Shown in pieces: positions 1 through 64,000 of a DNA stretch of 64,000 nucleotides. Source of the DNA: Rhodobacterales bacterium (GTDB taxonomy: Bacteria; Pseudomonadota; Alphaproteobacteria; Rhodobacterales; Rhodobacteraceae). Within the stretch, counting starts at the first letter, position 1. Each line of letters begins with the position of its first letter. The DNA is taken from positions 186,001-250,000 of the forward strand of contig PDRY01000013.1 in the NCBI GenBank assembly GCA_002748265.1. Reading direction: 5' to 3'. The notes beneath the pieces were generated by a model. That model ran no database searches. It saw only the letters and a list, made by a program, of their open reading frames with translations, and was not told the DNA's origin. A program made the position numbers and the translations under genes.

Positions 1-746
1 TGGAAATTACCCTGAACCGTCCGGATCGGCTCAACAGCTTCAACGACGAGATGCACAGACGCCTGCGCGGTCTATTGGAATCCGCGCGCGATGACGGCAA
101 GCGCGCGGTGCTGCTGACAGGGGCTGGCCGCGGGTTTTGCGCGGGTCAGGACCTGGGCGATCGCGATCCCTCCAAGATGGAGGGTAAACCCGATCTGAGC
201 GAGACGATTCGCACCTTCTACGCCCCTTTGATTCGTCTGATCCGCTCGCTTGAGATGCCGGTGATCTGCGCCGTGAACGGTGTGGCCGCAGGGGCCGGGG
301 CCAATATCGCTTTGGCCTGCGATATCGTTCTGGCGGCGCATGGCGCCAAGTTCATCCAAAGCTTTTCCAAGGTCGGGCTGGTCCCCGATGCGGGCGGCAC
401 CTTTACCCTGCCGCAGCTGGTTGGCCCGGCGCGCGCCATGGCTCTGGCGATGACCGCCCAGCCGGTGCCTGCGGCTCAGGCCGAAGAGTGGGGCATGATC
501 TGGAAAGCCGTCGCAGATGACGCGCTCATGGATGAAGCCCGTGCCCTGACCGCGCAGCTGGCGACCGGTGCCACCCTGGGTCTGGCCAAGACCAAGGCGG
601 CGATCCAGGCCTCGGCCTGGTCCACGCTGGACGAAGCCCTTGAGCGCGAGGCAGACTTCCAACGCGATTGCGGCATGTCGGATGACTATGCCGAGGGCGT
701 GAGCGCCTTCCTGCAAAAGCGCGCGCCCAGCTACAAGGGGCACTGA
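1..746 (+). CDS. paaG: PaaG, 2-(1,2-epoxy-1,2-dihydrophenyl)acetyl-CoA isomerase (5' end outside window)
   Basis: Crotonase-fold isomerase that converts ring-1,2-epoxyphenylacetyl-CoA to the seven-membered oxepin-CoA. The frame is open from the first bases of the window, so about the first ten residues are missing; the usual length is about 260. Visible motifs are GAGRGFCAGQDL (CoA/oxyanion region), NGVAAGAGANIALACDIV (second oxyanion-hole segment) and VPDAGG, whose Asp is the acid expected in PaaG rather than the Glu of ordinary hydratases. It is followed one base later by paaI and then paaK, which supports the paa assignment over a generic enoyl-CoA hydratase. Confidence 0.88.
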   Translation, partial: EITLNRPDRLNSFNDEMHRRLRGLLESARDDGKRAVLLTGAGRGFCAGQDLGDRDPSKMEGKPDLSETIRTFYAPLIRLIRSLEMPVICAVNGVAAGAGANIALACDIVLAAHGAKFIQSFSKVGLVPDAGGTFTLPQLVGPARAMALAMTAQPVPAAQAEEWGMIWKAVADDALMDEARALTAQLATGATLGLAKTKAAIQASAWSTLDEALEREADFQRDCGMSDDYAEGVSAFLQKRAPSYKGH

Positions 747-747
747 C

Positions 748-1179
748 ATGACCCCGAAAGAACGCGCGGCGCGGGCGGCTGCTGCCATGTGGGCCAATGA
801 TCCGGCCTCGCAATGGCTGGGCATGACGCTGGACGAAGTCGATGAGGGCTATGCTGTCCTGTCACTGGTGGTGCAGCCCCACCACTGCAACGGGCATGAG
901 ACCTGCCACGGCGGGATCAGCTTTGCTCTGGCAGACAGCGCCTTTGCCTTTGCCTGCAACAGCCGCAACCAGGCCACGGTCGGCCAGCATACGGTGATGA
1001 GCTACACCGCCCCTGCCCATCAGGGCGACACTTTGACGGCCACCGCGCGCGAGGTCTCGCTGACCGGGCGCAGCGGGGTCTATGACGTTCGCGTGACCAA
1101 CCAGGAGGGTGCGGTCATCGGAGAATTTCGCGGCATGTCTCGTGCCGTGCGCGGCCAGCTATTTGAGGAGGACGACTAA
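748..1179 (+). CDS. paaI: PaaI, hydroxyphenylacetyl-CoA thioesterase
   Basis: Hot-dog-fold thioesterase of 143 residues, the normal PaaI length. It hydrolyses (hydroxy)phenylacetyl-CoA and related dead-end CoA esters, freeing CoA when the pathway stalls. The segment GHETCHGGISFALADSAF carries the HGG signature and the catalytic Asp of the PaaI family, and the C-terminal strands (SLTGRSGVYDVRV, GEFRGMSR) fit the fold. The ATG lies one base after the paaG stop, and the TAA directly abuts the paaK ATG, so the three genes are translationally linked. Confidence 0.9.
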   Translation: MTPKERAARAAAAMWANDPASQWLGMTLDEVDEGYAVLSLVVQPHHCNGHETCHGGISFALADSAFAFACNSRNQATVGQHTVMSYTAPAHQGDTLTATAREVSLTGRSGVYDVRVTNQEGAVIGEFRGMSRAVRGQLFEEDD

Positions 1180-2493
1180 ATGAAAGACCTGACCCCGAAC
1201 CCGAAGGATCTGGACCCGATCGAAATCGCGTCGCGCGATGAGATCGCCGCGCTTCAGTTCCACCGCATGAAGCGGACGCTGAAGCACGCCTACGACAACA
1301 GCCCGTTCTACAAGCAGCGCTTTGATGAGGCGGGCGTGCACCCGGACGATCTGCACACGCTGGCCGATCTGGCGAAGTTCCCCTTCACCTACAAGCAGGA
1401 CCTGCGCGACACCTATCCGTTTGGCATGTTCGCCACCCCGCGTGAGAACCTCGTGCGGGTGCATGGCTCCTCCGGCACCACCGGCAAGCCGACGGTCGTG
1501 GGCTACACCAAGCACGACATCGATGTCTGGGCCGACGTGGTGGCCCGCTCGATCCGCGCCTCCGGCGGGCGTCCGGGCGATCTGGTCCATGTGGCCTATG
1601 GCTATGGCCTGTTCACCGGCGGTCTGGGCGCCCATTACGGCGCCGAGCGTCTCGGCTGCACCGTTGTGCCGATCTCGGGCGGGATGACAGAGCGGCAGGT
1701 CACCTTGATGCAGGATTTCAAGCCGTCGATCATCATGGTCACGCCGTCCTACATGCTCAACATTTTGGACGAATTCAAACGTCAGGGCATTGATCCGCGT
1801 GAAAGCAGCCTCAAGGTCGGCATCTTCGGGGCCGAGCCCTGGACCAACGCCATGCGCGAAGAGATTCAGCAGGCCTTCGACATGCATGCCGTGGACATCT
1901 ACGGCCTGTCGGAAATCATGGGTCCGGGTGTTGCCAACGAATGCGTCGAGACCAAGGATGGTCTGCACATCTGGGAAGATCACTTCTACCCCGAAATCAT
2001 CGACCCCGAGACCGGCGAAGTGCTGCCCGACGGCGAGATGGGCGAGCTGGTCTTCACCACCCTCACCAAAGAGGGCCTGCCGATGATCCGCTACCGGACC
2101 CGCGATCTGACCCGGCTTCTGCCCGGCACCGCGCGCTCCATGCGCCGGATTGAGAAGATCACCGGCCGTTCGGATGACATGATCATCCTGCGCGGTGTGA
2201 ACGTCTTCCCGACCCAGATCGAAGAGCAGATCCTGAAGTGTTCCGGCCTGACCCCGCATTTCCAGATCGTTCTGGATAAGGGGGCTAACCGGATGGACAA
2301 TATGACCGTCCTGGTCGAAGCGACGGAAAACGCCAGCGACGAAAGCGCGCGGGCGGCATCGAGCAAAGAGCTTGCCCATCACATCAAATCTGTGGTTGGG
2401 GTCTCGACCAAGATCGAAATCCGCGAACCCGGTGGCGTGGCCCGTTCCGAGGGCAAGGCCAAGCGGGTGGTGGACAACCGACCCAAGGAGTAA
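1180..2493 (+). CDS. paaK: PaaK, phenylacetate-CoA ligase
   Basis: Adenylate-forming ligase of 437 residues that activates phenylacetate with ATP and CoA, the entry step of the pathway. The P-loop-like signature HGSSGTTGKPTVVGYTK sits near residue 95, the aryl-pocket segment YGLFTGGLGAHYGAE near 145, and the core motif YRTRDLTRL near 305. The C-terminal swivel domain follows (GRSDDMIILRGVNVFPTQIEE). Length and motifs are canonical for PaaK. It begins immediately after paaI and is followed three bases later by a TetR-family gene. Confidence 0.95.
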   Translation: MKDLTPNPKDLDPIEIASRDEIAALQFHRMKRTLKHAYDNSPFYKQRFDEAGVHPDDLHTLADLAKFPFTYKQDLRDTYPFGMFATPRENLVRVHGSSGTTGKPTVVGYTKHDIDVWADVVARSIRASGGRPGDLVHVAYGYGLFTGGLGAHYGAERLGCTVVPISGGMTERQVTLMQDFKPSIIMVTPSYMLNILDEFKRQGIDPRESSLKVGIFGAEPWTNAMREEIQQAFDMHAVDIYGLSEIMGPGVANECVETKDGLHIWEDHFYPEIIDPETGEVLPDGEMGELVFTTLTKEGLPMIRYRTRDLTRLLPGTARSMRRIEKITGRSDDMIILRGVNVFPTQIEEQILKCSGLTPHFQIVLDKGANRMDNMTVLVEATENASDESARAASSKELAHHIKSVVGVSTKIEIREPGGVARSEGKAKRVVDNRPKE

Positions 2494-2496
2494 TCA

Positions 2497-3093
2497 GTGG
2501 CGCGAACCATCGCCAAAGACCACGATCTCAAGCGTGGACAGATATTGAAATCGGCGGCCAAGGTCTTTGCCCATGAGGGCTTTGACCGGGCGTCGATGAA
2601 CATGCTGGCCCGTGAATGCGGGATCTCCAAGGCGAATATCTACCACTATTACGACAGCAAGGACGCGATCCTGTTCGACGTGCTGGATACCTATCTGGCC
2701 GAACTGCGGGACCGCGTTCTTTCGGTGGAGCTGGACGGGCTGCCCCCGGTCGAGCAGCTTCACCGGCTCACCCAGGAAATCCTGCTGGCCTATCAGGGCA
2801 TGGATGACGAGCACAAAGTGCAGACGGCGGGGATCGCGGCCCTGCCGCCTGATCAGCAGCGCATCCTGCGCGGGTATCAGCGCGAGATGGTGGATCAGAT
2901 GTCCGGCATCCTCACGGCGCTCGCGCCCCAGGCCGTGACCGAGGACCGCGCCAAACTGCGCGCGGCGGTAATGTCCGTCTTTGGGATGCTCAACTGGTTC
3001 TACATGTGGAACTCGGGCGCCGATGAGCAGGCGCGTGAGGATTATGCCCGCCTTGTTGCGGATCTCACGGTGAATGGGATCAACGGTATCTGA
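2497..3093 (+). CDS. TetR/AcrR-family regulator of the paa cluster
   Basis: 198-residue one-component repressor. The N-terminal TetR helix-turn-helix is clear (ILKSAAKVFAHEGFDRASMN, then ECGISKANIYHYYDSKDAIL, residues about 15-55), followed by an all-helical ligand domain. The GTG start is supported by AAGGAG six bases upstream; it lies three bases after the paaK stop, so it is the last gene of this operon. By position it should sense phenylacetyl-CoA or a related ester, like TetR-type PaaR proteins; that is inference. Candidate operators lie in the divergent region at 8919-9086. Confidence 0.85.
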   Translation: MARTIAKDHDLKRGQILKSAAKVFAHEGFDRASMNMLARECGISKANIYHYYDSKDAILFDVLDTYLAELRDRVLSVELDGLPPVEQLHRLTQEILLAYQGMDDEHKVQTAGIAALPPDQQRILRGYQREMVDQMSGILTALAPQAVTEDRAKLRAAVMSVFGMLNWFYMWNSGADEQAREDYARLVADLTVNGINGI

Positions 3094-3099
3094 GCCGTA

Positions 3100-3113
3100 G
3101 GGCGGCTCTGCCC
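3100..3113 (+). terminator. Weak GC hairpin after the TetR gene
   Basis: GGGC/GCCC arms with a six-base loop start seven bases after the stop of the TetR gene and are followed by CCTTGG, without a real T-run. It could be a weak terminator or part of a degenerate intergenic element. Confidence 0.3.
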
Positions 3114-3216
3114 CCTTGGGGCGCGAAAGGTTACCCCCCGGAAACATCAGAACGCAGCTCCGATTTGGCGGTCTTTGCGCCGCCGTGCGTCTGCGGACCC
3201 ATCTTAGATGTATGAA

Positions 3217-3241
3217 GGGCGGCACTCAGCTTGTGCCGCCC
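3217..3241. terminator. Hairpin between convergent paa operons
   Basis: Perfect 9-bp stem GGGCGGCAC/GTGCCGCCC with a 7-base loop, followed on the plus strand by CTCTTC. It lies between the plus-strand paaGIK-tetR genes and the end of the minus-strand paaJABCDE operon, where a bidirectional terminator is expected. No long T-run is present on either strand. Confidence 0.55.
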
Positions 3242-3277
3242 CTCTTCAGCCCGGGAGGACGGGCTACCCTCGCGCGA

Positions 3278-4030
3278 TCACGCGGGTTTCGACAGCCCAG
3301 CCGCGTCGAGCGCTTTGGCCGCGCGGGTTTCCCAGGCGCTGCGCATATCCGCGGAAGAGCCGTGGCGTAGACCCCAGTTGCGGAGCGTTTCGTCACGGGC
3401 CGTGTCGGCGCCGCCAAAGCTGCTGGCGACGCGAGGCCACCAGTAGTCCACGGAGGCCTGCGCGTCCGCCATGTCGTCCATCTCGGCCAGCCCTTCGGCG
3501 GCCAGCTCGGTGTGGCGCTGCTCCACCGGCTTGATCTCGCGGAAGGCTTCCGCAAGCGGCTGGTAGGAGAGCTTGGTCATGTCGTCGAGCTGAACGCCCA
3601 CGGCTTCGCCCATCAGCAGGTTCATCACCACGCTGTCGACCCAGCCGTTCAGCGGGTAGTTGAACACGGCAAGACGCATGTCGTGCTCGGACCGCTGGGT
3701 GCCGATATCGGCATCGCGGTCCAGCCGGGCGGCCCAGGGGTGGTGGGTGGCGTAGCGGTTCGTATCGGCGCCAAAATCGCCCATCAGCCGCAGCACCTTA
3801 CCGGCATTGTCGGTTTTCTCGGCCACGATCTTGGCCGCCGCGATGCGGGGTTTGATCCCCGGCGCGTCGTTGATCGTGTCGGCAAAGCCCGCCGCCCCGG
3901 CCAGTTCGCTATCCACGAAGGTGGCCATCAGCTTGAGCAGCTCCGCGCGGTAGCGCGAAGGCACATTGCCCGGTGAGGTCAGCTTCCCGCCCTGCGCGAG
4001 ATAGTCCTCGATCTTCATCTCCTCCGTCAT
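3278..4030 (-). CDS. PaaA/PaaC-like ferritin-fold protein (phenylacetic acid catabolic family)
   Basis: 250-residue helical protein of the phenylacetic-acid-catabolic (PaaA/PaaC, PF05138-type) family, encoded downstream of paaE. Residues fall in the di-iron pattern of PaaA: E42, E71-K-T-D74, E142 and E170-Q-R-H173. The first ExxH has Asp in place of His. It is shorter than PaaA (about 325) and similar in length to the structural subunit PaaC, so it might be an auxiliary subunit, an alternative oxygenase, or an assembly protein. The first ATG is chosen because AAGGAGG lies eight bases upstream; a second ATG follows four codons later. Confidence 0.75.
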   Translation of the reverse strand: MTEEMKIEDYLAQGGKLTSPGNVPSRYRAELLKLMATFVDSELAGAAGFADTINDAPGIKPRIAAAKIVAEKTDNAGKVLRLMGDFGADTNRYATHHPWAARLDRDADIGTQRSEHDMRLAVFNYPLNGWVDSVVMNLLMGEAVGVQLDDMTKLSYQPLAEAFREIKPVEQRHTELAAEGLAEMDDMADAQASVDYWWPRVASSFGGADTARDETLRNWGLRHGSSADMRSAWETRAAKALDAAGLSKPA

Positions 4031-4042
4031 GACCGGTCCTCC

Positions 4043-5116
4043 TTACTGGTCAAAGTCCACGACGACCTTCGCGGTCACCGGGAAGGACTGGCAGGACAGG
4101 ACGTAGCCCTTTTCCACCTCGTAGTCCTCAAGTGCGTGGTTCGCGACCATCTCGACCTCCCCTTCGAGAACACGGCAGCGGCATGTCGAACAGACGCCCG
4201 CCTTGCAGGCATAGGGCGCGTCGATGTTCTGATCGCGCGCGGCGTCCAGGATGGTGGTTTCGCGGTCGGCCTCGAAGGTCTGGCTCATGCCGTCGAGCAT
4301 CACCGTCACTTCGGCTTGGCCGGTGGCCGAGGCGCCTTCCTGGCTCACGGCTTTGCGCTTGAGGCGGCCGGGCTGGGCCGAGGCGAAGAGCTCGAACTTG
4401 ATTTGCTCATCGTTCAGGCCGTGATCGCGCAGCGCGCCCGCAATGGCGAGCATCATCGGCTCGGGGCCGCAGATGAAGGCGGTGTCCACGGAGGTGATGT
4501 CGATCCAGCCGCTCTTGAACAGATTGCCGCATTTTTCGGCATCGACCAGCCCGGTGAACAGCTCGATCTCCTGGGCGTCGCTCTCCAGAACGTGGATCAC
4601 GTTGAAGCGATCCATATAGGCGTTCTTGAGGTCTTCGAGCTCCTCGCGGAACATGATCGTGTTCACGCCCTTGTTGGCATAGACCAGCGTGAACTGGCTC
4701 TGCGGCTCGCGCTTCAGCGTGGTCTTGATGATCGACAGCACCGGAGTGATGCCCGAGCCGCCGGCAAAGCCGAGATAGTGCTTGTCAGCGCCCGCATCGA
4801 GCGGGGTGTGGAAGCTGCCCATGGGCTCCATCGCTTCGATCTTATCGCCCACGGCCAGGTTTTCATTGGCCCAGGTCGAAAAGGCGCCGCCATCGACGCG
4901 CTTGATGCCGACCTGAAGGATGCCTTCATCGGTGCCCGCGCAGATGGAGTAGGAGCGGCGAAGCTCTTCGCCGTCGAAATCCTTGCGGAAGGTCAGGTAC
5001 TGGCCCTGGGTGAAGGAGAAATCCCCATCGCCATTGGCCGGTTTGAGGGTGACCACCACGGCGTCGCGGATCGTCTTGTGGACATCCGTAACGGTCAGTT
5101 CGTGAAAACGCGCCAT
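4043..5116 (-). CDS. paaE: PaaE, NADPH-dependent reductase of the phenylacetyl-CoA epoxidase
   Basis: 357-residue electron-transfer subunit passing electrons from NADPH through FAD and a 2Fe-2S cluster to the PaaA di-iron site. Visible are the FAD motif RRSYSIC near residue 55, the NADP-binding GGSGITPVLS near 115, and a C-terminal plant-type ferredoxin domain with CKAGVCSTCRC plus a later Cys (VLSCQS). I take the ATG at 5116 because GGGAGG sits just upstream; a more distal ATG would overlap paaD. It follows paaD by ten bases in the epoxidase operon. Confidence 0.93.
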   Translation of the reverse strand: MARFHELTVTDVHKTIRDAVVVTLKPANGDGDFSFTQGQYLTFRKDFDGEELRRSYSICAGTDEGILQVGIKRVDGGAFSTWANENLAVGDKIEAMEPMGSFHTPLDAGADKHYLGFAGGSGITPVLSIIKTTLKREPQSQFTLVYANKGVNTIMFREELEDLKNAYMDRFNVIHVLESDAQEIELFTGLVDAEKCGNLFKSGWIDITSVDTAFICGPEPMMLAIAGALRDHGLNDEQIKFELFASAQPGRLKRKAVSQEGASATGQAEVTVMLDGMSQTFEADRETTILDAARDQNIDAPYACKAGVCSTCRCRVLEGEVEMVANHALEDYEVEKGYVLSCQSFPVTAKVVVDFDQ

Positions 5117-5126
5117 CGCATCCTCC

Positions 5127-5588
5127 CTAGATGCATTTGAAATATTCGAAGGGCTCAAGGCAGCTCTTGCAGCGCCATTGGGCCTTGCACGGCGTCGAGC
5201 CGAACTGGCTCAGGCGCTCAAGATCGGTGCCGCCGCAATTGGGGCACTTGTCGGGCCCCCCGGCGGGTTGGGGCGGGGCGATGCCGAATTCGGCCATCTT
5301 CGCCCGGCCCTTGTCTGACAGCCAATCGGTGGTCCAGGGCGGCGAGAGCTGTTGCTCTAGCCGCAGATCGTCAACCCCGCGCTCCCGCAGGGCGGTCTCG
5401 ATATCGAGATTGATGATCCCGGTGGCGGGGCAGCCCGAATAGGTGGGGGTGACCGAAACCACGAGCGTATCGCCATCATAGCGCACGCCGCGGATCACCC
5501 CGAGATCGACCAGAGAGATCACGGGGATCTCCGGGTCCGGCACCTCTTCGAGCCACGCCCAGACCTGTTCCACCGAAGCCTGTGTCAC
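5127..5588 (-). CDS. paaD: PaaD, Fe-S maturation-type protein of the epoxidase
   Basis: 153-residue protein with an N-terminal MIP18/DUF59 domain (VPDPEIPVISLVDLGVI near residue 20) and a C-terminal zinc-ribbon-like segment (CPNCGG ... CKSC). PaaD is required for active PaaABCE, probably in iron or Fe-S loading of the enzyme. The GTG start at 5588 overlaps the paaC stop (GTGA), which decides the start against an upstream ATG inside paaC. The length is normal for PaaD. Confidence 0.9.
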   Translation of the reverse strand: MTQASVEQVWAWLEEVPDPEIPVISLVDLGVIRGVRYDGDTLVVSVTPTYSGCPATGIINLDIETALRERGVDDLRLEQQLSPPWTTDWLSDKGRAKMAEFGIAPPQPAGGPDKCPNCGGTDLERLSQFGSTPCKAQWRCKSCLEPFEYFKCI

Positions 5589-6340
5589 CAGGTTGCTCCC
5601 GGATAGGCGCGCTGCAGCCACTGCATATGGGTCAGCAGGTGGCCCAGATGTTCGGAATGCATCCGCCCGGAGCGGCCGCCCGAATGGGCATAGCTGCCAT
5701 CGGGGATGCGCAAGGTGGCTTCCGCCAGCACCGCTTTGATGCGGGCGTCGAACGCGTCGCGCAGGCTTTCCGGGGCAGGGGCGATGCCCTTCTCTGCCAT
5801 CTCTGCATCCACCTCGTCACTCTCGAACAGCTCGCCCACATAGGGCCAGAGCATGTCGAGCGCGGCTTGCATGCGATCATGGCTCTCGGTCGTGCCGTCG
5901 CCCAGCCCGATCACCGTGTCGCCGGAGCGTTCCACGTGATAGAGCGCCTCTTTCACCGCTTTGGCGGCGATCCCGGCGACACGCTCGTCAGAGCTTTCCG
6001 TCAGGCGGGTGAGCATCTCCACATGCCAGGCGTCGAACAGGAACTGGCGCATCATGGTCTGGCCGAAATCGCCATTGGGCTGTTCGGCCAGGAGCACATT
6101 GCGGAAATCCCAGGCGTCGCGCAGCATCGCCAGCTTGTCGGCGTCGCGGTCCTTGCCCTCGACTTCGCCGGCATAGCCCAGCCACATCTGCGTCTGACCG
6201 ATCAGGTCAAGCGCGGTGTTGGCAAGCGCGATGTCCTCTTCGAGGATCGGGGAATGGCCGCACCATTCGCTGACCCGGTGACCGAGGACCAGGGTGTTGT
6301 CCCCCATCCTCAGCAGGAATTGAAACAATGCGTCCGACAT
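5585..6340 (-). CDS. paaC: PaaC, structural subunit of the phenylacetyl-CoA epoxidase
   Basis: 251-residue ferritin-fold partner of PaaA that stabilises the epoxidase heterodimer without its own di-iron centre. The sequence opens with LFQFLLRMGDNTLVLGHRVSEW and contains the helix DIALANTALDLIGQTQMW typical of PaaC. Its ATG overlaps the paaB stop by one base (TAATG), and its TGA overlaps the paaD GTG, so paaB-C-D are tightly coupled. Confidence 0.93.
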   Translation of the reverse strand: MSDALFQFLLRMGDNTLVLGHRVSEWCGHSPILEEDIALANTALDLIGQTQMWLGYAGEVEGKDRDADKLAMLRDAWDFRNVLLAEQPNGDFGQTMMRQFLFDAWHVEMLTRLTESSDERVAGIAAKAVKEALYHVERSGDTVIGLGDGTTESHDRMQAALDMLWPYVGELFESDEVDAEMAEKGIAPAPESLRDAFDARIKAVLAEATLRIPDGSYAHSGGRSGRMHSEHLGHLLTHMQWLQRAYPGATW

Positions 6341-6675
6341 TACATGTGCCCCACTTCTTCGGGGATGTCGAAGAAGGTCGGGTGACGATAGACCTTGCTG
6401 TTCGACGGCTCATAAAGCGGGCCTTTTTCCGACGGCGAGGACGCCGCCACATCATCGGCCTTCACGGCCCAGATGCTCACGCCTTCGTTGCGGCGGGTGT
6501 AGACGTCGCGGGCGTTCTTGATCGCCATCTCCGCGTCGGGGGCGTGCAGGCTGCCCACGTGGCGGTGGCTCAGACCGTGCTGGCCGCGGATGAAGATTTC
6601 CCACAGGGGCCATTCACGGCGGGCGGCAACGTCCTGGGCATCATCTTCGGGATACGGGTTTCCAACGGAGCTCAT
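6340..6675 (-). CDS. paaB: PaaB, small subunit of the phenylacetyl-CoA epoxidase
   Basis: 111-residue protein that bridges PaaAC heterodimers. Characteristic stretches are [39 protein letters not shown] and the C-terminal [12 protein letters not shown]. The ATG at 6675 (MSSVGNPYP) lies just inside the end of paaA, giving a four-base overlap; a longer open frame upstream overlaps paaA further and is not conserved in character. Confidence 0.92.
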
Positions 6676-7649
6676 TGTGCTGCTACCTTCTGCTGATTGC
6701 GTTTTTGCGCATGGGCCAGAAGCCCGTCGCGCACCCATTTGCCATCGTCCCAAGCCTTGCGGCGGTGATGCATGCGGTCCGCGTTGCACGGGCCGTTGCC
6801 TTTGATGACGTTGAAGAATTCCGGCCAGTTCGGCTCACCGAAATCATAGTGGCCACGCTCTTCGTTCCACTTGATCCGGTCGTCCGGCAGGTCCAGCCCC
6901 AGATATTCGATCTGCGGGATGGTCTGGTCGACGAATTGCTGGCGCAGCTCGTCGTTGGACTTCACCTTGATCTTCCACTTCATCGACTGCTCGGAGTGGA
7001 CGGATTCCGCATCCGACGGGCCGAACATCATCAGCGCCGGATACCACAGGCGGTTTACCGCATCCTGGGCCTGGGCCTTTTGCTCGGGCGTGCCGAAGGC
7101 CATGGCCATGATCGCGTGATAGCCTTGGCGGGCGTGGAAGCTCTCTTCCTTACAGATGCGGATCATCGCGCGGCTGTAGGGGCCATACGAGGTCCGCTGC
7201 AGCGCCACCTGGTTCACGATGGCCGCGCCATCCACCAGCCAGCCGACCGCGCCGATATCGGCCCAGTTCAGCGTCGGGTAGTTGAAGATCGACGAATACT
7301 TCATCTTGCCTTCGTGGAGCAGGCGCACCAGCTCATCGCGGCTTTCGCCCAGCGTTTCGGCGGCGGAGTAGAGATAGAGCCCGTGGCCCGCCTCATCCTG
7401 CACCTTGGCCAGAAGGATCGCCTTGCGCTCCAGCGTCGGGGCGCGGGTGATCCAGTTGCCTTCGGGCAGCTGGCCGACCACTTCGGAGTGGGCGTGCTGG
7501 CCGATCTGGCGGATCAGCGTCTTGCGATACCCCATGGGCATCCAGTCCTTGGGCTCGATCTTTTCATCCCGGTCGATGCGGGCCTGGAATTCGGCCAGCA
7601 GCTTGGGATCTTCGTCCGAGACCTCGGATTTGATCATTTGTGCATACAT
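6672..7649 (-). CDS. paaA: PaaA, catalytic di-iron subunit of the phenylacetyl-CoA epoxidase
   Basis: 325-residue oxygenase subunit that forms the 1,2-epoxide of phenylacetyl-CoA. Two ExxH iron-binding motifs are present, in [15 protein letters not shown] and [15 protein letters not shown], and the substrate-contact region [18 protein letters not shown] is typical. The start at 7649 is supported by AAAGGGAGG seven bases upstream; the frame is open further upstream but without a better start. A strong inverted repeat (7676-7712) separates it from the thiolase gene. Confidence 0.95.
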
Positions 7650-7675
7650 CTGATGCCTCCCTTTGAAATCTGTCA

Positions 7676-7712
7676 TTGGGGCCCGCCGGACGACCGGCCG
7701 GGCGGGCCCCAA
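7676..7712. other. Intercistronic 12-bp hairpin between paaJ and paaA
   Basis: Perfect inverted repeat TTGGGGCCCGCC / GGCGGGCCCCAA with a 13-base loop, lying between the thiolase stop and the paaA ribosome-binding site. There is no T-run after the stem in the direction of transcription, so it is more likely an mRNA-stability, processing or attenuation element than a plain terminator. Confidence 0.7.
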
Positions 7713-7715
7713 AAA

Positions 7716-8918
7716 TCAAACGCGCTCCAGGATCAGGGCCGCGCCCTGTCCGACACCCACGCACATGGTACACAACGCATAGCGCCCCTCGCGGCGCTTG
7801 AGCTCATAGGCCGCCGTCATCACCAGACGGGCGCCGCTCATACCCAGAGGGTGACCCATGGCGATGGCGCCGCCATTGGGGTTCACGTGCTCCGCATCGT
7901 CGGCCACGCCGAGCTCGCGCAGCGTGGCGAGCCCCTGGCTGGCAAACGCTTCGTTCAGCTCGATCACGTCCATGTCCTCCACTGACAGCCCCGCCTTGGC
8001 GAGCGCTTTGCGGGACGCAGGGACCGGGCCGATTCCCATGATCCGCGGCTCAACGCCGGCGGCCTGCATGGTCACCACGCGGGCGATGGGGGTGAGCCCG
8101 TATTTCTTGACGGCATCGGCCGAGGCCAGCAGCACCGCCGCCGCACCATCGTTGACGCCCGAGGCATTGCCCGCCGTGACCGACAGGTCCGGCCCGTTCA
8201 CGCCGCGCAGACCCGACAGCTTTTCAGCGGTGGTGCCGGGGCGGGGGTGTTCGTCGGTATCGACAATAACCGGATCGCCCTTGCGCTGCGGCACTTCGAC
8301 GGCGGTGATCTCATCTGCGAAACGGCCTGCCGAGTTGGCGGCGTCCCACTTGGCCTGGCTGCGGGCGGCGAAGGCATCCTGGTCTTCGCGGCTGACATTA
8401 TAGTCAGCGGCCACGTTGTCGGCGGTCTCCGGCATGCTATCGACGCCGTATTGCGCCTTCATCTTCGGGTTCACGAAGCGCCAGCCGATGGTGGTGTCAT
8501 AGACCGCATTGGCGCGGGTGAAGGCCGTGGCCGCTTTCGGCATCACGAAGGGCGCGCGGCTCATGCTTTCGACGCCGCCTGCGATCACGAGGTCATAATC
8601 CCCGGCCTTGATCCCGCGGGCCGCCATGCCGATGGCATCCATGCCAGAGGCGCAGAGCCGGTTGATCGTGGTGCCCGGCACATCCACCGGCAGCCCCGCC
8701 AGCAGCGCCGCCATGCGGGCCACGTTGCGGTTGTCTTCGCCAGCCTGGTTGGCCGAGCCATAGATCACGTCATCGACTTGGGACCAGTCCACCTGCGGAT
8801 TGCGCGCCACCAAAGCTGCAATCGGGTGGGCGGCCAGATCATCGGCACGGACCGATGATAGTGCCCCGCCGTAGCGGCCAATCGGAGTACGTGTGGCGTC
8901 ACAAATAAAGGCGTCCAT
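7716..8918 (-). CDS. paaJ: 3-oxoadipyl-CoA/3-oxo-5,6-dehydrosuberyl-CoA thiolase
   Basis: 400-residue thiolase performing the final thiolytic steps of the phenylacetate pathway. The acyl-enzyme Cys lies in NRLCASGMDAIG near residue 90, the His in GGAIAMGHPLGMSGAR near 348, and the second catalytic Cys in CTMCVGVGQGAAL near 380. The stretch VYDTTIGWRFVNP ... SMPETADNVA is typical of PcaF/PaaJ rather than acetoacetyl-CoA thiolases. The start is set by GAGGAA six bases upstream of the ATG at 8918. It heads the minus-strand operon, divergent from the fused dehydrogenase gene. Confidence 0.88.
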   Translation of the reverse strand: MDAFICDATRTPIGRYGGALSSVRADDLAAHPIAALVARNPQVDWSQVDDVIYGSANQAGEDNRNVARMAALLAGLPVDVPGTTINRLCASGMDAIGMAARGIKAGDYDLVIAGGVESMSRAPFVMPKAATAFTRANAVYDTTIGWRFVNPKMKAQYGVDSMPETADNVAADYNVSREDQDAFAARSQAKWDAANSAGRFADEITAVEVPQRKGDPVIVDTDEHPRPGTTAEKLSGLRGVNGPDLSVTAGNASGVNDGAAAVLLASADAVKKYGLTPIARVVTMQAAGVEPRIMGIGPVPASRKALAKAGLSVEDMDVIELNEAFASQGLATLRELGVADDAEHVNPNGGAIAMGHPLGMSGARLVMTAAYELKRREGRYALCTMCVGVGQGAALILERV

Positions 8919-8970
8919 GCTGTTCCTCGCTTCTATCTCGCTGGGGGCGGACGATCTTGAATGCATTTAT

Positions 8971-8984
8971 CGACCGCTCGGTCG
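8971..8984. promoter_or_regulatory. Putative TetR-type operator in the paa divergent promoter region
   Basis: Inverted repeat CGACCG-CT-CGGTCG, six-base arms with a two-base spacer, 53 bases upstream of the paaJ start. ACCG-N2-CGGT half-site spacing is common for TetR-family regulators. Assignment to the TetR protein at 2497-3093 is inference. Confidence 0.5.
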
Positions 8985-9002
8985 GAATAACTTAAAAGAT
9001 GA

Positions 9003-9027
9003 TTCGCAACAAGCATTTTGTTACGAA
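9003..9027. promoter_or_regulatory. 25-base imperfect palindrome in the paa divergent region
   Basis: TTCGCAACAA and TTGTTACGAA pair at nine of ten positions around a five-base spacer. It is placed between the two divergent starts and is operator-like in size. A GTAACA at 9051-9056 repeats part of the right arm in inverse orientation. The binding protein is unknown. Confidence 0.4.
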
Positions 9028-9059
9028 ACTTCATGCTGCCGCCCCATATTGTAACATTT

Positions 9060-9073
9060 GGTCGGCGCCGACC
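9060..9073. promoter_or_regulatory. Perfect 14-bp palindrome abutting the ribosome-binding site of the hydratase/dehydrogenase gene
   Basis: GGTCGGCGCCGACC is a perfect palindrome made of GGTCG/CGACC half-sites like those at 8971-8984 but in everted order. It ends immediately before GGGAGG, the ribosome-binding site of the gene starting at 9087, so a bound repressor or an RNA stem would block expression. Confidence 0.45.
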
Positions 9074-9086
9074 GGGAGGACAACCC

Positions 9087-11114
9087 ATGACAGTGGTAAA
9101 AGTGAACAAAAGCGGTGATTTGGCAATCGTCAAGATCGACAACCCACCGGTGAACGCGACCTCGACGGCGGTGCGCGCAGGGCTGCTGGCCGCGGTGCAG
9201 GAGGTTCAAGGTGCCCGTGCGGCGATTCTCGTTGGGGCCGGACGCACCTTTGTCGCCGGCGGGGATATGACCGAATTCGACCGCCCCGCGGAAGAGCCGC
9301 ACCTGCCCGACGTCGTGCAGGCGATTGAGGACAGTGAAACGCCTTTCATTGCCGCCCTGCACGGGACGGTTCTGGGTGGCGGGATGGAAATCGCCATGGC
9401 CTGCGCCTGGCGCATCGCCGCTGCGGGCACCCGGTTCGGCCTGCCCGAAGTCAATGTCGGCCTGATCCCCGGCGCCGGGGGCACACAGCGCGCGCCGCGT
9501 CTGATCGGCATGGAGGCGGCGATCGATATGGCCTGTTCCGGTCAGATGTTCGACGCGGCGAAAATGCGGGATCTGGGGGGGATCGACCTGATCGCGGACG
9601 GAGATGTCCTTGAGGCGGCGCAGGAATCTGCCGCCGATCTGCCCGAACGTCCCCTCCCGGTCAGCGCCCGCAGCGTTGAAGCCCTGACCGCCGAAGCCTA
9701 TACCGCTACCGAAGCCCGTTTGCGCAAGCGCGCCAAGGGGCAGCAATCGCCGCTGGAAAACCTGGCCGCGCTGCAATGGGCGGCCGAGCCGTTCGCTCAG
9801 GGGCAGCCCAAAGAGCGCGCCCGCCATCTGGAGCTGCGCCAGAGCGCGGAGAGCCGTGCGCTGCGCCACGCCTTCTTCGCCGAGCGCAGCGTGTCCCGCC
9901 CCGACGCCATCAAGGACGCGCAGCCGCGTGATTTCGACACCATCGCCGTCGTGGGCGGCGGGCTGATGGGCGCGGGGATCGCAACCTCCGCGCTTGGGGC
10001 CGGGCTCAAGGTGATCCTGATTGAACGTGATGCCGAGGCCGCCTCTGCCGCGCGCGACCGCGTGGCCGGTCTGGTCGACGGCGCCGTGAAGCGCGGAAAG
10101 GTCACCGAGGCGAAGCGCGATGCCCAGATGGCGGCGCTGACCTGCACGGCGGACTATGCCGATGCCGCGCCAGCTCAGATCGCCGTCGAAGCGGTGTTCG
10201 AAGACCTGGATGTGAAACGGGCCGTGTTCCGCGATCTGGCCGCCCATGTGGCGCCGGATGCGATCCTTGCGACCAACACTTCTTACATCGACCCGCGCGA
10301 AATTTTTGCCGGGATCGAAGGGCAGGGCCGCTGCATCGGGCTGCACTTCTTCTCTCCTGCGCATGTGATGAGGCTGCTTGAGATCGTGAAAATGCCGGAG
10401 ACCGCGCCGGAGGTGATCGCCACCGGCTTTGCTCTGGGCAAGCGGATGCGGAAAGTGTCGGTTCTGTCCGGCATCTGCGACGGGTTCATCGGCAACCGAA
10501 TGCTGGCGGCCTATCGCCGCGCAGCGGAGTATCTTCTGGCCGATGGCGCTCTGCCCGAACAGGTCGACCGCGCGATGCGCGCCGCCGGGATGCCGATGGG
10601 CCCGTGCGAGCTGCAAGACCTCACCGGCCTTCAGATAGCCTGGGCCAACCGCAAGCGGCAGGCGGCGAGCCGCCCGGCTGAGGAGCGCTATGTCACGATC
10701 TCGGATCAGCTCTGCGAGGCGGACCGTCTGGGGCAGCGCAGCGGCAAGGGCTGGTATCGCTACGAGGAGGGCAATCGCACCCCGCAGCCCGACCCGGAGG
10801 TGACCCGGCTGATCGAAGCCTATTCGGCGGAGCAGGGTATCACCCGGCGCGATTTCTCGGACGCTGAGATTGCCGACCGCCTGATGGCTGTTCTGGCCAA
10901 TGAGGGCGCGCGCATTGTCGAAGAGGGCATCGCGGAAGACGATGCCGCCGTCGATATGGTGAAGATCCACGGCTATGGCTTCCCCCGCTGGCGGGGCGGC
11001 CCCATGCATCTGGCCGCGCAGACCGGCTGGGATAAGGTGGCCGCGACTATGGGCACGATTGCTCAGGATAGCCCCGGCTCGTGGGTGCTGGCCGACCGCC
11101 TTATGCAGGCGTGA
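9087..11114 (+). CDS. Fused enoyl-CoA hydratase / 3-hydroxyacyl-CoA dehydrogenase
   Basis: 675-residue bifunctional beta-oxidation enzyme, FadJ/FadB-like. The N-terminal crotonase domain shows GRTFVAGGDMTEF and HGTVLGGGMEIAMACAWRIA, with the catalytic-Glu region LPEVNVGLIPGAGGTQR. The dehydrogenase begins near residue 290 with the NAD motif VVGGGLMGAGIATSAL and continues through NTSYIDPREI and GLHFFSPAHVMRLLEIV. In this cluster it probably replaces separate PaaF and PaaH, hydrating and oxidising the ring-opened CoA ester. The start at 9087 is fixed by GGGAGG; the upstream open frame has no ribosome-binding site. Confidence 0.88.
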   Translation: MTVVKVNKSGDLAIVKIDNPPVNATSTAVRAGLLAAVQEVQGARAAILVGAGRTFVAGGDMTEFDRPAEEPHLPDVVQAIEDSETPFIAALHGTVLGGGMEIAMACAWRIAAAGTRFGLPEVNVGLIPGAGGTQRAPRLIGMEAAIDMACSGQMFDAAKMRDLGGIDLIADGDVLEAAQESAADLPERPLPVSARSVEALTAEAYTATEARLRKRAKGQQSPLENLAALQWAAEPFAQGQPKERARHLELRQSAESRALRHAFFAERSVSRPDAIKDAQPRDFDTIAVVGGGLMGAGIATSALGAGLKVILIERDAEAASAARDRVAGLVDGAVKRGKVTEAKRDAQMAALTCTADYADAAPAQIAVEAVFEDLDVKRAVFRDLAAHVAPDAILATNTSYIDPREIFAGIEGQGRCIGLHFFSPAHVMRLLEIVKMPETAPEVIATGFALGKRMRKVSVLSGICDGFIGNRMLAAYRRAAEYLLADGALPEQVDRAMRAAGMPMGPCELQDLTGLQIAWANRKRQAASRPAEERYVTISDQLCEADRLGQRSGKGWYRYEEGNRTPQPDPEVTRLIEAYSAEQGITRRDFSDAEIADRLMAVLANEGARIVEEGIAEDDAAVDMVKIHGYGFPRWRGGPMHLAAQTGWDKVAATMGTIAQDSPGSWVLADRLMQA

Positions 11115-11122
11115 AAAAACTT

Positions 11123-11144
11123 GGGGGCGCCTAGGTGCGCCCCC
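11123..11144 (+). terminator. Terminator hairpin after the hydratase/dehydrogenase gene
   Basis: Perfect stem GGGGGCGC/GCGCCCCC with a six-base loop, nine bases after the stop codon, followed by TTGTTAGTT. It is a plausible Rho-independent terminator with a modest T-tract. Confidence 0.65.
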
Positions 11145-11227
11145 TTGTTAGTTACATTTTCAACCAATAGCCCGGTGCGAAATCCGGCCTCCGGGCCGCC
11201 CATCCACATGCCCGACAGGAGACAGTC

Positions 11228-12178
11228 ATGGCCAAAGCGTTCGCATCTCAAGGCGATATGGAAGACAAGGAAATCAGCTTTACCGAGGTGGGCGAGGGGC
11301 TTTATGCCTTCACCGCCGAAGGCGATCCGAATTCCGGTGTGATCATTGGCGATGACAGCGTGATGGTGGTCGAGGCACAGGCCACTCCGCGCCTTGCGCA
11401 GAAGGTGATCGACTGCATCCGCACCGTCACCGACAAGCCGATCAGCCATGTCGCGCTGACCCATTACCACGCCGTGCGGGTGCTGGGCGCCTCGGCCTTC
11501 GGGGCCGGTCAGATCCTGATGTCCGACATGGCCCGTGCCATGGTGGTGGAACGCGGCCAGGAGGACTGGGACAGCGAATTCGAGCGCTTCCCGCGCCTGT
11601 TCCAGGGCCATGAAAGCATCCCCGGCCTGACCTGGCCGACCACCACCTTCAACGACAGCATGACCGTCTATCTGGGCAACCGCCGGGTGGATCTCATGCA
11701 TCTGGGCCGTGCGCACACGGCGGGGGACATCGTGATCCACGTGCCCGACCAGAACGTCATGTTCACCGGCGACATCGTGGAATACCACTCTGCCTGCTAT
11801 TGCGGCGACGGGCATTTCAGCGATTGGGGGGACACGCTCGACGCGATCAAGTGGTTCGATGTGGACGCAATCGCACCGGGCCGGGGCGATGCTCTGGTTG
11901 GCCGTGAAATGGTCAACAAAGCTATCGAGAACACCCGCGATTTCGTGCAAAGCACCTACCGCCCGGCGGCAAAGGTCGCGGCGCGGGGCGGCTCCCTCAA
12001 GGACGCTTGGGACGCGGTACGCGCCGAGTGCGATCCGAAGTTTGCCGATTACGCGATCTACGAGCACTGCCTGCCGTTCAACGTCGCGCGCGCCTATGAC
12101 GAGGCCCGCGGGATCGACACGCCGCGCATCTGGACCGCGCAGCGCGACAAGGAGATGTGGGAAGCCCTTCAGGGCTGA
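11228..12178 (+). CDS. MBL-fold metallo-hydrolase-like protein with altered metal motif
   Basis: 316-residue metallo-beta-lactamase-fold protein. The usual HxHxDH appears as LTHYHAVRVLGA, keeping the first two His but with Val and Arg at the Asp and His positions. HLGRAHTAGDIVIH and MFTGDIVEYHSA supply further expected ligands, while the C-terminal PGH-type His is replaced in APGRGDAL. Its substrate is unknown. It is followed by an FAD monooxygenase and a DUF2783 gene with short gaps, so a role in degradation or protection around an aromatic hydroxylase is likely but unproven. Confidence 0.7.
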   Translation: MAKAFASQGDMEDKEISFTEVGEGLYAFTAEGDPNSGVIIGDDSVMVVEAQATPRLAQKVIDCIRTVTDKPISHVALTHYHAVRVLGASAFGAGQILMSDMARAMVVERGQEDWDSEFERFPRLFQGHESIPGLTWPTTTFNDSMTVYLGNRRVDLMHLGRAHTAGDIVIHVPDQNVMFTGDIVEYHSACYCGDGHFSDWGDTLDAIKWFDVDAIAPGRGDALVGREMVNKAIENTRDFVQSTYRPAAKVAARGGSLKDAWDAVRAECDPKFADYAIYEHCLPFNVARAYDEARGIDTPRIWTAQRDKEMWEALQG

Positions 12179-12226
12179 GTTTGCGTTGGCCCGGCGCGTC
12201 CGGGCCACCCCGAGGGAGGAGACCCG

Positions 12227-13825
12227 ATGACCAAGATTTTCGAACGCCCGCTTTACCCCTATGCGCGCTCTGCCGATCAGGACGCCGCGGCCCCGGTTCG
12301 CCACAAGGTGGTGATCGTCGGGGCCGGTCCGGTCGGGCTGGGGGCCGCCATTGACCTTGCTCAGCAGGGGGTGTCCGCTCTCGTGCTGGACGACAATGAC
12401 AAGGTGTCCTTCGGCTCGCGCGCGATCTGCTTTGCCAAGCGCCCGCTTGAGATCCTCGACCGGCTCGGTTGTGGTCAGCCGATGGTGGACAAGGGCGTCG
12501 TCTGGGACAAGGGCCGGGTCTTCTTCGGGGACCGCGAAGTCTACGATTTCAATTTGCTTCCCGAAGACGGGCACGAGCGTCCCGCCTTCATTAACCTCCA
12601 GCAGTATTACTTCGAAGAATACCAGATCGACCGCGTCCGGGCGCTTCAGGGCGAAGGTGCTCCGCTGGAGCTGCGTGGCGGCAACAAGGTGATCGACGTG
12701 AAGAACATGGGCGATTACGTCGCCCTGACCGTGGACACCCCCGAAGGCCCCTACCAGTTGGAAGCCGAATGGCTGATCGCCTGCGATGGCGCCGGGTCTC
12801 CGATCCGCGCCATGTTCGACATGCCGTTCAAGGGCCGCATCTTTGAGGACAATTTCCTGATCGCCGACGTGATCATGGAAGCCGACTTCCCCACGGAGCG
12901 CTGGTTCTGGTTCGATCCGCCCTTCAACAAAGGCCAGTCCGCGCTGCTGCACAAGCAGCCCGATGGCGTATGGCGGATCGACCTGCAACTGGGTTGGGAC
13001 ATCGACAAGGAAGAAGAGAAGAAGCCCGAAAATGTGATCCCCCGGCTCAAGGCGATGCTGGGTGAAGATGTGAAATTCGAGCTGGAATGGGTGTCCATCT
13101 ACACCTTCCAGTGCCGCCGGATGGAGAGCTTCCGCAACGGCCGCGTGCTGTTCGCCGGGGATGCGGCGCACCAGGTGTCGCCCTTCGGCGCGCGCGGCGC
13201 GAATTCCGGTCTTCAGGACACGGACAACCTGTGTTGGAAACTGGCGCTGATCCTTGAGGGCAAGGCCGATGAAAGCCTTCTGGACAGCTACGACGCGGAG
13301 CGGATCCACGGCGCGGATGAGAACATCCTGAACTCTTCGCGTTCCACCGATTTCATCACGCCCAAGAGCGAGATGAGCCGCGTCTTCCGCGACGCGGTTC
13401 TGGACCTGTCGGAAAAGCATGCCTTTGCCCGGCCCATGGTCAATTCGGGTCGCCTGTCAGTGCCCTGCACCTATGACGGCTCGCCCCTGAACAGCGCGGA
13501 CGCGCTGCCCGAGGGGCCGCAGCGCTCCCGCCCCGGATCGCCGTGCCCCGATGCGCCGGTCGATGACGGGTTCCTGCTGCCCAAGTTGGGCGGGGCCTTC
13601 AACCTGTTGGCCATCGGCACCGAGGCGCAATCGCTCAGCGAGGCCGGGATCGACATCGGTGTGGTAGCGCTCCCGGTGACGGAGACGCTCGCCGCGCGTT
13701 ACCTGGGCGATGCCGATCAGGCCGTCTACCTGATCCGCCCCGACCAGCATGTCGCGGCCCGCTGGCCGTCCTTCGATGAGGGCGCCGTGCGCGCCGCCCT
13801 GCGCAAAGCCCTTGGCAAGGAGTGA
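12227..13825 (+). CDS. FAD-dependent aromatic monooxygenase-like protein
   Basis: 532-residue class A flavoprotein hydroxylase of the PheA/MhpA type. The N-terminal Rossmann motif VVIVGAGPVGLGAAIDLAQ lies near residue 27, the DG motif ACDGAGSPIR near 187, and the FAD-ribityl GDAAHQVSPFGARGANSG near 310. A C-terminal thioredoxin-like region follows (to IRPDQHVAARWPS). The substrate is probably a hydroxylated aromatic acid or phenol, inferred from family and from the nearby paa genes. The ATG is preceded by GAGGGAGGAG. The DUF2783 gene starts four bases after the stop. Confidence 0.78.
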   Translation: MTKIFERPLYPYARSADQDAAAPVRHKVVIVGAGPVGLGAAIDLAQQGVSALVLDDNDKVSFGSRAICFAKRPLEILDRLGCGQPMVDKGVVWDKGRVFFGDREVYDFNLLPEDGHERPAFINLQQYYFEEYQIDRVRALQGEGAPLELRGGNKVIDVKNMGDYVALTVDTPEGPYQLEAEWLIACDGAGSPIRAMFDMPFKGRIFEDNFLIADVIMEADFPTERWFWFDPPFNKGQSALLHKQPDGVWRIDLQLGWDIDKEEEKKPENVIPRLKAMLGEDVKFELEWVSIYTFQCRRMESFRNGRVLFAGDAAHQVSPFGARGANSGLQDTDNLCWKLALILEGKADESLLDSYDAERIHGADENILNSSRSTDFITPKSEMSRVFRDAVLDLSEKHAFARPMVNSGRLSVPCTYDGSPLNSADALPEGPQRSRPGSPCPDAPVDDGFLLPKLGGAFNLLAIGTEAQSLSEAGIDIGVVALPVTETLAARYLGDADQAVYLIRPDQHVAARWPSFDEGAVRAALRKALGKE

Positions 13826-13829
13826 CCCC

Positions 13830-14015
13830 ATGACCCTGACGCTCACCCCCAATATCGACGCGCCTGACGAGTTCTACGCCGAGCTTCTGGCCGCCCATGA
13901 AGGTCTGTCCAAGGACGAGAGCGACGCGCTCAATGCCCGCCTGATCCTGATCCTGGCCAACCATCTGGGCGACCGCGCACTGCTGCGCGACGCGCTCGAC
14001 GCGGCCCGCGCCTGA
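13830..14015 (+). CDS. DUF2783 family small protein
   Basis: 61-residue acidic helical protein (TLTPNIDAPDEFYAELL ... SDALNARLILILANHLGD). It matches the small DUF2783 family that recurs directly after FAD monooxygenase genes of this kind, perhaps as an accessory subunit; no function is established that I know of. The ATG at 13830 follows AAGGAG seven bases upstream. Confidence 0.7.
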   Translation: MTLTLTPNIDAPDEFYAELLAAHEGLSKDESDALNARLILILANHLGDRALLRDALDAARA

Positions 14016-14059
14016 TCGGGGTCGGTTCTCCCTGGGTTCGAGCCGCGCGCCCGAAAACC

Positions 14060-14866
14060 TTGTCGCTATCGGTCGTGCCGGTGCTGGCGGGCACTTGGCT
14101 GGCCGGCTCGGCGGCGCGCAGCGATGTGCTGATCGCGGCGCTGGTGGGGGCCATCGGCATTCAGGCCGGAACGAACCTTTGGAACGACGCGGCCGATGCC
14201 GCGCGCGGCGTGGACGGGCCTGACCGGCTGGGCCCGCCCCGCATGACTGCCACAGGCGCCGTCAGCGCCTCAGCCATGCAACGCGCGGCGGGGCTGGCCT
14301 TTGTGCTCGCCTGCCTCGCGGGGCTTTACCTTATCCACGTCGGAGGCTGGCCGGTGCTGATCATCGGGATCGTATCGCTGGCGCTTGGCTATGCCTACTC
14401 CATGGGCCCCGTGCCGCTGTCCGGCCTTCCGATCGGAGAGCTGCTGGTCATCGCATTCTTTGGCGTCGTGGCGGTCTCGGGCACCCTCTGGCTCCACGGG
14501 GGCGATGCGATGGCGCTCCGCACGCTCTGGTGCGGCGTGATGGTCGGCTTGCCGGCGGCTGCGATCCTGATGTTGAACAATCACCGAGACCGGGTCGCAG
14601 ACGCGCGCGCCGGGCGCCGGACACTCGCCATTCTCGTGGGGGAGGCGTGGTCGCGCAGGCTCTATGTGGCAGGGCTGCTCGGCGCCTTGCTGATTGCTGT
14701 GCTCTGGGCTCCGACACTGTGGCTCTGTGCGCCTGCTGCGCTGTTGCTCTGGCTGAGCGCGGCGATGCTGCGATGGCCGGTGTCTGAGCGACTCAACTGG
14801 CTCCTGCCCGGGACCGCGGCGTTTCAGGCGAGTCTGCTGGCTGCGGTTGTGCTTGGCGGCGGTTAG
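14060..14866 (+). CDS. UbiA/MenA-family prenyltransferase (start codon uncertain)
   Basis: Polytopic membrane prenyltransferase with the metal-diphosphate motif NLWNDAADAARGVDGPDR near residue 33, a GPPRMTATGAVS loop, and a second Asp motif MLNNHRDRVADARAGRRT near 175; several membrane helices are evident. The pattern is MenA-like more than UbiA-like, but the acceptor is unknown. The listed start is TTG. In the same frame, however, conserved N-terminal sequence WVRAARPKTL lies upstream, from 14033, with no ATG, GTG or TTG before the preceding stop. A CTG at 14012, overlapping the DUF2783 stop, is the only obvious alternative. Confidence 0.7.
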   Translation: MSLSVVPVLAGTWLAGSAARSDVLIAALVGAIGIQAGTNLWNDAADAARGVDGPDRLGPPRMTATGAVSASAMQRAAGLAFVLACLAGLYLIHVGGWPVLIIGIVSLALGYAYSMGPVPLSGLPIGELLVIAFFGVVAVSGTLWLHGGDAMALRTLWCGVMVGLPAAAILMLNNHRDRVADARAGRRTLAILVGEAWSRRLYVAGLLGALLIAVLWAPTLWLCAPAALLLWLSAAMLRWPVSERLNWLLPGTAAFQASLLAAVVLGGG

Positions 14867-14939
14867 ACCGCTGGGCTGCACCACGTGCAAACTATGGGCC
14901 TGAGAGGCGCAAGCAGGTGCTATGACGATACAGGATAAA

Positions 14940-15014
14940 TGGCAGCCCGTAGGGGAATCGAACCCCTCTTTCCAGGTTGAAAACCTGGCGTCCTAACCGA
15001 TAGACGAACGGGCC
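14940..15014 (-). tRNA. tRNA-Glu (anticodon TTC)
   Basis: 75-base tRNA including an encoded CCA. The acceptor stem GGCCCGT pairs with ACGGGCT (one G-T pair). The anticodon stem CCAGG/CCTGG encloses TTTTCAA with anticodon TTC. The T-arm GAGGGGTTCGATTCCCCT contains GTTCGAT. All arms are intact. The sequence between it and recJ, and below it, holds no gene. Confidence 0.97.
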
Positions 15015-15085
15015 AGCCTGTCGGTGACGCGCTGTCTATGCAAAGCCGCGCGCCCCTGCAAGAGGCATTTTGAAGTTTTTTGCAT

Positions 15086-16831
15086 TCAGGCGTTCGCAGC
15101 GTCTTCCAGACGCAGTTGCACCCGTGTGCGGCCCTGCCAGTGGTTCAGCTCAAGACGCCCGGCGATGTGGAACGCCGCACCTGCGTGGTTGCTCAGAGTG
15201 GGGCCAAGGGCGGTGTCCATGGCGCCAAAGGCGATGGCGTCAATCTTGGCCCCTGACGCGCCCGAAAAGGTCAGCTTCAGATGTCCCGCGCCGACGGGTT
15301 TAGCAAAGCTCACCCGCATGTCCGGGAAGGCGAATCGTGGCGCCGGGGCGCCCGCGCCGAACGGGCCTGCGGCTTCGATCTGTTCGACAAGCTCGGGCTG
15401 TGCGCCTTCTGGCGCCATCAGTCCGGTCACCGCCAGATCGCGCGGGCCGAGATCTCCGGCACCCTGCCGCTCCAGCAGCTCCGACAGGCGGGCCATAGCG
15501 TCGGGGATGCGCGCCTCTTCGACGGTCAGCCCTGCGGCCATCTTGTGTCCGCCCCCCTTGAGCAGCAGCCCCTCCGCGGTCAGCCGCTGCACCGCCGCGC
15601 CAAGGTCGATCCCTGTCACTGAGCGGCCAGAGCCTTTGCCGATGCCGTCCTCCACGCCGATCACGACCGACGGGCGGTTGAGCGCCTCCTTCATCCGGGC
15701 CGCAGCGATGCCCACGACACCGGGGTGCCAGCCGTCGCCCGCGGCCCAGGCCAGCGGCGCGTCCACGCCGCGCTCTTCGGCTTGGGCAAGCGCCGCGTCG
15801 CGGACCATGGCTTCGATGTCCCGCCGCTCCGTGTTGAGCTGGTCGAGCCGCTCCGCCAGGGCCTGCGCCTCGTGCGGGTCGTCGGTGGACAGCAGCCGTG
15901 CACCCAGATCGGCCTGACCGATCCGCCCGCCCGCATTGATCCGCGGCCCCAGCAGGAACCCGAAATGCGTGGCGGTGGGCGGGCCGTCCATCCGCGCGAC
16001 ATCGGCGAGCGCGACCAACCCCGGACGATTGCGCCGTGCCAGCACCGTCAGCCCTTGCCGGACAAAGGCCCGGTTCACCCCGATCAGGGGCGCCACATCG
16101 GCCACCGTCGCCAGCCCGACCAGATCGAGATAGTCTAGCAGGTTCGGCCCACTCAGCCCCGCCTCGCGCCGTTGGCGGGTGGCTTCGACCAGGCACAGGA
16201 ACACGACCGCAGCGGCGCAGAGATGGGCAAGGGCGCCGTCTTCATCCTGTCGGTTGGGATTCACGACGGCGCAGGCTTCAGGGAGCGTCTCTCCGCCAAG
16301 GTGGTGGTCCAGAACGATCACATCCGCGCCCTTGGCCGCCGCAATCGGCTCGTGAGAGAGTGTGCCGCAATCGACGGTGACGATCAGATCGTGATCGCGG
16401 GCGAGAGCCTCCATCGCAGGGGCGTTGGGGCCATAGCCCTCGTCGATCCGGTCGGGCACGTAGAGCGTGGCCGTCAGCCCAAGCGCGCGCAGCCAAGTGA
16501 GCAGCAACGCGGCGGAGGAGCCTCCGTCCACGTCGTAATCGGCAAACACGGCGATCCGCTCGCGCCGAGCGATGGCGGCACACAGACGCGTCGCGGCGCG
16601 CTCCATGTCCTTCAGGGATCGCGGGTCGGGCAGCAGGTCGCGCAAGGTGGGGGTCAGGAAGGCCGCCGCGTCCTCGGGCGCCACGCCCCGCGCCGCGACA
16701 ACCCGTGCAAGGGGCAGGGCCAGCCCCGCCCTCTGGACAATCGTTTCGGCCAGACGCTCCGTTTCGATCCCGGGTCCGATCCATTTGCGTCCGGTGAGCG
16801 AGCTGTCCACGCCCAGATAGGTCTCTGCCAT
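15086..16831 (-). CDS. recJ: RecJ, single-stranded-DNA-specific 5'-3' exonuclease
   Basis: 581-residue DHH-family nuclease acting in recombination and mismatch repair. Motif I appears as FADYDVDGGSSAALL near residue 80, the Asp motif as DLIVTVDCG near 135, and the DHH motif as VIVLDHHLGGE near 155. The DHHA1 region has GGGHKMAAGL near 450, and an OB-like C-terminal domain follows. The ATG at 16831 is chosen for AGGAGG six bases upstream; the much longer open frame beyond it runs antisense into the creatinase gene and is not coding. Confidence 0.96.
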   Translation of the reverse strand: MAETYLGVDSSLTGRKWIGPGIETERLAETIVQRAGLALPLARVVAARGVAPEDAAAFLTPTLRDLLPDPRSLKDMERAATRLCAAIARRERIAVFADYDVDGGSSAALLLTWLRALGLTATLYVPDRIDEGYGPNAPAMEALARDHDLIVTVDCGTLSHEPIAAAKGADVIVLDHHLGGETLPEACAVVNPNRQDEDGALAHLCAAAVVFLCLVEATRQRREAGLSGPNLLDYLDLVGLATVADVAPLIGVNRAFVRQGLTVLARRNRPGLVALADVARMDGPPTATHFGFLLGPRINAGGRIGQADLGARLLSTDDPHEAQALAERLDQLNTERRDIEAMVRDAALAQAEERGVDAPLAWAAGDGWHPGVVGIAAARMKEALNRPSVVIGVEDGIGKGSGRSVTGIDLGAAVQRLTAEGLLLKGGGHKMAAGLTVEEARIPDAMARLSELLERQGAGDLGPRDLAVTGLMAPEGAQPELVEQIEAAGPFGAGAPAPRFAFPDMRVSFAKPVGAGHLKLTFSGASGAKIDAIAFGAMDTALGPTLSNHAGAAFHIAGRLELNHWQGRTRVQLRLEDAANA

Positions 16832-16978
16832 AGCTGCCTCCTGTTGGCGCATTGCATAGCGGCTCTTGACCGGCGGGGCAAAGGGCCGAAAATGACGGCT
16901 GCGCGATGGCGTCGCGCCGCGATTCTCATATCCTTGTCCTGAACGCCGGGACCTTCTTTGCAAACAAGGAGGCCCCTC

Positions 16979-18181
16979 ATGGCCCGTCCCGATTTCCACC
17001 GCGTCCACAATGGCGAAAAGGCGCCGCTGCCTTTTGCAGTGGCCGAGTACGACCAGCGGCTGACCGGCCTGCGCGCGATCCTCAAGGCGCGCGGCCTGGA
17101 TGCGGCGGTGCTCACCTCGATGCACAATATCGCTTACTATTCGGGGTTTCTCTACTGCAGCTTTGGGCGCCCCTATGCGTGCGTTGTGACCGCGAGCGAT
17201 TGCGTAACCATCAGCGCCGGGATCGACGCTGGCCAGCCCTGGCGCCGGTCGGTCGGGGATAACATCACCTATACCGACTGGCAGCGCGACAACTACTGGC
17301 GCGCGGTCGCGTCGGTGGCAGGCACGGGCACTCGGATCGGCTACGAGGAAGACCACCTGACACTGGCCGGTCTGGATGCGCTGACCCATCACCTGGCACC
17401 CGCCGAAACCAAAGCCATCGCGGCAGACACCATGCGGCAGCGTATGGTGAAGAGCCCGGCCGAGATCGCCCTGATCCGCGAAGGCGCCCGCGTCGCGGAT
17501 GTCGGCGGCTATGCCATTCGCGAGGCCATCCGTGAGGGCACCCGTGAAATCGACGTGGCCATGGCCGGCCGTGACGCGATGGAGCTGGAAATCGCCCGCA
17601 GCTTCCCCGATGCGGAATATCGCGACACCTGGGTCTGGTTCCAATCCGCGCTCAATACCGATGGCGCGCACAACCCCGTCACAGGGCGCAAGCTGCAACA
17701 GGGCGACATCCTCAGCCTGAACACATTCCCCATGATTTCAGGCTACTACACGGCGCTTGAACGCACGCTTTTCCTGGGCGAACCCGATGACGCCTCGCGC
17801 CGTCTCTGGGAGGCTAATGTCGGTGCGCATGAGCTGGGGATTTCTCTGCTCAAGCCCGGCGCCACCTGCGCCGAGGTCACCGCCAAGATTAACGATTTCT
17901 TCGAAGAGCGCGACCTGCTCCAGTACCGGACCTTCGGGTATGGGCACTCCTTCGGTGTTCTCAGCCACTACTATGGCCGTGAGGCGGGACTTGAGTTGCG
18001 CGAGGATATCGACACCGAAATCACGCCGGGCATGGTCATCTCCATGGAGCCGATGCTCACCATACCCAATGGTATGCCGGGCGCGGGCGGCTACCGCGAA
18101 CATGACATCCTGCTCATCACCGAAGACGGGAACGAGAACCTGACCGGGTACCCCTACGGGCCGGAGCACAACATCCTGTAG
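16979..18181 (+). CDS. Creatinase (creatine amidinohydrolase)
   Basis: 400-residue pita-bread-fold enzyme hydrolysing creatine to sarcosine and urea. It closely follows the known creatinase pattern: SMHNIAYYSGFLYCSFGRPY near residue 45, ITYTDWQRDNYW near 95, TWVWFQSALNTDGAHNPVT near 215, FGYGHSFGVLSHYYGREAG near 315 and EPMLTIPNGMPGAGGYREHD near 355. The His in YGHSFG and the absence of the metal ligands of methionine aminopeptidases separate it from Xaa-Pro peptidases. AAGGAGG lies six bases before the ATG. It is divergent from recJ. Confidence 0.9.
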   Translation: MARPDFHRVHNGEKAPLPFAVAEYDQRLTGLRAILKARGLDAAVLTSMHNIAYYSGFLYCSFGRPYACVVTASDCVTISAGIDAGQPWRRSVGDNITYTDWQRDNYWRAVASVAGTGTRIGYEEDHLTLAGLDALTHHLAPAETKAIAADTMRQRMVKSPAEIALIREGARVADVGGYAIREAIREGTREIDVAMAGRDAMELEIARSFPDAEYRDTWVWFQSALNTDGAHNPVTGRKLQQGDILSLNTFPMISGYYTALERTLFLGEPDDASRRLWEANVGAHELGISLLKPGATCAEVTAKINDFFEERDLLQYRTFGYGHSFGVLSHYYGREAGLELREDIDTEITPGMVISMEPMLTIPNGMPGAGGYREHDILLITEDGNENLTGYPYGPEHNIL

Positions 18182-18189
18182 CGTCGGGA

Positions 18190-18212
18190 TTTCTGCTGCC
18201 ATCGCGCAGAAA
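18190..18212. terminator. Possible hairpin after the creatinase gene
   Basis: TTTCTGC/GCAGAAA arms with a nine-base loop lie nine bases after the creatinase stop. There is no T-run, so a terminator role is uncertain; it may separate creatinase from the operon beginning at 18256. Confidence 0.3.
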
Positions 18213-18255
18213 ACAGGCTAGGCTCCGGGCAACTGCCTTGCACGGAGCCCAGCCG

Positions 18256-19332
18256 ATGTCCGACTTCAACGCCCAGATCACCCAATCGCAAAAGGACGTC
18301 GCCGACGCCCAGTCCAAGATCCGCGAGCTGACCGACCGGATCGAGATCGCCCGCCAGAAGATCGCAGATCACGAACCCGCCACGCTCGACATCGAAAACG
18401 CCACGCTCGACGAGGTTCACGCGCACACAGAGGCGATGAATGCGAATATTGCCGAACTGATCATGGGGCTGGACGACGTCACCGCAGGCTTCTCGAAAGA
18501 CTTCGACGACCTGCGCAGCAAAACCGCTTGGGAGGGGTTCGTCGGCATCTTCTCCAAGGGGCGCTCCGAATCCATGCGCCAGGAACGGCTCCGCGCCGCG
18601 AGCGTGGATGACAAGCTCCAGGACCTGATCGCCAAATCCGACACGATCACCCGCCTGCTTCAGGGGCAGCTCGACGTGCTGAACGATCAACGCGAAAAGG
18701 TGGACACCAACCTGCGCGGCACGCTCGAAGAGCGCGAAGAGGTCGTCGCCGCGCTTGCCCACACGAAGGACGAAATTGTCGGTATGGACCCCAAGATCAT
18801 TGCGTTGGAGCAGCAGATCGCCTCGGAAACCGACGCTGCGGCGCGCACCCGGCTGGAAACAGAACTGAGCGATCTCAACACCCGCTACAACGAATTGGTC
18901 CAGCAGGAGCAAGTGCAGCTCGCCCGGTCGCAAACCCTTGAACGCTATATCGAAAAGGGCAAGACATGGCTCGACAGCCTGCAAAACCAGGCGGCCACGC
19001 AAATGGTGCTGATCAACAAGCTGGAGACCGACACCAAGCAGCGCGTCGTGCTCTATGATGCGCTGACCAAATCGCTCAAGACCGCGCAACAGCAGGACGT
19101 CGCCCACCGCATCAACGAGATCGGCGTGAAGACGGATCAGGAAGCACAAAGCGCCATGGCCGGGATCGGCGCCGCCACCAACAAGCGGATGGCGGACATG
19201 CTGGAGGCCCATGAGGATCACATGGTTTTCGCCCGCGACGTGCTGGAACAGAAAGCCAAAGCGGATGAGCGTTTCGCCCGCCGTTTCGAAGAGATCGTGC
19301 GCAAACACGACAGCAACGCCTATGGCGGCTAA
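18256..19332 (+). CDS. Coiled-coil protein, first gene of the AAA+ ATPase cluster (possibly TelA-like)
   Basis: 358-residue soluble, strongly helical protein rich in Gln, Glu, Lys and Asp, predicted to form long coiled coils (ITQSQKDVADAQSKIRELTD; LEERE; ALEQQIASETDAAARTRLET). The C-terminal half (QTLERYIEKGKTWLDSL ... INKLETDTKQRVVLYDALT) loosely recalls the toxic-anion-resistance TelA family, but I cannot confirm this. There is no signal peptide or membrane segment. The ATG at 18256 has CGGAG about ten bases upstream. It heads a run of seven same-strand genes and may be the scaffold or adaptor of the ATPase. Confidence 0.65.
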   Translation: MSDFNAQITQSQKDVADAQSKIRELTDRIEIARQKIADHEPATLDIENATLDEVHAHTEAMNANIAELIMGLDDVTAGFSKDFDDLRSKTAWEGFVGIFSKGRSESMRQERLRAASVDDKLQDLIAKSDTITRLLQGQLDVLNDQREKVDTNLRGTLEEREEVVAALAHTKDEIVGMDPKIIALEQQIASETDAAARTRLETELSDLNTRYNELVQQEQVQLARSQTLERYIEKGKTWLDSLQNQAATQMVLINKLETDTKQRVVLYDALTKSLKTAQQQDVAHRINEIGVKTDQEAQSAMAGIGAATNKRMADMLEAHEDHMVFARDVLEQKAKADERFARRFEEIVRKHDSNAYGG

Positions 19333-19335
19333 CCG

Positions 19336-19393
19336 CTTCTTATTTGTCCAAATACCTCGGGGGATCCCCGTCAGGGGCGGGGGCAGCGCCCCC
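19336..19393 (-). repeat. Dispersed intergenic double-hairpin element, copy A
   Basis: Read on the minus strand: a GGGGGC-GCT-GCCCCC hairpin (19379-19393), a CCCC-rich linker, then AGGTATTTG-GA-CAAATAAGAAG, whose TATTTG/CAAATA arms form a second hairpin. It fills most of the gap between the first two genes of the AAA+ cluster. Related copies are at 24990, 54283, 58085 and 62017. Confidence 0.75.
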
Positions 19394-19410
19394 ATCCCCG
19401 CCTGCCGCTC

Positions 19411-20523
19411 ATGACCGAACTCGATCACTTCGCCCTCCAGGACCTGCGCGTCACCCGCCGCTACTTCGCCAAGTTTGAGGCGATCACCGGCCATCTGGCC
19501 CGGGTGGCCGCCTTGTTGCAGGCTGAACGGCGGCTGGATCGCGAGGAGGTCGCGATCCTCGCGCGCTACATTGCCGGGCTGACCTATTCCTTCCGCGCGT
19601 TGGGGTGGAAATACCTCTTCGCGGGGCGCTCGGCCCGGGCGGGTCGCCTGACCCTGGACCGGACAGAAAGCGGCTTCCCGGTGTTCTCCGAACTCATGAC
19701 CCTTGCCAACGACGCGGCGCAGGCCAAGGGGCATCTGGCGGGGATGGACAGCACCGAAGGGCTGAAACGGCGGATGGTCGAAGCGATCCTGTCGCAGCAC
19801 CGTGTCCCGACAGAGCTGCAATTCGCCCTCTCGCAACGGCTCTACTACGAGGAGCTGGAGCGTGGTCAGCTGTTCTGGGCCCGCAACGATGCCGAAGCCC
19901 AGTGGCTCGGCACCACCGAAGACGGGCGCCGACGGTTCCGGATCCATTGGGCGGCCTATGACAGCCAGGTGAACCTTCCACAGATCTACCTGATGGAGAT
20001 CGAGGATAGCGGCCGGATACCTCTGCCCAAGGACGATCGCCGCTGGCCCGAACTGCGCGCCCATTTGGCGGCGCAGGCGGTGGCGGGGCTCAAGCTGCTC
20101 ACCATCGCGCGCGGGATTGATGAGGATTTCGACGATCTGCACCCAAAGCGGCTCCGCCGGTTCCATATCGGCCCGATGTATTCATCGGCTTTCACCCGCC
20201 AAAGCGGCCCGCTGCACGATGTGCTGGAGGCCGCCCGCGCGCCCGAGGGTGAGGACTGGGCGCTCGCTTGGACCGAAGAGGATCTGCGCTCGGAGCGGGT
20301 CGATCAGGCCAAATCGGGGTGGTTCGGCAAAGTGGATCGGGAGATCTTCGCGCTTGATCCTTTCGCGGGCGGCCTCAGCGATCCGGGCGCCAGCCGGGTG
20401 GAGCGGCGGGTGATCCTGCCGCAGCGGGTGGTGCAGGCTCTGGTCGAGGCCGCGCCTGCCGGCTTTGCTGATGTGGTCAAACATGTGGTCAGCCCCGGTG
20501 GGCGCGTCCTGACGATGAGGTAG
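19411..20523 (+). CDS. Unknown soluble protein, second gene of the AAA+ cluster
   Basis: 370-residue protein with no membrane segment, signal or family motif that I recognise. The N-terminal 80 residues are helical (RYFAKFEAITGHLARVAALLQ ends a short head). A charged middle region follows (FWARNDAEAQWLG; IHWAAYDSQVNLPQIYLMEIED), then a C-terminal part ending VVKHVVSPGGRVLTMR. The ATG has no clear ribosome-binding site, because repeat copy A lies just upstream; translation may depend on the preceding gene or on an internal start. It ends four bases before the ATPase gene. Confidence 0.6.
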   Translation: MTELDHFALQDLRVTRRYFAKFEAITGHLARVAALLQAERRLDREEVAILARYIAGLTYSFRALGWKYLFAGRSARAGRLTLDRTESGFPVFSELMTLANDAAQAKGHLAGMDSTEGLKRRMVEAILSQHRVPTELQFALSQRLYYEELERGQLFWARNDAEAQWLGTTEDGRRRFRIHWAAYDSQVNLPQIYLMEIEDSGRIPLPKDDRRWPELRAHLAAQAVAGLKLLTIARGIDEDFDDLHPKRLRRFHIGPMYSSAFTRQSGPLHDVLEAARAPEGEDWALAWTEEDLRSERVDQAKSGWFGKVDREIFALDPFAGGLSDPGASRVERRVILPQRVVQALVEAAPAGFADVVKHVVSPGGRVLTMR

Positions 20524-20526
20524 GCG

Positions 20527-22434
20527 ATGGAAAGCAGTGGCCAGTTGATCGAGATCGCAGAAAGCGACATCCGCGCGCAGTATCCAGCGGCGCTTGCCTT
20601 GCTTGAGGGCTTCGATCACGCCCCGCGCCATGGCCGCAGCGAGGCGCAGGGCACAGAGCGCGATGGGCTTCCCAACCGGCGCCGGTTCCGCTCCACCACG
20701 CCGGGCCTGATGACCCAAGGGGCGAAGGCGCCGGTGCGCCTGTTGCGCCGGATCGAGGAGCTTAGCGAAGATGCCCTGACGACACCTGCCCAGGCGCGGG
20801 GGCAAACGGCCCTGCGCCGTGCACTCGCCGTGGCCAGGGCCGTGGCAGAGCAGGAGGCCAAGATCTCCGGGCTTGCCGAAATGCGTGCTCAGAACGCGCA
20901 AAACCGCCTGCCAGAGGCGGCGCACTTGCAGTTTTCCAACCTCATGCAGGCTGAATCGCTCATCACGCTTCAGGTCTTTGCGCTGACCCTTCGGCATGTG
21001 CTGCCCGATGGTGACGCCCTTGATCTGGGCACGCCGGAGGAAGTCTTGCTCGACAATGGCGCGACGGCCCTGCGCGGAGCCCTGTGGGAGCTGGATCAGA
21101 CGCTGGCCCGGCACGCGACAAGTGACGCGCGGCTTGCCCCTGCGGTCCGCGCCTATGCCGAGGGCTTGCTGGAAACCCTGGCCCTGCGGAGTGATCGCGA
21201 GGGGTTGAGCCATTTCAAAGGCACGGCCTACCGGATCGAAGACGACGATCTGACCATTGAGGGCTTTGCCCCGCCGCGCGGGCGCAAGGGCCCGGCGCTC
21301 ACGATGCAGTTCAAGAAACCGCATGAGGTGGTCGGCAATCACATCGCCAAGCGTCAGGCGCAGCGCCTGGCCAAGATGCTCATGGCTTATGATTTCGACC
21401 GTCGCCTGAACCCGTTCGCCGAACTGGGCGGCTTCATCTTCACCTTCATGGGCGATGGCAAGCCGGGCACGGGCAAGACCACCCTGATCCAGATGATGGC
21501 CGGGCTGATCCACGGCTATTGCGAGGTCGCGGGCTACACTTTCCGTTATGCGAACCTGTCGACCGAAAGCATCGACAGCTATCAGGGCAAATCCGCCCAG
21601 AACGCCAAGAGCTTCATCAACCAGATCATTGACCCGTCGGTGATTGGTTTCGGCACCATTGACGATATCGACCAACTCGCTGGGAAGCGCGGCGACCGGC
21701 AATCGAGCGCGGGCCAGTTGGAGATCACCGCCGTTCTGATGGAGAGCTTTGCCGGTGCCAACACCGTGGTGCGGGGGAACTGCACCTTTGGGATGTTCTC
21801 CAACTACCCCGAAGCGGTCGACGACGCGCTGCGCCAGCGGGCGGGGGCGCGGTTCCTGGTCGATGGCCCGCAAAGCGAGGCGGATTACATCGACATCCTG
21901 CACCTTCTGATGGGCAAGCATCATGATATCCCCTTGGGCGATCACGACCTTTACGCTGCGCAGGCACTTAAGAAGGCCGTCGCGCGCAGCTATGAAGCCC
22001 ATGCGCGGCCTCATGATGAGACTCTGGCCAATGTCTTTGACAAGGTCGTCGCACAGTACGGGCCCCTGTCCACGATTACGGAGCTGGGGCGTTATCTGAA
22101 GGCGATCCAACAAGAGGACGAGCGCTTCACCGGGCGCGCGATCAAGAACATCACCGACGCGGTGAAAACCCGCGCCATGGATTTCGAGCTGCCCGACGAT
22201 TGGATGGCGCAGCCCGATCTGTTCCTGCGCCAGGATTATGACACCAAGAAAGCCATGATCGCGGATCTGCGCCAGCCGGTCACGCCCGAGATGGTCCTGC
22301 AAGAGATCAACCGCTACGCCGACAGCGAATTCCGTTATGCGGGCAAGAGCGATGAGGCGGCCATTGATGAGGCCGTCCGCGACATGCGCCGCATGGAAGA
22401 GGCCAAGCGCCGCTACCTGGAGGGGCGCGAATGA
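20527..22434 (+). CDS. AAA+ family ATPase, core of an uncharacterised cluster
   Basis: 635-residue protein. The first 290 residues are a helical domain of unknown type. The AAA+ module follows with Walker A GKPGTGKTT (residues 311-319), Walker B VIGFGTIDDID (372-382, paired Asp), a sensor-1-like MFSNYPE with Asn 426, and DDALRQRAGARF with candidate Arg fingers near 436-441. After the lid there is a Gln/Asp-rich C-terminal tail. The type suggests MoxR-like or disaggregase-like remodelling more than helicase or protease work; that is inference. It overlaps the next gene by four bases (ATGA). Confidence 0.82.
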   Translation: MESSGQLIEIAESDIRAQYPAALALLEGFDHAPRHGRSEAQGTERDGLPNRRRFRSTTPGLMTQGAKAPVRLLRRIEELSEDALTTPAQARGQTALRRALAVARAVAEQEAKISGLAEMRAQNAQNRLPEAAHLQFSNLMQAESLITLQVFALTLRHVLPDGDALDLGTPEEVLLDNGATALRGALWELDQTLARHATSDARLAPAVRAYAEGLLETLALRSDREGLSHFKGTAYRIEDDDLTIEGFAPPRGRKGPALTMQFKKPHEVVGNHIAKRQAQRLAKMLMAYDFDRRLNPFAELGGFIFTFMGDGKPGTGKTTLIQMMAGLIHGYCEVAGYTFRYANLSTESIDSYQGKSAQNAKSFINQIIDPSVIGFGTIDDIDQLAGKRGDRQSSAGQLEITAVLMESFAGANTVVRGNCTFGMFSNYPEAVDDALRQRAGARFLVDGPQSEADYIDILHLLMGKHHDIPLGDHDLYAAQALKKAVARSYEAHARPHDETLANVFDKVVAQYGPLSTITELGRYLKAIQQEDERFTGRAIKNITDAVKTRAMDFELPDDWMAQPDLFLRQDYDTKKAMIADLRQPVTPEMVLQEINRYADSEFRYAGKSDEAAIDEAVRDMRRMEEAKRRYLEGRE

Positions 22435-22751
22435 TCGGCGCGCTTCTTGTTCTGATCCTTGCGGGTGGCGTCTATACCGCCCTGCGCGTGCTGACGCCTG
22501 TGGCGGAAAATCACGGACGGAAGGTCGCGGCGGGGCGTTTCGCGGCCTCTCACTCGGCATGGCAGCTTGTCGCAATCCTGTCGGTCACGGTTCTGCCGCT
22601 GTGCGTGATTGCAGGCTGGGCGTTCGCGGAGTCGGGGCAGGGGATCGCGGCAGGGCTGGTCCTGTTCGCGATGACAGGCGGGATCATCGCGCTCGCCCTG
22701 CACCGTCGCTTCAAGGCCGCGCGTGCCGGTCACAAGGGGGGGCAGTGGTGA
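22431..22751 (+). CDS. Small three-helix membrane protein of the AAA+ cluster
   Basis: 106 residues with three hydrophobic segments at about 2-20, 44-66 and 72-92, separated by a short charged stretch (AENHGRKVAAGRF), and a basic C-terminus (HRRFKAARAGHKGG). I do not recognise the family. The ATG overlaps the end of the ATPase gene and the TGA overlaps the next GTG, so it is translationally coupled on both sides and probably anchors or partners the ATPase at the inner membrane. Confidence 0.65.
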   Translation: MIGALLVLILAGGVYTALRVLTPVAENHGRKVAAGRFAASHSAWQLVAILSVTVLPLCVIAGWAFAESGQGIAAGLVLFAMTGGIIALALHRRFKAARAGHKGGQW

Positions 22752-24049
22752 GACGCCTGATCGAAAAGGGCCTGATGTTCGGAAACCTTGTTGCCGTCCA
22801 TTCTCCAACGCTGATCGAGCGCTACAACCGCGCGCTTGAGCACCTCGTGGGGCGCCGCACGGCGCTGAGCGATTTCCACATAGATCTGTCCGGCCATTCG
22901 CCCGAGATCGCGGATGAGCTGGGCGATCCGCTCTATCTGAACCCGCGCGGTGTGAACCGGCAGTTCATCCTGCTGACCCCCGAGCAGCGCCATGCGCCGC
23001 TCCTGGAGGAGCGGTTTTCGACCTCGCGCGGGCTGCTGACGCGGTTCATTGACGAGAATCTCGCCGCGCTTTTTGCGCTGACCGCGCAAGATGCTGTAGC
23101 CGGTGAATTGGTCAACTCGGTCTACGATGCGCAAACGCCCGCGCGCCTGCTCGATCTGCGGCGGCTTCGGGTCGAAGCCGACACCGTGAGCGGCACGGTC
23201 GCCACGGCGGCTCACCTGAGCGATCTGGTGGAACGCTTTCAGAGTGAACCCCGCGCCTGGTTCGATGACGTCCTGATCGGGCAGATGATCGGGCTGGCCA
23301 AGGAAACGGGCGACATCCTCCGCCACCCTGTCGCGCTCGACGCAGTGGAGAGCGACCAGGAGGATTTCTGGACCGGGATGTATGGGGGGCTCTACCTGTT
23401 TCGCAGTCCTACGGCGTCTGCGGTGATACACGCCGGGGATGATCCCGGCGCGCTTCCCGTCGATCACGTGATCCCTATGACGGACCGTCTGGCCGTGGCG
23501 CGCTACCTGAGCGCGCAGGGCCTAGTCGAGCCGATCATCGAGGCGCGCGGGATGGATGCCGCGCGGGTGCTGGCCGGGAAAATGGAGATGATCGTAGCCC
23601 ATGTCGCGGCCTCTGCCGGGGAACAGCCGAACCACGATCCGCGCCAGATGCGCCGCCTGGCCCGGCGCTATGCGGATCGTCTGCCCGAGGCCTGGCACGG
23701 GCTTGCCAAACTGTGGCGGTGGGCTGCGGAAGGCGGCACCTGGCCGGTGATCAGCGCGGACGATGAGGCCTATTTCTACACCCTGCGGGCCGCGCCCGGT
23801 CCGACCCAGGATCAGGTGAACCGGCTGCTTGCGGAACTGTGCCCGCTTGATGTGCTCCAGCTTTTCATTTGCCACAAACAGGCGTTCTATGACGCCTATC
23901 GCGGCTGGTCGGATCCGAAACGCGCGTTTGTCGCGGAGTATCTGGAGCATGCCTATCTAGAGAATAAAGAGGCGGTGCGCGACGCCCTGTTTGGATCGCT
24001 TGCGCCGCCCGCGCCAGAGCCTGCGCGCCCGTCAGGGCCCTGGGGCTGA
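22748..24049 (+). CDS. Unknown soluble protein, fifth gene of the AAA+ cluster
   Basis: 433-residue protein with no membrane segment and no motif I can name. Sections include MFGNLVAVHSPTLIERYNRA, LTPEQRHAPLLEERF, a central FWTGMYGGLYLFRSP, VDHVIPMTDRLAVARYL and the C-terminal LLAELCPLDVLQLFICHKQ. A Pro/Ala tail ends it. The GTG at 22748 is chosen because it overlaps the previous stop (GTGA); the frame is open further upstream but inside the previous two genes. Function is unknown; linkage to the ATPase is the only clue. Confidence 0.65.
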   Translation: MRRLIEKGLMFGNLVAVHSPTLIERYNRALEHLVGRRTALSDFHIDLSGHSPEIADELGDPLYLNPRGVNRQFILLTPEQRHAPLLEERFSTSRGLLTRFIDENLAALFALTAQDAVAGELVNSVYDAQTPARLLDLRRLRVEADTVSGTVATAAHLSDLVERFQSEPRAWFDDVLIGQMIGLAKETGDILRHPVALDAVESDQEDFWTGMYGGLYLFRSPTASAVIHAGDDPGALPVDHVIPMTDRLAVARYLSAQGLVEPIIEARGMDAARVLAGKMEMIVAHVAASAGEQPNHDPRQMRRLARRYADRLPEAWHGLAKLWRWAAEGGTWPVISADDEAYFYTLRAAPGPTQDQVNRLLAELCPLDVLQLFICHKQAFYDAYRGWSDPKRAFVAEYLEHAYLENKEAVRDALFGSLAPPAPEPARPSGPWG

Positions 24050-24062
24050 AGGAGAAGGTCGG

Positions 24063-24326
24063 ATGTTCGCATTTCTCAGATTTGCCGTGCCGCTGCTGAT
24101 CGCGCTGTCGGTGCTGTTTCTCGCCGTTTCGCTGTGGTCGCGGTTTAGGCGGGCCCGAAAGCTGCGCGCGCAATGGGCACAGGATCCGCAGGGCGATCGC
24201 GACGATTTCGTGCGGGAAGGCCTGCGGGACTACGATGACAGCCTGCGCGCCAAGCTGATCTGGGGGGTGTATATCGTGCCGATTTGTGTCATTGCCGTCA
24301 TGGTTTACGCCGCCAACTTCCTGTGA
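24063..24326 (+). CDS. Small two-helix membrane protein of the AAA+ cluster
   Basis: 87 residues: hydrophobic helix at about 3-22 (FLRFAVPLLIALSVLFLAVS), a charged, mostly acidic/basic middle (FRRARKLRAQWAQDPQGDR), and a second helix at about 66-85 (LIWGVYIVPICVIAVMVYAA). This fits an inner-membrane hairpin with a cytoplasmic loop of about 40 residues. GGAGAAGG lies six bases before the ATG. The family is not recognised. Confidence 0.65.
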   Translation: MFAFLRFAVPLLIALSVLFLAVSLWSRFRRARKLRAQWAQDPQGDRDDFVREGLRDYDDSLRAKLIWGVYIVPICVIAVMVYAANFL

Positions 24327-24335
24327 GGATCGACA

Positions 24336-24956
24336 ATGGTTTTCTATCTGCGATGGGCTTTCTGGCTGACGGTCTTTGTGCTGTTTGGCGCGTTCTTGCA
24401 CTACACCTTGCCGCAGTGGGACGTGGTGCGGGTGTCGGACACCTATGAAAAGCGTGTCGACCCGGGAGAAAACCGCTGGTTCTGGGCGCAGGCGGATGTC
24501 GGGAATGATCTGACCCAGACGACCCGCGATGTGTTCTTCATCCAGACGATCCGTCCCAATAACCGGCCTATGGTCTATCGCAACGAAGACACCGGCTGGG
24601 GCTGGCCGCCTTACTTCAAGTTCGACACGTCGAACCTTCAGGCGGAAGCGGCGGATGCGAAATCACAGGCCGGGGACGGGGAAAAGTGGTTTGCCATCAA
24701 ACACTATGGCTGGCGGATCGAGATTATGTCCGTGTTCCCCAACGCTGTGAAGATCAAACCCGTGAGCGGACCTGACGCGCGGGTGATCCCGTGGGTGTCG
24801 ATTGCCTTGCTGATCCTGATCGCGATGGTGGTCTGGGGCATTACGTCTCGGTGGCTGCGGTTCAAGCGTCGCCGGATTTCCCCGACGCTGGATCGGATGG
24901 ATGCGGCGGTGGACAGCTGGTGGCTCAAGCTGCGCGGGAAAGAGCCGAAGGTCTGA
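24336..24956 (+). CDS. DUF1523 family membrane protein
   Basis: 206 residues with an N-terminal membrane helix (about 4-25), a domain of about 120 residues with FWAQADVGND, TRDVFFIQTIRP and YRNEDTGWGWPPYFKFD, and a second helix at about 147-170 followed by a basic cytoplasmic tail. These segments match the DUF1523 family, known from Rhodobacterales and without assigned function. The domain between the helices is probably periplasmic. It is the last gene of the seven-gene run, nine bases after its neighbour. Confidence 0.75.
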   Translation: MVFYLRWAFWLTVFVLFGAFLHYTLPQWDVVRVSDTYEKRVDPGENRWFWAQADVGNDLTQTTRDVFFIQTIRPNNRPMVYRNEDTGWGWPPYFKFDTSNLQAEAADAKSQAGDGEKWFAIKHYGWRIEIMSVFPNAVKIKPVSGPDARVIPWVSIALLILIAMVVWGITSRWLRFKRRRISPTLDRMDAAVDSWWLKLRGKEPKV

Positions 24957-24989
24957 CATGGCGCGCCGCAGAGCTGCGGGGCCGAGGGC

Positions 24990-25036
24990 GGGGGGCACCG
25001 CCCCCCTTGGCCTGACGGCCAGATCCCCAAGATAGT
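24990..25036 (+). repeat. Dispersed intergenic element, copy B (degenerate)
   Basis: GGGGGGC-ACC-GCCCCCC hairpin (24990-25006) followed by CTTGGCCTGACGGCCAGATCC and CCCCAAGATAG. The first half matches copy D at 58085 almost base for base, but the TATTTG/CAAATA tail is lost. It lies between convergent genes and may also act as a terminator. Confidence 0.65.
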
Positions 25037-25056
25037 TCCATCACAAAGGCGGGCGG

Positions 25057-27378
25057 TTACGCGCCGTAGGGGATCCAGAGCGTCTGGCGATCCGTTGCGG
25101 CTTCGATGAAGGCGTCGCTTTGTGCGGTGCCCCAATCCCACTGACGGGCATTGTTCACCCATGTGCGCTTCAGGTTCCCCGCTGCGCGCCGCTCGATCTC
25201 GGCGGAGAGGTCGGTGGAGGAGAAGCTCCAGACCGCGTCAAGCGCGAGGTGATCGGCCAGGGTCGGGGCCAGTTCCGCATGGGAGCCGGTGAGGATGTTC
25301 ACCGTGCCAGCGGGGATGTCCGAGGTCTCTATCACCTGGATCAGGTCGGTGGCGGCCAGCGGGTAGGGCTCGGATGCGACGAGCACCGCGCGGTTGCCCA
25401 TAGCCAGAAGCGCGCCGATCACCGAGGTCAGCCCCAACAGCGGGCTGTCATCGGGGCTCAGGACGCCCACGATCCCCGTGGGGCGCCGCATCGACAGGGC
25501 AACGCCGCGGATGGGCACGCCCTTCACGGCGCCGTCGGCCTTGTCGGCCCAGGCGGCCCAAGTGAACAGGCGGTCAATGCTGGCGGCAACGTCTTTCGCG
25601 CCGTCCTTGCCGGTCATCGCCTTGATACGGCTTGCGAATTCTGCTTCGCGCGCGGCGAGGTTCTCGGCCAGATAGTACAGGATCTGAGCGCGCGCATGGC
25701 CGGTCGTGTTGGCCCAGCCGCTGGCGGCCTGAGCCGCTTCGACCGCGTTGCGCACATCTTTCCGGCTGGCGATCGAAACCTGACCAAGCGCCTTGCCCTT
25801 GGGGCCGAAGACCTGCGCGCTGTAGCCGCCATCGGGGCGGGCCTGTTTGCCCCCAATGTAGAGCTTGGCGGTGCGGTCAATCGGATCGGGCGCGGCGCCA
25901 TCGCCAGTCAGCGGTGTGATCTGTGCCAGGGCTTTGCCGGGGCGGGTCGGAACGGTGTAGGCGAGGCAGCCTTCGGTGCCACCTTCGCGGCCAAAACCGC
26001 TTTCGCGCAGACCGCCAAAGGGGGCGGCGGCGTCGAACATGTTGGCACCGTTGATCCAGATGACCCCGGCTTCGATCTTTGGGGCGACATCGAGCGCGGT
26101 GTTGATGTTTTCCGACCAGACCGATCCGGCCAGCCCGTAGCGGGTGTTGTTGGCCAGTTGCACCGCCTCTGCCGGGGTGCGGAAGGTGGTGGACACCAGC
26201 ACCGGGCCAAAGATTTCCTCCTGCATCAGCGGATGCGCGGAGGAGAGCCCTTCGATCAGCGTGGGCGGATAGAAGCAGCCGTCGGGCGCGCCGATCTGGT
26301 GGCAGGTGCCCTCAGAGCAGTCCGCGACCATCTGCGCCACGCGGGCCCGATGGGCCGGGTCAGCCAGAGCACCGACATCGACGCTCTTGTCCAGCGGATC
26401 ACCGACGCGCAGCCGCTCCATCCGGGCGCGGAGCTTGGCGTGGAAGCGCTCCGAGATCCCTTCCTGCACCAGCAGCCGGGTTCCGGCGCAGCAAACCTGC
26501 CCGCCATTGAACCAGACCGCGTCCACCAGCCCCTCGACGGCGCTGTCCAGATCTGCGTCCTCGAACACGATATAGGGCGATTTCCCCCCCAGCTCGAGCG
26601 TCAGCCCAATGCCGCGCCCCGCCGTGGCTTCGCGGATGCGGCGGCCCACGGCGGTGGAGCCGGTGAAGGCCAGCTTGTCGATATCTGCGGCGGTGATCAT
26701 CTCTCCGACCGCACCATCGCCGGTGACGATATTAACCACGCCCTTGGGCAGCCCGGCCTGCTGACACAGATCGGCAAAGGCGAGCGCGGTGAGCGGGGTC
26801 CATTCGGCGGGCTTGAGCACCACCGTGTTGCCCATGGCGAGCGCGGGGGCGATCTTCCAGGCCAGCATCAGAAGCGGGAAGTTCCACGGCACGATCTGGC
26901 CACAGACCCCGGCGGCGCGGCGGCCCGGAACCAATTCCTCCTGAAGCTGGGCGAGCCCGGCATGGTGGTAGAAATGGCGCGCGGCCAGCGGAATATCGGC
27001 ATCGCGGGCTTCGCGGATGGGTTTGCCGCTGTCGAGGGTCTCCAGCACCGCCAGCAGCCGGGCGTGTTTCTGGATCAGGCGGGCAAGCGCATAGAGGTGG
27101 CGGGCACGGGCGGGGCCGCCCAGTTGCTCCCACGGGCCTTGGGCCTTGCGCGCGGCGGCCATGGCGGCGTCCACATCCGCCTGGCTGGCCTGAGTGACCT
27201 GCGCCAGAACATCCCCGGTGGCGGGGTTGGCTGTATCGAACAGCTCTCCGGCGGGGGTGAAGGCGCCGTCGATGAAATGGCCGAACGGCGCGCGAGCGGC
27301 GATCCAGTCCAGAGCCTCTGTCGCGCTTTCGGGGGCGGTTCCGTAGTCCATGGTTTCGAAAATGTCCTTGATGGTCAT
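25057..27378 (-). CDS. Two-domain aldehyde dehydrogenase, ALDH16-like
   Basis: 773 residues. The N-terminal half is a complete [24 protein letters not shown] near residue 165, [11 protein letters not shown] near 240, [16 protein letters not shown] near 260 with the general-base Glu, and [15 protein letters not shown] near 293 with the catalytic Cys. From about residue 500 a second ALDH-like domain begins ([33 protein letters not shown]) but stops before any Glu or Cys active-site motif. This arrangement is that of the ALDH16 family. Beside deoC it probably oxidises the acetaldehyde that DeoC releases. Confidence 0.85.
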
Positions 27379-27382
27379 CTGG

Positions 27383-28399
27383 TTACCCCATCGGATGGCG
27401 CCACGCGGCGGAATAGGCGCCGGTGACGTGGTGTTCGATCTGGCGCTCGATGTCGCCCAGGAGGGAGGACGCGCCGAAGCGGAACAGGTCCGGGCGCAGC
27501 CAACGATCGCCCAGCTCTTCCTTCAGCAGCGCGAGGTAGACAAGCGCATCCTTCGCCTTGGAGATCCCGCCCGCAGGCTTGTATCCCACATGGATGCCAG
27601 TGCGTTCATAGTAGTCGCGGATTGCGCGCATCATGGTGAGCGACACGGGCAGGGTGGCGTTGACGCTTTCCTTGCCGGTCGAGGTCTTGATGAAATCCGC
27701 GCCCGCCATCATGCAGACCAGCGATGCACGGGCGACGTTTTGCAACGTGCCCAGCTCTCCGGTGGCGAGGATCGCTTTGACGTGGGCGCTGCCGCAGGCG
27801 TCGCGGAAGGCGCGCATTTCGTCATAGAGCGCCTGCCAGTCTCCGGTCAGAACGTGGCGGCGCGAGATGACGATGTCGATCTCATGAGCGCCGGCCTTCA
27901 CGCTTTCCTCGATCTCCTTGATCCGCAGGGGCAGGGGCGACAGCCCCGCCGGGAAACCGGTGGACACGGCGGCGACCGGAATGCCCGACCCGGAAAGCGC
28001 CTCAACCGCAGGGGCGATCATGTCGTGATAGACGCAGACGGCGCCGGTGGTCAGGTCCGGCAGGCCGATGGCCTCGGCCAGATCGGGACGCAGCGGCTGG
28101 CGCGCCTTGGCGCAGAGCCGCCGCACGCGGCCCGGCGTGTCATCGCCCGCCAGGGTGGTCAGGTCGATCAACGTGATGGCACGCGCCAGCCAGGCGGCCT
28201 GATGTGCCTTCTTGACGGAGCGCCGGGCACCGATCGTGCTGGCGCGGCGTTCAATCGCGGAGCGGTTGGCCTGGGCTGAGCGCACCCACGCCATGTCCAG
28301 CGGCAGGCCGTCATTGCGGGCAAGCGCGATCTGCGGCAGGCCGTGTTGGCCCGCGGTGTCGCTCGGGGTGGCAAGGGTCTGGGTCACATCGGGCTCCAT
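27383..28399 (-). CDS. deoC: DeoC, deoxyribose-phosphate aldolase
   Basis: 338-residue class I aldolase splitting 2-deoxyribose-5-phosphate into acetaldehyde and glyceraldehyde-3-phosphate. The Schiff-base Lys is in GADFIKTSTGKE near residue 235, and the second Lys in VGYKPAGGISKAKDA near 268. An N-terminal extension of about 60 residues is typical of the long DeoC group. It ends four bases before the ALDH gene, so the two are almost certainly co-transcribed. Confidence 0.93.
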   Translation of the reverse strand: MEPDVTQTLATPSDTAGQHGLPQIALARNDGLPLDMAWVRSAQANRSAIERRASTIGARRSVKKAHQAAWLARAITLIDLTTLAGDDTPGRVRRLCAKARQPLRPDLAEAIGLPDLTTGAVCVYHDMIAPAVEALSGSGIPVAAVSTGFPAGLSPLPLRIKEIEESVKAGAHEIDIVISRRHVLTGDWQALYDEMRAFRDACGSAHVKAILATGELGTLQNVARASLVCMMAGADFIKTSTGKESVNATLPVSLTMMRAIRDYYERTGIHVGYKPAGGISKAKDALVYLALLKEELGDRWLRPDLFRFGASSLLGDIERQIEHHVTGAYSAAWRHPMG

Positions 28400-28438
28400 C
28401 GGCGTTTCCCTCTGGAGTTACACGCTGCGCGCGCCACT

Positions 28439-29287
28439 TCAAGCTCCGGGTTGAACCACTTCCCGCTGATGCTGTTTGCGATAGCTGTGCGGCGTCATGC
28501 CGTGATGGCTGCGGAACAGCTTGTGAAAATGGCTCATATTCGGCAGCCCGATGGCCTCGGCGATGTCGCTCAGGCTGTCTTGGGTGCCGGTCAGGGCGCG
28601 GGCGGCGTGCTCCATCCGGATCGTGTTGATATAGTCCGACGGGCTTTGCCCCAGGAACCGCCGGGCGGTGCGGCTGACATGGGGATGGGCGCGGTCCGCC
28701 ACGCGGACAAACCCTGCCGCGCCTTCGCGGAACACATCCGGGTCATGGGCGGCCTCGCAGGCCCGGCGCAGCCAGTCGGGTGCCTCCGGTGGCAGGTCGG
28801 GTACGCTGTCCTCCAGCTCTGCCAGCAGCGGCATCAGGAAGGCTTCGGCTTCGAGTGCGGTGCGCGGCGCCCGCTCAAGCCGAAGCGCGGCGCGGTTCAG
28901 ATCCATGAGCTGCCGCGGCGTCCGGTGCCAGCGTTCGGGCACGGCGCTGTCCGACCAGAAAAAGCGCGCCAGATCATGCCGTTTGCCGAGCGTGCGCACC
29001 AATCCAGGCCGCAGCGCCAGCGTCACGCAAAGCGGGGCATCCCCTCGGCCCTGCAGGGCGTGCCAGTGGGCGGGGCCGACAAAGATCATATCGCCCTCCA
29101 CCAGCGTTTCGCGCTGTCCGCCGGGCAGGTGATGGCGGCATTCGCCATTCTGAACCCAGATCAGTTCGTAGAAATCGTGGCCATGGAGGTGGCGCGGGCG
29201 GGACGTGCTCAGCTCCGTGCGGATCAACTGGAACCGCGCGTCGGAGGGCAGAACATCGTTGTGCTTGAGAAGGGGGCCATTTTCCAT
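28439..29287 (-). CDS. AraC-family transcriptional regulator
   Basis: 282 residues. The N-terminal cupin-like sensor (RPRHLHGHDFYELIWVQNGE, GDMIFVGPAHWHALQG) is followed by two helix-turn-helix motifs near the C-terminus (FVRVADRAHPHVSRTARRFL; DSLSDIAEAIGLPNMSHFHK then FRSHHGMTPHSYRK). It probably controls the flanking sugar/aldehyde catabolic genes, from its position between the uronate-dehydrogenase-like gene and deoC. The effector is unknown. Confidence 0.85.
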   Translation of the reverse strand: MENGPLLKHNDVLPSDARFQLIRTELSTSRPRHLHGHDFYELIWVQNGECRHHLPGGQRETLVEGDMIFVGPAHWHALQGRGDAPLCVTLALRPGLVRTLGKRHDLARFFWSDSAVPERWHRTPRQLMDLNRAALRLERAPRTALEAEAFLMPLLAELEDSVPDLPPEAPDWLRRACEAAHDPDVFREGAAGFVRVADRAHPHVSRTARRFLGQSPSDYINTIRMEHAARALTGTQDSLSDIAEAIGLPNMSHFHKLFRSHHGMTPHSYRKQHQREVVQPGA

Positions 29288-29346
29288 GGCCCCACTCTAG
29301 CACTGCTCTTGGGAAAATGCGCGCTTATTATGCGTGAATGCGACAC

Positions 29347-30183
29347 TTAGTCGGTGTCGGATCCCATCTTCTTGATTTGCGCGACGCCGCTCTCTCCGAG
29401 GGGGACAGTGGCAAACGGGCCGCCGACGCGCATCTGAGCCGCATCTTGCGGATCGGGCGCGCCCGCCTTTGCGAACAGGGCCTCGGCCCAGTCTTCGGCA
29501 TTGTCCTGCGGCTTGTAGCCCAGGAACCGCACCTTGTCGTTCGACACAGGCGCCCGGTCGTTGTTGCTGACCCCGTAAGCGCAAGCAAATCCGGTGGTGG
29601 GCGTATCGACGGCACGTTCGACCAGGCGCACCATGTCGCCGTAGCTGAGCCACGTGCCGAGCGCGCGGACGTTTTGCGGTTCCGGCGTACAGGAGAGGAT
29701 GCGCAGGCACACCGCTTCGATCCCGCGTTTTTCCCAATACATGCGGCCCAGATCCTCGGCGAAACATTTGGCGAGCCCGTAGAACGTGTCGGGTCGGTGC
29801 GGCGCGTCGGTGTCGATCCCGGCGTTGGTCTCGTGCAGCCCGACCGCGTGGATGGAGCTGGCATAGACCACCCGGCGCAGCCCGTGGCGATGCGCAGCCT
29901 CCCAGACATTGTAGGCGCCAAGGTAATTGGGCGCGAGCAGCTCCTCGAAGGGGCGCTCATCCGGGATGGCGGCGAAATGGACGACCATGTCCGCGCCTTC
30001 CAACAGGGGCAGGACGTCGTCGAAGCGCCCGATATCAGCCTTCACCCAGCGTTCATTGCTCAAAAGCTCCGAGCGCGGCCCTGCCAGATCGGTGGAGACC
30101 AGCTCCTCGCAGCGCTGCGCGAGAGGCGCGCGCAGCTCGTGACCCAGGTTCCCGGCGGCTCCGGTGAGAACGATTTTCTTCAT
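29347..30183 (-). CDS. NAD-dependent epimerase/dehydratase family, uronate dehydrogenase-like
   Basis: 278-residue extended SDR protein. The NAD motif is TGAAGNLGHELR at the N-terminus, the catalytic Tyr-Lys lies in FYGLAKCFAEDLGRMYW near residue 136, and the conserved RILSCTPEPQNVRALGTWLS and FLGYKPQDNAEDW match uronate dehydrogenases that oxidise galacturonate or glucuronate to aldarolactone. Other steps of that pathway are not nearby, so the exact sugar acid is uncertain. TGAGGAGAAAACC precedes the ATG; the upstream gene ends ten bases before. Confidence 0.75.
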   Translation of the reverse strand: MKKIVLTGAAGNLGHELRAPLAQRCEELVSTDLAGPRSELLSNERWVKADIGRFDDVLPLLEGADMVVHFAAIPDERPFEELLAPNYLGAYNVWEAAHRHGLRRVVYASSIHAVGLHETNAGIDTDAPHRPDTFYGLAKCFAEDLGRMYWEKRGIEAVCLRILSCTPEPQNVRALGTWLSYGDMVRLVERAVDTPTTGFACAYGVSNNDRAPVSNDKVRFLGYKPQDNAEDWAEALFAKAGAPDPQDAAQMRVGGPFATVPLGESGVAQIKKMGSDTD

Positions 30184-30193
30184 GGTTTTCTCC

Positions 30194-31378
30194 TCAGATC
30201 ACATTTGCTTCGCGTAGCGGACGATTTTCGATGATCCGTTGCATGGTCAGGGGGGTGAGGTCCAGCGTTTGCCACTGGCCATGGGTGATCCACTCTGCAA
30301 TCCCGCGCGCCAGGGGGGCGGCCTGCTGCAGGCCGTGGCCGGAAAATCCGTTCAAGAGCAAGAGGTTGCTCACCTCCGGGTGCGGTCCGACGATGGCGTT
30401 CTGGTCCAGCTCATTGTAGGCGTAGTGCCCGACCCATTCATTGATCAGCTTGATCCGCTCAAAGGCGGGGACGCGGTGGGCAATGGTGGGCCAGACCTTT
30501 TCCTCAAAGATGCTGTGATCCGGCTCGAAATCGTCGGGCGCCACGGGCCGGTCGTCTTCGGGGGCGCAGCCCGCCATGTAATAGCGCCCGTCGCTGCGCA
30601 CATGGACGCCTGACGGATCGATGGTGAGCGGCAGGTCGGCCGGTAGCGGCTCTGCGGCATCGAAGACAAAGGTGAACCGCTTGCGCGGTGTGACCGGCAG
30701 GTCGAGCCCCGCCATTCGCATGACATCTGCGGCGCGCGGTCCCGAGGCGTTCACCATAGTGTCGCAGTCAATCTGTCGTCCGCTCGCGCATCGAAGCGAT
30801 GTGACTGCACCATTTGTCGTGGTGATCTCTGTCACCTCGTCGTGGATGAACTCCGCGCCCGCCGCGATAGCGCCCTTGCGGAACAGATCGAACAAGGTGC
30901 CACCGTCGAAATACCCCTCGCTTTCGGCATTGTGGCTGCCAAGCATCACATCATCGACGTGAAGGAAGGGAAAACGGCTGGCGATTTCTTCAGGTTCAAG
31001 AAGCTGCGTTGCAGCACCGCACAGGGCCTGAAGGGCCTGTTTCGCGCGAAGCTGCTCGACCCCCGCACCGGTTGTGGCGAGATAGAGATAGCCGAAGTTC
31101 TGGAAGTGAATCTCGGGCGCGTCGGACCCCATCCAGTCTTTTATGTCGCGCATGAACTGGAGAGACGATTGGCTCAGAAGGATGTTGATTTCGCTCCCAA
31201 ACTGCTGCCGAATACATGAATTCGTGTGTGTCGTTGATGCCAGGCGATAACTTGGATCGCGCTCGATCACGACGACGCGCCGCGTCGGCTGCCCGTTGCG
31301 CGTCAGCCACCAGGCGACCGCGCTCCCCATGATCCCTCCACCAACGATGACAATATCGGCTGTCTCTCGCTTCGCCAT
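30194..31378 (-). CDS. FAD-dependent oxidoreductase, DAO family
   Basis: 394 residues. The dinucleotide motif IVIVGGGIMGSAVAWWL is at the N-terminus, the FAD-contact segment STTHTNSCIRQQF near 50, the substrate-domain MVNASGPRAADVMRMAG near 210, and the closing FAD segment LLLLNGFSGHGLQQAAPLARG near 345. It belongs to the sarcosine oxidase/glycine oxidase-like DAO group. The substrate is probably an amine or amino acid. It starts 27 bases after cheD ends on the same strand, so read-through from the chemotaxis operon is possible. Confidence 0.78.
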   Translation of the reverse strand: MAKRETADIVIVGGGIMGSAVAWWLTRNGQPTRRVVVIERDPSYRLASTTHTNSCIRQQFGSEINILLSQSSLQFMRDIKDWMGSDAPEIHFQNFGYLYLATTGAGVEQLRAKQALQALCGAATQLLEPEEIASRFPFLHVDDVMLGSHNAESEGYFDGGTLFDLFRKGAIAAGAEFIHDEVTEITTTNGAVTSLRCASGRQIDCDTMVNASGPRAADVMRMAGLDLPVTPRKRFTFVFDAAEPLPADLPLTIDPSGVHVRSDGRYYMAGCAPEDDRPVAPDDFEPDHSIFEEKVWPTIAHRVPAFERIKLINEWVGHYAYNELDQNAIVGPHPEVSNLLLLNGFSGHGLQQAAPLARGIAEWITHGQWQTLDLTPLTMQRIIENRPLREANVI

Positions 31379-31405
31379 GGCTTCTCCCTCCCCTTGCCTC
31401 AGCGT

Positions 31406-31975
31406 TCACTTTCGGTGGAGTTTTGCGCCGAGAGCAAGCCTTAGTTCGCGCAAGGCGGGCGTGCGGTGCCGATCGAGACGGTGCGCCAGTCCTTTCTGAT
31501 CGGTCGGTGCGTCTATTGGGATCCGCTGTACCCGTGCGATGCCGCTCACAGGATGGAACCGCAGGCGGCGCGCACGGTTTCCCCCGATGCAACGCGCAAT
31601 GATTGGAATACCCATGGCGGCCAGAGTCTCTTCCGCACAATGGATATTGGCGCGGCCGATGTCCCCCAACCCCAACACGACTGCGCCGCCGCCAAAGATC
31701 TTGGCCCGTAGATCCGATTTTCCGGCGCCTTCCCGCAGTAGTGCAGTTTTGAGAGACAAGATCGCGGAAGGGCCGTGATAGCCCGCCCGCTCCGAGCGAT
31801 CCCCGTCCGTGAGGGGTGTTGGCAGCAGGAAATGCGTCATGCCGCCGACCCCGCGTTTCTCATCAAAAAGGCATACCGCGATGCAGGAGCCCAGGATGGT
31901 GCAAAGATCCGTGTCGCCGTCGCCGCTTGTGCAGATGTCGCCTTGACCTACCGGGACCGACCGTTGCGCGCTCAC
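31406..31975 (-). CDS. cheD: CheD, chemoreceptor glutamine deamidase
   Basis: 189 residues. The conserved CTILGSCIAVCLFDEKRGVGG carries the active-site Cys region in its first half, and the His is in GGMTHFLLP near residue 46. KIFGGGAVV and IGGNRARRLRFHPVSG follow as in other CheD proteins. CheD deamidates receptor Gln residues and modulates adaptation. The ATG overlaps the cheB stop by four bases. The C-terminal 25 residues are basic and variable. Confidence 0.93.
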   Translation of the reverse strand: MSAQRSVPVGQGDICTSGDGDTDLCTILGSCIAVCLFDEKRGVGGMTHFLLPTPLTDGDRSERAGYHGPSAILSLKTALLREGAGKSDLRAKIFGGGAVVLGLGDIGRANIHCAEETLAAMGIPIIARCIGGNRARRLRFHPVSGIARVQRIPIDAPTDQKGLAHRLDRHRTPALRELRLALGAKLHRK

Positions 31976-33015
31976 GCGCCGATGCCTGTCGAACGTGCTC
32001 CGACGGGGGCGTTCAACAGAATCGGTGCAATGCGTGTCAGCGGTGCGACCTTGATCGCTGCACCTTGTTCGATTGCCGCGCGGGGCATTCCAAAGACGAC
32101 GCTTGTTTCTTCGTCCTGCGCGACAGTGTAGGCGCCGGATTTCCTCAAGCGCAGCAGCCCATCTGCGCCGTCGCGCCCCATCCCGGTCAGCAGCCCGGCT
32201 ACGATCCGCTTGCCATAGGGCAGGGCGCTGTCGAAGAGCGCGTCCACCGAAGGCCGGTGACCGGACACTTTCGGACCCTCGCGCAGTCTACAGGTCAGCC
32301 CACGGCCAATTTTCAAGTGATGAGATCCCCCCGGCGCGATGACGACCATGCCGGGGCGAACCTCCATTCCGTCGCGCGCTTCTGCGATCCGCGGTGCGCA
32401 GTGACTGTCCAGGCGACGCGCAAAACTTTCAGAGAAATGTGACGGAATATGCTGGGTGATGAACGTGGGAGGGCAGTTGACAGGGAACTGTCTGAGCAGT
32501 GTGAAAAGGGCTTCAACGCCTCCCGTGGACGAGCCGATGGTGATGACCCTGCGGCCGGGCTCGTAAGAATTGCCTGGCAGCGGATCGGCCGCTGCGACGG
32601 GACGTGTCAGGGGGAAGCGACCAACATCGGCCCGTGCTGCGGAAAGTACGGCTTGGCTCAGCCCTTCGAAACCGGTGTCATCAGAGAGCGAAGCCGGTTT
32701 GCCGAAGCAGTCCACAGCGCCGAGTTCCATCGCTTGCACCGCCATCTTCGTTGAAGGGCCCGTGAGCGACGAAACCATGACCACGGGCATCGGTCTGAGT
32801 TGCATCAATCGGCGGAGGAACTCCAACCCGTTCATGCGCGGCATCTCGATGTCCAATGTGATCACGTCGGGGTTCAGCCGCTTAATCGCCTCGCGGGCCT
32901 CAATCGGGTCGGCGGCAGTGCCGACGACCCGGATTTGGGGTTGGGCTTCGAGGTGATGTCTGACAACTTCTCGCAATGTGGCCGAGTCGTCTACAATCAA
33001 AACGTTAACTGTCAT
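31972..33015 (-). CDS. cheB: CheB, chemoreceptor methylesterase/response regulator
   Basis: 347 residues. The receiver domain has LIVDDSATLRE and the phospho-acceptor Asp 55 in DIEMPRMNGLEFL. The C-terminal esterase domain shows ITIGSSTGGVEALF (catalytic Ser), TQHIPSHFSESFARRLD (His) and LTGMGRDGADGLLRL (Asp). It removes receptor methyl groups when phosphorylated by CheA. It is followed by cheD with a four-base overlap and preceded by the chemoreceptor gene. Confidence 0.97.
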   Translation of the reverse strand: MTVNVLIVDDSATLREVVRHHLEAQPQIRVVGTAADPIEAREAIKRLNPDVITLDIEMPRMNGLEFLRRLMQLRPMPVVMVSSLTGPSTKMAVQAMELGAVDCFGKPASLSDDTGFEGLSQAVLSAARADVGRFPLTRPVAAADPLPGNSYEPGRRVITIGSSTGGVEALFTLLRQFPVNCPPTFITQHIPSHFSESFARRLDSHCAPRIAEARDGMEVRPGMVVIAPGGSHHLKIGRGLTCRLREGPKVSGHRPSVDALFDSALPYGKRIVAGLLTGMGRDGADGLLRLRKSGAYTVAQDEETSVVFGMPRAAIEQGAAIKVAPLTRIAPILLNAPVGARSTGIGA

Positions 33016-33046
33016 TGAGGCCAGTTCTCCCCGTTTTGTTCGACAA

Positions 33047-36000
33047 TCAGAATTCGTCCCATTCCGCTTCTTCTTCTTCGGTCAGATCGAGAGCGGTGTT
33101 GCCGTGAACCGGTGCCTTGCTGGGCACTGGCCGCGGCGCCGATTGCGCGGGGCGGGGTGCGGGCGGGGCCTTGCTCTTCGAGATGTCGAATTGCGAGACA
33201 AGCCGTGCCAGTTGCTCAGCCTCCTGGGTCATAGAATGGCTCGCCGCAGTGGACTCCTCCACCATCGCGGCATTTTGTTGTGTAACCTGGTCGATCTGGT
33301 TGACCGCCGCATTGATCTCGCCGATGCCCACCGACTGCTCGCGCGCGGTGTTGGCAATATCCTCTACGAGCGCCGATATCGACGTCACGGAGCTCAGGAT
33401 GTCTCGAAGCGCCGTGCCGGTTTGCCCAACCAATTCAACGCCTGATCCGACCTGTTCAGACGACGTTGAAATCAGGGCTTTGATCTCCTTCGCTGCTTCT
33501 GAGGAGCGTTGCGCCAATGCGCGGACTTCCGAAGCGACCACGGCGAAACCGCGACCCGCATCACCTGCCCGTGCCGCCTCGACCCCGGCATTCAGGGCCA
33601 GAAGGTTGGTTTGGAAGGCGATGTCGTCGATCACGCCAATGATCTGAGAAATTTGCCGCGAAGAGTTTTCGATGGCGCTCATTGCAGAGATTGCGTCATC
33701 GACGACCGACCCGCTTGCTTCTGCGTTGGAGCGTGCTTCCATGACATTCCTATTTGCTTTTTCTGCACCGTCGGCTGCGGATTTGACGCTTGCAGTCAAT
33801 TCCTCAAGTGACGCCGAGGTTTGTTCAAGCGTGGCGGCCTGGTTCTCTGTCCGTCTGGACAGGTCATCTGCAGCCCGAGCGATCTCGCTTGCTTCGTTCC
33901 GGATACCTCCGGTGTTTTCAACCACGGCTGCGATGGCCTCTTCTAGCCGCCGCGTTGCGGTGTTGAAGTCCATCCGAAGCTGGTCGTAGCTGGCGCCAAA
34001 GGGCTCCTTGATCTGCACCGATAGGTCTCCGTCGGCCAGGCGGGTGAGGCCTTTGCGCATTTCATCAACGACATGAGTTTGCATCTCAGCCATGGCAGCA
34101 TTTTGTTGTTCCTGGGTGATGCGCCGTTCTTCAGAGTCTGTAACGTCGGCAACACAGGCGATGACCTTGAAAACTTCGCCATCCCGATTCAGAACCGGTG
34201 TGCTCGCACCTTGGAGGTGAATCGTTTCGCCGGTTGTCGTCTTGAACAGGTAGACCTGTGCATCGAACTGCGCCGCGGATATTTTCTCCTGCATTTCTCT
34301 GTAGGCTGGGCCGTTGGCAAAATTCTCATCCAGAATGCTTGCGAGCGGGCGGCCGATGAGATCCTCAGCGGAACACCCCATCAAGCTGCAGAAGTTGTCA
34401 TTCGCGGCCAGAATGGCCCCTTTGGCGTCCATCTCGAAGACAGCTTGAGCGCGACCAATCGCATCCAAGACAGCTTTTCTGTCGAAGGCGAGGGTTTCCA
34501 GCTGTGTGACGTCTGAAGCGTATTTAACGACTGTGTAGGGGTGCCCTGACGCATCGCGGATTGGATTGTAGGCGGCTTCGAGCCACACTTCGCGGCCATC
34601 TTTTGCGACGCGTCTGAACTTCCCGGCCAGCTGCTCGCCACTCCGCAGTCTTGGCCAGAAGGTGCCGTAGTCGGCGCTGGTGCGCTCGTCCTTGGGGACG
34701 AAGGCCGAATGATGCATGCCTACGATTTCTGTCGCGGTGTAACCCATCGTCTTCAGAAAGTTTTCGTTTGCTGTCAGAACGTTGCCTTGGAGGTCGAACT
34801 GGATGGTTGCGTTATGCTCTTCGATCGCCCCGACCAATCCTTCGGTCAGCCGTGCGGCTGTCACATCTTGAGCTTCGAGCAGGTAGCTTACCGGTTGTTC
34901 GTCCGTGTGCGAGACGGGGCTCAGGCGCAGCTCAAGATTCTTGTTACCAACCAGGAACTCTGTCTTTGCTGTGTCTCGTTGAGCGGCTCTCATAAGCTCC
35001 GCAATCAGATCGGACGATTGGAAGAGAGTGTTGAGATCGCTCGTCAGCGGCGTGTTTGCTCGATCCGGCATCGCGCCATCCATGGGGTTATCGGCGACCG
35101 ACTCGGCAAGTTCGATGAATGCGGGGTTTGTGCTCAAGACGCGGCGGTCAGCGTCAATGATCGCGAGAGGGATCGTGCTTGCATTGATGAGGCTATCTGC
35201 ATTTGGAGCAGATCCTTCCGTATCCTTCGATTGAGCGGCCTCCAACTCGGTCAGAATGTCGGAGATCGCTACGATATCCGTGTCACCGGAGGTCTGAACA
35301 CCGGGGCGCACCATGTTCGCATACGCGCTGAATCGTCGACCAAAAACCGAGATGGGGCGTAGTGTTCGGATCACGACCACGACGCCCGCGAGCGAGATCA
35401 GAGCTGCAGCGGCCGCGCTGAAAAGACCGAACCGTGACCAGTCAGTCGTGGCGGGGGCGGTCAGCGAGTGTGAGGGGCCCACAGTGATCAAGGACAACGT
35501 TTTCTCGCCAATGCGCACCTGCTGCTTTGAGCGCAGTAGCGGATCAGCGGTCGGCAAAAAGGCAGAGCTACCGGTCTGCGCAACCGTGGTTCCGCCGCCG
35601 TCCTGGAGCAGAAACTGCGATCCGATTGCCTCGTTGGGGAGCAGCGCATCAAGCGGTTCGCTGGCCACTAGAATGTCGGCGCCAAAGAGGAGCTCGCTTG
35701 GCATGGGGGCTGCGTAGACGACTCGTCCCGCAGTCAGAGCAATTGTCGTCTCGCCCGCCTTGGGCGAGACAGCGGCAATAGACTGCCATTCGCCGTCAGA
35801 AATACCGCTCCCGACTAGGGGCGTACGGGACTGATCGGCCGAGACGATAGCGGCGGAGGTATATCCTGCTTCGGTCAAGGAGCGCGCCGTGTCGGCGGCG
35901 AGAGCCGACGCCAACACACTATTCTTCGCGGCGGCGAGCCGTGCTTCGAAGAGGCTTGCGGCGAAGGCACCTTCGAGCGCCACAGCTTGCACGCTGTGGC

Positions 36001-36124
36001 GCTCGTTGCTGGCGTTGATCGCGCGAATTCCGGCGAAAGAGGCGATCACTGCCGCGAGCGTAATCCCCGCGACAAACATTGCGGCAATCCGCACGGGCAG
36101 TTGGCGAATTGAAAGACTGCTCAT
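33047..36124 (-). CDS. Methyl-accepting chemotaxis protein with three PAS domains
   Basis: 1025 residues. A membrane helix at about 10-32, a periplasmic region to about 230, and a second helix ([20 protein letters not shown], 233-252) are followed by PAS-like segments at about 311-420, 430-545 ([20 protein letters not shown]) and 555-665 ([18 protein letters not shown]). A HAMP-like stretch precedes the signalling domain, whose tip is [20 protein letters not shown]. The last five residues EWDEF resemble the NWETF-type CheR/CheB tether. It could sense redox or cytoplasmic ligands through PAS. Base composition looks less GC-rich than the neighbours. Confidence 0.93.
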
Positions 36125-36139
36125 GTCACTGTCTCCGGT

Positions 36140-36472
36140 CTAAAATAATTCGATATCTGCGGACGCCTGTTCTTCTTCGCGTCGCAGCAGCCTGTCGCGC
36201 ATGTGAATGGGGCGCAGAGCTTCTAGTCGTGAGGCCAAACTGGCGGGGCATTCTTGGTGACGGGGCGCCGCGAGCCGCAGGGCGTCTGCCACGAGCGCCA
36301 CTGACTGCGTAATGCTGTCCAGCTCTTGGAGCTGGCCAAGGTCCTGATCCGTGCGCGCGCAGCCGGGGTCTCCAACGGCGGTCTGAATGGATGTTAGATG
36401 CGTCGCGACTCGCTGCAGCTCATCGGCGCAAAGCCCGGCCAGTCTCTTGGTGTCCATTAGTGTCTTACTCAT
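36140..36472 (-). CDS. Small CheZ/CheT-like protein with DxxxQ motif
   Basis: 110-residue helical protein. A helix LQELDSITQSVALVADALR contains D52-S-I-T-Q56, the DxxxQ signature of CheZ-type CheY phosphatases (DLTGQ in enteric CheZ). The acidic, hydrophobic C-terminus EEEQASADIELF resembles the CheY-binding tail of CheZ. Its ATG overlaps the stop of the cheY immediately upstream (ATGA). The protein is much shorter than CheZ (about 214), more like alphaproteobacterial CheT. Function is inferred from motif and position; no search was possible. Confidence 0.6.
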   Translation of the reverse strand: MSKTLMDTKRLAGLCADELQRVATHLTSIQTAVGDPGCARTDQDLGQLQELDSITQSVALVADALRLAAPRHQECPASLASRLEALRPIHMRDRLLRREEEQASADIELF

Positions 36473-36858
36473 CCAAGGGGGCCCGTGACACGCTCAATAC
36501 AGGCCTTTAGTGCAGCTGCATCGAAAGGTTTCTTGAGGTAGTTGTTCATGCCCAACGCCTGGCCCTTGCGCAGGACATCTGCGTTCTCAGAGCCAGTGAC
36601 CAATATGAAGCCGATTTTCTGCGTGGCGGGGTGCTGACGGAGGCGCTCCAGCAGCTGAAGACCATCCATGTTGGGCATATTGTAGTCCGAGATGATCAGA
36701 TGAACGGGATTGGACGAAAGCGACCGAAGGGCCCCCTCACCGTCGGTGGCATAGCTGAGATGGGAGATGCCGATCTCTTCAAGGGCCTGCTCCAGCAGAC
36801 CTCGGCTGACCGACATGTCATCCACGACCATGATACGAATCTGCTTTTTTAATGACAT
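36469..36858 (-). CDS. cheY: CheY-type response regulator (second copy)
   Basis: 129-residue single receiver domain. The acid pocket is in IMVVDDMSVSRG (Asp 13-14), the phospho-acceptor Asp 58 in LIISDYNMPNMDGLQLL, the Thr in FILVTGSEN and the Lys in YLKKPFDAAAL. It is probably a flagellar-motor-binding CheY or a phosphate sink. It overlaps the small CheZ-like gene downstream and lies ten bases after cheR. Confidence 0.95.
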   Translation of the reverse strand: MSLKKQIRIMVVDDMSVSRGLLEQALEEIGISHLSYATDGEGALRSLSSNPVHLIISDYNMPNMDGLQLLERLRQHPATQKIGFILVTGSENADVLRKGQALGMNNYLKKPFDAAALKACIERVTGPLG

Positions 36859-36867
36859 GTCGTTTGC

Positions 36868-37725
36868 CTATGCGTGGTTGGGTGCGGTTTTGCGGTAGGT
36901 CGTGACGCCGTCCAGCGACAGGCCGATCCGCTCCGCCTCGTGGATCCGTTCGGAGTGACCGATCATGATGTGGCCGCCTGGTAGCAAAGCGTCAGTCATC
37001 CGGCGCCAGATCTGCGCCTCATCAGGCTTATTGAAGTAAATGACCACATTCCGGCACATGATCAGGTCGAACTGACGCTTCATTGGCCATTTCTGATGTA
37101 AGTTGAGCCTATTGAATGTGATGATTTTCCGTATGTCGTCGATCATGCGGATCTGGTTGTTCCCCGCGTCCTCGAAGAAGGCTTTGAGGCGGCTTCCGTC
37201 CTCATCGAGCAGCGCTTCTCTTGAGTAGAGCCCGCGCCTCGCTACGCTGAGAATTTGCGGGTCAATGTCGGTTCCGAGGATGCGAAGGTCCAGGTTGCGC
37301 AGCTCCGGGGCGCGGGACAGCAGCGTCATCGCCAGAGAGTAGGGTTCTTCGCCGCTTGAACACGCCGCAGACCAGATGCGCACCGCGCCACCACTGCGAA
37401 GCTTGGAAAGCATTTCGGGTAGAAGACGCTCCGCGAGATCATCGAAATGATGCCGTTCTCGGAAAAATTTTGTGACATTCGTCGTGAGGGCGGAAAGCAA
37501 CTCCATCCGCTCGCCGTCTGCGGCGTCCGCTTCGACGAGGTCACAGTAGGCGGAATAGCTGTTCAACGCCAACGCGCGTAGCCGCTTTGAAAGCCTCGCT
37601 TGGACAAGCGACGCCTTACCATCCGGCAGTTCTATGCCAGCCTCGCGTCTTAACACTACGGCAATCCTGGCAAGGTCTGAAGCAGAGAGCGTCGGATTGC
37701 TGTCGGTCGGATTGTGGAGAGTCAT
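36868..37725 (-). CDS. cheR: CheR, chemoreceptor methyltransferase
   Basis: 285 residues. The N-terminal helical domain (LRREAGIELPDGKASLVQAR) and the SAM-binding domain are both present: VRIWSAACSSGEEPYSLAM near residue 115, LRILGTDIDPQILSVARRG near 148 and FDLIMCRNVVIYFNKPDEA near 220. It methylates receptor Glu residues with SAM. The start overlaps the cheW stop by one base. Confidence 0.97.
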   Translation of the reverse strand: MTLHNPTDSNPTLSASDLARIAVVLRREAGIELPDGKASLVQARLSKRLRALALNSYSAYCDLVEADAADGERMELLSALTTNVTKFFRERHHFDDLAERLLPEMLSKLRSGGAVRIWSAACSSGEEPYSLAMTLLSRAPELRNLDLRILGTDIDPQILSVARRGLYSREALLDEDGSRLKAFFEDAGNNQIRMIDDIRKIITFNRLNLHQKWPMKRQFDLIMCRNVVIYFNKPDEAQIWRRMTDALLPGGHIMIGHSERIHEAERIGLSLDGVTTYRKTAPNHA

Positions 37726-38195
37726 CAGGCGGCCACCTCTCGAGGTGTCGGGGCGACTTGACCCAGGTCCACAAGCCGGATCATGCGTCCGTCATCCGAT
37801 GCGATGACTTTTGCGACGAAGGCGCGCGTGGGATCCGCGCCTACGTCGGGCGTGGGCTGAAGTGCGCTGCTCGACACTGACAGGATATCAGAGACGCCGT
37901 CGACTAGTAGGCCAACACTTTGGTCATCGATCTGAACGACGATAATGACATGACGAGGGGTCGTGACCGTCCTGTCAAAGCCAAATCGGAGTGACAGATC
38001 GAGGATAGGTATGACGGTGCCGCGGAGGTTAATCAGCCCGCTGATATAATCCGGGGTGCGCGGCATGGGGGTGGTGGGCGACCATCCCCGTATCTCGCGG
38101 ACGGCTGCGATATCGATGCAGAAGTCCTGATCGGCAAGGCGAAAGGCGACATATTCGCGGATCGTCGGGTCTTCGTCCAGAGTTGGCTCGGTCAT
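37725..38195 (-). CDS. cheW: CheW, chemotaxis coupling protein
   Basis: 156 residues with the CheW fold: YVAFRLADQDFCIDIAAVRE, TPDYISGLINLRGTVIPILD near residue 55 and VGLLVDGVSDILSVS near 105. It links receptors to CheA. The ATG overlaps the cheA stop by four bases. Confidence 0.95.
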   Translation of the reverse strand: MTEPTLDEDPTIREYVAFRLADQDFCIDIAAVREIRGWSPTTPMPRTPDYISGLINLRGTVIPILDLSLRFGFDRTVTTPRHVIIVVQIDDQSVGLLVDGVSDILSVSSSALQPTPDVGADPTRAFVAKVIASDDGRMIRLVDLGQVAPTPREVAA

Positions 38196-40273
38196 GCGGC
38201 TCCTCCGAGGGGCTTGGGCTCACAATTTAGCGGCGAGGGAATGACGAGGGCGTCGGGATCCAGGATCAATGCGATCCGACCATTCCCCAAGATGGTGGCG
38301 GCCGCGATGCCATCGACGTGCCCGTAATTATCTTCGAGGCTCTTGATAACGACCTGCCGTAGTTCGACGATCCGGTCGAGCGCGAGGGCCGTCTGACCAT
38401 TTTGCTCGCTGTCGATCAGCAGGAGCACGTCGCGCTGTGCAGCCTCATTTTGCGGCGGGAAGCCGAGCGCTTGGCCGAGATCTATGATAGGGACAAAGCT
38501 GTCCCGGACGTGGATCACCTGTTTCATGCGGCCGAGATCATGGAGCTGTCCGCTGTCTGGTCGGAGCGTTTCCACGATAGACGTGAGCGGCACGACTAAG
38601 GTCTGACCATCAACGCTGACAACCATTCCATCCAGAACGGCAAGTGTCAGCGGCAGGCTGATGGTGAAGACGGAGCCCTTTCCCGGCGCGGATGAAATCG
38701 AAATTCGGCCCCCAAGCTTCTGGATCGCCTGCTTGACCACGTCCATTCCAACACCGCGACCTGAAAGGTTGGAGACTGTCTCGGCGGTCGAGAAGCCGGG
38801 AAGAAACAGGAGGTTGTCGATTTCGTTCGGTGTGAGCTGAGCGTCTTCGGGGATCAGTCCGCGACTGATGGCAATGTCTTTGACTCGTTGGCGGTTGATC
38901 CCCGCGCCGTCATCGGCGATTTCGATCATCACGCGGCCCGAACGGTGGGCAGCGCTCAACCGGACGGTGCCATGTTCCGGCTTGCCGACATCAATGCGTT
39001 TCTCGGGGCTTTCGACGCCGTGGTCGATGGCATTGCGGATCATATGCGTCAGAGGGTCGGCCAGAAGGTCGATGACGGTCTTGTCGATTTCTGTCGCTTC
39101 GCCCTCCGTGACGAGGCGTACCTGCTTCGATGTGGCGGCTCCGGCTTCGCGAACGATCCGTGACATGCGCTGAAAGAGCGACCGCACGGGCTGCGCGCGG
39201 ATGGCCATGACGCTGTCCTGTACCTCGCGGGTGAGGTTCTTGAATTCATCTAGCCCCATGGCAACCGGGGAACTGGTCGTCAGCCCCGCGTCGATGACGG
39301 ATTGGGACAACATGGCTTGGTTGACGACGAGCTCTCCAACAAGGTTGATGAGCCGGTCGACGCGCTCCAGATCAACCCGGATGGATCCCATGGATGCCTT
39401 CTGCCCGCCCTTCGTCTCGGGTGGAGTAGGCGCGGTGTTTGGCGTGTCTGGCACGGAGGAAGCGGGCGCTTGCGGGGGAGGGCTCTCCTCCTCGGGCGGC
39501 TCCTCTTTGGCTGCGGGCGCGTGTGCGAAGATGGGCGTGATGGTCAGGTCGGCGTCATCTTCGACGAACTCGAACACTTCGCGCACCTGGTCTTCTGTTG
39601 CGCCACCACGAAGCGTGAGCTCCCACGGCATCGTGAACTCATCAAGCGCATCTTCCAGAGGTGGAAGGGCATCCGTTTGTGCATGGCATTCGAGCTCCCC
39701 CAAACCGGCCAGGGCTGCGAGGAGGAGTGCCGGTTCATTGCCGCGCCGATAGAGATTTGCCGTCGGGCGGAAGCTGATCGCAAGTCCTTCGGGTATGTCA
39801 GGCTCAACGGTCGGCGCATCCAGGTCTCCGAAATCGAGCGCCATCGGGGTGAATTCGGCGCTCTCCTCCGGGGCTGACACCTCGTCCGCAGCGCCATTGC
39901 TCGTCAGGGCGTGGAGCTCTGCCAGCAGGGCGTCGTCGGGCATTGCTGGCACCTCGTCGCGGGCAGCGCTGACCAGATCGGACAGCCGATCCGACGCCCT
40001 TAGGAAAACAGCCATGACGGGCTCCGACGGCTCGAGTGCTCCGGAGCGAACCTCGTCCAGCGTGGTTTCGAAACGATGGGCAAAGGCGACCAGGTCATCG
40101 AACCCGAAGGCCCCGGCGCCGCCCTTGATCGAATGCGCGGCGCGGAACACGGCGTTGACGCGTTCTGGCTCGCGATCGCCGTCATTCATCGCGATCAGCC
40201 CGGCTTCCATGTCTTCCAGAAGCTCGGCGCATTCCTCGAAGAAGGTGATCTTGATTTCGTCAAGAGATGCCAT
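38192..40273 (-). CDS. cheA: CheA, chemotaxis histidine kinase
   Basis: 693 residues. P1 Hpt domain with the phosphorylated His 47 in FRAAHSIKGGAGAFGF; an acidic/Pro linker with a P2-like segment; P3 dimerisation near 305 (RVDRLINLVGELVVNQAML); P4 kinase with MIRNAIDHGVESPEKR (N box), EIADDGAGINRQRV (G1) and LSGRGVGMDVVKQAI (G2); C-terminal CheW-like P5 (GMVVSVDGQTLVVPLTSI). The order and length are canonical. It is three bases downstream of the first cheY and overlaps cheW. Confidence 0.97.
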   Translation of the reverse strand: MASLDEIKITFFEECAELLEDMEAGLIAMNDGDREPERVNAVFRAAHSIKGGAGAFGFDDLVAFAHRFETTLDEVRSGALEPSEPVMAVFLRASDRLSDLVSAARDEVPAMPDDALLAELHALTSNGAADEVSAPEESAEFTPMALDFGDLDAPTVEPDIPEGLAISFRPTANLYRRGNEPALLLAALAGLGELECHAQTDALPPLEDALDEFTMPWELTLRGGATEDQVREVFEFVEDDADLTITPIFAHAPAAKEEPPEEESPPPQAPASSVPDTPNTAPTPPETKGGQKASMGSIRVDLERVDRLINLVGELVVNQAMLSQSVIDAGLTTSSPVAMGLDEFKNLTREVQDSVMAIRAQPVRSLFQRMSRIVREAGAATSKQVRLVTEGEATEIDKTVIDLLADPLTHMIRNAIDHGVESPEKRIDVGKPEHGTVRLSAAHRSGRVMIEIADDGAGINRQRVKDIAISRGLIPEDAQLTPNEIDNLLFLPGFSTAETVSNLSGRGVGMDVVKQAIQKLGGRISISSAPGKGSVFTISLPLTLAVLDGMVVSVDGQTLVVPLTSIVETLRPDSGQLHDLGRMKQVIHVRDSFVPIIDLGQALGFPPQNEAAQRDVLLLIDSEQNGQTALALDRIVELRQVVIKSLEDNYGHVDGIAAATILGNGRIALILDPDALVIPSPLNCEPKPLGGAA

Positions 40274-40276
40274 GCG

Positions 40277-40648
40277 TTAGCCCTCCGCACCGGTGAGGCG
40301 TTGAATAACCGCGATCAGCTTTTCGGGATCGAAGGGTTTGGTGATCCACCCCGACGCGCCAGCATCGCGGGCGCGGGATCTGAGTTGACTGCCGGTTTCA
40401 GTGGTGAGCACGAGGATCGGCGTCGACATGTTTCCACGGTCCTTGCGGATCCCGTCGATCACCCCAAACCCGTCCAGGTTGGGCATGTTCACATCGGTAA
40501 TGATGAGATCCGGCGCGGTGTCGTCGTGCGCGCTCAGCCCTTCCACGCCGTCTTCTGCGAGGGTCACGTCGAATCCGGCGCGCGAGAGCGTTCCTTCGAG
40601 CATGGCGCGGATGGTGGGGCTGTCGTCGATGGCGAGAATGGCGGTCAT
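40277..40648 (-). CDS. cheY: CheY-type response regulator (first copy)
   Basis: 123-residue receiver domain: AIDDSPTIRAML (Asp 8-9), phospho-acceptor Asp 52 in IITDVNMPNLDGFGVI, LVLTTE (Thr) and WITKPFDPEKL (Lys). The ATG at 40648 is chosen because it overlaps the stop of the STAS gene (ATGA); the open frame continues upstream antisense to nothing conserved. Likely the output or sink regulator phosphorylated by CheA. Confidence 0.95.
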   Translation of the reverse strand: MTAILAIDDSPTIRAMLEGTLSRAGFDVTLAEDGVEGLSAHDDTAPDLIITDVNMPNLDGFGVIDGIRKDRGNMSTPILVLTTETGSQLRSRARDAGASGWITKPFDPEKLIAVIQRLTGAEG

Positions 40649-40980
40649 GCGGCCCCCCCGCATTCGAGTTGATCGAGCGTGAGTCCAAGTCGTTCCAGAC
40701 CCGCCGTGAAAGACTCCGAAGGTGCCCGTATCGCCAGACCGTGCCCATCCCCGGCCCAGGATTGCGCCGCACTGGCAAGAACGGTGGCGCACAGTCCGCC
40801 CAGACGGGTCACGGAGGATGCATCGAGCTCCACATTCTGCCCGCGGAGCCCAAGAAGGTCCTCGCGCAGCTTGGGGGCCGCGTCGGTATCGAGCCGCGCA
40901 GCAAGGGCGAGGAGACTCGCCGCAGCTGGGGGCGCGATCGATGCAGTTTCGGGCAAGGGATCTGGCGCGGGGTTGGTCAT
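40645..40980 (-). CDS. STAS-domain protein heading the chemotaxis operon
   Basis: 111 residues. The central ELDASSVTRLGGLCATVLAS matches the conserved loop and helix of STAS (anti-sigma antagonist-like) domains, with Ser and Thr at the usual phosphorylation position. A small STAS gene often leads alphaproteobacterial che operons; its role in chemotaxis is unsettled. Its first 35 residues are Pro/Ala-rich and disordered. It is the first gene of the operon, 62 bases from the CtrA-type box. Confidence 0.75.
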   Translation of the reverse strand: MTNPAPDPLPETASIAPPAAASLLALAARLDTDAAPKLREDLLGLRGQNVELDASSVTRLGGLCATVLASAAQSWAGDGHGLAIRAPSESFTAGLERLGLTLDQLECGGAA

Positions 40981-41041
40981 GGGGCCTCGTCTCTTCGGGA
41001 TGCCCGGATGGGCGTCTGGAAGAGGCTTAGCGCACGGTCCC

Positions 41042-41056
41042 TTAAGGTCAGCTTAA
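41042..41056. promoter_or_regulatory. CtrA-type box upstream of the chemotaxis operon
   Basis: TTAA-N7-TTAA, an exact match to the full CtrA site spacing, with GGTCAGC between the two TTAA halves. It is 62 bases before the STAS-gene start and reads into the minus-strand che operon. CtrA control of motility and chemotaxis is established in Rhodobacterales; use of this site is inference. The remaining 40981-41079 sequence holds no gene. Confidence 0.65.
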
Positions 41057-41079
41057 AGCGATTGACGTTTCGACGTGGA

Positions 41080-42126
41080 TCAGACGCCGTGGCCCGCAAT
41101 GATCAGTCTACGAAGGCCCAGAGCGGCGCCCGCGCAGATCGCCGCCAGCGTCACGGGCCCCGACCATGCCAGCAGGGACAGCCCCGAAAGACCTTGGCCG
41201 ATGCTGCATCCAGCCGCCACCACGCCGCCGATTCCCATCATCGTCGCGCCTGCGATCAAGCGGCCCAACTCGCGCGCGTCGTCGCAGACCTCCCAGCGGA
41301 AATGGCCCTTGCGGACCGAGCCGATCAACGCGCCGACCACCACGCCGCTGACGCAGCCGACGGCAAAGGACAGGCTCTGGCCCGAGGCGGTCATGACCCA
41401 GATCATCGTCTCTCCGACCGGAGAGGCGAAGGTCGGCGCCACCACCGGCACTGCGTCAAAAGACGTGTAGGCCAGCCAGGACGTCCCGACGAAAGCCAAC
41501 GCCACCGCCGCGCCGACGGCCGCGCCCCAGCCCATCTTTGCAGGAGCCGCGCGGGCAGAGCGACTGGCGAGCGCGAGTGTCAGCACGAGCGTGCCGATCC
41601 CGACGCCCCAGATCCAGGGCGCGCCGCCCAAACGGCTCAGGTCTTGCGCAATGCCGGGCGGGGATGGGGGCGGCGCCATCTGAGGCATCAAGGCCACGCG
41701 CCAGGCGGCAAGCGGGCCCGAGAGGGTGGCATAAGCAGTCATGCCCATGACCAAGACGATCATCAGCGAGCGCAGATCGCCGCCTCCCAGTCGGGCTAGC
41801 GCTCCGAAGCCGCAGTTTCCGGCCATGGCCATGCCGTAGCCGAACAGCAGCCCGCCCAGCACGCTGCCCAGCGGATACCACACCTGCCCGAGATAGAGCG
41901 TGCCGCCCGTGTCGATCAGTCCGCGTGACAGCGCGAGATGGTTCAGGATCATCGCAACCCCGATGGCCACGCCCCACTGCCGCAGGCGCACAAAGCTGCC
42001 GCCATAGAGCGCGTCTTCCAACGCGCCCAGCGTGCAGAACCGCCCGATACGGGAGGCAAGGCCGAGGATCAGCCCGATCGCCAGCCCCAGAAGGGCCGAC
42101 GCGAGCGCCGGATCAATCGCCGTCAC
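41080..42126 (-). CDS. soxT: YeeE/YedE-family sulfur compound transporter (SoxT-like)
   Basis: 348-residue polytopic membrane protein of the YeeE/YedE (TsuA) family. The family Cys motifs appear in GRFCTLGALEDALYGG, MAGNCGFGALARLGGGDLRS and AAGCSIGQGLSGLSLLAW. It probably imports thiosulfate or another sulfur compound across the inner membrane. The GTG at 42126 lies inside the end of soxR (14-base overlap) and starts the first hydrophobic stretch; an upstream ATG would lengthen it by 17 residues with no family character. Last gene of the leftward soxS-R-T unit. Confidence 0.8.
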   Translation of the reverse strand: MTAIDPALASALLGLAIGLILGLASRIGRFCTLGALEDALYGGSFVRLRQWGVAIGVAMILNHLALSRGLIDTGGTLYLGQVWYPLGSVLGGLLFGYGMAMAGNCGFGALARLGGGDLRSLMIVLVMGMTAYATLSGPLAAWRVALMPQMAPPPSPPGIAQDLSRLGGAPWIWGVGIGTLVLTLALASRSARAAPAKMGWGAAVGAAVALAFVGTSWLAYTSFDAVPVVAPTFASPVGETMIWVMTASGQSLSFAVGCVSGVVVGALIGSVRKGHFRWEVCDDARELGRLIAGATMMGIGGVVAAGCSIGQGLSGLSLLAWSGPVTLAAICAGAALGLRRLIIAGHGV

Positions 42127-42457
42127 GGGTGCAGAACAGCTCGTAGACGAGTTCGAGAACGCGGGTCGAACGTTCATCAGCGAGCGAATAGTAAATCGCC
42201 TTGCCTTCGCGGCGCGGAACGACCAGCCCTTCCATGCGAAGCCGCGACAGCTGCTGGCTCACAGCGGCCTGACGGGCGGAGAGAAGCTGCTCCAGCTCGG
42301 TCACGGATTTCTCACCGGTGACGAGATGGCACAGGATCATCAGCCGCCCCTCGTGGCTGATCGCCTTGAGAAAGGACGCGGCATCAGCGGCGTTATCCGC
42401 AAATGCATCGATCTCGTCGTCGCTCATGTCGAGGCTCAGGACGGGTAGGGCGGTCAT
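42113..42457 (-). CDS. soxR: SoxR, ArsR-family repressor of the sox genes
   Basis: 114-residue winged-helix repressor. HTH region: SVTELEQLLSARQAAVSQQL, then LRMEGLVVPRREGKAIYYSL. Two Cys, at about 43 (RLMILCHLV) and 109 (VYELFCTRDGD), sit where SqrR/SoxR-type sensors form persulfide-dependent tetrasulfide bridges. This is consistent with induction by reactive sulfur. ATG is chosen; a GTG precedes it by one codon. ATTCAAA-type sites near the soxS/soxV, soxX and soxB starts are its candidate operators. Confidence 0.85.
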   Translation of the reverse strand: MTALPVLSLDMSDDEIDAFADNAADAASFLKAISHEGRLMILCHLVTGEKSVTELEQLLSARQAAVSQQLSRLRMEGLVVPRREGKAIYYSLADERSTRVLELVYELFCTRDGD

Positions 42458-42460
42458 CAC

Positions 42461-42898
42461 TCAGTTCTCCACCGGGGTTGCGCCGCCATCGGACGCCGTC
42501 GCAGCCGTCGCTTGGGCAATCATGCCCGACACGATCGGCCAGAAAAAATCCGCGCCCGGATAGCCCTCCAGGCGCGACAGCTCCCGATCATCATCCACCA
42601 ATATGAAGGTCGGGGTAAAGATGACCTCGCGCTCCAACGTCAGGTCATCCGGGATCTTGTGCAGGTCAATCCGCCGCAAAGGGGCCTGCGCGCCCTCCTG
42701 GCTCTTTGGCCAGATCGGAGCGATCTCCTCGTTCCAGCGAGCGCACCACGCGCAGCCCGCGCGCTCCACCATCACGAGCTCCAACGCCGGATCAGATGCC
42801 GTGTCCTCTGGCTGTGCCGGATCGTCTGCGATGGACGGGGTGGCCCACAGGGGGGCCGTCAGGCACAGCGCGAGAAAGGAGCGATTGACGAAAGACAT
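42461..42898 (-). CDS. soxS: SoxS, periplasmic thioredoxin-like protein
   Basis: 145 residues including a Sec signal peptide (MSFVNRSFLALCLTAPLWATPSIA splits into shorter n-, h- and c-regions). The active site is CAWC in VERAGCAWCARWN. FTPTFILVDD supplies the cis-Pro loop. In Paracoccus, SoxS reductively reactivates SoxY. The ATG at 42898 begins the signal peptide; the frame is open for nine codons further upstream. Divergent from soxV with only 47 bases between. Confidence 0.85.
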   Translation of the reverse strand: MSFVNRSFLALCLTAPLWATPSIADDPAQPEDTASDPALELVMVERAGCAWCARWNEEIAPIWPKSQEGAQAPLRRIDLHKIPDDLTLEREVIFTPTFILVDDDRELSRLEGYPGADFFWPIVSGMIAQATAATASDGGATPVEN

Positions 42899-42907
42899 AA
42901 GCACTCC

Positions 42908-42922
42908 ATAGTTTGAATGTAT
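42908..42922. promoter_or_regulatory. Putative SoxR operator between soxS and soxV
   Basis: Imperfect 15-base palindrome ATAGTTTGAATGTAT; on the minus strand it contains ATTCAAA. The same core appears upstream of soxX and soxB. SoxR is known in related bacteria to bind the soxS-soxV intergenic region. Binding here is inferred. Confidence 0.5.
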
Positions 42923-42945
42923 CACCGGATCAAGGAATGTGCCCC

Positions 42946-43683
42946 ATGCTAGATGTCTCCTTCTGGTCGGCTTTCATCGGGGGGCTGCTGGTCTTCTTCT
43001 CGCCCTGCGTGCTGCCGATTGTGCCGTTCTATCTGTCCTACATGGCGGGCGCCTCGATGGGCGAAATCCAGTCGGGCGGAGAGCTGGCCCCCGGCGTGCG
43101 CCGCCGCGCCGTGTTGGCCTCCATCATGTTTTCGCTGGGGATCATCACGGTGTTTGTGCTGCTGGGCGCGGCGGCGTTTTCGCTCAGCCAGGCGTTCCGC
43201 TCGGTGCAGAGCGAATTTCGCATGGTCGCGGCCGCCGTGGTGTTCATCATGGGGCTGCACTTTCTGGGCGTGATCCGTATCCCGATCCTGAACCGCTCTT
43301 TTCAGGTTGAAGGGGGCGATACGCAGAACATGTCGGTGCTGGGCGCCTATGTCGTCGGGCTGGCCTTCGCCGCCGGGTGGACGCCCTGCGTGGGCGGGGT
43401 GCTGACCGGGGTCATGTTCACCGCATCGCAAGAATCCACGGCGCTTGAGGGGCTCGCGCTCATGCTGGTCTTTGGCCTGGCGATGACCGCGCCCTTCGTG
43501 GTGGCGGCCCTGTTCATCAAGCCGTTCCTGCGCTTTGCCGCCAAATTCCGCCGCTTCCTGCCAATGGTCGAAAAGGCCATGGGGGCGCTTTTGATCCTGT
43601 TCGCGGTGCTGATCGCGACGGGCTCTGTCAGCGCCATCGCCGATTGGATGATCCGCACCTTCCCCGCCTTCACCAAGATCTAG
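42946..43683 (+). CDS. soxV: SoxV, CcdA-type membrane thiol transporter
   Basis: 245-residue protein with about six membrane helices. The redox Cys pair is in FFSPCVLPIVPF near residue 20 and GWTPCVGGVL near 147. It carries electrons from cytoplasmic thioredoxin to periplasmic SoxW/SoxS. The start at 42946 has AAGGAA nine bases upstream; an ATG three codons earlier and a TTG are alternatives but poorly spaced. soxW follows eight bases later. Confidence 0.9.
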   Translation: MLDVSFWSAFIGGLLVFFSPCVLPIVPFYLSYMAGASMGEIQSGGELAPGVRRRAVLASIMFSLGIITVFVLLGAAAFSLSQAFRSVQSEFRMVAAAVVFIMGLHFLGVIRIPILNRSFQVEGGDTQNMSVLGAYVVGLAFAAGWTPCVGGVLTGVMFTASQESTALEGLALMLVFGLAMTAPFVVAALFIKPFLRFAAKFRRFLPMVEKAMGALLILFAVLIATGSVSAIADWMIRTFPAFTKI

Positions 43684-43691
43684 AGGTCGCC

Positions 43692-44261
43692 ATGAAACAG
43701 ATTCTGACTGCCGCCCTTCTTGCCCTGGCTCTGCCAGTGGGAGCGGCCACGCTCAACGATAGTGGCCTCCATGAGGAGAGCTGGATCAAGGAGACCTTCC
43801 TCGATCTGCGCGAAGATCTGGCCGAGGCCGAGGCCGAGGGCAAACGCCTGATGCTGATCGTTGAACAGCGGGGCTGCATCTACTGCACCAAAATGCACGA
43901 AGAAGTCTTCCCCATGCCCGAGATCACGCAGGCTCTCGAGGAGCAGTTCTTCGTGATCCGGCTCAACATGTTCGGGGATCTGGAAGTGACCGATTTTGAC
44001 GGCACCGTGCTCCCCGAAAAGGAGATGGTCCAGCGGTGGGGCGTGCTCTTCACCCCCACGATGATGTTCTTCCCAGAGCGCCCCGATCAGGTGGCGGAGG
44101 ACGCGACCGCCCAGCAGGCCGCCGTTGTGGCGATGCCGGGGGCGTTCGGGAAATGGACCACGCTGAACCTTCTCAGTTGGGTGCTGGAAAAGGGCTATGA
44201 GGGCGATGAGCCCTTCCAGAAATACCACGCCCGCAAGTTCGAAGAGCAGGGCGGGAACTGA
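43692..44261 (+). CDS. soxW: SoxW, periplasmic thioredoxin
   Basis: 189 residues with a Sec signal peptide (MKQILTAALLALALPVGA) and the redox site CIYC in VEQRGCIYCTKMHEEVF near residue 60. FTPTMMFFPE gives the cis-Pro segment. It is reduced by SoxV and keeps SoxY thiols active. Three bases separate it from the VOC gene. Confidence 0.88.
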   Translation: MKQILTAALLALALPVGAATLNDSGLHEESWIKETFLDLREDLAEAEAEGKRLMLIVEQRGCIYCTKMHEEVFPMPEITQALEEQFFVIRLNMFGDLEVTDFDGTVLPEKEMVQRWGVLFTPTMMFFPERPDQVAEDATAQQAAVVAMPGAFGKWTTLNLLSWVLEKGYEGDEPFQKYHARKFEEQGGN

Positions 44262-44264
44262 GCG

Positions 44265-44882
44265 ATGCGCCTGCCGCTCGACCACCTCGCCGTTGTGGCG
44301 CGCACGCTCGATGAGGGGTGCGCCCATGTGCGTGAGTGCCTGGGCGTAGAAATGGGGCCGGGCGGACGGCACCCCGCGATGGGCACGCATAATCGGCTGC
44401 TATCGCTCGGGCCCGACTGCTATCTGGAGGTCATCGCCATCGACCCGGAGGCTCCGGCACCGGGTCGACCGCGGTGGTTCGGGCTCGATCGTGTTGACGG
44501 GGCGCCCCGGCTGGCGACCTGGCTGCTGCGCAGTTCTGCGCTGACCGAAGATCTGGCCCGTGCGCCCGAGGCCGGGCGCGCCACGCCAATGCAGCGCGAC
44601 ACGCTGCGGTGGCTGATCTCTGTCCGGGACGATGGCACGCTGCCCATGGGCGGTACGCTCCCCTCGCTCATTGAATGGCAGACAGAGCCGCTGCCGCCTG
44701 CGCGGCTGTCAGACAGCGGGTGCCGCCTCCGGGGGCTGACGCTGATCCATCCCGAGCCGGACGCGCTCCGCGCGGCTCTGGCTCCTCTCGATCCGGGCGA
44801 TGTCGTGACCCTGTCCGCCGGGGCAAGCGCGGGCCTGAGCGCTGACATCGACACGCCGCAGGGGCGTCGCCGGTTGTTCTGA
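44265..44882 (+). CDS. VOC/glyoxalase-like domain protein
   Basis: 205 residues of the Glyoxalase_3-like VOC fold: LDHLAVVARTLDEGCAHV at the start with a metal-type His, GTHNRLLSLGPDCYLEVIA near residue 43, and a second half with LRGLTLIHPEP. No known role in thiosulfate oxidation. It lies within the sox run, three bases after soxW, and may only share the transcript. The substrate is unknown. Confidence 0.72.
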   Translation: MRLPLDHLAVVARTLDEGCAHVRECLGVEMGPGGRHPAMGTHNRLLSLGPDCYLEVIAIDPEAPAPGRPRWFGLDRVDGAPRLATWLLRSSALTEDLARAPEAGRATPMQRDTLRWLISVRDDGTLPMGGTLPSLIEWQTEPLPPARLSDSGCRLRGLTLIHPEPDALRAALAPLDPGDVVTLSAGASAGLSADIDTPQGRRRLF

Positions 44883-44947
44883 ACGACAGCGCCAGGAGCG
44901 CCGATCCCGGTCGGGAATTCGGGCTTTTCCAACGTAAACACTCACTT

Positions 44948-44968
44948 ATTCAAAAAATTGATTTTGAT
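44948..44968. promoter_or_regulatory. Putative SoxR operator upstream of soxX
   Basis: ATTCAAAA then AATTGA then TTTTGAT: TCAAAA and TTTTGA form six-base arms around a six-base spacer. The ATTCAAA core recurs near soxS/V and soxB. It is 71 bases before the soxX start in an AT-rich stretch. SoxR binding between soxW and soxX is established in related organisms; here it is inferred. Confidence 0.5.
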
Positions 44969-45038
44969 GGATTGCGACACTGCGTCACACCGGCTACGGT
45001 GTGCGATAGAACACGGGAAAAAACCCCAGGGAGGAGAC

Positions 45039-45521
45039 ATGAAACACCTGACCGCTACTGCGGCCGCAATCGGGCTTTCCGCTACGATCGCATCGGCCGA
45101 AGTGACCGTCGCTCCGGCTGACGTGCAGCCTGACGATTATGGTGCTGTGACCGTTGCGCTTACCGATCAGGCGGGCAGCGCCGAAGAGGGCGCCGTCATC
45201 ATGAGCACCAAGAGCCGGGGCAACTGCATCTCGTGCCACGAGGTGACCGCGCTGAACGACACGCCCTTCCACGGCGAAGTCGGCCCGATCCTCGATGGTG
45301 TTGCCGACCGCTGGGACGAAGCCACCCTGCGCGGGATCCTGGTGAATTCCAAGAACGTGTATCCCGGCACGGTGATGCCGTCCTACTACAAGGTCGAAGG
45401 CTATGTCCGCCCGGGCATCGCGTTCACCAAGAAACCCGCAACCGAACCCTTGGACCCGCTTCTCTCCGCTCAGGAGATCGAAGACGTGGTCGCTTTCCTG
45501 ATGACCCTGAAAGAGGAATGA
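45039..45521 (+). CDS. soxX: SoxX, monohaem cytochrome c subunit
   Basis: 160 residues: Sec signal peptide to about residue 20 (AATIASA-like end, here SATIASA) and one haem site CISCH at 63-67, with GTVMPSYYKVEG supplying the Met ligand near 112. SoxX partners SoxA in attaching thiosulfate to SoxY. GGGAGGAG precedes the ATG. The stop overlaps an ATG six bases before the chosen soxY start. Confidence 0.93.
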   Translation: MKHLTATAAAIGLSATIASAEVTVAPADVQPDDYGAVTVALTDQAGSAEEGAVIMSTKSRGNCISCHEVTALNDTPFHGEVGPILDGVADRWDEATLRGILVNSKNVYPGTVMPSYYKVEGYVRPGIAFTKKPATEPLDPLLSAQEIEDVVAFLMTLKEE

Positions 45522-45523
45522 CG

Positions 45524-45946
45524 ATGCTCAATCGCAGAGAGACCCTCATCCTGGGCGGCGCCGCTGTTGCCGTTGCTGCCCTTCCGATGACCGCTTCCGC
45601 CGATACGGCGGCGATGGATGCGGCGATTGCCGAATTCACCGGCGGTGCCGACATGGCTGACACCGGTATCACCCTGACCGCGCCGGAAATCGCGGAAAAC
45701 GGCAACACCGTGCCGATCGAAGTCGACGCCCCCGGCGCGACCGAGATCCTGGTCGTCGCCGAAGGCAACCCGACCCCGGGCGTGGCCAAGTTCACATTTG
45801 GTCCGCTGGCCGCGCAGCAATATGCCGCGACCCGCATTCGCCTGGCCGGCACGCAAAATGTCGTCGCCGTGGCCAAGCTGTCCGACGGCACCTTCGCGAA
45901 GGCGTCCAAGGAAGTGAAAGTCACCATCGGCGGCTGCGGCGGCTAA
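45524..45946 (+). CDS. soxY: SoxY, covalent sulfur substrate carrier
   Basis: 140 residues with a Tat signal (NRRETLILGGAAVAVAA) and the C-terminal swinging-arm VTIGGCGG, whose Cys carries the sulfur intermediates. SoxY forms a heterodimer with SoxZ, which lacks its own signal and is co-exported. Two ATG codons are possible; the second (45524) is chosen because GAGG is then correctly spaced. Confidence 0.95.
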   Translation: MLNRRETLILGGAAVAVAALPMTASADTAAMDAAIAEFTGGADMADTGITLTAPEIAENGNTVPIEVDAPGATEILVVAEGNPTPGVAKFTFGPLAAQQYAATRIRLAGTQNVVAVAKLSDGTFAKASKEVKVTIGGCGG

Positions 45947-45971
45947 CCCAATCTATCGGAGAGAATGAATA

Positions 45972-46301
45972 ATGGCTGATAACGTCAGACCCCGCGTCCG
46001 TGTGCCCTCCAAGGCCTCTGCCGGTGAGGAAATCACGATCAAGACGCTGATCTCGCACCCGATGGAATCGGGTCAGCGCAAGGACAGCGATGGCAACCCC
46101 ATCCCGCGTTCGATCATCAACCGCTTCGTGGTGACCTTCAACGGCGAGACCGTGGTCGACATGGCTCTGGAGTCGTCGATCTCGACGAACCCTTACGTCG
46201 AATTCGCGGCCAAAGTGCCCGAAACCGGTGATTTTGTCTTCACCTGGTACGACGACGATGGGTCTGTCTACGAAGACACCAAGACGGTGACCGTCGAATA
46301 A
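45972..46301 (+). CDS. soxZ: SoxZ, partner of SoxY
   Basis: 109-residue immunoglobulin-like protein: RPRVRVPSKASAGEEITIKT, SHPMESGQRKDSDGNPIPR and FTWYDDDGSVYEDTKTV match SoxZ throughout. It has no signal peptide and is exported by SoxY through Tat. It is 25 bases after soxY with GGAGAG before the ATG. Confidence 0.95.
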   Translation: MADNVRPRVRVPSKASAGEEITIKTLISHPMESGQRKDSDGNPIPRSIINRFVVTFNGETVVDMALESSISTNPYVEFAAKVPETGDFVFTWYDDDGSVYEDTKTVTVE

Positions 46302-46328
46302 GGCGGCACCATTCAGGGAGGAGACATC

Positions 46329-47171
46329 ATGATGAAGCTGATGACAGGGACCGCTCTGGCGCTGTGCGCCACGGCGGCCCTCGCTCAGGACCCCGGTGAT
46401 GAACTGGTGGTCAATGGCGAAATCGAAATGACCGTGCGCGCCCCCGCGGCGGAGCACATGGAGTACATCGACACCGTGCGTTCCGGCTGGACCTTCCGGT
46501 CCCCCGAAACCCGCGAGCTGCAGATGGATGATTTCGACAACCCGGGCATGCTGGCCGTCGAGGCCGGGCTTGAGACCTGGAACACTCCGGAAGGGACCGA
46601 AGGCAAATCCTGCGCGGATTGCCACGGCGCCCCCGAGGAGAGCATGACCACTGTCCGCGCCACGTATCCCAAGTGGAACGAGGACGCTGGTGAGGTGCGC
46701 ACGATCTCCAAACAGATCAACGCCTGCCGGACCGAGAACATGGGCGCAGAGGCCTATAAGCTCAAATCTGCGGGCATGCAGAACATGGAAGCGGTCATCG
46801 CCTCCGTGGGACGCGGCGAGATCATCAATGTCGCCATCGACGGCCCGGCCGCCGAGATGTGGGAAAAAGGTAAAGAGATTTACTACACCCGCTATGGCCA
46901 GCTGGAGCTGTCCTGCGCCAACTGCCACGAAGACAACTACGACAACCTGATCCGGGCCGACCATCTGTCCCAGGGTCAGCTCAACGGGTTCCCGGTCTAC
47001 CGTCTCAAGCAGGCGCGTCTGCTGGGCCCGCATGAGCGTTTCGTCGGTTGCATTCGTGACACCCGCGCCGAACCCTTTGCCATGGGCTCGGAAGAATTCG
47101 ACGCGCTCGAACTCTATGTCGCCTCGCGCGGCAACGGGCTGAGCGTCGAGGGACCGTCGGTCCGCAACTAA
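46329..47171 (+). CDS. soxA: SoxA, dihaem L-cysteine S-thiosulfotransferase subunit
   Basis: 280 residues with a short Sec signal peptide (to about 20). Two haem sites: CADCH at 95-99 and CANCH near 196. The catalytic Cys that forms the persulfide ligand is in RFVGCIRDTRAEP near 240. With SoxX it oxidatively couples thiosulfate to SoxY. Two haem motifs place it in the dihaem SoxA group of Rhodobacterales. Confidence 0.95.
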   Translation: MMKLMTGTALALCATAALAQDPGDELVVNGEIEMTVRAPAAEHMEYIDTVRSGWTFRSPETRELQMDDFDNPGMLAVEAGLETWNTPEGTEGKSCADCHGAPEESMTTVRATYPKWNEDAGEVRTISKQINACRTENMGAEAYKLKSAGMQNMEAVIASVGRGEIINVAIDGPAAEMWEKGKEIYYTRYGQLELSCANCHEDNYDNLIRADHLSQGQLNGFPVYRLKQARLLGPHERFVGCIRDTRAEPFAMGSEEFDALELYVASRGNGLSVEGPSVRN

Positions 47172-47177
47172 CCTATC

Positions 47178-47210
47178 GAAGGCCCGTCTCTGGTCAGGAG
47201 GCGGGCCTTC
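47178..47210 (+). terminator. Terminator-like hairpin between soxA and soxB
   Basis: Perfect 9-bp stem GAAGGCCCG/CGGGCCTTC with a 15-base loop, six bases after the soxA stop and followed by TCTGCTTTTA. It would end the soxX-Y-Z-A transcript, at least partially, just before an ATTCAAA site in front of soxB. Confidence 0.6.
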
Positions 47211-47221
47211 TCTGCTTTTAG

Positions 47222-47241
47222 ATATTCAAACAAGCGCATAT
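47222..47241. promoter_or_regulatory. Putative SoxR site upstream of soxB
   Basis: ATATTCAAAC followed ten bases on by ATAT; it shares TATTCAAA with the soxX site and ATTCAAAC with the soxS/V site. It lies 21 bases before the soxB start, directly after the soxA terminator-like hairpin. Confidence 0.4.
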
Positions 47242-47261
47242 GAGCGCGGAAGGGTGAACAG

Positions 47262-48959
47262 ATGATCACGCGTCGTGACTTCCTTCAGGCCTCCATGGCC
47301 GCTTCGGCCATCGTTGGGGCATCCGGTTTCGGCAACTGGGGCCGTCTGGCTGCGCAGCAGAAGCTGACCCAGGACGATCTTCTGGGCACACCGGACTTCG
47401 GCAATGTCACCTTGATGCACATCACTGACATCCACGCGCAGATCACGCCGGTCTATTTCCGTGAACCGTCCGTCAATCTGGGCGTGGGTGGCAACAAAGG
47501 CGCGGTGCCGCACATCACCGGCGCCGATTTCCGCAAGTTCTACGGGATCGAAGACGGCTCCGCCTCGCATTATGCCCTGTCCTCCGGGGATTTCGCGGCG
47601 CTTGCACAGGAATACGGCCGTATGGGCGGGCTCGACCGCGTGGCGACCGTGGTCGATCACATCCGAGCCGACCGCCCCGATGCGCTGCTGCTGGATGGCG
47701 GCGACACCTGGCACGGCTCTTACCTGAACCACCACACCCAGGCGCAGGCGATCTTCAACGCCATGTCCGCGCTCAAGCCCGACGCGATGACCTTCCACTG
47801 GGAATTCACCCTGGGTCAGGACCGCGTGCATGAGCTGCTCGAGCAGATGCCCTTCGCCGCTCTGGGCCAGAACATCTTTGACGCCATGTGGGACGAGCCC
47901 GCAGAGCTGTTCAAACCCTACAAGTTCTTTGAGACCGGCGGCGTGAAGGTGGCCGTGATCGGCCAGGCCTTCCCCTATATGCCCATCGCCAACCCCGGCT
48001 GGATGTTCCCGGACTACTCCTTCGGGATCCGCGATGAGAACATGCAGGCCAATGTCGATGAGGTCCGCGCGCAGGGCGCCGAATGCGTTGTCGTGCTGTC
48101 CCATAACGGCTTTGATGTGGACAAGAAGATGGCCGAGCGCGTGACCGGCATCGACGTGATCCTGTCCGGCCACACCCATGACGCGCTGCCCGAGCCGGTG
48201 CAGGTCGGTGAGACCTTCGTGATCGCCTCCGGGTCGAACTCGAAATTCCTCTCCCGCGTCGATCTGGATGTGCGCGATGGCAAAATGCAGGGCATTCAGC
48301 ACCGCCTGATCCCGATCTTCTCGGACGTGATTGCGCCGCAAAAGGAAATGGCCGATCTGATCGCCGCCGAGCGTGCGCCCTATGAGGCCGCCATGACCGA
48401 GGTCATCGGCAAATCCGACAGCCTTCTGTATCGCCGCGGCAATTTCAACGGCACCTGGGACGACGTGATCTGCGATGCGCTGCTGCAAGAGCGCGACGCC
48501 CAGATCGCCATGTCTCCGGGCGTTCGCTGGGGCACCTCGGTGCTGCCAGGGCAGGACATCACCCGCGAAGACATCTGGGACGTGTGTTCGATGAGCTACG
48601 GCAAGGTCTATCGCACCCCGATGACCGGCGAGACGATCAAGCTGATCCTCGAAGACGTGGCCGACAACATCTTCAACCCCGATCCCTATTACCAGCAGGG
48701 CGGCGACATGGTTCGCATCGGCGGCATGGGCTACAAGATCGACGTGTCCAAGCCGATCGGAGAGCGCATCTCCGAGATGACCCTGCTTGAGACCGGCGAT
48801 CCCATCGACGCCGCCACCGAATATACCGTGGCGGGCTGGGCCTCTGTGAACGAGGGCACCGAAGGGCCGCAGATCTGGGATCTTCTGGAAAGCTATATCG
48901 GCGGGAAGGGCTCCGTGTCCGCCCATGATGAGAGCAACGTCACCGTGACGGGGCTCTAA
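47262..48959 (+). CDS. soxB: SoxB, sulfate thiol esterase
   Basis: 565 residues. Tat signal TRRDFLQASMAASAIVGASG at the N-terminus. Di-Mn calcineurin-like domain motifs: MHITDIHAQITP near residue 47, LLDGGDTWHGSY near 147 (the SoxB signature), VVLSHNGFDVD near 275 and ILSGHTHDALP near 300. The 5'-nucleotidase C-terminal domain follows (from about 390). It releases sulfate from SoxY-bound sulfonate. Confidence 0.97.
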   Translation: MITRRDFLQASMAASAIVGASGFGNWGRLAAQQKLTQDDLLGTPDFGNVTLMHITDIHAQITPVYFREPSVNLGVGGNKGAVPHITGADFRKFYGIEDGSASHYALSSGDFAALAQEYGRMGGLDRVATVVDHIRADRPDALLLDGGDTWHGSYLNHHTQAQAIFNAMSALKPDAMTFHWEFTLGQDRVHELLEQMPFAALGQNIFDAMWDEPAELFKPYKFFETGGVKVAVIGQAFPYMPIANPGWMFPDYSFGIRDENMQANVDEVRAQGAECVVVLSHNGFDVDKKMAERVTGIDVILSGHTHDALPEPVQVGETFVIASGSNSKFLSRVDLDVRDGKMQGIQHRLIPIFSDVIAPQKEMADLIAAERAPYEAAMTEVIGKSDSLLYRRGNFNGTWDDVICDALLQERDAQIAMSPGVRWGTSVLPGQDITREDIWDVCSMSYGKVYRTPMTGETIKLILEDVADNIFNPDPYYQQGGDMVRIGGMGYKIDVSKPIGERISEMTLLETGDPIDAATEYTVAGWASVNEGTEGPQIWDLLESYIGGKGSVSAHDESNVTVTGL

Positions 48960-48994
48960 GGTTTTCGAAATATTCGTAAATAAATCAACATCTT

Positions 48995-49010
48995 GTTTCG
49001 CGTGCGAAAC
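48995..49010. promoter_or_regulatory. Inverted repeat upstream of soxC
   Basis: GTTTCGC-GT-GCGAAAC, perfect seven-base arms, ending 21 bases before the soxC ATG. A CGAA-ATA-TTCG repeat lies just upstream at 48966-48976 within AT-rich sequence. Either may be an operator or part of an mRNA leader; the regulator is unknown. Confidence 0.45.
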
Positions 49011-49031
49011 GATCAGAACCGGAGGAGAAAC

Positions 49032-50297
49032 ATGACCGACACTCCCAAAGGCAACGGGCCTTCCCGCAGGACCTTCCTGCGCGGCGCGCTTGCAGCGGGC
49101 GCCGGTGTGACGGCGGCCCGCGCCGCCGCCGAAAGCGATCCGCTCATCACCGAAGTGCAGCCCTGGGCGCAGGTGTTTGGCGACGGCGTTGACGCCACGC
49201 CCTACGGCATGCCGATCGAATATGAATCCCACGTCGTGCGCCGCAATGTGGAATGGCTGACGGCGGATGTGACCTCGTCGATCAACTTCACGCCGATCCA
49301 CGAGCTCGACGGCACGATCACCCCGGCAGGCTGCGCCTTTGAGCGTCACCACTCCGGCGCCATCGAGCTGCGCAAGGAAGACTACCGGCTGATGATCAAC
49401 GGTCTGGTGGATAAGCCGCTGGTCTTCACCTACGAGGATCTGCTGCGCTTCCCCCGCGTGAACGCCGTGCATTTTTGCGAATGCGCCGCGAACTCGGGCA
49501 TGGAATGGGCGGGCGCCCAGCTCAATGGCGCGCAGTTCACCCACGGCATGATCCACAATATGGAATATTCCGGCGTGTCCCTGCGGACCCTGCTGGAAGA
49601 AGCCGGCGTGAAGCCCGAGGGCAAGTGGGTGTTCGTGGAAGGTGCGGATGCGTCGTCCAACGGCCGCTCGATCCCGCTGGAGAAGGCTCTGGACGATTGC
49701 ATCGTCGCCTTCAAAGCCAACGGCGAGGCGCTTCGGATGGAGCACGGCTACCCGGTGCGCCTGGTCGTGCCCGGCTGGGAAGGCAACATGTGGGTGAAGT
49801 GGCTGCGCCGCATCGAAGTCACCCACCAGGCCGTGGAGAGCCGCGAAGAGACTTCCAAATACACCGACACCATGGCCGATGGGACGTCGCGCAAATGGAC
49901 CTGGGAGATGGATGCCAAATCCGTCATCACCGCGCCCAGCCCGCAGGTGCCGATCACCCATGGCCCCGGCCCGATGGTCGTCACGGGCCTTGCGTGGTCC
50001 GGTCGCGGGGCGATCACCCGCGTGGATGTGTCGCTGGATGGCGGCGTGTCGTGGAAAGAGGCGCGGCTCGCGGCGCCCGGTGCCAAGATGGCGCTGACGC
50101 GGTTCTATCTGGACATCGACTGGGACGGCGAAGAGATGCTCCTGCAATCGCGCGCCCATGACGATACGGGCTATGTCCAGCCGACCAAGGACGCCCTGCG
50201 CGAGGTGCGCGGGCTGAACTCGGTCTATCACAACAACGGAATCCAGACCTGGTGGGTTCGCAAGGACGGGGTGTCGGAAAATGTCGAAATTTCTTAA
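49032..50297 (+). CDS. soxC: SoxC, molybdenum-cofactor subunit of sulfane dehydrogenase
   Basis: 421 residues. Tat signal SRRTFLRGALAAGAGVTAARA is given here as RRTFLRGALAAGAG then VTAARA. The sulfite-oxidase-type Mo domain has the cofactor Cys in VHFCECAANSGMEW near residue 155 and VPGWEGNMWVKWLRRIEV near 245; the C-terminal dimerisation domain starts near 305. With SoxD it oxidises SoxY-bound sulfane sulfur. GGAGGAG lies six bases before the ATG. It overlaps soxD by 17 bases. Confidence 0.95.
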   Translation: MTDTPKGNGPSRRTFLRGALAAGAGVTAARAAAESDPLITEVQPWAQVFGDGVDATPYGMPIEYESHVVRRNVEWLTADVTSSINFTPIHELDGTITPAGCAFERHHSGAIELRKEDYRLMINGLVDKPLVFTYEDLLRFPRVNAVHFCECAANSGMEWAGAQLNGAQFTHGMIHNMEYSGVSLRTLLEEAGVKPEGKWVFVEGADASSNGRSIPLEKALDDCIVAFKANGEALRMEHGYPVRLVVPGWEGNMWVKWLRRIEVTHQAVESREETSKYTDTMADGTSRKWTWEMDAKSVITAPSPQVPITHGPGPMVVTGLAWSGRGAITRVDVSLDGGVSWKEARLAAPGAKMALTRFYLDIDWDGEEMLLQSRAHDDTGYVQPTKDALREVRGLNSVYHNNGIQTWWVRKDGVSENVEIS

Positions 50298-51501
50298 GAT
50301 CTTCGCACCGGCCGCGACCGGCACGGCGGGCATTCTGGGCATCGCCTACATGGCCGCCGACCAGTTCGTCGCTGACATTCCCGCCCCCTTACGGGCGGGG
50401 CCTGCCGGGGCTCAGGAGGCGGCGCCTGACACCGCGCCCGAGATGACGGCGACATCCGGCGACGTCGCCATGGCCGCCCATGGCCCCTATGGGCTGGGCC
50501 GCGAAGCCACCGCCGAAGAGATCGCCGCATGGGACGTCAACGTAACCCCCGATGGCACCGGCCTGCCGGAAGGTTCGGGCTCTGTGCTGGACGGAGAGAC
50601 GCTGTTCATCGACAACTGCGCGGCCTGCCACGGCGAATTTGCCGAAGGGCTCGACAACTGGCCCAAGCTGGCCGGGGGCGACGGCACGCTGGCCGATGAC
50701 GATCCGGTCAAGACGGTCGGTTCCTACTGGCCCTATCTCTCGACCACCTGGGACTACGTCCACCGCTCCATGCCCTATGGCAATGCGCAGATGCTGTCGG
50801 CGGATGATACCTATGCGATCGTCGCTTATATCCTCTACTCGAACTACCTCGTGGAGGACGATTTCGTCCTGACCAAGGAGAACTTCCTTGAGGTCGAGAT
50901 GCCCAACGCAGGCGGGTTCTTTGAGGATGATCGCGAAACCGCCGAGGCCCATTTCTGGGGCGCCGAGGCTTGCATGGAAAACTGCAAGGATCACACGCCC
51001 GAGATCACCAAAAAGGCGACCGATCTGAACGTGACGCCGGGGCAGGATCATTCCGCCGCCGCCATGGTCGAAGAGACCGAGGCCGCGCCGGAAGACGCTG
51101 CCGAAGCCGCCGCGCCGGAAGCCGTCGAAGAGGCCGCCGCCGAGGCGCCCGCCGCAGAGACGGCCGTGGCCGCGGTCGATCCGGCCTTGGTGGCAGACGG
51201 GGCCAAGGTGTTCCGCAAGTGCCAGGCCTGTCACCAGGTGGGCGAGGGTGCCTCGAACCGCGTGGGCCCGGTGCTTAACGGTGTTGTAGGCCGCGCGGCT
51301 GCCACCGTGGACGGTTTCCGCTATTCGCCCGCAATGCAGGCGAAAGGCGATGAGGGCTTGGTGTGGACCGAAGAGGTTCTGCACGAATACCTCGCCAATC
51401 CGCGCTCCTACGTGAAGGGCACGTCCATGGGCTTTGCCGGTCTGCGCGATCAGGCCGAAATCGACGCGGTGATCGCCTATATCCAAAGCGAAACGCCCTG
51501 A
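50281..51501 (+). CDS. soxD: SoxD, dihaem cytochrome c subunit of sulfane dehydrogenase
   Basis: 406 residues: N-terminal hydrophobic signal/anchor (IFAPAATGTAGILGIAYMAA), first haem CAACH near residue 115 in a domain with AQMLSADDTYAIVAY, then an Ala/Glu/Pro-rich linker at about 255-300, and a second cytochrome c domain with CQACH near 316 and the Met ligand in YVKGTSMGFAG. It takes electrons from SoxC. The linker suggests a flexible tether between the two haem domains. Confidence 0.94.
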   Translation: MSKFLKIFAPAATGTAGILGIAYMAADQFVADIPAPLRAGPAGAQEAAPDTAPEMTATSGDVAMAAHGPYGLGREATAEEIAAWDVNVTPDGTGLPEGSGSVLDGETLFIDNCAACHGEFAEGLDNWPKLAGGDGTLADDDPVKTVGSYWPYLSTTWDYVHRSMPYGNAQMLSADDTYAIVAYILYSNYLVEDDFVLTKENFLEVEMPNAGGFFEDDRETAEAHFWGAEACMENCKDHTPEITKKATDLNVTPGQDHSAAAMVEETEAAPEDAAEAAAPEAVEEAAAEAPAAETAVAAVDPALVADGAKVFRKCQACHQVGEGASNRVGPVLNGVVGRAAATVDGFRYSPAMQAKGDEGLVWTEEVLHEYLANPRSYVKGTSMGFAGLRDQAEIDAVIAYIQSETP

Positions 51502-51528
51502 TCCGACGCTTCGGATCAGGCGCGACAC

Positions 51529-51567
51529 ACCCCGGCTGCGCCCGCGCGTGGCCGGGGTTTTCTTTTC
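51529..51567 (+). terminator. Rho-independent terminator after soxD
   Basis: Stem ACCCCGGC/GCCGGGGT with a 14-base loop, followed by TTTTCTTTT. A second perfect hairpin TGATCCGA/TCGGATCA (51499-51518) starts at the soxD stop codon. Together they should end most soxC-D transcripts before soxE. Confidence 0.85.
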
Positions 51568-51672
51568 AGAGGAACCTTTTGATATCAATGCGCTGAGGTG
51601 CCGGAAAATGCTGGCCAGGGGTGCGGCAATCTGGCACCATTGCGTGCAATGCGACCAACTCAGGAGACCGAC

Positions 51673-52389
51673 ATGCGCCGATTTTCCGCAGGCCTGACCG
51701 TCTTCACGCTCTCCCTGCTATCGGGGCAGGCGGCGCTTGCTCAGGCAGGCGGGGATGATGAGCGCGGCGCGCGGTTGTTCCAGCAGTGTTCGGCCTGTCA
51801 CCAGATCGGGCCGGAGGCGAAGAACCGGATCGGGCCCCAGCTCAACCACATCTTCGACCGCGCCGTGGGCCATGCGGAGGATTACACATATTCCCCGGGA
51901 CTCCAGAAGGCGTCCGATGAGGGCATGATCTGGGACTATGAGGCGCTTGACCGGTTCATCGAGAACCCGCGCGCCATGTTCCCGCGCACGCGCATGTCCT
52001 ATCGCGGGATGGCGAACCCGGAGGACCGGTCGGACCTTCTGGCCTGGCTGCGCAAATGGTCGGACAACCCGCAAAACATCCCCGAAGCCGCCCCCACGGC
52101 TGAGGCACGAGACCACGAGGTCGATCCCGAGATCCTCGCCATCGTTGGCGATCCCGATTACGGAGAATACCTCTCGGGCGAATGCACCTCGTGCCATCAG
52201 GCCGATGGCGACGATGCGGGCATCCCCGGCATCACCGGCTGGCCCGAGGCGCAATTTGTCATGGCGCTGCACGCCTACAAGGACGGTGCACGCAAGCATC
52301 AGGTGATGGAGATGATGGCCGGGCGGCTCTCTAATGACGAGATCGCCGGGCTGGCCGCGTATTTCGCCGCTCTGGGGGGCGAGAGCTGA
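51673..52389 (+). CDS. soxE: SoxE, dihaem cytochrome c
   Basis: 238 residues with a Sec signal peptide (FSAGLTVFTLSLLSGQAALA) and haem sites CSACH near residue 40 and CTSCH near 174; Met ligands in FPRTRMSYRGM and MEMMAG. In Paracoccus, SoxE and the flavoprotein SoxF form a complex. The ATG at 51673 begins the signal peptide with AGGAGA upstream. It is separated from soxD by a terminator. Confidence 0.85.
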   Translation: MRRFSAGLTVFTLSLLSGQAALAQAGGDDERGARLFQQCSACHQIGPEAKNRIGPQLNHIFDRAVGHAEDYTYSPGLQKASDEGMIWDYEALDRFIENPRAMFPRTRMSYRGMANPEDRSDLLAWLRKWSDNPQNIPEAAPTAEARDHEVDPEILAIVGDPDYGEYLSGECTSCHQADGDDAGIPGITGWPEAQFVMALHAYKDGARKHQVMEMMAGRLSNDEIAGLAAYFAALGGES

Positions 52390-52499
52390 CGTGCCAGAAA
52401 GAATTTTGGATCAAGGGGCTTGCGCGCTACACTTGATCCACAGATGGCCGCGCGCGGGGGAGCGCGCGAGGGCCAGAATACTCACAGGGAGGACGAAAC

Positions 52500-53771
52500 A
52501 TGACACTCAACAGACGGATGTTCCTGGGCACGACCCTTGCGGCGACGGGTGCTTTGGCCGCGCCGACGGTCTGGGCCCAGTCCACCGGGCGCCCGCGCGT
52601 CGTGGTCGTGGGCGGCGGCGCAGGCGGGGCAACCGCCGCGCGTTACATTGCCAAAGACAGCGATGGGGCGATCGACGTCACCCTGATCGAGCCGTCGCGC
52701 ACCTACTACACCTGCTTCTTCTCGAACCTCTATCTGGGCGGGATGCGCAGCTTTGAAAGCCTGGGCCATACCTATGGCGGGCTGGCTGCGGGCGGCGTCA
52801 ATGTTGTGCATGACTGGGTGGTCGGGGTCGACCGGGATGCCAGGATGGTGATGACGGCGGGCGGCCACACGCTGCCCTATGACAAGCTGATCGTGAGCCC
52901 CGGCATTGATTTTGTCGAAGGCTCTGTTCCCGGTTGGGATGTGTCGGCGCAAAACGCGATGCCCCATGCCTACAAGGCGGGCAGCCAGACCCAGCTTCTG
53001 CGGGCCCAGCTTGAGGCGATGCCCGAAGGCGGGACCTTTGCCATGGTCGCGCCGCCCAACCCCTATCGCTGCCCGCCCGGACCCTATGAGCGGATTTCGA
53101 TGGTGGCGCACTACCTCAAGGAGAATAACCCCACCGCGAAGATCCTGATCGCTGACCCGAAGGAGAAGTTCTCCAAACAGGGGCTGTTCGAAGAGGGCTG
53201 GAACGCGCATTACAGCGGCATGATCACCCGCATCGGGCCGGATTTTGGGGGCGGAAACACCTCGGTCAATCCGGCGGAGATGACGGTGGATATCGACGGC
53301 GACGTGAACAAGGTCGATGTGTGCAACGTGATCCCGGCCCAGAAGGCGGGCAAGGTCGCCGCCGATGCGGGCCTGACCGATGACAGCGGCTGGGCGCCGG
53401 TGAACGCGGCGGACATGTCCTCCAAGGTGGATGAGAACATCCACGTGTTGGGCGATGCGGCGGCGCAGGGCGATATGCCGAAATCGGGCTTCTCGGCCAA
53501 CAGCCAGGCGAAGGTCTGCGCGATGGCGGTGCGCGGGGCTTTGACCGGGTCCAAGGTGTTCCCGGCGCGCTTTGCAAACACTTGCTGGTCGCTGATCTCT
53601 CCGGACAATGGCGTGAAGGTCGGGGCGTCCTATGAGGCGACCGAAGAAAAGATCGCCAAGACCGAAGGCTTCATCAGCCAGACCGGAGAGGACGCCGCCT
53701 TGCGCAAGACCACCTATGAGGAGAGTGTCGGCTGGTATGACGGCATCACCTCCGACATGTTCGGCGGCTGA
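52500..53771 (+). CDS. soxF: SoxF, flavocytochrome c sulfide dehydrogenase flavoprotein
   Basis: 423 residues. Tat signal NRRMFLGTTLAATGALAAP, then the FAD motif VVVVGGGAGGATAAR near residue 34, YDKLIVSPGIDF near 125 and HVLGDAAAQGDMPKSG near 315. Redox Cys positions fit flavocytochrome c sulfide dehydrogenase (RTYYTCFFSN; PYRCPPGPYER). It oxidises sulfide and passes electrons to SoxE. GGGAGG precedes the ATG. Confidence 0.92.
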   Translation: MTLNRRMFLGTTLAATGALAAPTVWAQSTGRPRVVVVGGGAGGATAARYIAKDSDGAIDVTLIEPSRTYYTCFFSNLYLGGMRSFESLGHTYGGLAAGGVNVVHDWVVGVDRDARMVMTAGGHTLPYDKLIVSPGIDFVEGSVPGWDVSAQNAMPHAYKAGSQTQLLRAQLEAMPEGGTFAMVAPPNPYRCPPGPYERISMVAHYLKENNPTAKILIADPKEKFSKQGLFEEGWNAHYSGMITRIGPDFGGGNTSVNPAEMTVDIDGDVNKVDVCNVIPAQKAGKVAADAGLTDDSGWAPVNAADMSSKVDENIHVLGDAAAQGDMPKSGFSANSQAKVCAMAVRGALTGSKVFPARFANTCWSLISPDNGVKVGASYEATEEKIAKTEGFISQTGEDAALRKTTYEESVGWYDGITSDMFGG

Positions 53772-53791
53772 TCCCGACCCCATGCAGATCG

Positions 53792-53821
53792 CGGGGCCGG
53801 CGTTCCGGCCCCGTTTTTCTT
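53792..53821 (+). terminator. Rho-independent terminator after soxF
   Basis: Perfect stem CGGGGCCGG/CCGGCCCCG with a four-base loop, followed by TTTTTCTT. It marks the end of the sox region. Confidence 0.92.
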
Positions 53822-53836
53822 GGAAGGATATGTTTT

Positions 53837-54268
53837 ATGCGAAAGACCCTCACCGCCCTTGCCCTGATGCTGGCCATGCCCGCAACGGCGCAAGATCTTG
53901 TGACCTATGAGGCCGAGGGCGGCTTTGACGATGTCGCCTTTGCGCTTGAAAACGCGATCATCTCGCGCGGGTTGGTGGTGGACCATGTCAGCCATGTCGG
54001 TGAGATGCTGGCCCGCACCGGCGCCGATGTGGGCGCCTCCGAAGATCTGTTCGTCGCGGCGGATGTCTATCAGTTCTGCTCGGCCAGCCTGTCGCGCAAG
54101 GTGATGGAGGCCGATCCGCTGAACATCGTGCACTGCCCCTATGGCGTGTTCGTCGCGGATAGCGGGGACGGCGTGAGCGTTGGCTATCGCGTCTACCCGG
54201 ACGGCGCCATGCAGGAGGTGCAGGCGCTGTTGGACGGGATCGCGCGGGAGGCGGCCGAAGGGTTCTGA
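53837..54268 (+). CDS. DUF302 family periplasmic protein
   Basis: 143 residues with a Sec signal peptide (MRKTLTALALMLAMPATA, cleavage near 18). The body FDDVAFALENAIISRGLVV ... LNIVHCPYGVFVA matches the DUF302 fold. Proteins of this family often sit beside sulfur-oxidation genes; the function is unknown. It lies right after the soxF terminator with GGAAGG upstream of its ATG. Confidence 0.72.
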   Translation: MRKTLTALALMLAMPATAQDLVTYEAEGGFDDVAFALENAIISRGLVVDHVSHVGEMLARTGADVGASEDLFVAADVYQFCSASLSRKVMEADPLNIVHCPYGVFVADSGDGVSVGYRVYPDGAMQEVQALLDGIAREAAEGF

Positions 54269-54282
54269 GGCCGCGACCGGCC

Positions 54283-54333
54283 TTGGGGGCTCTGCCCCCA
54301 AACCCCCGGGATATTTGGGGCCAAAAGAAAGAG
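54283..54333 (+). repeat. Dispersed intergenic double-hairpin element, copy C
   Basis: Hairpin TTGGGGGC-TCT-GCCCCCAA (54283-54301), a CCCCC linker, then GGATATTTGGGGCCAAAAG, where TTTGG/CCAAA forms the second stem in place of TATTTG/CAAATA. The paired changes keep the second hairpin. It lies between the DUF302 and DjlA-like genes. Confidence 0.7.
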
Positions 54334-54381
54334 CGCCGGTGCTCCATTGTGCAGGAGCAGCATGGGGCCTAGGGTGCGGGC

Positions 54382-55056
54382 ATGTCGATCTGGACCCGGA
54401 TAACCGATGCTCTGGCCGCCTTGCGCGAGGGCGAGGCGCTGTCGGACGTGTTTGCGCGGCTGCGCACCCCGCCCGAGCGGCGGGCGGCCTTTGCCATCGC
54501 CGTGATCGCTTTGGGCGCCAAGATGGCCAAGGCCGACGGGCAGGTGACCCGCGATGAGGTGGCCGCGTTCCGGCGGGTGTTCACCATTCCCGAGGGCGAG
54601 GAAAAGAACGCCGCGCGGGTGTTCAACCTTGCCCGTCAGGACGTCGCGGGGTTTGAGACCTATGCGCGGCGGATCCGGGCCATGTACGGGGAGGAGGGGT
54701 CTTCGACCCTGTGCGACCTGATGGACGGGCTGTTCCACATCGCCATGGCCGATGGGGAATACCACCCGGCGGAAGATGCCTTCCTGCGGCGCGTGGCGGA
54801 GGCGTTCGGGCTCTCCGATCAGCGGTTTTCCCATCTGCGGGCGCGGTTTGTGCCAGAGGCCGAACGTGATCCCTATGAGGTTCTGGGCGTGCAGCCCGGT
54901 GATGACATGGAGGTGATCCGCGCCGCCTGGCGGGCCGCCGTCCGCGAAAGTCACCCGGATCGGTTGCTGGCGCGCGGGGTGCCGGAAGAGGCGGTGAAGC
55001 TGGCGCAGGACCGCTTGATCGACGTGAACCGCGCCTGGGAGCAGATCAACGGATGA
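54382..55056 (+). CDS. DjlA-like protein with TerB and J domains
   Basis: 224 residues: N-terminal TerB-like helical domain (FAIAVIALGAKMAKADGQVT at about 37-56; LMDGLFHIAMADGEYHPAED near 113) and a C-terminal J domain with the HPD motif in ESHPDRLLA near 195. It lacks the DjlA membrane segment, so it is probably a cytoplasmic DnaK co-chaperone. It overlaps the next gene by four bases. Confidence 0.82.
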   Translation: MSIWTRITDALAALREGEALSDVFARLRTPPERRAAFAIAVIALGAKMAKADGQVTRDEVAAFRRVFTIPEGEEKNAARVFNLARQDVAGFETYARRIRAMYGEEGSSTLCDLMDGLFHIAMADGEYHPAEDAFLRRVAEAFGLSDQRFSHLRARFVPEAERDPYEVLGVQPGDDMEVIRAAWRAAVRESHPDRLLARGVPEEAVKLAQDRLIDVNRAWEQING

Positions 55057-56048
55057 GGCTGGCGACCTACAATGTCGAGTGGTTTCACCGCCTGTTCGAT
55101 GATGCGGGCCATATCCTGGATGACGGCGCCTGGTCGTCGCGGCGGGACGTGACGCGGGCCCAGCAGCTCCATGCTCTGGCGCGGGTGTTTCGGGCGATGG
55201 ATGCCGACGGCGTGATGATCATCGAGGCACCCGATGCCCATGCGCGGCGCGACGGGATCGCGGCGCTTGAAAACTTCGCGGCGCGGTTCGATCTGCGGGC
55301 GCGCAAGGCGGTGATGGGTTTTGTGAACGAGACCCAGCAAGAGATCGCCTTCCTCTATGACCCCGATGTGATGAGCGCCCAGCACGATCCGCGTGACGCC
55401 GGTGCGCCGCGTTTCGATGAAACGTTCCGACTGGACCTGGACACCGACGATTTCCCCGATCCGGTGCGGTGGTCGAAGCCTCCGCTGGAGCTGGAGGTGC
55501 AGGTGAAGGGCGGGCCTAGGCTGCGGCTGATCGGGGTGCATGCGAAATCCAAGGCGCCCCATGGCGCCACCGACCCGGACGCGATCTTGCGCCTGTCGAT
55601 CGAGAACCGGCGCAAGCAACTCGCGCAGTGCATCTGGTTGCGGGAGCGGGTGGAGGCCCATCTGACGGCGGGGGACAGCGTGATCGTTTTGGGCGATTTC
55701 AACGACGGCCCCGGCCTTGATGAGTTCGAGCAGCTCTTCGGGCGCTCCAGCGTCGAGGTCGTTCTAGGGGAGGTCGGGCCCACAGGGCTGCACGATCCCC
55801 ACGCGCGGCAGGTGCTGGCGCAGCGGATCGGGGTGAGCCCCTCCACCGCGCGGTTCTATTTCGCGCCCGAACATCGCTACATGGAAGCGATGCTGGATTA
55901 CATCATGCTGTCCCCGGACCTGATGGCGCGCGATCCCAAATGGCGCATCTGGCATCCGTTCGACGACCCTGAATGTTTCCATGATCGCGGTATGCAGCAG
56001 GCTCTGCTGACCGCCTCGGATCATTTTCCGGTCACCGTTGATCTGTGA
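55053..56048 (+). CDS. Endonuclease/exonuclease/phosphatase family protein
   Basis: 331 residues with the EEP fold: RLATYNVEWFHRLF at the start (Asn metal ligand), IIEAPDAHARRD near 50 (Glu), IGVHAKSKAP near 150, VIVLGDFNDGPG near 210 (Asp-Asn) and the closing TASDHFPVTVDL (Asp-His). The target, nucleic acid or phospholipid-like, cannot be told from sequence. No signal peptide. It overlaps the DjlA-like gene. Confidence 0.78.
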   Translation: MRLATYNVEWFHRLFDDAGHILDDGAWSSRRDVTRAQQLHALARVFRAMDADGVMIIEAPDAHARRDGIAALENFAARFDLRARKAVMGFVNETQQEIAFLYDPDVMSAQHDPRDAGAPRFDETFRLDLDTDDFPDPVRWSKPPLELEVQVKGGPRLRLIGVHAKSKAPHGATDPDAILRLSIENRRKQLAQCIWLRERVEAHLTAGDSVIVLGDFNDGPGLDEFEQLFGRSSVEVVLGEVGPTGLHDPHARQVLAQRIGVSPSTARFYFAPEHRYMEAMLDYIMLSPDLMARDPKWRIWHPFDDPECFHDRGMQQALLTASDHFPVTVDL

Positions 56049-56087
56049 TCTCTTGGGCCAGAGCCCGAAAGCGCCTATATTGGCGGC

Positions 56088-56444
56088 ATGAGACAGATCG
56101 TTCTTGCCATCGCCCTGGCCGTCTCGGCCAGCACTGCTACAGCCCAGGATGAGACCGCCGAAGGTCTCAGCCTCATTGAGCGCGGCGCGCAGCTCTTGCT
56201 GGAAGGGTTCATGAAGGACATGGACCCGGTGATCGAAGATTTCCGCGCCATGGCCGAGGAGTTCGGCCCCAAGATGGCCGAGATGATGGAGCAGATGGGG
56301 CCGGCCTTTGCCGAGCTTGCCAACCGCATCGACGACATCCGCAACTACGAGGCGCCCGAGATCCTGCCCAACGGGGATATCATCATCCGCCGCCGCCCGG
56401 ATGCGCCGGTCTTTGATGGTCAGGGGGGCGAGATCGAGCTCTAG
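56088..56444 (+). CDS. Small secreted protein of unknown function
   Basis: 118 residues with a Sec signal peptide (MRQIVLAIALAVSASTATAQ). The mature part is an acidic, Met-rich helix (DPVIEDFRAMAEEFGPKMAE) followed by YEAPEILPNGDIIIRRRPDA. Proteins of this size and pattern are common in Rhodobacterales, but no function is known to me. It is convergent with ppx, with three bases between them. Confidence 0.6.
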   Translation: MRQIVLAIALAVSASTATAQDETAEGLSLIERGAQLLLEGFMKDMDPVIEDFRAMAEEFGPKMAEMMEQMGPAFAELANRIDDIRNYEAPEILPNGDIIIRRRPDAPVFDGQGGEIEL

Positions 56445-56447
56445 TGC

Positions 56448-58001
56448 CTAGCCGCGTTTGACCTTCGCGGTGCCGCCCAGCGTGGCCGCGAGCGAGTCGA
56501 GTCGGCTTTCCGCGACTTCCCCAAACAATGGCGCCGCAGCGGGCGTCAGGTGCAAGGTCAGCTCGCGTTTCTTGGGGCGCCAGGACAGGCCAGCGGGCTG
56601 CTGGCCCGGTTTTTGCCACAGCATGGCGCCCAGCCGCATCGCCTTGCCCAGAATCTCGGCCTCGTGGCGGAGCTTTTCGGGCAACAGGCCGAGGATCGGC
56701 GCGAAGCGCTCGGTGGGGGCCTTGTTGGCGTAGCGATGCATCATCGCAGTGCCCAGGAACACCCGCTCCTGATGGGACATGCCTGACAGGTTCGCGCGGG
56801 TCGCGTATTCGAAGCAGGTTTCGGCCCGGTAATCGGGATGGGAGCGCCAGGCGACATCGTGCAGCAGGCAGGCCGCGCGGTGCAGGCGCTGTTGCGCGGG
56901 TTTGGCCGCAGAGAAGAGCGGGGCAACGAAAGCGTGGAGCGTGTCTCCGAAGCCGGGGGCACGGGCGTCTTTGGATTCGGCAAAGAGCGCCGCTTCGATC
57001 AGCGGATCGCGCGCGCGCAGGCGGCCCGGCATCTGCTCGTAGAGCATGCCTTCGCGGATGCCGTAGGAGCTGATGCAGATGTCGCGCGGTTTGAACCGGC
57101 GCACCAGCTCGCGCAGCACGAGGCTGGCGATGGGGACAAGCGCCATCCGGCTGGAGGAAATGCCGCAGGCGCTGCGCAGGGCTTCGAGGTTGGCGCTGTC
57201 GATCAGCTGGCCGCTGCGCGAGATGTCGGGGCGCGACATCTGGTATTCGTGGAGCACGTGGAGCGGGTAGCCCCGGCGGTGCATGTCGATCTTGGCGATG
57301 GCCCGCCACGAGCCGCCCACGAGGTAGAGATGTTCCCCCGCAGGCTCGCCAAGCGATTCGAACAGATCCTCTACGGTGCGGGCGATGTGCTTCTTCATCG
57401 CCTTGCGCCCGCCGCTGAGCCCCATGAGCCGCTGCGGGCCCAGATCCGAGGTCAGGCGCTGCCCCACGGTACCGCCAGCAAGCTTTGCCAGCTCCATCGA
57501 GGAGCCGCCGATATCGCAGACCAGCCCGTTCGCATCGGGCCAGCCCAGCAGGACCCCCTGAGCGGAGAGCCGGGCTTCTTCTTCGCCGTCAATGACATAG
57601 AGCTCGATGCCAGTGCGTTCCTTGACCTCTTTGCAAAAGGCCGGGCCGTCTTCGGCGTCGCGCACGGCGGCCGTTGCGACGGTGGTCAGCGGCGTGATGT
57701 CCATGCTCTGAGCGAGCGCGGCGAAGCGGTCGAGCGCGGCAAGCGCGCGGATCCGCCCTTCGGGGTTGAGCTGGCCGCTCTCGCGCAGGCCAAGCCCGAG
57801 CCCGCACAGCACCTTTTCATTGAAGAAATAGGCCGGGCTGCGCGCCGCGCCGTCGAACACCACCAACCGCACGGAGTTGGAGCCGACATCGACCACTCCG
57901 ACCCGCGACAGCGCGCGGGCTTCCGGGTCTGTGAAAACGGGGCGAGCAAAGGGCACGGCGTCGGGGTGATCGGTCACGAGCATGGCTCCGGAATGGGACA
58001 T
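56448..58001 (-). CDS. ppx: Exopolyphosphatase, Ppx/GppA family
   Basis: 517 residues of the ASKHA fold: VVDVGSNSVRLVVFDG near residue 35, TVATAAVRDAEDG near 110, LVCDIGGSSMELAKL near 165, and a C-terminal HD-type helical domain (RAACLLHDVAWRSHPDY near 370). It hydrolyses polyphosphate or pppGpp. The first ATG (58001) is used; a second, six codons on, is possible. No clear ribosome-binding site decides between them. Confidence 0.88.
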   Translation of the reverse strand: MSHSGAMLVTDHPDAVPFARPVFTDPEARALSRVGVVDVGSNSVRLVVFDGAARSPAYFFNEKVLCGLGLGLRESGQLNPEGRIRALAALDRFAALAQSMDITPLTTVATAAVRDAEDGPAFCKEVKERTGIELYVIDGEEEARLSAQGVLLGWPDANGLVCDIGGSSMELAKLAGGTVGQRLTSDLGPQRLMGLSGGRKAMKKHIARTVEDLFESLGEPAGEHLYLVGGSWRAIAKIDMHRRGYPLHVLHEYQMSRPDISRSGQLIDSANLEALRSACGISSSRMALVPIASLVLRELVRRFKPRDICISSYGIREGMLYEQMPGRLRARDPLIEAALFAESKDARAPGFGDTLHAFVAPLFSAAKPAQQRLHRAACLLHDVAWRSHPDYRAETCFEYATRANLSGMSHQERVFLGTAMMHRYANKAPTERFAPILGLLPEKLRHEAEILGKAMRLGAMLWQKPGQQPAGLSWRPKKRELTLHLTPAAAPLFGEVAESRLDSLAATLGGTAKVKRG

Positions 58002-58084
58002 GGGCGGGGCGCCCGGCGCGGGGGCACGTTAGGCCGCAATGGCCGGAAAGGGAAGGGTTTTGCGCGCCGTGGCGCGCCGGGGAG

Positions 58085-58148
58085 CGGGGGCTTTGCCCCC
58101 CTTGGCCTGCGGCCAATTCCCCCCAAGGTATTTGCCGCAAATAAGAAG
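58085..58148 (+). repeat. Dispersed intergenic double-hairpin element, copy D
   Basis: GGGGGC-TTT-GCCCCC (58086-58100), then CTTGGCCTGCGGCCAATTCC with a small GGCC stem, then AAGGTATTTG-CCG-CAAATAAGAAG (58125-58148) with six-base arms. The first half matches copy B; the tail matches copies A and E. It fills part of the 306-base gap between ppx and yajC, which has no gene. Confidence 0.8.
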
Positions 58149-58223
58149 TGCCGGGCGCGGCGATCCCGGCGAATGCGCCATGGGGCGGGCAAAGCGGGGG
58201 CACAGACGTGTGGGGTTGGTGGA

Positions 58224-58283
58224 CAAAGTCGCGGCCCGGCGATAGCGTGCCGCGACTTTGACGGCCCGGTGTTCGGCGCCGTC
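58224..58283 (+). promoter_or_regulatory. Tandem hairpins in the leader of the yajC-secDF operon
   Basis: A perfect 12-bp inverted repeat CAAAGTCGCGGC/GCCGCGACTTTG (58224-58260, 13-base loop) is followed directly by GACGGC/GCCGTC (58260-58283). The pair ends 13 bases before AAGGAG of yajC. There is no T-run, so it is more likely a leader structure or operator than a terminator. Whether the promoter lies upstream is not visible. Confidence 0.55.
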
Positions 58284-58307
58284 GATCCGGCTTTGAAGGA
58301 GTAGCCC

Positions 58308-58589
58308 ATGCAAGGTGGCCTGTCCCAGTTTGTCCCCCTGATTCTGATCTTTGCGATCATGTATTTCCTGCTGATCCGTCCGCAGCAGAAGAAGCTGAAG
58401 GAGCACCAGTCGATGGTGGCCGCGCTGCGCCGCGGGGATCAGATCGTCACGCAAGGCGGCATCATCGGTAAGGTGTCCAAGGTGAAGGACGAGCGCGAAG
58501 TTGAGGTCGAGATCGCCTCGGGCGTTCACATTCGCGTGGTGCGCGGCACGATTGCCGAGGTCATCAACAAGACCGAGCCGGTGGAGTAA
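58308..58589 (+). CDS. yajC: YajC, Sec translocon accessory subunit
   Basis: 93 residues: one membrane helix (LSQFVPLILIFAIMYFLLIR) followed by PQQKKLKEHQSMVAALRRGD and the conserved small domain VVTQGGIIGKVSKV (here IVTQGGIIGKVSKV). YajC associates with SecD-SecF. AAGGAG lies eight bases before the ATG. It heads the operon. Confidence 0.95.
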   Translation: MQGGLSQFVPLILIFAIMYFLLIRPQQKKLKEHQSMVAALRRGDQIVTQGGIIGKVSKVKDEREVEVEIASGVHIRVVRGTIAEVINKTEPVE

Positions 58590-58596
58590 CACCCTC

Positions 58597-59382
58597 ATGG
58601 GTCCTTTTGCTCTGACATCCGCGCTTGTGCTGTCTTTGGGATGGGTGCTTGTGTTCGGAGTGGCCCCGCACGCGCCGGTCCCGGGGCCCACCACGGATGT
58701 TCCGGCCACGCCGTCCATCGACGATGGCCTGAAGGGCGCGCAATGCTGGCGTCCGGTTTTCGCTGGCGATGCCAGCGACAGCGACATAGCGGGCGCCATG
58801 GCGGTGCTGTCCGCCAGAGCGGCTGCGATGGGCATCGGCGCCGCCGAGCATCTGGACCCGGCGGAGATCGCTTTGACCGCCCCCTTGCCGGACGGCCTTT
58901 GGCAACGCGGGCAGGTTATGATCGCGGAAGTGCTCGAGGCCGGTGCGCTGCCGTCGGCTGCCATCCCCGAGGGGGCACTGACCGATGCGTCGGGGCGGGA
59001 ATGGCTTTTGCCGGGGGCTCCGATCGCTGCGGATGGTCGGCTGATCGTTGCGGCGTATCCCGTCGATGACATGACTCGCGCGATGGGCGTCAATATCGAG
59101 CTGAGCGCCCAGGCCGCCGTGGTTCTGGGAGACCTGACGGAGCGGCTTGCTGCGCAGACCCCTCCGGGCCGTGTCGTGATCGCGCTTGACGGCGTGGCGC
59201 TGACCGCCCCCACGGTGATGATGCGGATCGACGGTGGTGCCGCGCAGATCACCGGCCATATGACGTCGCGGGAAGCAGCGGAAACCGCTGCGGTCCTTGC
59301 GGCCGGACCGCTTCCGGTCCAGATCACAGATGTCTCGGGTCCGGTGCCGTGCGGCGACTGGATCGAAACCACAAGGAACTGA
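58597..59382 (+). CDS. SecD-P1-like membrane-anchored protein between yajC and secD
   Basis: 261 residues with one N-terminal hydrophobic segment (LTSALVLSLGWVLVFGVA) and a domain that resembles the periplasmic P1 head of SecD: VVIALDGVALTAPTVMMRIDGGAAQITGH is split here as VVIALDGVALTAP, then RIDGGAAQITGH, then SREAAETAAVLAAGPLPVQI. In SecD the matching segment is LDDEVVSAPQI ... GSGQITGRF ... LAVLLRAGALPAEL. It lacks the SecD membrane domain. It probably assists or regulates SecDF, which is inference. Confidence 0.7.
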   Translation: MGPFALTSALVLSLGWVLVFGVAPHAPVPGPTTDVPATPSIDDGLKGAQCWRPVFAGDASDSDIAGAMAVLSARAAAMGIGAAEHLDPAEIALTAPLPDGLWQRGQVMIAEVLEAGALPSAAIPEGALTDASGREWLLPGAPIAADGRLIVAAYPVDDMTRAMGVNIELSAQAAVVLGDLTERLAAQTPPGRVVIALDGVALTAPTVMMRIDGGAAQITGHMTSREAAETAAVLAAGPLPVQITDVSGPVPCGDWIETTRN

Positions 59383-59389
59383 GCGTCTC

Positions 59390-61051
59390 ATGTTGCACAT
59401 TCCCCTTTGGCGTCGGCTGGCCATTGTTCTCACCTGTCTGGTGGGGTTGGCCCTTGCGATGCCGAATATTTTCTACAACCGCGTGGAGCGGTCCAACGAT
59501 GCCGAGGCGGTGATGGCCGAAGGTCTGGCCGATGAGGATCTGGCCAGCGAAGCGTCGCTTTGGCCGTCGTTCCTGCCTGACGGGTTGGTCAATCTGGGGC
59601 TCGACCTGCGGGGCGGGGCGCATCTTCTGGCCGAAGTGAAAGTCGAAGATGTCTATGCCACCCGTATGGACAGCCTTTGGCCCGAGCTGCGGGACACGCT
59701 GGTTGCGGAGCGGGACCGGCTGGGGTTTGTGACCCGCGAAGACAGCGCCCCCGATGTGCTGTCGGTCAAGATTTCCAATCCCGAAGAGATGCCCCGCGCG
59801 TTGGAACTGGTGCGGGGGCTGGCGCGTCCGGTCGCCGGGCTGACCGGGGTCGGGCAATCCGATCTGGAGGTCACCGCCTCCAATGGGGTGCTGACCGTGC
59901 GCCTGAGCGAGGCCGAGCAGGCCGCGACCGATGATCGCACCGTGCGTCAGGCTTTGGAGATTGTGCGCCGCCGGATCGACGAGGTCGGCACGCGTGAGCC
60001 TTCGATCCAGCGGGTCGGGGATCGCCGCATCCTGGTGCAGGTGCCCGGTGTCGGGTCGGCCCAGGAGGTCAAGGACCTGATCGGCACGACCGCGCAGTTG
60101 TCTTTCCGCCCGGTGGTGAGCCGCACGGGCGATGCGAACGCGCCCGTTGACAGCGGCCAGGTGCTGCTGCCGAGCCTCAATGAGCCGAACACGTTTTACG
60201 TTCTGGAGCGCGCCGCCGTTGTCACGGGCGAGGATCTGACCGACGCCCAGCCCGCTTTTGATCAGAACGGCCAGCCGTCGGTGAACTTCCGCTTTGGCCC
60301 CCATGGCGCGCGGCTCTTCGGGCAATATACATCGCAGAATGTGGGCGCTCTGTTCGCCATTGTGCTGGATGATGAGGTGGTCTCTGCCCCGCAGATCCGT
60401 GAGGCGATCACGGGCGGCTCGGGCCAGATCACCGGACGGTTCACGCTGGAGGAAAGCACCCAGCTGGCCGTGCTGCTGCGCGCAGGCGCCTTGCCTGCGG
60501 AGCTGACCTTCCTGGAAGAACGCACCATCGGCCCCGAGCTGGGGCAGGACAGCATCGAGGCGGGCGCTCTCGCCTGTGCCGTGGCCTTTGCGGCGGTGAT
60601 GGTGTTCATGCTGCTCAGCTACGGGCTGTTCGGGCTCTTCGCCGATATTGCCCTGATCATCAACGTGGGCCTTATCTTTGGCCTTCTGAGCCTGATTGGC
60701 GCCACGCTGACACTGCCCGGCATCGCGGGGATCGTGCTCACCATCGGGATGGCGGTGGACGCCAACGTGCTGGTGTTCGAGCGGATCCGGGAGGAGCTGA
60801 AAACCGCCCGAGGCCCGGCCCGCGCGATTGAGCTGGGCTATGAAAAGGCCCTGTCGGCCATCGTGGATGCCAATATCACGACGCTGATCACGGCCGGCAT
60901 CTTGTTCTTCATGGGCTCTGGCCCGGTGAAGGGCTTTGCCGTGACGCTGGGGCTGGGGATCATCACCTCGGTCTTTACTGCGATCTTCGTGACACGCCTG
61001 ATCGTGGTCACGTGGTTCGACGCCCGCCGCCCCAAAACCATCGAGGTCTGA
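59390..61051 (+). CDS. secD: SecD, Sec translocon proton-driven export subunit
   Basis: 553 residues: first membrane helix (LAIVLTCLVGLALAMPNIFY), periplasmic P1 region with NLGLDLRGGAHLLAEV near residue 65, and the head IVLDDEVVSAPQIREAITG near 325. Five membrane helices follow, with GMAVDANVLVFERIREEL near 470 carrying the conserved Asp for proton coupling. It pulls translocating proteins into the periplasm with SecF. The ATG at 59390 follows the stop of the previous gene by seven bases. Confidence 0.96.
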   Translation: MLHIPLWRRLAIVLTCLVGLALAMPNIFYNRVERSNDAEAVMAEGLADEDLASEASLWPSFLPDGLVNLGLDLRGGAHLLAEVKVEDVYATRMDSLWPELRDTLVAERDRLGFVTREDSAPDVLSVKISNPEEMPRALELVRGLARPVAGLTGVGQSDLEVTASNGVLTVRLSEAEQAATDDRTVRQALEIVRRRIDEVGTREPSIQRVGDRRILVQVPGVGSAQEVKDLIGTTAQLSFRPVVSRTGDANAPVDSGQVLLPSLNEPNTFYVLERAAVVTGEDLTDAQPAFDQNGQPSVNFRFGPHGARLFGQYTSQNVGALFAIVLDDEVVSAPQIREAITGGSGQITGRFTLEESTQLAVLLRAGALPAELTFLEERTIGPELGQDSIEAGALACAVAFAAVMVFMLLSYGLFGLFADIALIINVGLIFGLLSLIGATLTLPGIAGIVLTIGMAVDANVLVFERIREELKTARGPARAIELGYEKALSAIVDANITTLITAGILFFMGSGPVKGFAVTLGLGIITSVFTAIFVTRLIVVTWFDARRPKTIEV

Positions 61052-61052
61052 C

Positions 61053-62021
61053 ATGCGTTTGCGATTGGTTCCCCAGAACACCAACTGGGATTTCTTCCGC
61101 CACTCCAAACTGTGGCTCGGGATTTCGGCGCTGCTGATCGTGGCGGCCTTCACCAGCTTCATGGTGCGGGGGCTCAACTACGGGATCGACTTTTCGGGTG
61201 GCACCACAATCCGCACGGAGAGCGCTGCGGCGGTGGATGTCGGCGCCTATCGCGACGCGATTGCGCCGCTCGGGCTTGGCGATGTGTCGATCACCGAAGT
61301 GTTCGACCCGACCTTTGGCGCCGACAAGAATGTGACCCTGATCGCGATCCAAGCGCAGGATGACGCCGAGTCGGTGAGTGCCGACACCATCGCGGCGGTG
61401 GAGACCGCGCTGCAGGACGTGGCGCCGGACATTCGCTTCACCTCGGTGGAATCGGTGGGGCCGACCGTCTCAGGAGAGCTGATCCGCACGGCGATCATCG
61501 CCGTGGCCACGGCCATCGCGGCGGTGTTGGTCTATATCTGGCTGCGGTTCGAATGGCAGTTCGCCCTGGGCGCGGTCGTGGCGTTGGTGCACGACGTGGT
61601 GCTGACGCTCGGTGTGTTCTCCGAGCTGCAGATCCGGTTCGAGCTGGCGATCATCGCGGCGCTTCTGACCATCGTGGGCTATTCGCTCAACGATACGGTG
61701 GTGGTCTTTGACCGGGTGCGCGAGAACCTACGGCGGTTCAAGTCGAAGCCGCTCAAGGAGGTGCTGAATCTGTCGATCAACGAAACTCTCAGCCGAACCA
61801 TGATGACGTCGGTCACGACCCTGATCGCGCTGTTGTCGCTCTACTTCCTGGGCGGCGATGTGATTCGGGGCTTTGTGTTCGCGATGATCTGGGGCGTGTT
61901 CGTCGGGACCTATTCGTCGATCTTCGTGGCCTCGGCCATGCTGTTGCAGCTGGGCGTGAAGCGTGACTGGTCCAAGCCCGATGCGGGCGCGGGCACCCAG
62001 TTCGGCAATGTGGATGCCTGA
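61053..62021 (+). CDS. secF: SecF, Sec translocon proton-driven export subunit
   Basis: 322 residues with LNYGIDFSGGTTIRTE near residue 45 in the periplasmic part and the conserved GYSLNDTVVVFDRVRENLRR near 210 in the membrane domain; six helices are evident. The ATG lies one base after the secD stop. Its stop codon lies within the first hairpin of repeat copy E. Confidence 0.96.
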   Translation: MRLRLVPQNTNWDFFRHSKLWLGISALLIVAAFTSFMVRGLNYGIDFSGGTTIRTESAAAVDVGAYRDAIAPLGLGDVSITEVFDPTFGADKNVTLIAIQAQDDAESVSADTIAAVETALQDVAPDIRFTSVESVGPTVSGELIRTAIIAVATAIAAVLVYIWLRFEWQFALGAVVALVHDVVLTLGVFSELQIRFELAIIAALLTIVGYSLNDTVVVFDRVRENLRRFKSKPLKEVLNLSINETLSRTMMTSVTTLIALLSLYFLGGDVIRGFVFAMIWGVFVGTYSSIFVASAMLLQLGVKRDWSKPDAGAGTQFGNVDA

Positions 62022-62061
62022 GGCGCGCGGCGCGCTCAGGTATTTGAACAAATAAGAAGAG
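62017..62061 (+). repeat. Dispersed intergenic double-hairpin element, copy E
   Basis: CCTGA-(GCGCGC-rich)-TCAGG hairpin (62017-62040) overlapping the secF stop, followed by TATTTG-AA-CAAATAAGAAG with perfect six-base arms. The first hairpin differs from the GGGGGC type of the other copies, but the tail is the same. Confidence 0.65.
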
Positions 62062-62070
62062 AGAGGCGCC

Positions 62071-62424
62071 ATGCGGCTGACCGAAATCGCCTTTGAAACC
62101 GGGGTGCCCGTGGATGGATACGGGCCGGGGTTCTTCCGCATCGGCGGAGAGGTGATCGAGGGCGCCGTTCTGATCGCGCCGGGCGGCGTGGCGACCTGGG
62201 GCGGCTTGGAGGATGCGGATCCTCTGGAGGCTCTGGTCGGCAAGGTTGATATTCTCTTCCTTGGCACGGGTGCCGAAACCGCCCATCCTCCGCGCGATTT
62301 GCGGGAGCGGCTGGAAAGCGCGGGGCTGGCGATCGAGTCCATGGCGAGCCCCTCCGCCGCGCGGACCTATAATGTGCTGTTGAGCGAGGGGCGGCGCGTG
62401 GCTGTCGCTCTGTTGCCCGTCTGA
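62071..62424 (+). CDS. Mth938-like domain protein (DUF498 family)
   Basis: 117 residues of the Mth938/NDUFAF3-like fold: GYGPGFFRIGGEVIEGAVLI near residue 15, ILFLGTGAETAHPP near 65 and SPSAARTYNVLLSEGRRVAV near 96. In bacteria this family often sits beside secF; its function is unsettled, while the mitochondrial relative helps complex I assembly. Its stop overlaps the ccmA ATG by one base. Confidence 0.8.
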   Translation: MRLTEIAFETGVPVDGYGPGFFRIGGEVIEGAVLIAPGGVATWGGLEDADPLEALVGKVDILFLGTGAETAHPPRDLRERLESAGLAIESMASPSAARTYNVLLSEGRRVAVALLPV

Positions 62425-63038
62425 TGCTGCAGGTCCGCGATCTGGGCGTGGCGCGGGGCGGGGTGCCGGTGCTGGAGGGGGTGCGCTTTGAGCTCGCCGC
62501 CGGGGAGGCGCTGATCCTGCGCGGGCCCAACGGGATAGGTAAGACAACGCTCCTGCGCACGCTGGCGGGGCTGCAGCCTGCGCTGTCCGGCGAGATCGAG
62601 ATGCCCGAGGATTGCGCCGCCTATGCCAGCCACAAGGATGGCATCAAGAGCCAGCTTACGGTGGAGGAAAACCTTGAGTTCTGGGCGCGCATCTATGGCC
62701 GCTCCGTCCCCGAGGAGGTCTATGCCGATTTCGATCTGACCGATCTGCGGACCCGGTTTGCGGGCACGCTGTCTGCGGGGCAGACGCGGCGGCTGGGGCT
62801 GGCGCGGCTTGGGGTGATCGGACGCGATCTGCTGCTGCTGGATGAGCCGACGGTGTCGCTGGACACGGCGTCGGTCGCTCTGTTCGGAGATTTCCTGCGC
62901 ACGCGCCATCTGGCGCGGGGCGGGGCGGCGGTGATCGCCACCCATATCGATCTGGGGCTGGAGGCGCCTGTGCTCGACCTGACCCCCAACAAGGCCGCGC
63001 CCCATGCGGGCGGCGGCCGCGACGAGGCCTTCTTGTGA
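62424..63038 (+). CDS. ccmA: CcmA, haem exporter ATP-binding subunit
   Basis: 204-residue ABC ATPase: Walker A GPNGIGKTTLLRTLAG near residue 38, signature TLSAGQTRRLGLARL near 122 and Walker B DLLLLDEPTVSLD near 142. It works with CcmB, C and D to release haem-loaded CcmE during cytochrome c maturation. The GTG of ccmB overlaps its stop. Confidence 0.94.
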   Translation: MLQVRDLGVARGGVPVLEGVRFELAAGEALILRGPNGIGKTTLLRTLAGLQPALSGEIEMPEDCAAYASHKDGIKSQLTVEENLEFWARIYGRSVPEEVYADFDLTDLRTRFAGTLSAGQTRRLGLARLGVIGRDLLLLDEPTVSLDTASVALFGDFLRTRHLARGGAAVIATHIDLGLEAPVLDLTPNKAAPHAGGGRDEAFL

Positions 63039-63691
63039 TTGCGCTTCTGATCCGCGACTTGCGCCTTGCTGTGCGCGCCGGAGGGGGCTTTGGCCTGGGG
63101 CTCGCGTTTTTCCTGATCGTGGTGGTGCTGGTGCCGTTCGGCGTGGGGCCGCAAAGCGATCTGCTGGGCCGGATCGCGCCGGGCATCTTGTGGGTGGCCG
63201 CGCTGCTGGCGGCGCTGCTCTCGCTGGATCGGATCTTTGCGCTTGATTTCGAAGATGGCTCGCTGCCGCTGCTGGCCACGGCGCCGTTGCCTCTGGAGGC
63301 GGTCGCCCTGATCAAGGGGCTGGCCCACTGGATTACCACCGGGTTGCCGCTGACCCTGGCGGCGCCCGCTCTGGGCGTTTTGCTGAACATGCCGGGGCCC
63401 GCCTATGGCTGGCTTCTGGCCACGCTTGCGCTTGGCACCCCGGCGCTGAGCATGATTGGAGCCTTTGGCGCGGCGCTGACCGTGGGCCTGCGGCGCGGGG
63501 GGCTGCTGATGTCGCTTCTGGTGCTGCCGCTTTATGTGCCCACGTTGATTTTCGGCGCCGAGGCGGTGCGGCGCGGGGCCGAGGGGCTCGATGCCGTGGT
63601 GCCGCTGATGATGCTCACGGGGATCACGTTTGCGAGCGTGGCGCTTTTGCCCTTCGCGGCGGGGGCTGCGCTTCGCATTAACTTGCGCTAG
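63035..63691 (+). CDS. ccmB: CcmB, haem exporter membrane subunit
   Basis: 218 residues with six membrane helices: LRLAVRAGGGFGLGLAFFLI near 10, PGILWVAALLAALLSLDRIF near 50 with the family motif, DGSLPLLATAPLPLEAV near 75, and SLLVLPLYVPTLIFGAEAV near 157. It pairs with CcmA. The GTG start overlaps the ccmA stop (GTGA). Confidence 0.94.
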   Translation: MIALLIRDLRLAVRAGGGFGLGLAFFLIVVVLVPFGVGPQSDLLGRIAPGILWVAALLAALLSLDRIFALDFEDGSLPLLATAPLPLEAVALIKGLAHWITTGLPLTLAAPALGVLLNMPGPAYGWLLATLALGTPALSMIGAFGAALTVGLRRGGLLMSLLVLPLYVPTLIFGAEAVRRGAEGLDAVVPLMMLTGITFASVALLPFAAGAALRINLR

Positions 63692-63730
63692 GTCAAGGAA
63701 CGCGCACGGTGTGCGGTTAGAAAGGCTCAC

Positions 63731-64000
63731 ATGTCGATCTGGGAATATGCCAACCCCAAGAAGTTCACCGAAACCTTCGGGCCTGCGATCCCGTGGTTTA
63801 TGGGGCTCGCCATTGCGTGTCTTGTCGGCGGGCTGATCTGGGGCTTTTTCTTCACGCCTGAGGATTACCGTCAGGGCTCTACCGTCAAAATTATGTACAT
63901 CCATGTGCCCGCCGCTTTGATGGCGATCAATGCGTGGTTCATGATGCTGGTCACGTCGCTGGTCTGGCTGATCCGCCGCCACCATGTGAGCGCGCTTGCC
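63731..64000 (+). CDS. ccmC: CcmC, haem transporter (3' end outside window)
   Basis: The first 90 codons of CcmC are present: MSIWEYANPKKFTETFGPAI, a first membrane helix (GLAIACLVGGLIWGFFF), then QGSTVKIMYIHVPAALMAI with the conserved IHVP and the start of the second helix. CcmC loads haem onto CcmE. GAAAGG lies about five bases before the ATG. The gene runs off the right edge; the usual length is about 240. Confidence 0.93.
   Translation, partial: MSIWEYANPKKFTETFGPAIPWFMGLAIACLVGGLIWGFFFTPEDYRQGSTVKIMYIHVPAALMAINAWFMMLVTSLVWLIRRHHVSALA

Follow-up and report, generated by a model that had tools for sequence, protein, structure and literature searches.

The seven-gene operon at positions 18,256 to 24,956 of the window (the whole 64,000-nucleotide stretch of Rhodobacterales DNA analyzed here) was shown to comprise three layers: a four-gene AAA+ core (g1, g2, g3, and g5); a membrane pair (g6 and g7), conserved in its own right, that the core overlies; and, separating g3 from g5, a slot that is hypervariable and often translationally coupled and that is occupied here by g4. 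With a probability that we place a little short of even, the locus encodes a membrane-proximal AAA+ remodeling machine with an exchangeable partner, a mechanism and function that we infer. The layers were drawn from a comparison of 103 loci, the window included. From a start set of 114 loci (the window plus 19, 80, and 14 others), we dropped 1 duplicate (L084, the same as L026) and 10 loci that did not have both g3 and g5. Only identical slots were removed; near-identical strains may remain among the 103 loci, and the same genome may recur under a G handle and under a name.

Layout and conservation of the operon

All seven genes of the original prediction were present as open reading frames (ORFs) on the forward strand. 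The core consists of g1 (18,256 to 19,332; 358 amino acids [aa]), predicted to be an all-helical rod or coiled-coil protein; g2 (19,411 to 20,523; 370 aa), a soluble mixed alpha/beta protein; g3 (20,527 to 22,434; 635 aa), a classical AAA+ ATPase; and g5 (22,748 to 24,049; 433 aa, GTG start), a member of DUF6638 (PF20343; Pfam E value, 1.3e-176; 588 bits versus a cutoff of 27). The slot occupant g4 (22,431 to 22,751; 106 aa) shares an ATGA with g3 and a GTGA with g5, which confirmed the start/stop overlaps claimed earlier. The membrane pair is formed by g6 (24,063 to 24,326; 87 aa) and g7 (24,336 to 24,956; 206 aa), the latter correctly recognized from the outset as DUF1523 (PF07509; 1.1e-66; 224 bits versus a cutoff of 23). 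In a simple hydropathy scan, three hydrophobic segments in g4 and two in g6 were recovered, as expected, along with two in g7, and none was detected in g1, g2, g3, or g5. A Pfam scan (E value of ≤1) returned nothing over a cutoff for g1, g2, g4, or g6, and the confident AF2 model of g2 (pLDDT, 93) had no recognized fold. DUF6638 and DUF1523 are both families of unknown function; our literature search found no paper on DUF6638, and DUF1523 is named in the literature.

As judged by eye, an M24-peptidase-like gene lies upstream (16,958 to 18,181, forward strand), and an aldehyde-dehydrogenase-like gene (25,057 to 27,378, reverse strand) and then a DeoC-like gene lie downstream. The surroundings of the locus look metabolic. 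In L214, a genome without the core, the corresponding site is also flanked by an M24-peptidase-like gene and by aldehyde-dehydrogenase-like and DeoC-like genes, the last two in the same order as in the window.

Apart from the slot, gene order was strongly maintained and recurred far more often than chance would allow. The genes g1, g2, g3, g5, g6, and g7 were kept in order in 17 of 19 loci of relatives. Among 80 named-genome loci (the best 80 of at least 415 relatives), 65 had the order g1-g2-g3-(slot)-g5-g6-g7, all 65 being collinear on a single strand. Neither the g5-g6 nor the g6-g7 junction was longer than 250 nucleotides (nt) in any of 85 cases; the g1-g2 junction was variable as well. 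A second family (L165 to L174), probably Rhizobiaceae by its likeness to the Sinorhizobium meliloti locus, had g1-g2-g3-g5 in 10 of 10 loci, with g6 or g7 not detected. The core was also found in a Sinorhizobium record, and g1, g2, g3, and g5 occurred together in the three Vibrio megaplasmid records examined, two of which aligned as homologs.

Within the family of the window, the AAA gene was found in 50 of 120 genomes and not in the other 70, and the presence of the core was patchy, requiring no fewer than 14 changes along the tree of g7. DUF1523 was found in 106 of these genomes, and g6 and g7 also occur as a pair without the AAA core. Of 198 genomes of the family, 1 had g4, namely, that of the window; no homolog was detected in the other 197 at an E value of ≤0.001. 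The idea that all seven genes travel together was therefore not borne out. Their description as one unit holds for the collinear operon but not for a single machine of seven parts; the conserved parts are the four-gene core and the membrane pair.

A hypervariable slot between the ATPase and DUF6638 genes

Cargo of at least 200 nt was present in the slot in 79 of the 103 loci; the slot was shorter than 200 nt in the remaining 24, and the core therefore persists without cargo. The GC content of the cargo was 0.538, versus 0.600 for the adjacent core, and was lower at 65 of the 79 loci (Wilcoxon P value, 2e-10). In 47 of the 79 loci, the start of an ORF of 60 codons or more overlapped the AAA stop codon by exactly 4 nt; such an ORF ended no more than 12 nt from the g5 start in 65, and coupling at both ends was seen in 40. 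For loci with an AAA identity of ≥0.93, slot ORFs were homologous in 15 of 126 pairs, whereas the 3-kb flanks were homologous in 104 of 132 pairs upstream and in 119 of 121 downstream (all counts of nonindependent pairs). In none of 174 homologous cargo pairs did cargo identity exceed AAA identity; recent swapping between the sampled lineages was therefore unseen.

We compiled 86 cargo ORFs, with g4 and one L033 ORF added and with eight ORFs judged noncoding by eye, those of <80 aa, and L026 (equal to L084) excluded. When these slot ORFs alone were scanned, 75 were without a Pfam match at 1e-3, and integrase families were absent from the matches of the 86. The S. meliloti record carries an IS transposase in its slot. 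One cargo family, GDTLAG, gave two strong matches in 120 genomes, both inside the slot, and two weak matches in AAA-negative genomes; its profile was made from slot members and is hence biased toward slot matches. Hits of the profile of a family with three transmembrane segments (3TM; A16) to g4 and to proteins of three other operon genomes are self-matches, as are those of profile A17 to two of its five matched genomes, whose proteins it contains.

The ATPase and its helical partner

The g3 protein matched Pfam AAA (PF00004) at 2.8e-12 (47.6 bits versus a cutoff of 21.2) and also ABC_tran and AAA_19 at an E value of ≤1. Its Walker A motif is GDGKPGTGKTT, and its Walker B motif, IDDID, has Asp in place of the usual catalytic Glu. 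The residues D379, D380, and D382 did not vary in the family set (18 of 18 sequences) or in a wider set that includes Vibrio and partly overlaps the first (18 of 18). The same held, in both sets, for K317 (the Walker A Lys), N426 (the sensor-1 Asn), and R438 and R442 (candidate arginine fingers); the motifs were named by our reading. An intact Walker A motif, Walker B motif, and Asn sensor had been predicted; the first and last stand, but the Walker B Glu is Asp. This substitution is conservative and, alone, would leave ATPase activity possible. A wider g3 profile matched the i-AAA protease, VCP, Rpt subunits, and katanin in the PDB (best E value, 5.3e-5); a narrower profile had no PDB match at 1e-3.

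The most conserved member is g1, with 70 to 76% identity to 17 relatives and a mean column identity of 83%. It was modeled as a helical rod of a generic kind, and no specific structural match to the model was obtained. No PspA_IM30 or Snf7 match was obtained (Pfam, E value of ≤1), and comparison with 26 PspA rows gave an hhalign probability of 3.6%, inside the range of eight shuffles. Because the similarity to PspA lies within these shuffled controls, an ESCRT-III-like polymer of g1 would be an analogy only.

Candidate roles of the machine

The earlier suggestion of membrane-associated remodeling is a fair one, with mostly unclassified families gathered around an AAA+ ATPase, a rod-like helical partner, and inner-membrane proteins. 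In the proposed machine, a g3 ring would remodel or take apart an assembly of long helical g1 proteins at the inner membrane, g2 and g5 would be substrate or regulatory adaptors, and g6 and g7 would be the membrane part. The protein encoded in the slot (g4 in this locus) would be synthesized in coordination with g3 and g5 and may act as an exchangeable client, sensor, or effector. The machine perhaps serves in biological conflict or envelope stress. As far as the sequence comparison goes, fast turnover of the slot against a near-frozen core seems to fit an arms race with a phage, mobile element, or competitor better than it fits housekeeping. The hydrophobic segments of most cargo ORFs and the defense-type domains of some also favor the proposed machine; the variable g1-g2 junction, the loci without cargo, and the metabolic-looking surroundings weigh against it.

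A housekeeping machine for envelope stress or membrane repair, built on the logic of PspA/Snf7 with an AAA+ ATPase, is the best-surviving alternative, which we regard as rather unlikely. Under it, the slot would be a tolerant insertion site whose passengers ride on the promoter and the coupling. The near-frozen g1, the flanks conserved at close AAA identity, and the association with the membrane pair all suit this explanation, as do the pairings of PspA/Snf7 with AAA+ ATPases, Vps4-like or other classical, of the ESCRT-III type that are described in the phage shock protein literature (PMC11237479). The operon resembles those systems in combining a helical partner, a classical AAA ATPase, and membrane proteins, but differs in that g1 has no PspA similarity above shuffles and in having g2, g5, and the variable slot in addition. 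Coupling of cargo at both ends in 40 of the 79 loci and the confinement of strong GDTLAG matches to the slot count against passengers, which would need neither, and the absence of a detected AAA gene from 70 of 120 genomes argues against a housekeeping role.

Returning to a machine with an exchangeable partner, a more specific version is that the operon is a modular conflict system of a new class. An AAA+ docking machine (g1, g2, g3, and DUF6638) beside a near-universal membrane pair would be armed by an interchangeable, translationally coupled effector gene, and related species would retain the machine and change the weapon; this version is speculative, and we hold it to be unlikely. A close parallel is with MoxR-vWA ternary and related NTP-dependent conflict systems, which have an AAA+ core, strict gene order, and interchangeable effectors fused or alongside (PMC7159879). 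The likeness lies in an AAA+ core in strict order with an interchangeable gene, here a putative effector. In contrast to those systems, g3 is a classical AAA protein with no MoxR-type model at an E value of ≤1, no vWA domain was found in any of the seven proteins (Pfam, E value of ≤1), and what varies is a gene of its own, set between two members of the core and in most cases lacking any known domain.

An anti-phage or anti-plasmid system, with the slot protein as an effector under control of the AAA core, appears improbable. Cargo included small membrane proteins as well as an Mrr nuclease and AbiJ_NTD4 (AbiJ-like), DUF2971/PDC-S31, and DUF559 proteins, and there were matches to DrmA (partial) and HEPN (weak); the original statement that no defense effector is present is thus true of the window but not of some relatives, which carry defense-type domains in the g4 slot. 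These domains favor an anti-phage system, as do the rapid slot turnover, the patchy core, and matches of g1 to the Lamassu LmuB model (1.3e-6) and of g3 to the TRIP13 model (5.8e-9, residues 310 to 494). However, defense-type domains were a minority of the cargo, the core is strongly conserved, no relatives of the AAA protein were found among viral contigs, and we read the matches to LmuB and TRIP13 as probable cross-hits of a generic coiled coil and a generic AAA domain. In CBASS with TRIP13, the partners of the TRIP13-type ATPase are HORMA and CD-NTase proteins; no model of either was among the matches of the other six proteins. In genomic-island defense hotspots, variable cargo lies within conserved borders and may include defense genes (PMC12629846). 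The slot is similar to such hotspots in its varying cargo, conserved borders, and some defense-type domains, but its content is usually a gene or a pair of genes within one operon, and start and stop codons often overlap.

That the slot holds one fast-evolving membrane subunit diverged past recognition, rather than different genes, is very unlikely. A hydrophobic segment was present in 66 of the 86 cargo ORFs, and the largest cluster was the 3TM family (16 ORFs), but the ORFs range from 82 to 345 aa and several loci hold two or three of them. For soluble occupants this explanation is already contradicted by the 20 ORFs without a hydrophobic segment and by unrelated named domains.

The least credible alternative, which we all but discount, is a toxic-anion (tellurite) resistance system with a TelA-like g1, a resemblance noted in the original prediction. 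TelA is helical, and g1 is of similar length to TelA (PF05816) and predicted to be all-helical. However, g1 had no TelA match at an E value of ≤1, and the sole TelA match in this genome is a separate gene on another contig (C28); membership of g1 in that family is not supported. Smaller alignments gave hhalign probabilities of 0.2% and 0.9%, the second of which a shuffle equaled, and the widest gave 10.6%, which exceeded eight of eight block-shuffled controls yet was far from significance.

In many relatives, the small gene that separates g3 from g5 is a different one; together with the conserved four-gene set, this suggests a shared machine with exchangeable parts. The operon gives context, though not function, to DUF6638 and DUF1523, and even with passive cargo, a hypervariable site in a coupled operon with conserved flanks merits explanation. 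If the modular conflict system is real, the slot would be a readout of unknown defense or competition proteins. If a machine with an exchangeable partner is correct, a widespread bacterial family would carry a previously undescribed AAA+ core, with a partner gene that changes from one species to the next; reading the slot would then be a direct route to new effectors and a test of how one ATPase serves unrelated clients.

Gene order and domain content of the operon

Seven open reading frames (g1 to g7) lie on the + strand at positions 18256 to 24956 of the window, as originally predicted, and the predicted overlaps were correct: ATGA is common to the ends of g3 and g4, and GTGA is common to g4 and g5. 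In a Pfam scan of the seven proteins (E value of ≤1), g3 (AAA, 2.8e-12), g5 (DUF6638, 1.3e-176), and g7 (DUF1523, 1.1e-66) had matches above the Pfam cutoff, and nothing exceeded a cutoff for g1 (a helical rod), g2 (a soluble protein), g4, or g6 (a two-segment membrane protein). We read the matches of g1 to the Lamassu LmuB model (1.3e-6) and a type II REase model (1.1e-4) as coiled-coil cross-hits, and those of g3 to TRIP13 (5.8e-9; PADLOC) and a clamp loader (3.4e-7; PHROGs) as the common AAA fold. g7 also matched a PHROG named secreted protein (2.8e-4). Walker A, the sensor-1 Asn, and two candidate arginine fingers are present in g3. Its Walker B reads IDDID, with Asp replacing the usual Glu, and this Asp was kept in 18/18 sequences in each of two partly overlapping alignments. 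Against solved structures, a wide g3 profile best matched classical AAA proteins (i.e., the i-AAA protease, VCP, Rpt subunits, and katanin); a narrower profile matched none at 1e-3. Elsewhere in the window, positions 34001 to 38000 had its lowest GC content (0.58 to 0.59; most other 2-kb blocks, 0.60 to 0.69) and are possibly a foreign segment.

Of 61 genomes searched, 20 had DUF6638 (20/37 in the same family and 0/24 in others). Six genes (g1, g2, g3, g5, g6, and g7) stood in the same order in 17 of the 19 relatives' loci fetched. One exception (L033) starts within g3, at a contig end; the other (L037) has g5-g6-g7 preceded by 8 kb of other genes, with a partial AAA gene on another contig, and may reflect rearrangement or faulty assembly. 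Among named-genome loci (the best 80 of at least 415 relatives), 65 had all six genes, in order and on a single strand in 65/65. By our reading, 9 of the 15 loci with a gene missing stop at a contig edge or close to one. g5, g6, and g7 were absent from L088 and L101, which have g1-g2-g3; L090 has g3 only; g6 was not detected in L127, L132, and L138, nor was g1 in L132. L037, L088, L090, and L101 lack part of the operon although no contig edge is nearby, and these are possibly rearranged or misassembled copies. The expectation that all seven genes travel together was not supported; g4 had no match in the other genomes searched (0/197; E value of ≤0.001).

Distribution of the core and the membrane pair

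Across 120 Rhodobacteraceae genomes, DUF1523 occurred in 106 (a single copy in each, with one exception), and the AAA gene occurred in 50, always in single copy. Comparison of the two tables placed DUF1523 in 50/50 AAA-bearing genomes, with both genes on one contig within ~5 kb in 45 and on different contigs in 5. From genomes without an AAA match, we fetched 30 of 56 DUF1523-positive loci; all 30 carried g7 without g1, g2, g3, or g5, g6 was also present in 19, and a remnant of the core (g1-g2-g3-g5) was detectable in none at an E value of ≤0.01. At the locus L214, the core is missing, yet the window's neighbors flank the site, with an M24-like gene upstream and aldehyde-dehydrogenase-like and DeoC-like genes downstream. 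DUF1523 may serve as a membrane protein of broad importance throughout the family. It is little named in the literature searched, despite this distribution.

On a 115-row g7 tree, in which the negative rows were chosen rather than randomly drawn, core presence needed 22 gains or losses, with at least 14 changes forced by well-supported branches. Core presence is patchy but not random, because only 4 to 5 of 500 shuffles (mean, 26.7 changes) were as low as observed. Recombination may have distorted this tree.

In wider samples, AAA relatives were found in 5/289 genomes of a class sample, in 26/398 of a phylum sample, and in ten plasmid-collection records (Sinorhizobium, 4; Vibrio, 4; Shinella, 1; Rhizobium, 1). 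Ten loci from one other family (L165 to L174) had g1, g2, g3, and g5 in 10/10 cases, and g6 and g7 were not detected in them. In 3/3 Vibrio megaplasmid records opened (L176, L177, and L179; 0.88 to 0.94 Mb, from V. parahaemolyticus and V. vulnificus), the four core genes were together, directly upstream of a plasmid-borne mfd gene. At the S. meliloti locus L178 (10965 to 15422), the g3-g5 interval holds an endonuclease-domain gene and an ISRm16 transposase, and a DUF2333 protein follows g5, where g6/g7 would stand.

Turnover and content of the g3-g5 slot

The g3-g5 interval (the slot) was compared in 103 loci, including that of the window. In 7, g3 and g5 overlapped by 4 nt with nothing between them, and in 79 the slot spanned at least 200 nt. 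The mean GC content of its contents (cargo) was 0.538 versus 0.600 in the adjacent core, being lower in 65/79 loci (P = 2e-10). In 47/79 loci, the start of an ORF of 60 codons or more overlapped the AAA stop by exactly 4 nt; in 65/79, an ORF ended ≤12 nt from the g5 start; and in 40/79, both ends were so coupled. Junctions longer than 250 nt (counts including one duplicate locus) numbered 0/85 each for g5-g6 and g6-g7, 7/110 for g2-g3, and 38/108 for g1-g2. The g1-g2 junction is a second variable site: it was homologous in 9/102 close pairs, some gaps contain variable, low-GC small membrane ORFs (e.g., L061, L063, L067, L072, and L075), and some gap ORFs overlap the g1 stop by 4 nt.

Among locus pairs with AAA identity of ≥0.93, which are not independent because genomes, mostly Ruegeria, are common to several pairs, slot ORFs were homologous in 15/126, versus 104/132 for the upstream 3 kb and 119/121 for the downstream 3 kb. 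Recent cargo transfer between sampled genomes was not seen among 174 homologous cargo pairs; cargo identity exceeded AAA identity in 0/174. Cargo therefore comes from beyond the sample or diverges fast.

By our reading of the tally, Pfam at 1e-3 matched 11 of 86 cargo ORFs, with DUF559 in 7 and single matches to Mrr (L075), AbiJ_NTD4 (L068), DUF2971 (L094), and HATPase (L102), the last below its curated cutoff. PADLOC matches comprised PDC-S37 in 4 members, Hhe in 4 (which may be coiled-coil cross-hits), PDC-S31 in L094, a partial DrmA match in L102, and weak CARF/HEPN matches in L119. At least one hydrophobic segment was present in 66/86 ORFs. Groups that recurred were a 3TM family with 16 ORFs, the GDTLAG family (two helices plus a coil) with 8, and others of smaller size; g4 of the window clustered with no other cargo among the ORFs compared. 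Over 120 genomes, the GDTLAG profile gave two strong matches, both inside the slot; two further matches were weak and came from genomes lacking an AAA match. The A17 family had five matches: three inside the slot (two being members of the profile itself), one outside the slot in a genome that carries the operon (G691), and one on the DUF1523 contig of a genome in which no AAA was found (G719). The 3TM family occurred in 23/120 genomes, 12 with the AAA gene (four of them, including the window's, being profile members) and 11 without. It lay upstream of g6 or g7 in 10/10 AAA-negative loci fetched (of 11); the 3TM protein is therefore probably part of the membrane module (g6 and g7), and other cargo has probably taken its place in many genomes with the core.

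A proposed arrangement and its nearest known designs

The analysis shows which genes make up the operon, their order and conservation, its modularity, and the turnover and coupling of the slot; the working arrangement is a proposal. Judging from its families, g3 would form an ATP-driven ring, as in classical AAA proteins. From genomic context, g1 would be the principal structural client of g3, or its scaffold, at the membrane; adaptor roles may fall to g2 and g5, g6 and g7 would form the membrane component, and the exchangeable partner would be the slot protein. Among the nearest known designs are PSP systems, which pair PspA or Snf7 with AAA+ ATPases (PMC11237479), and MoxR-vWA conflict systems, which have variable effectors (PMC7159879); defining features of each were looked for here and were not found.

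The original description of the seven genes was correct, and the reading of them as one machine was half right. What is of interest sits one level beneath the earlier finding: rather than being a subunit of a fixed seven-part machine, g4 is the local occupant of a hypervariable slot within a conserved AAA+ operon.
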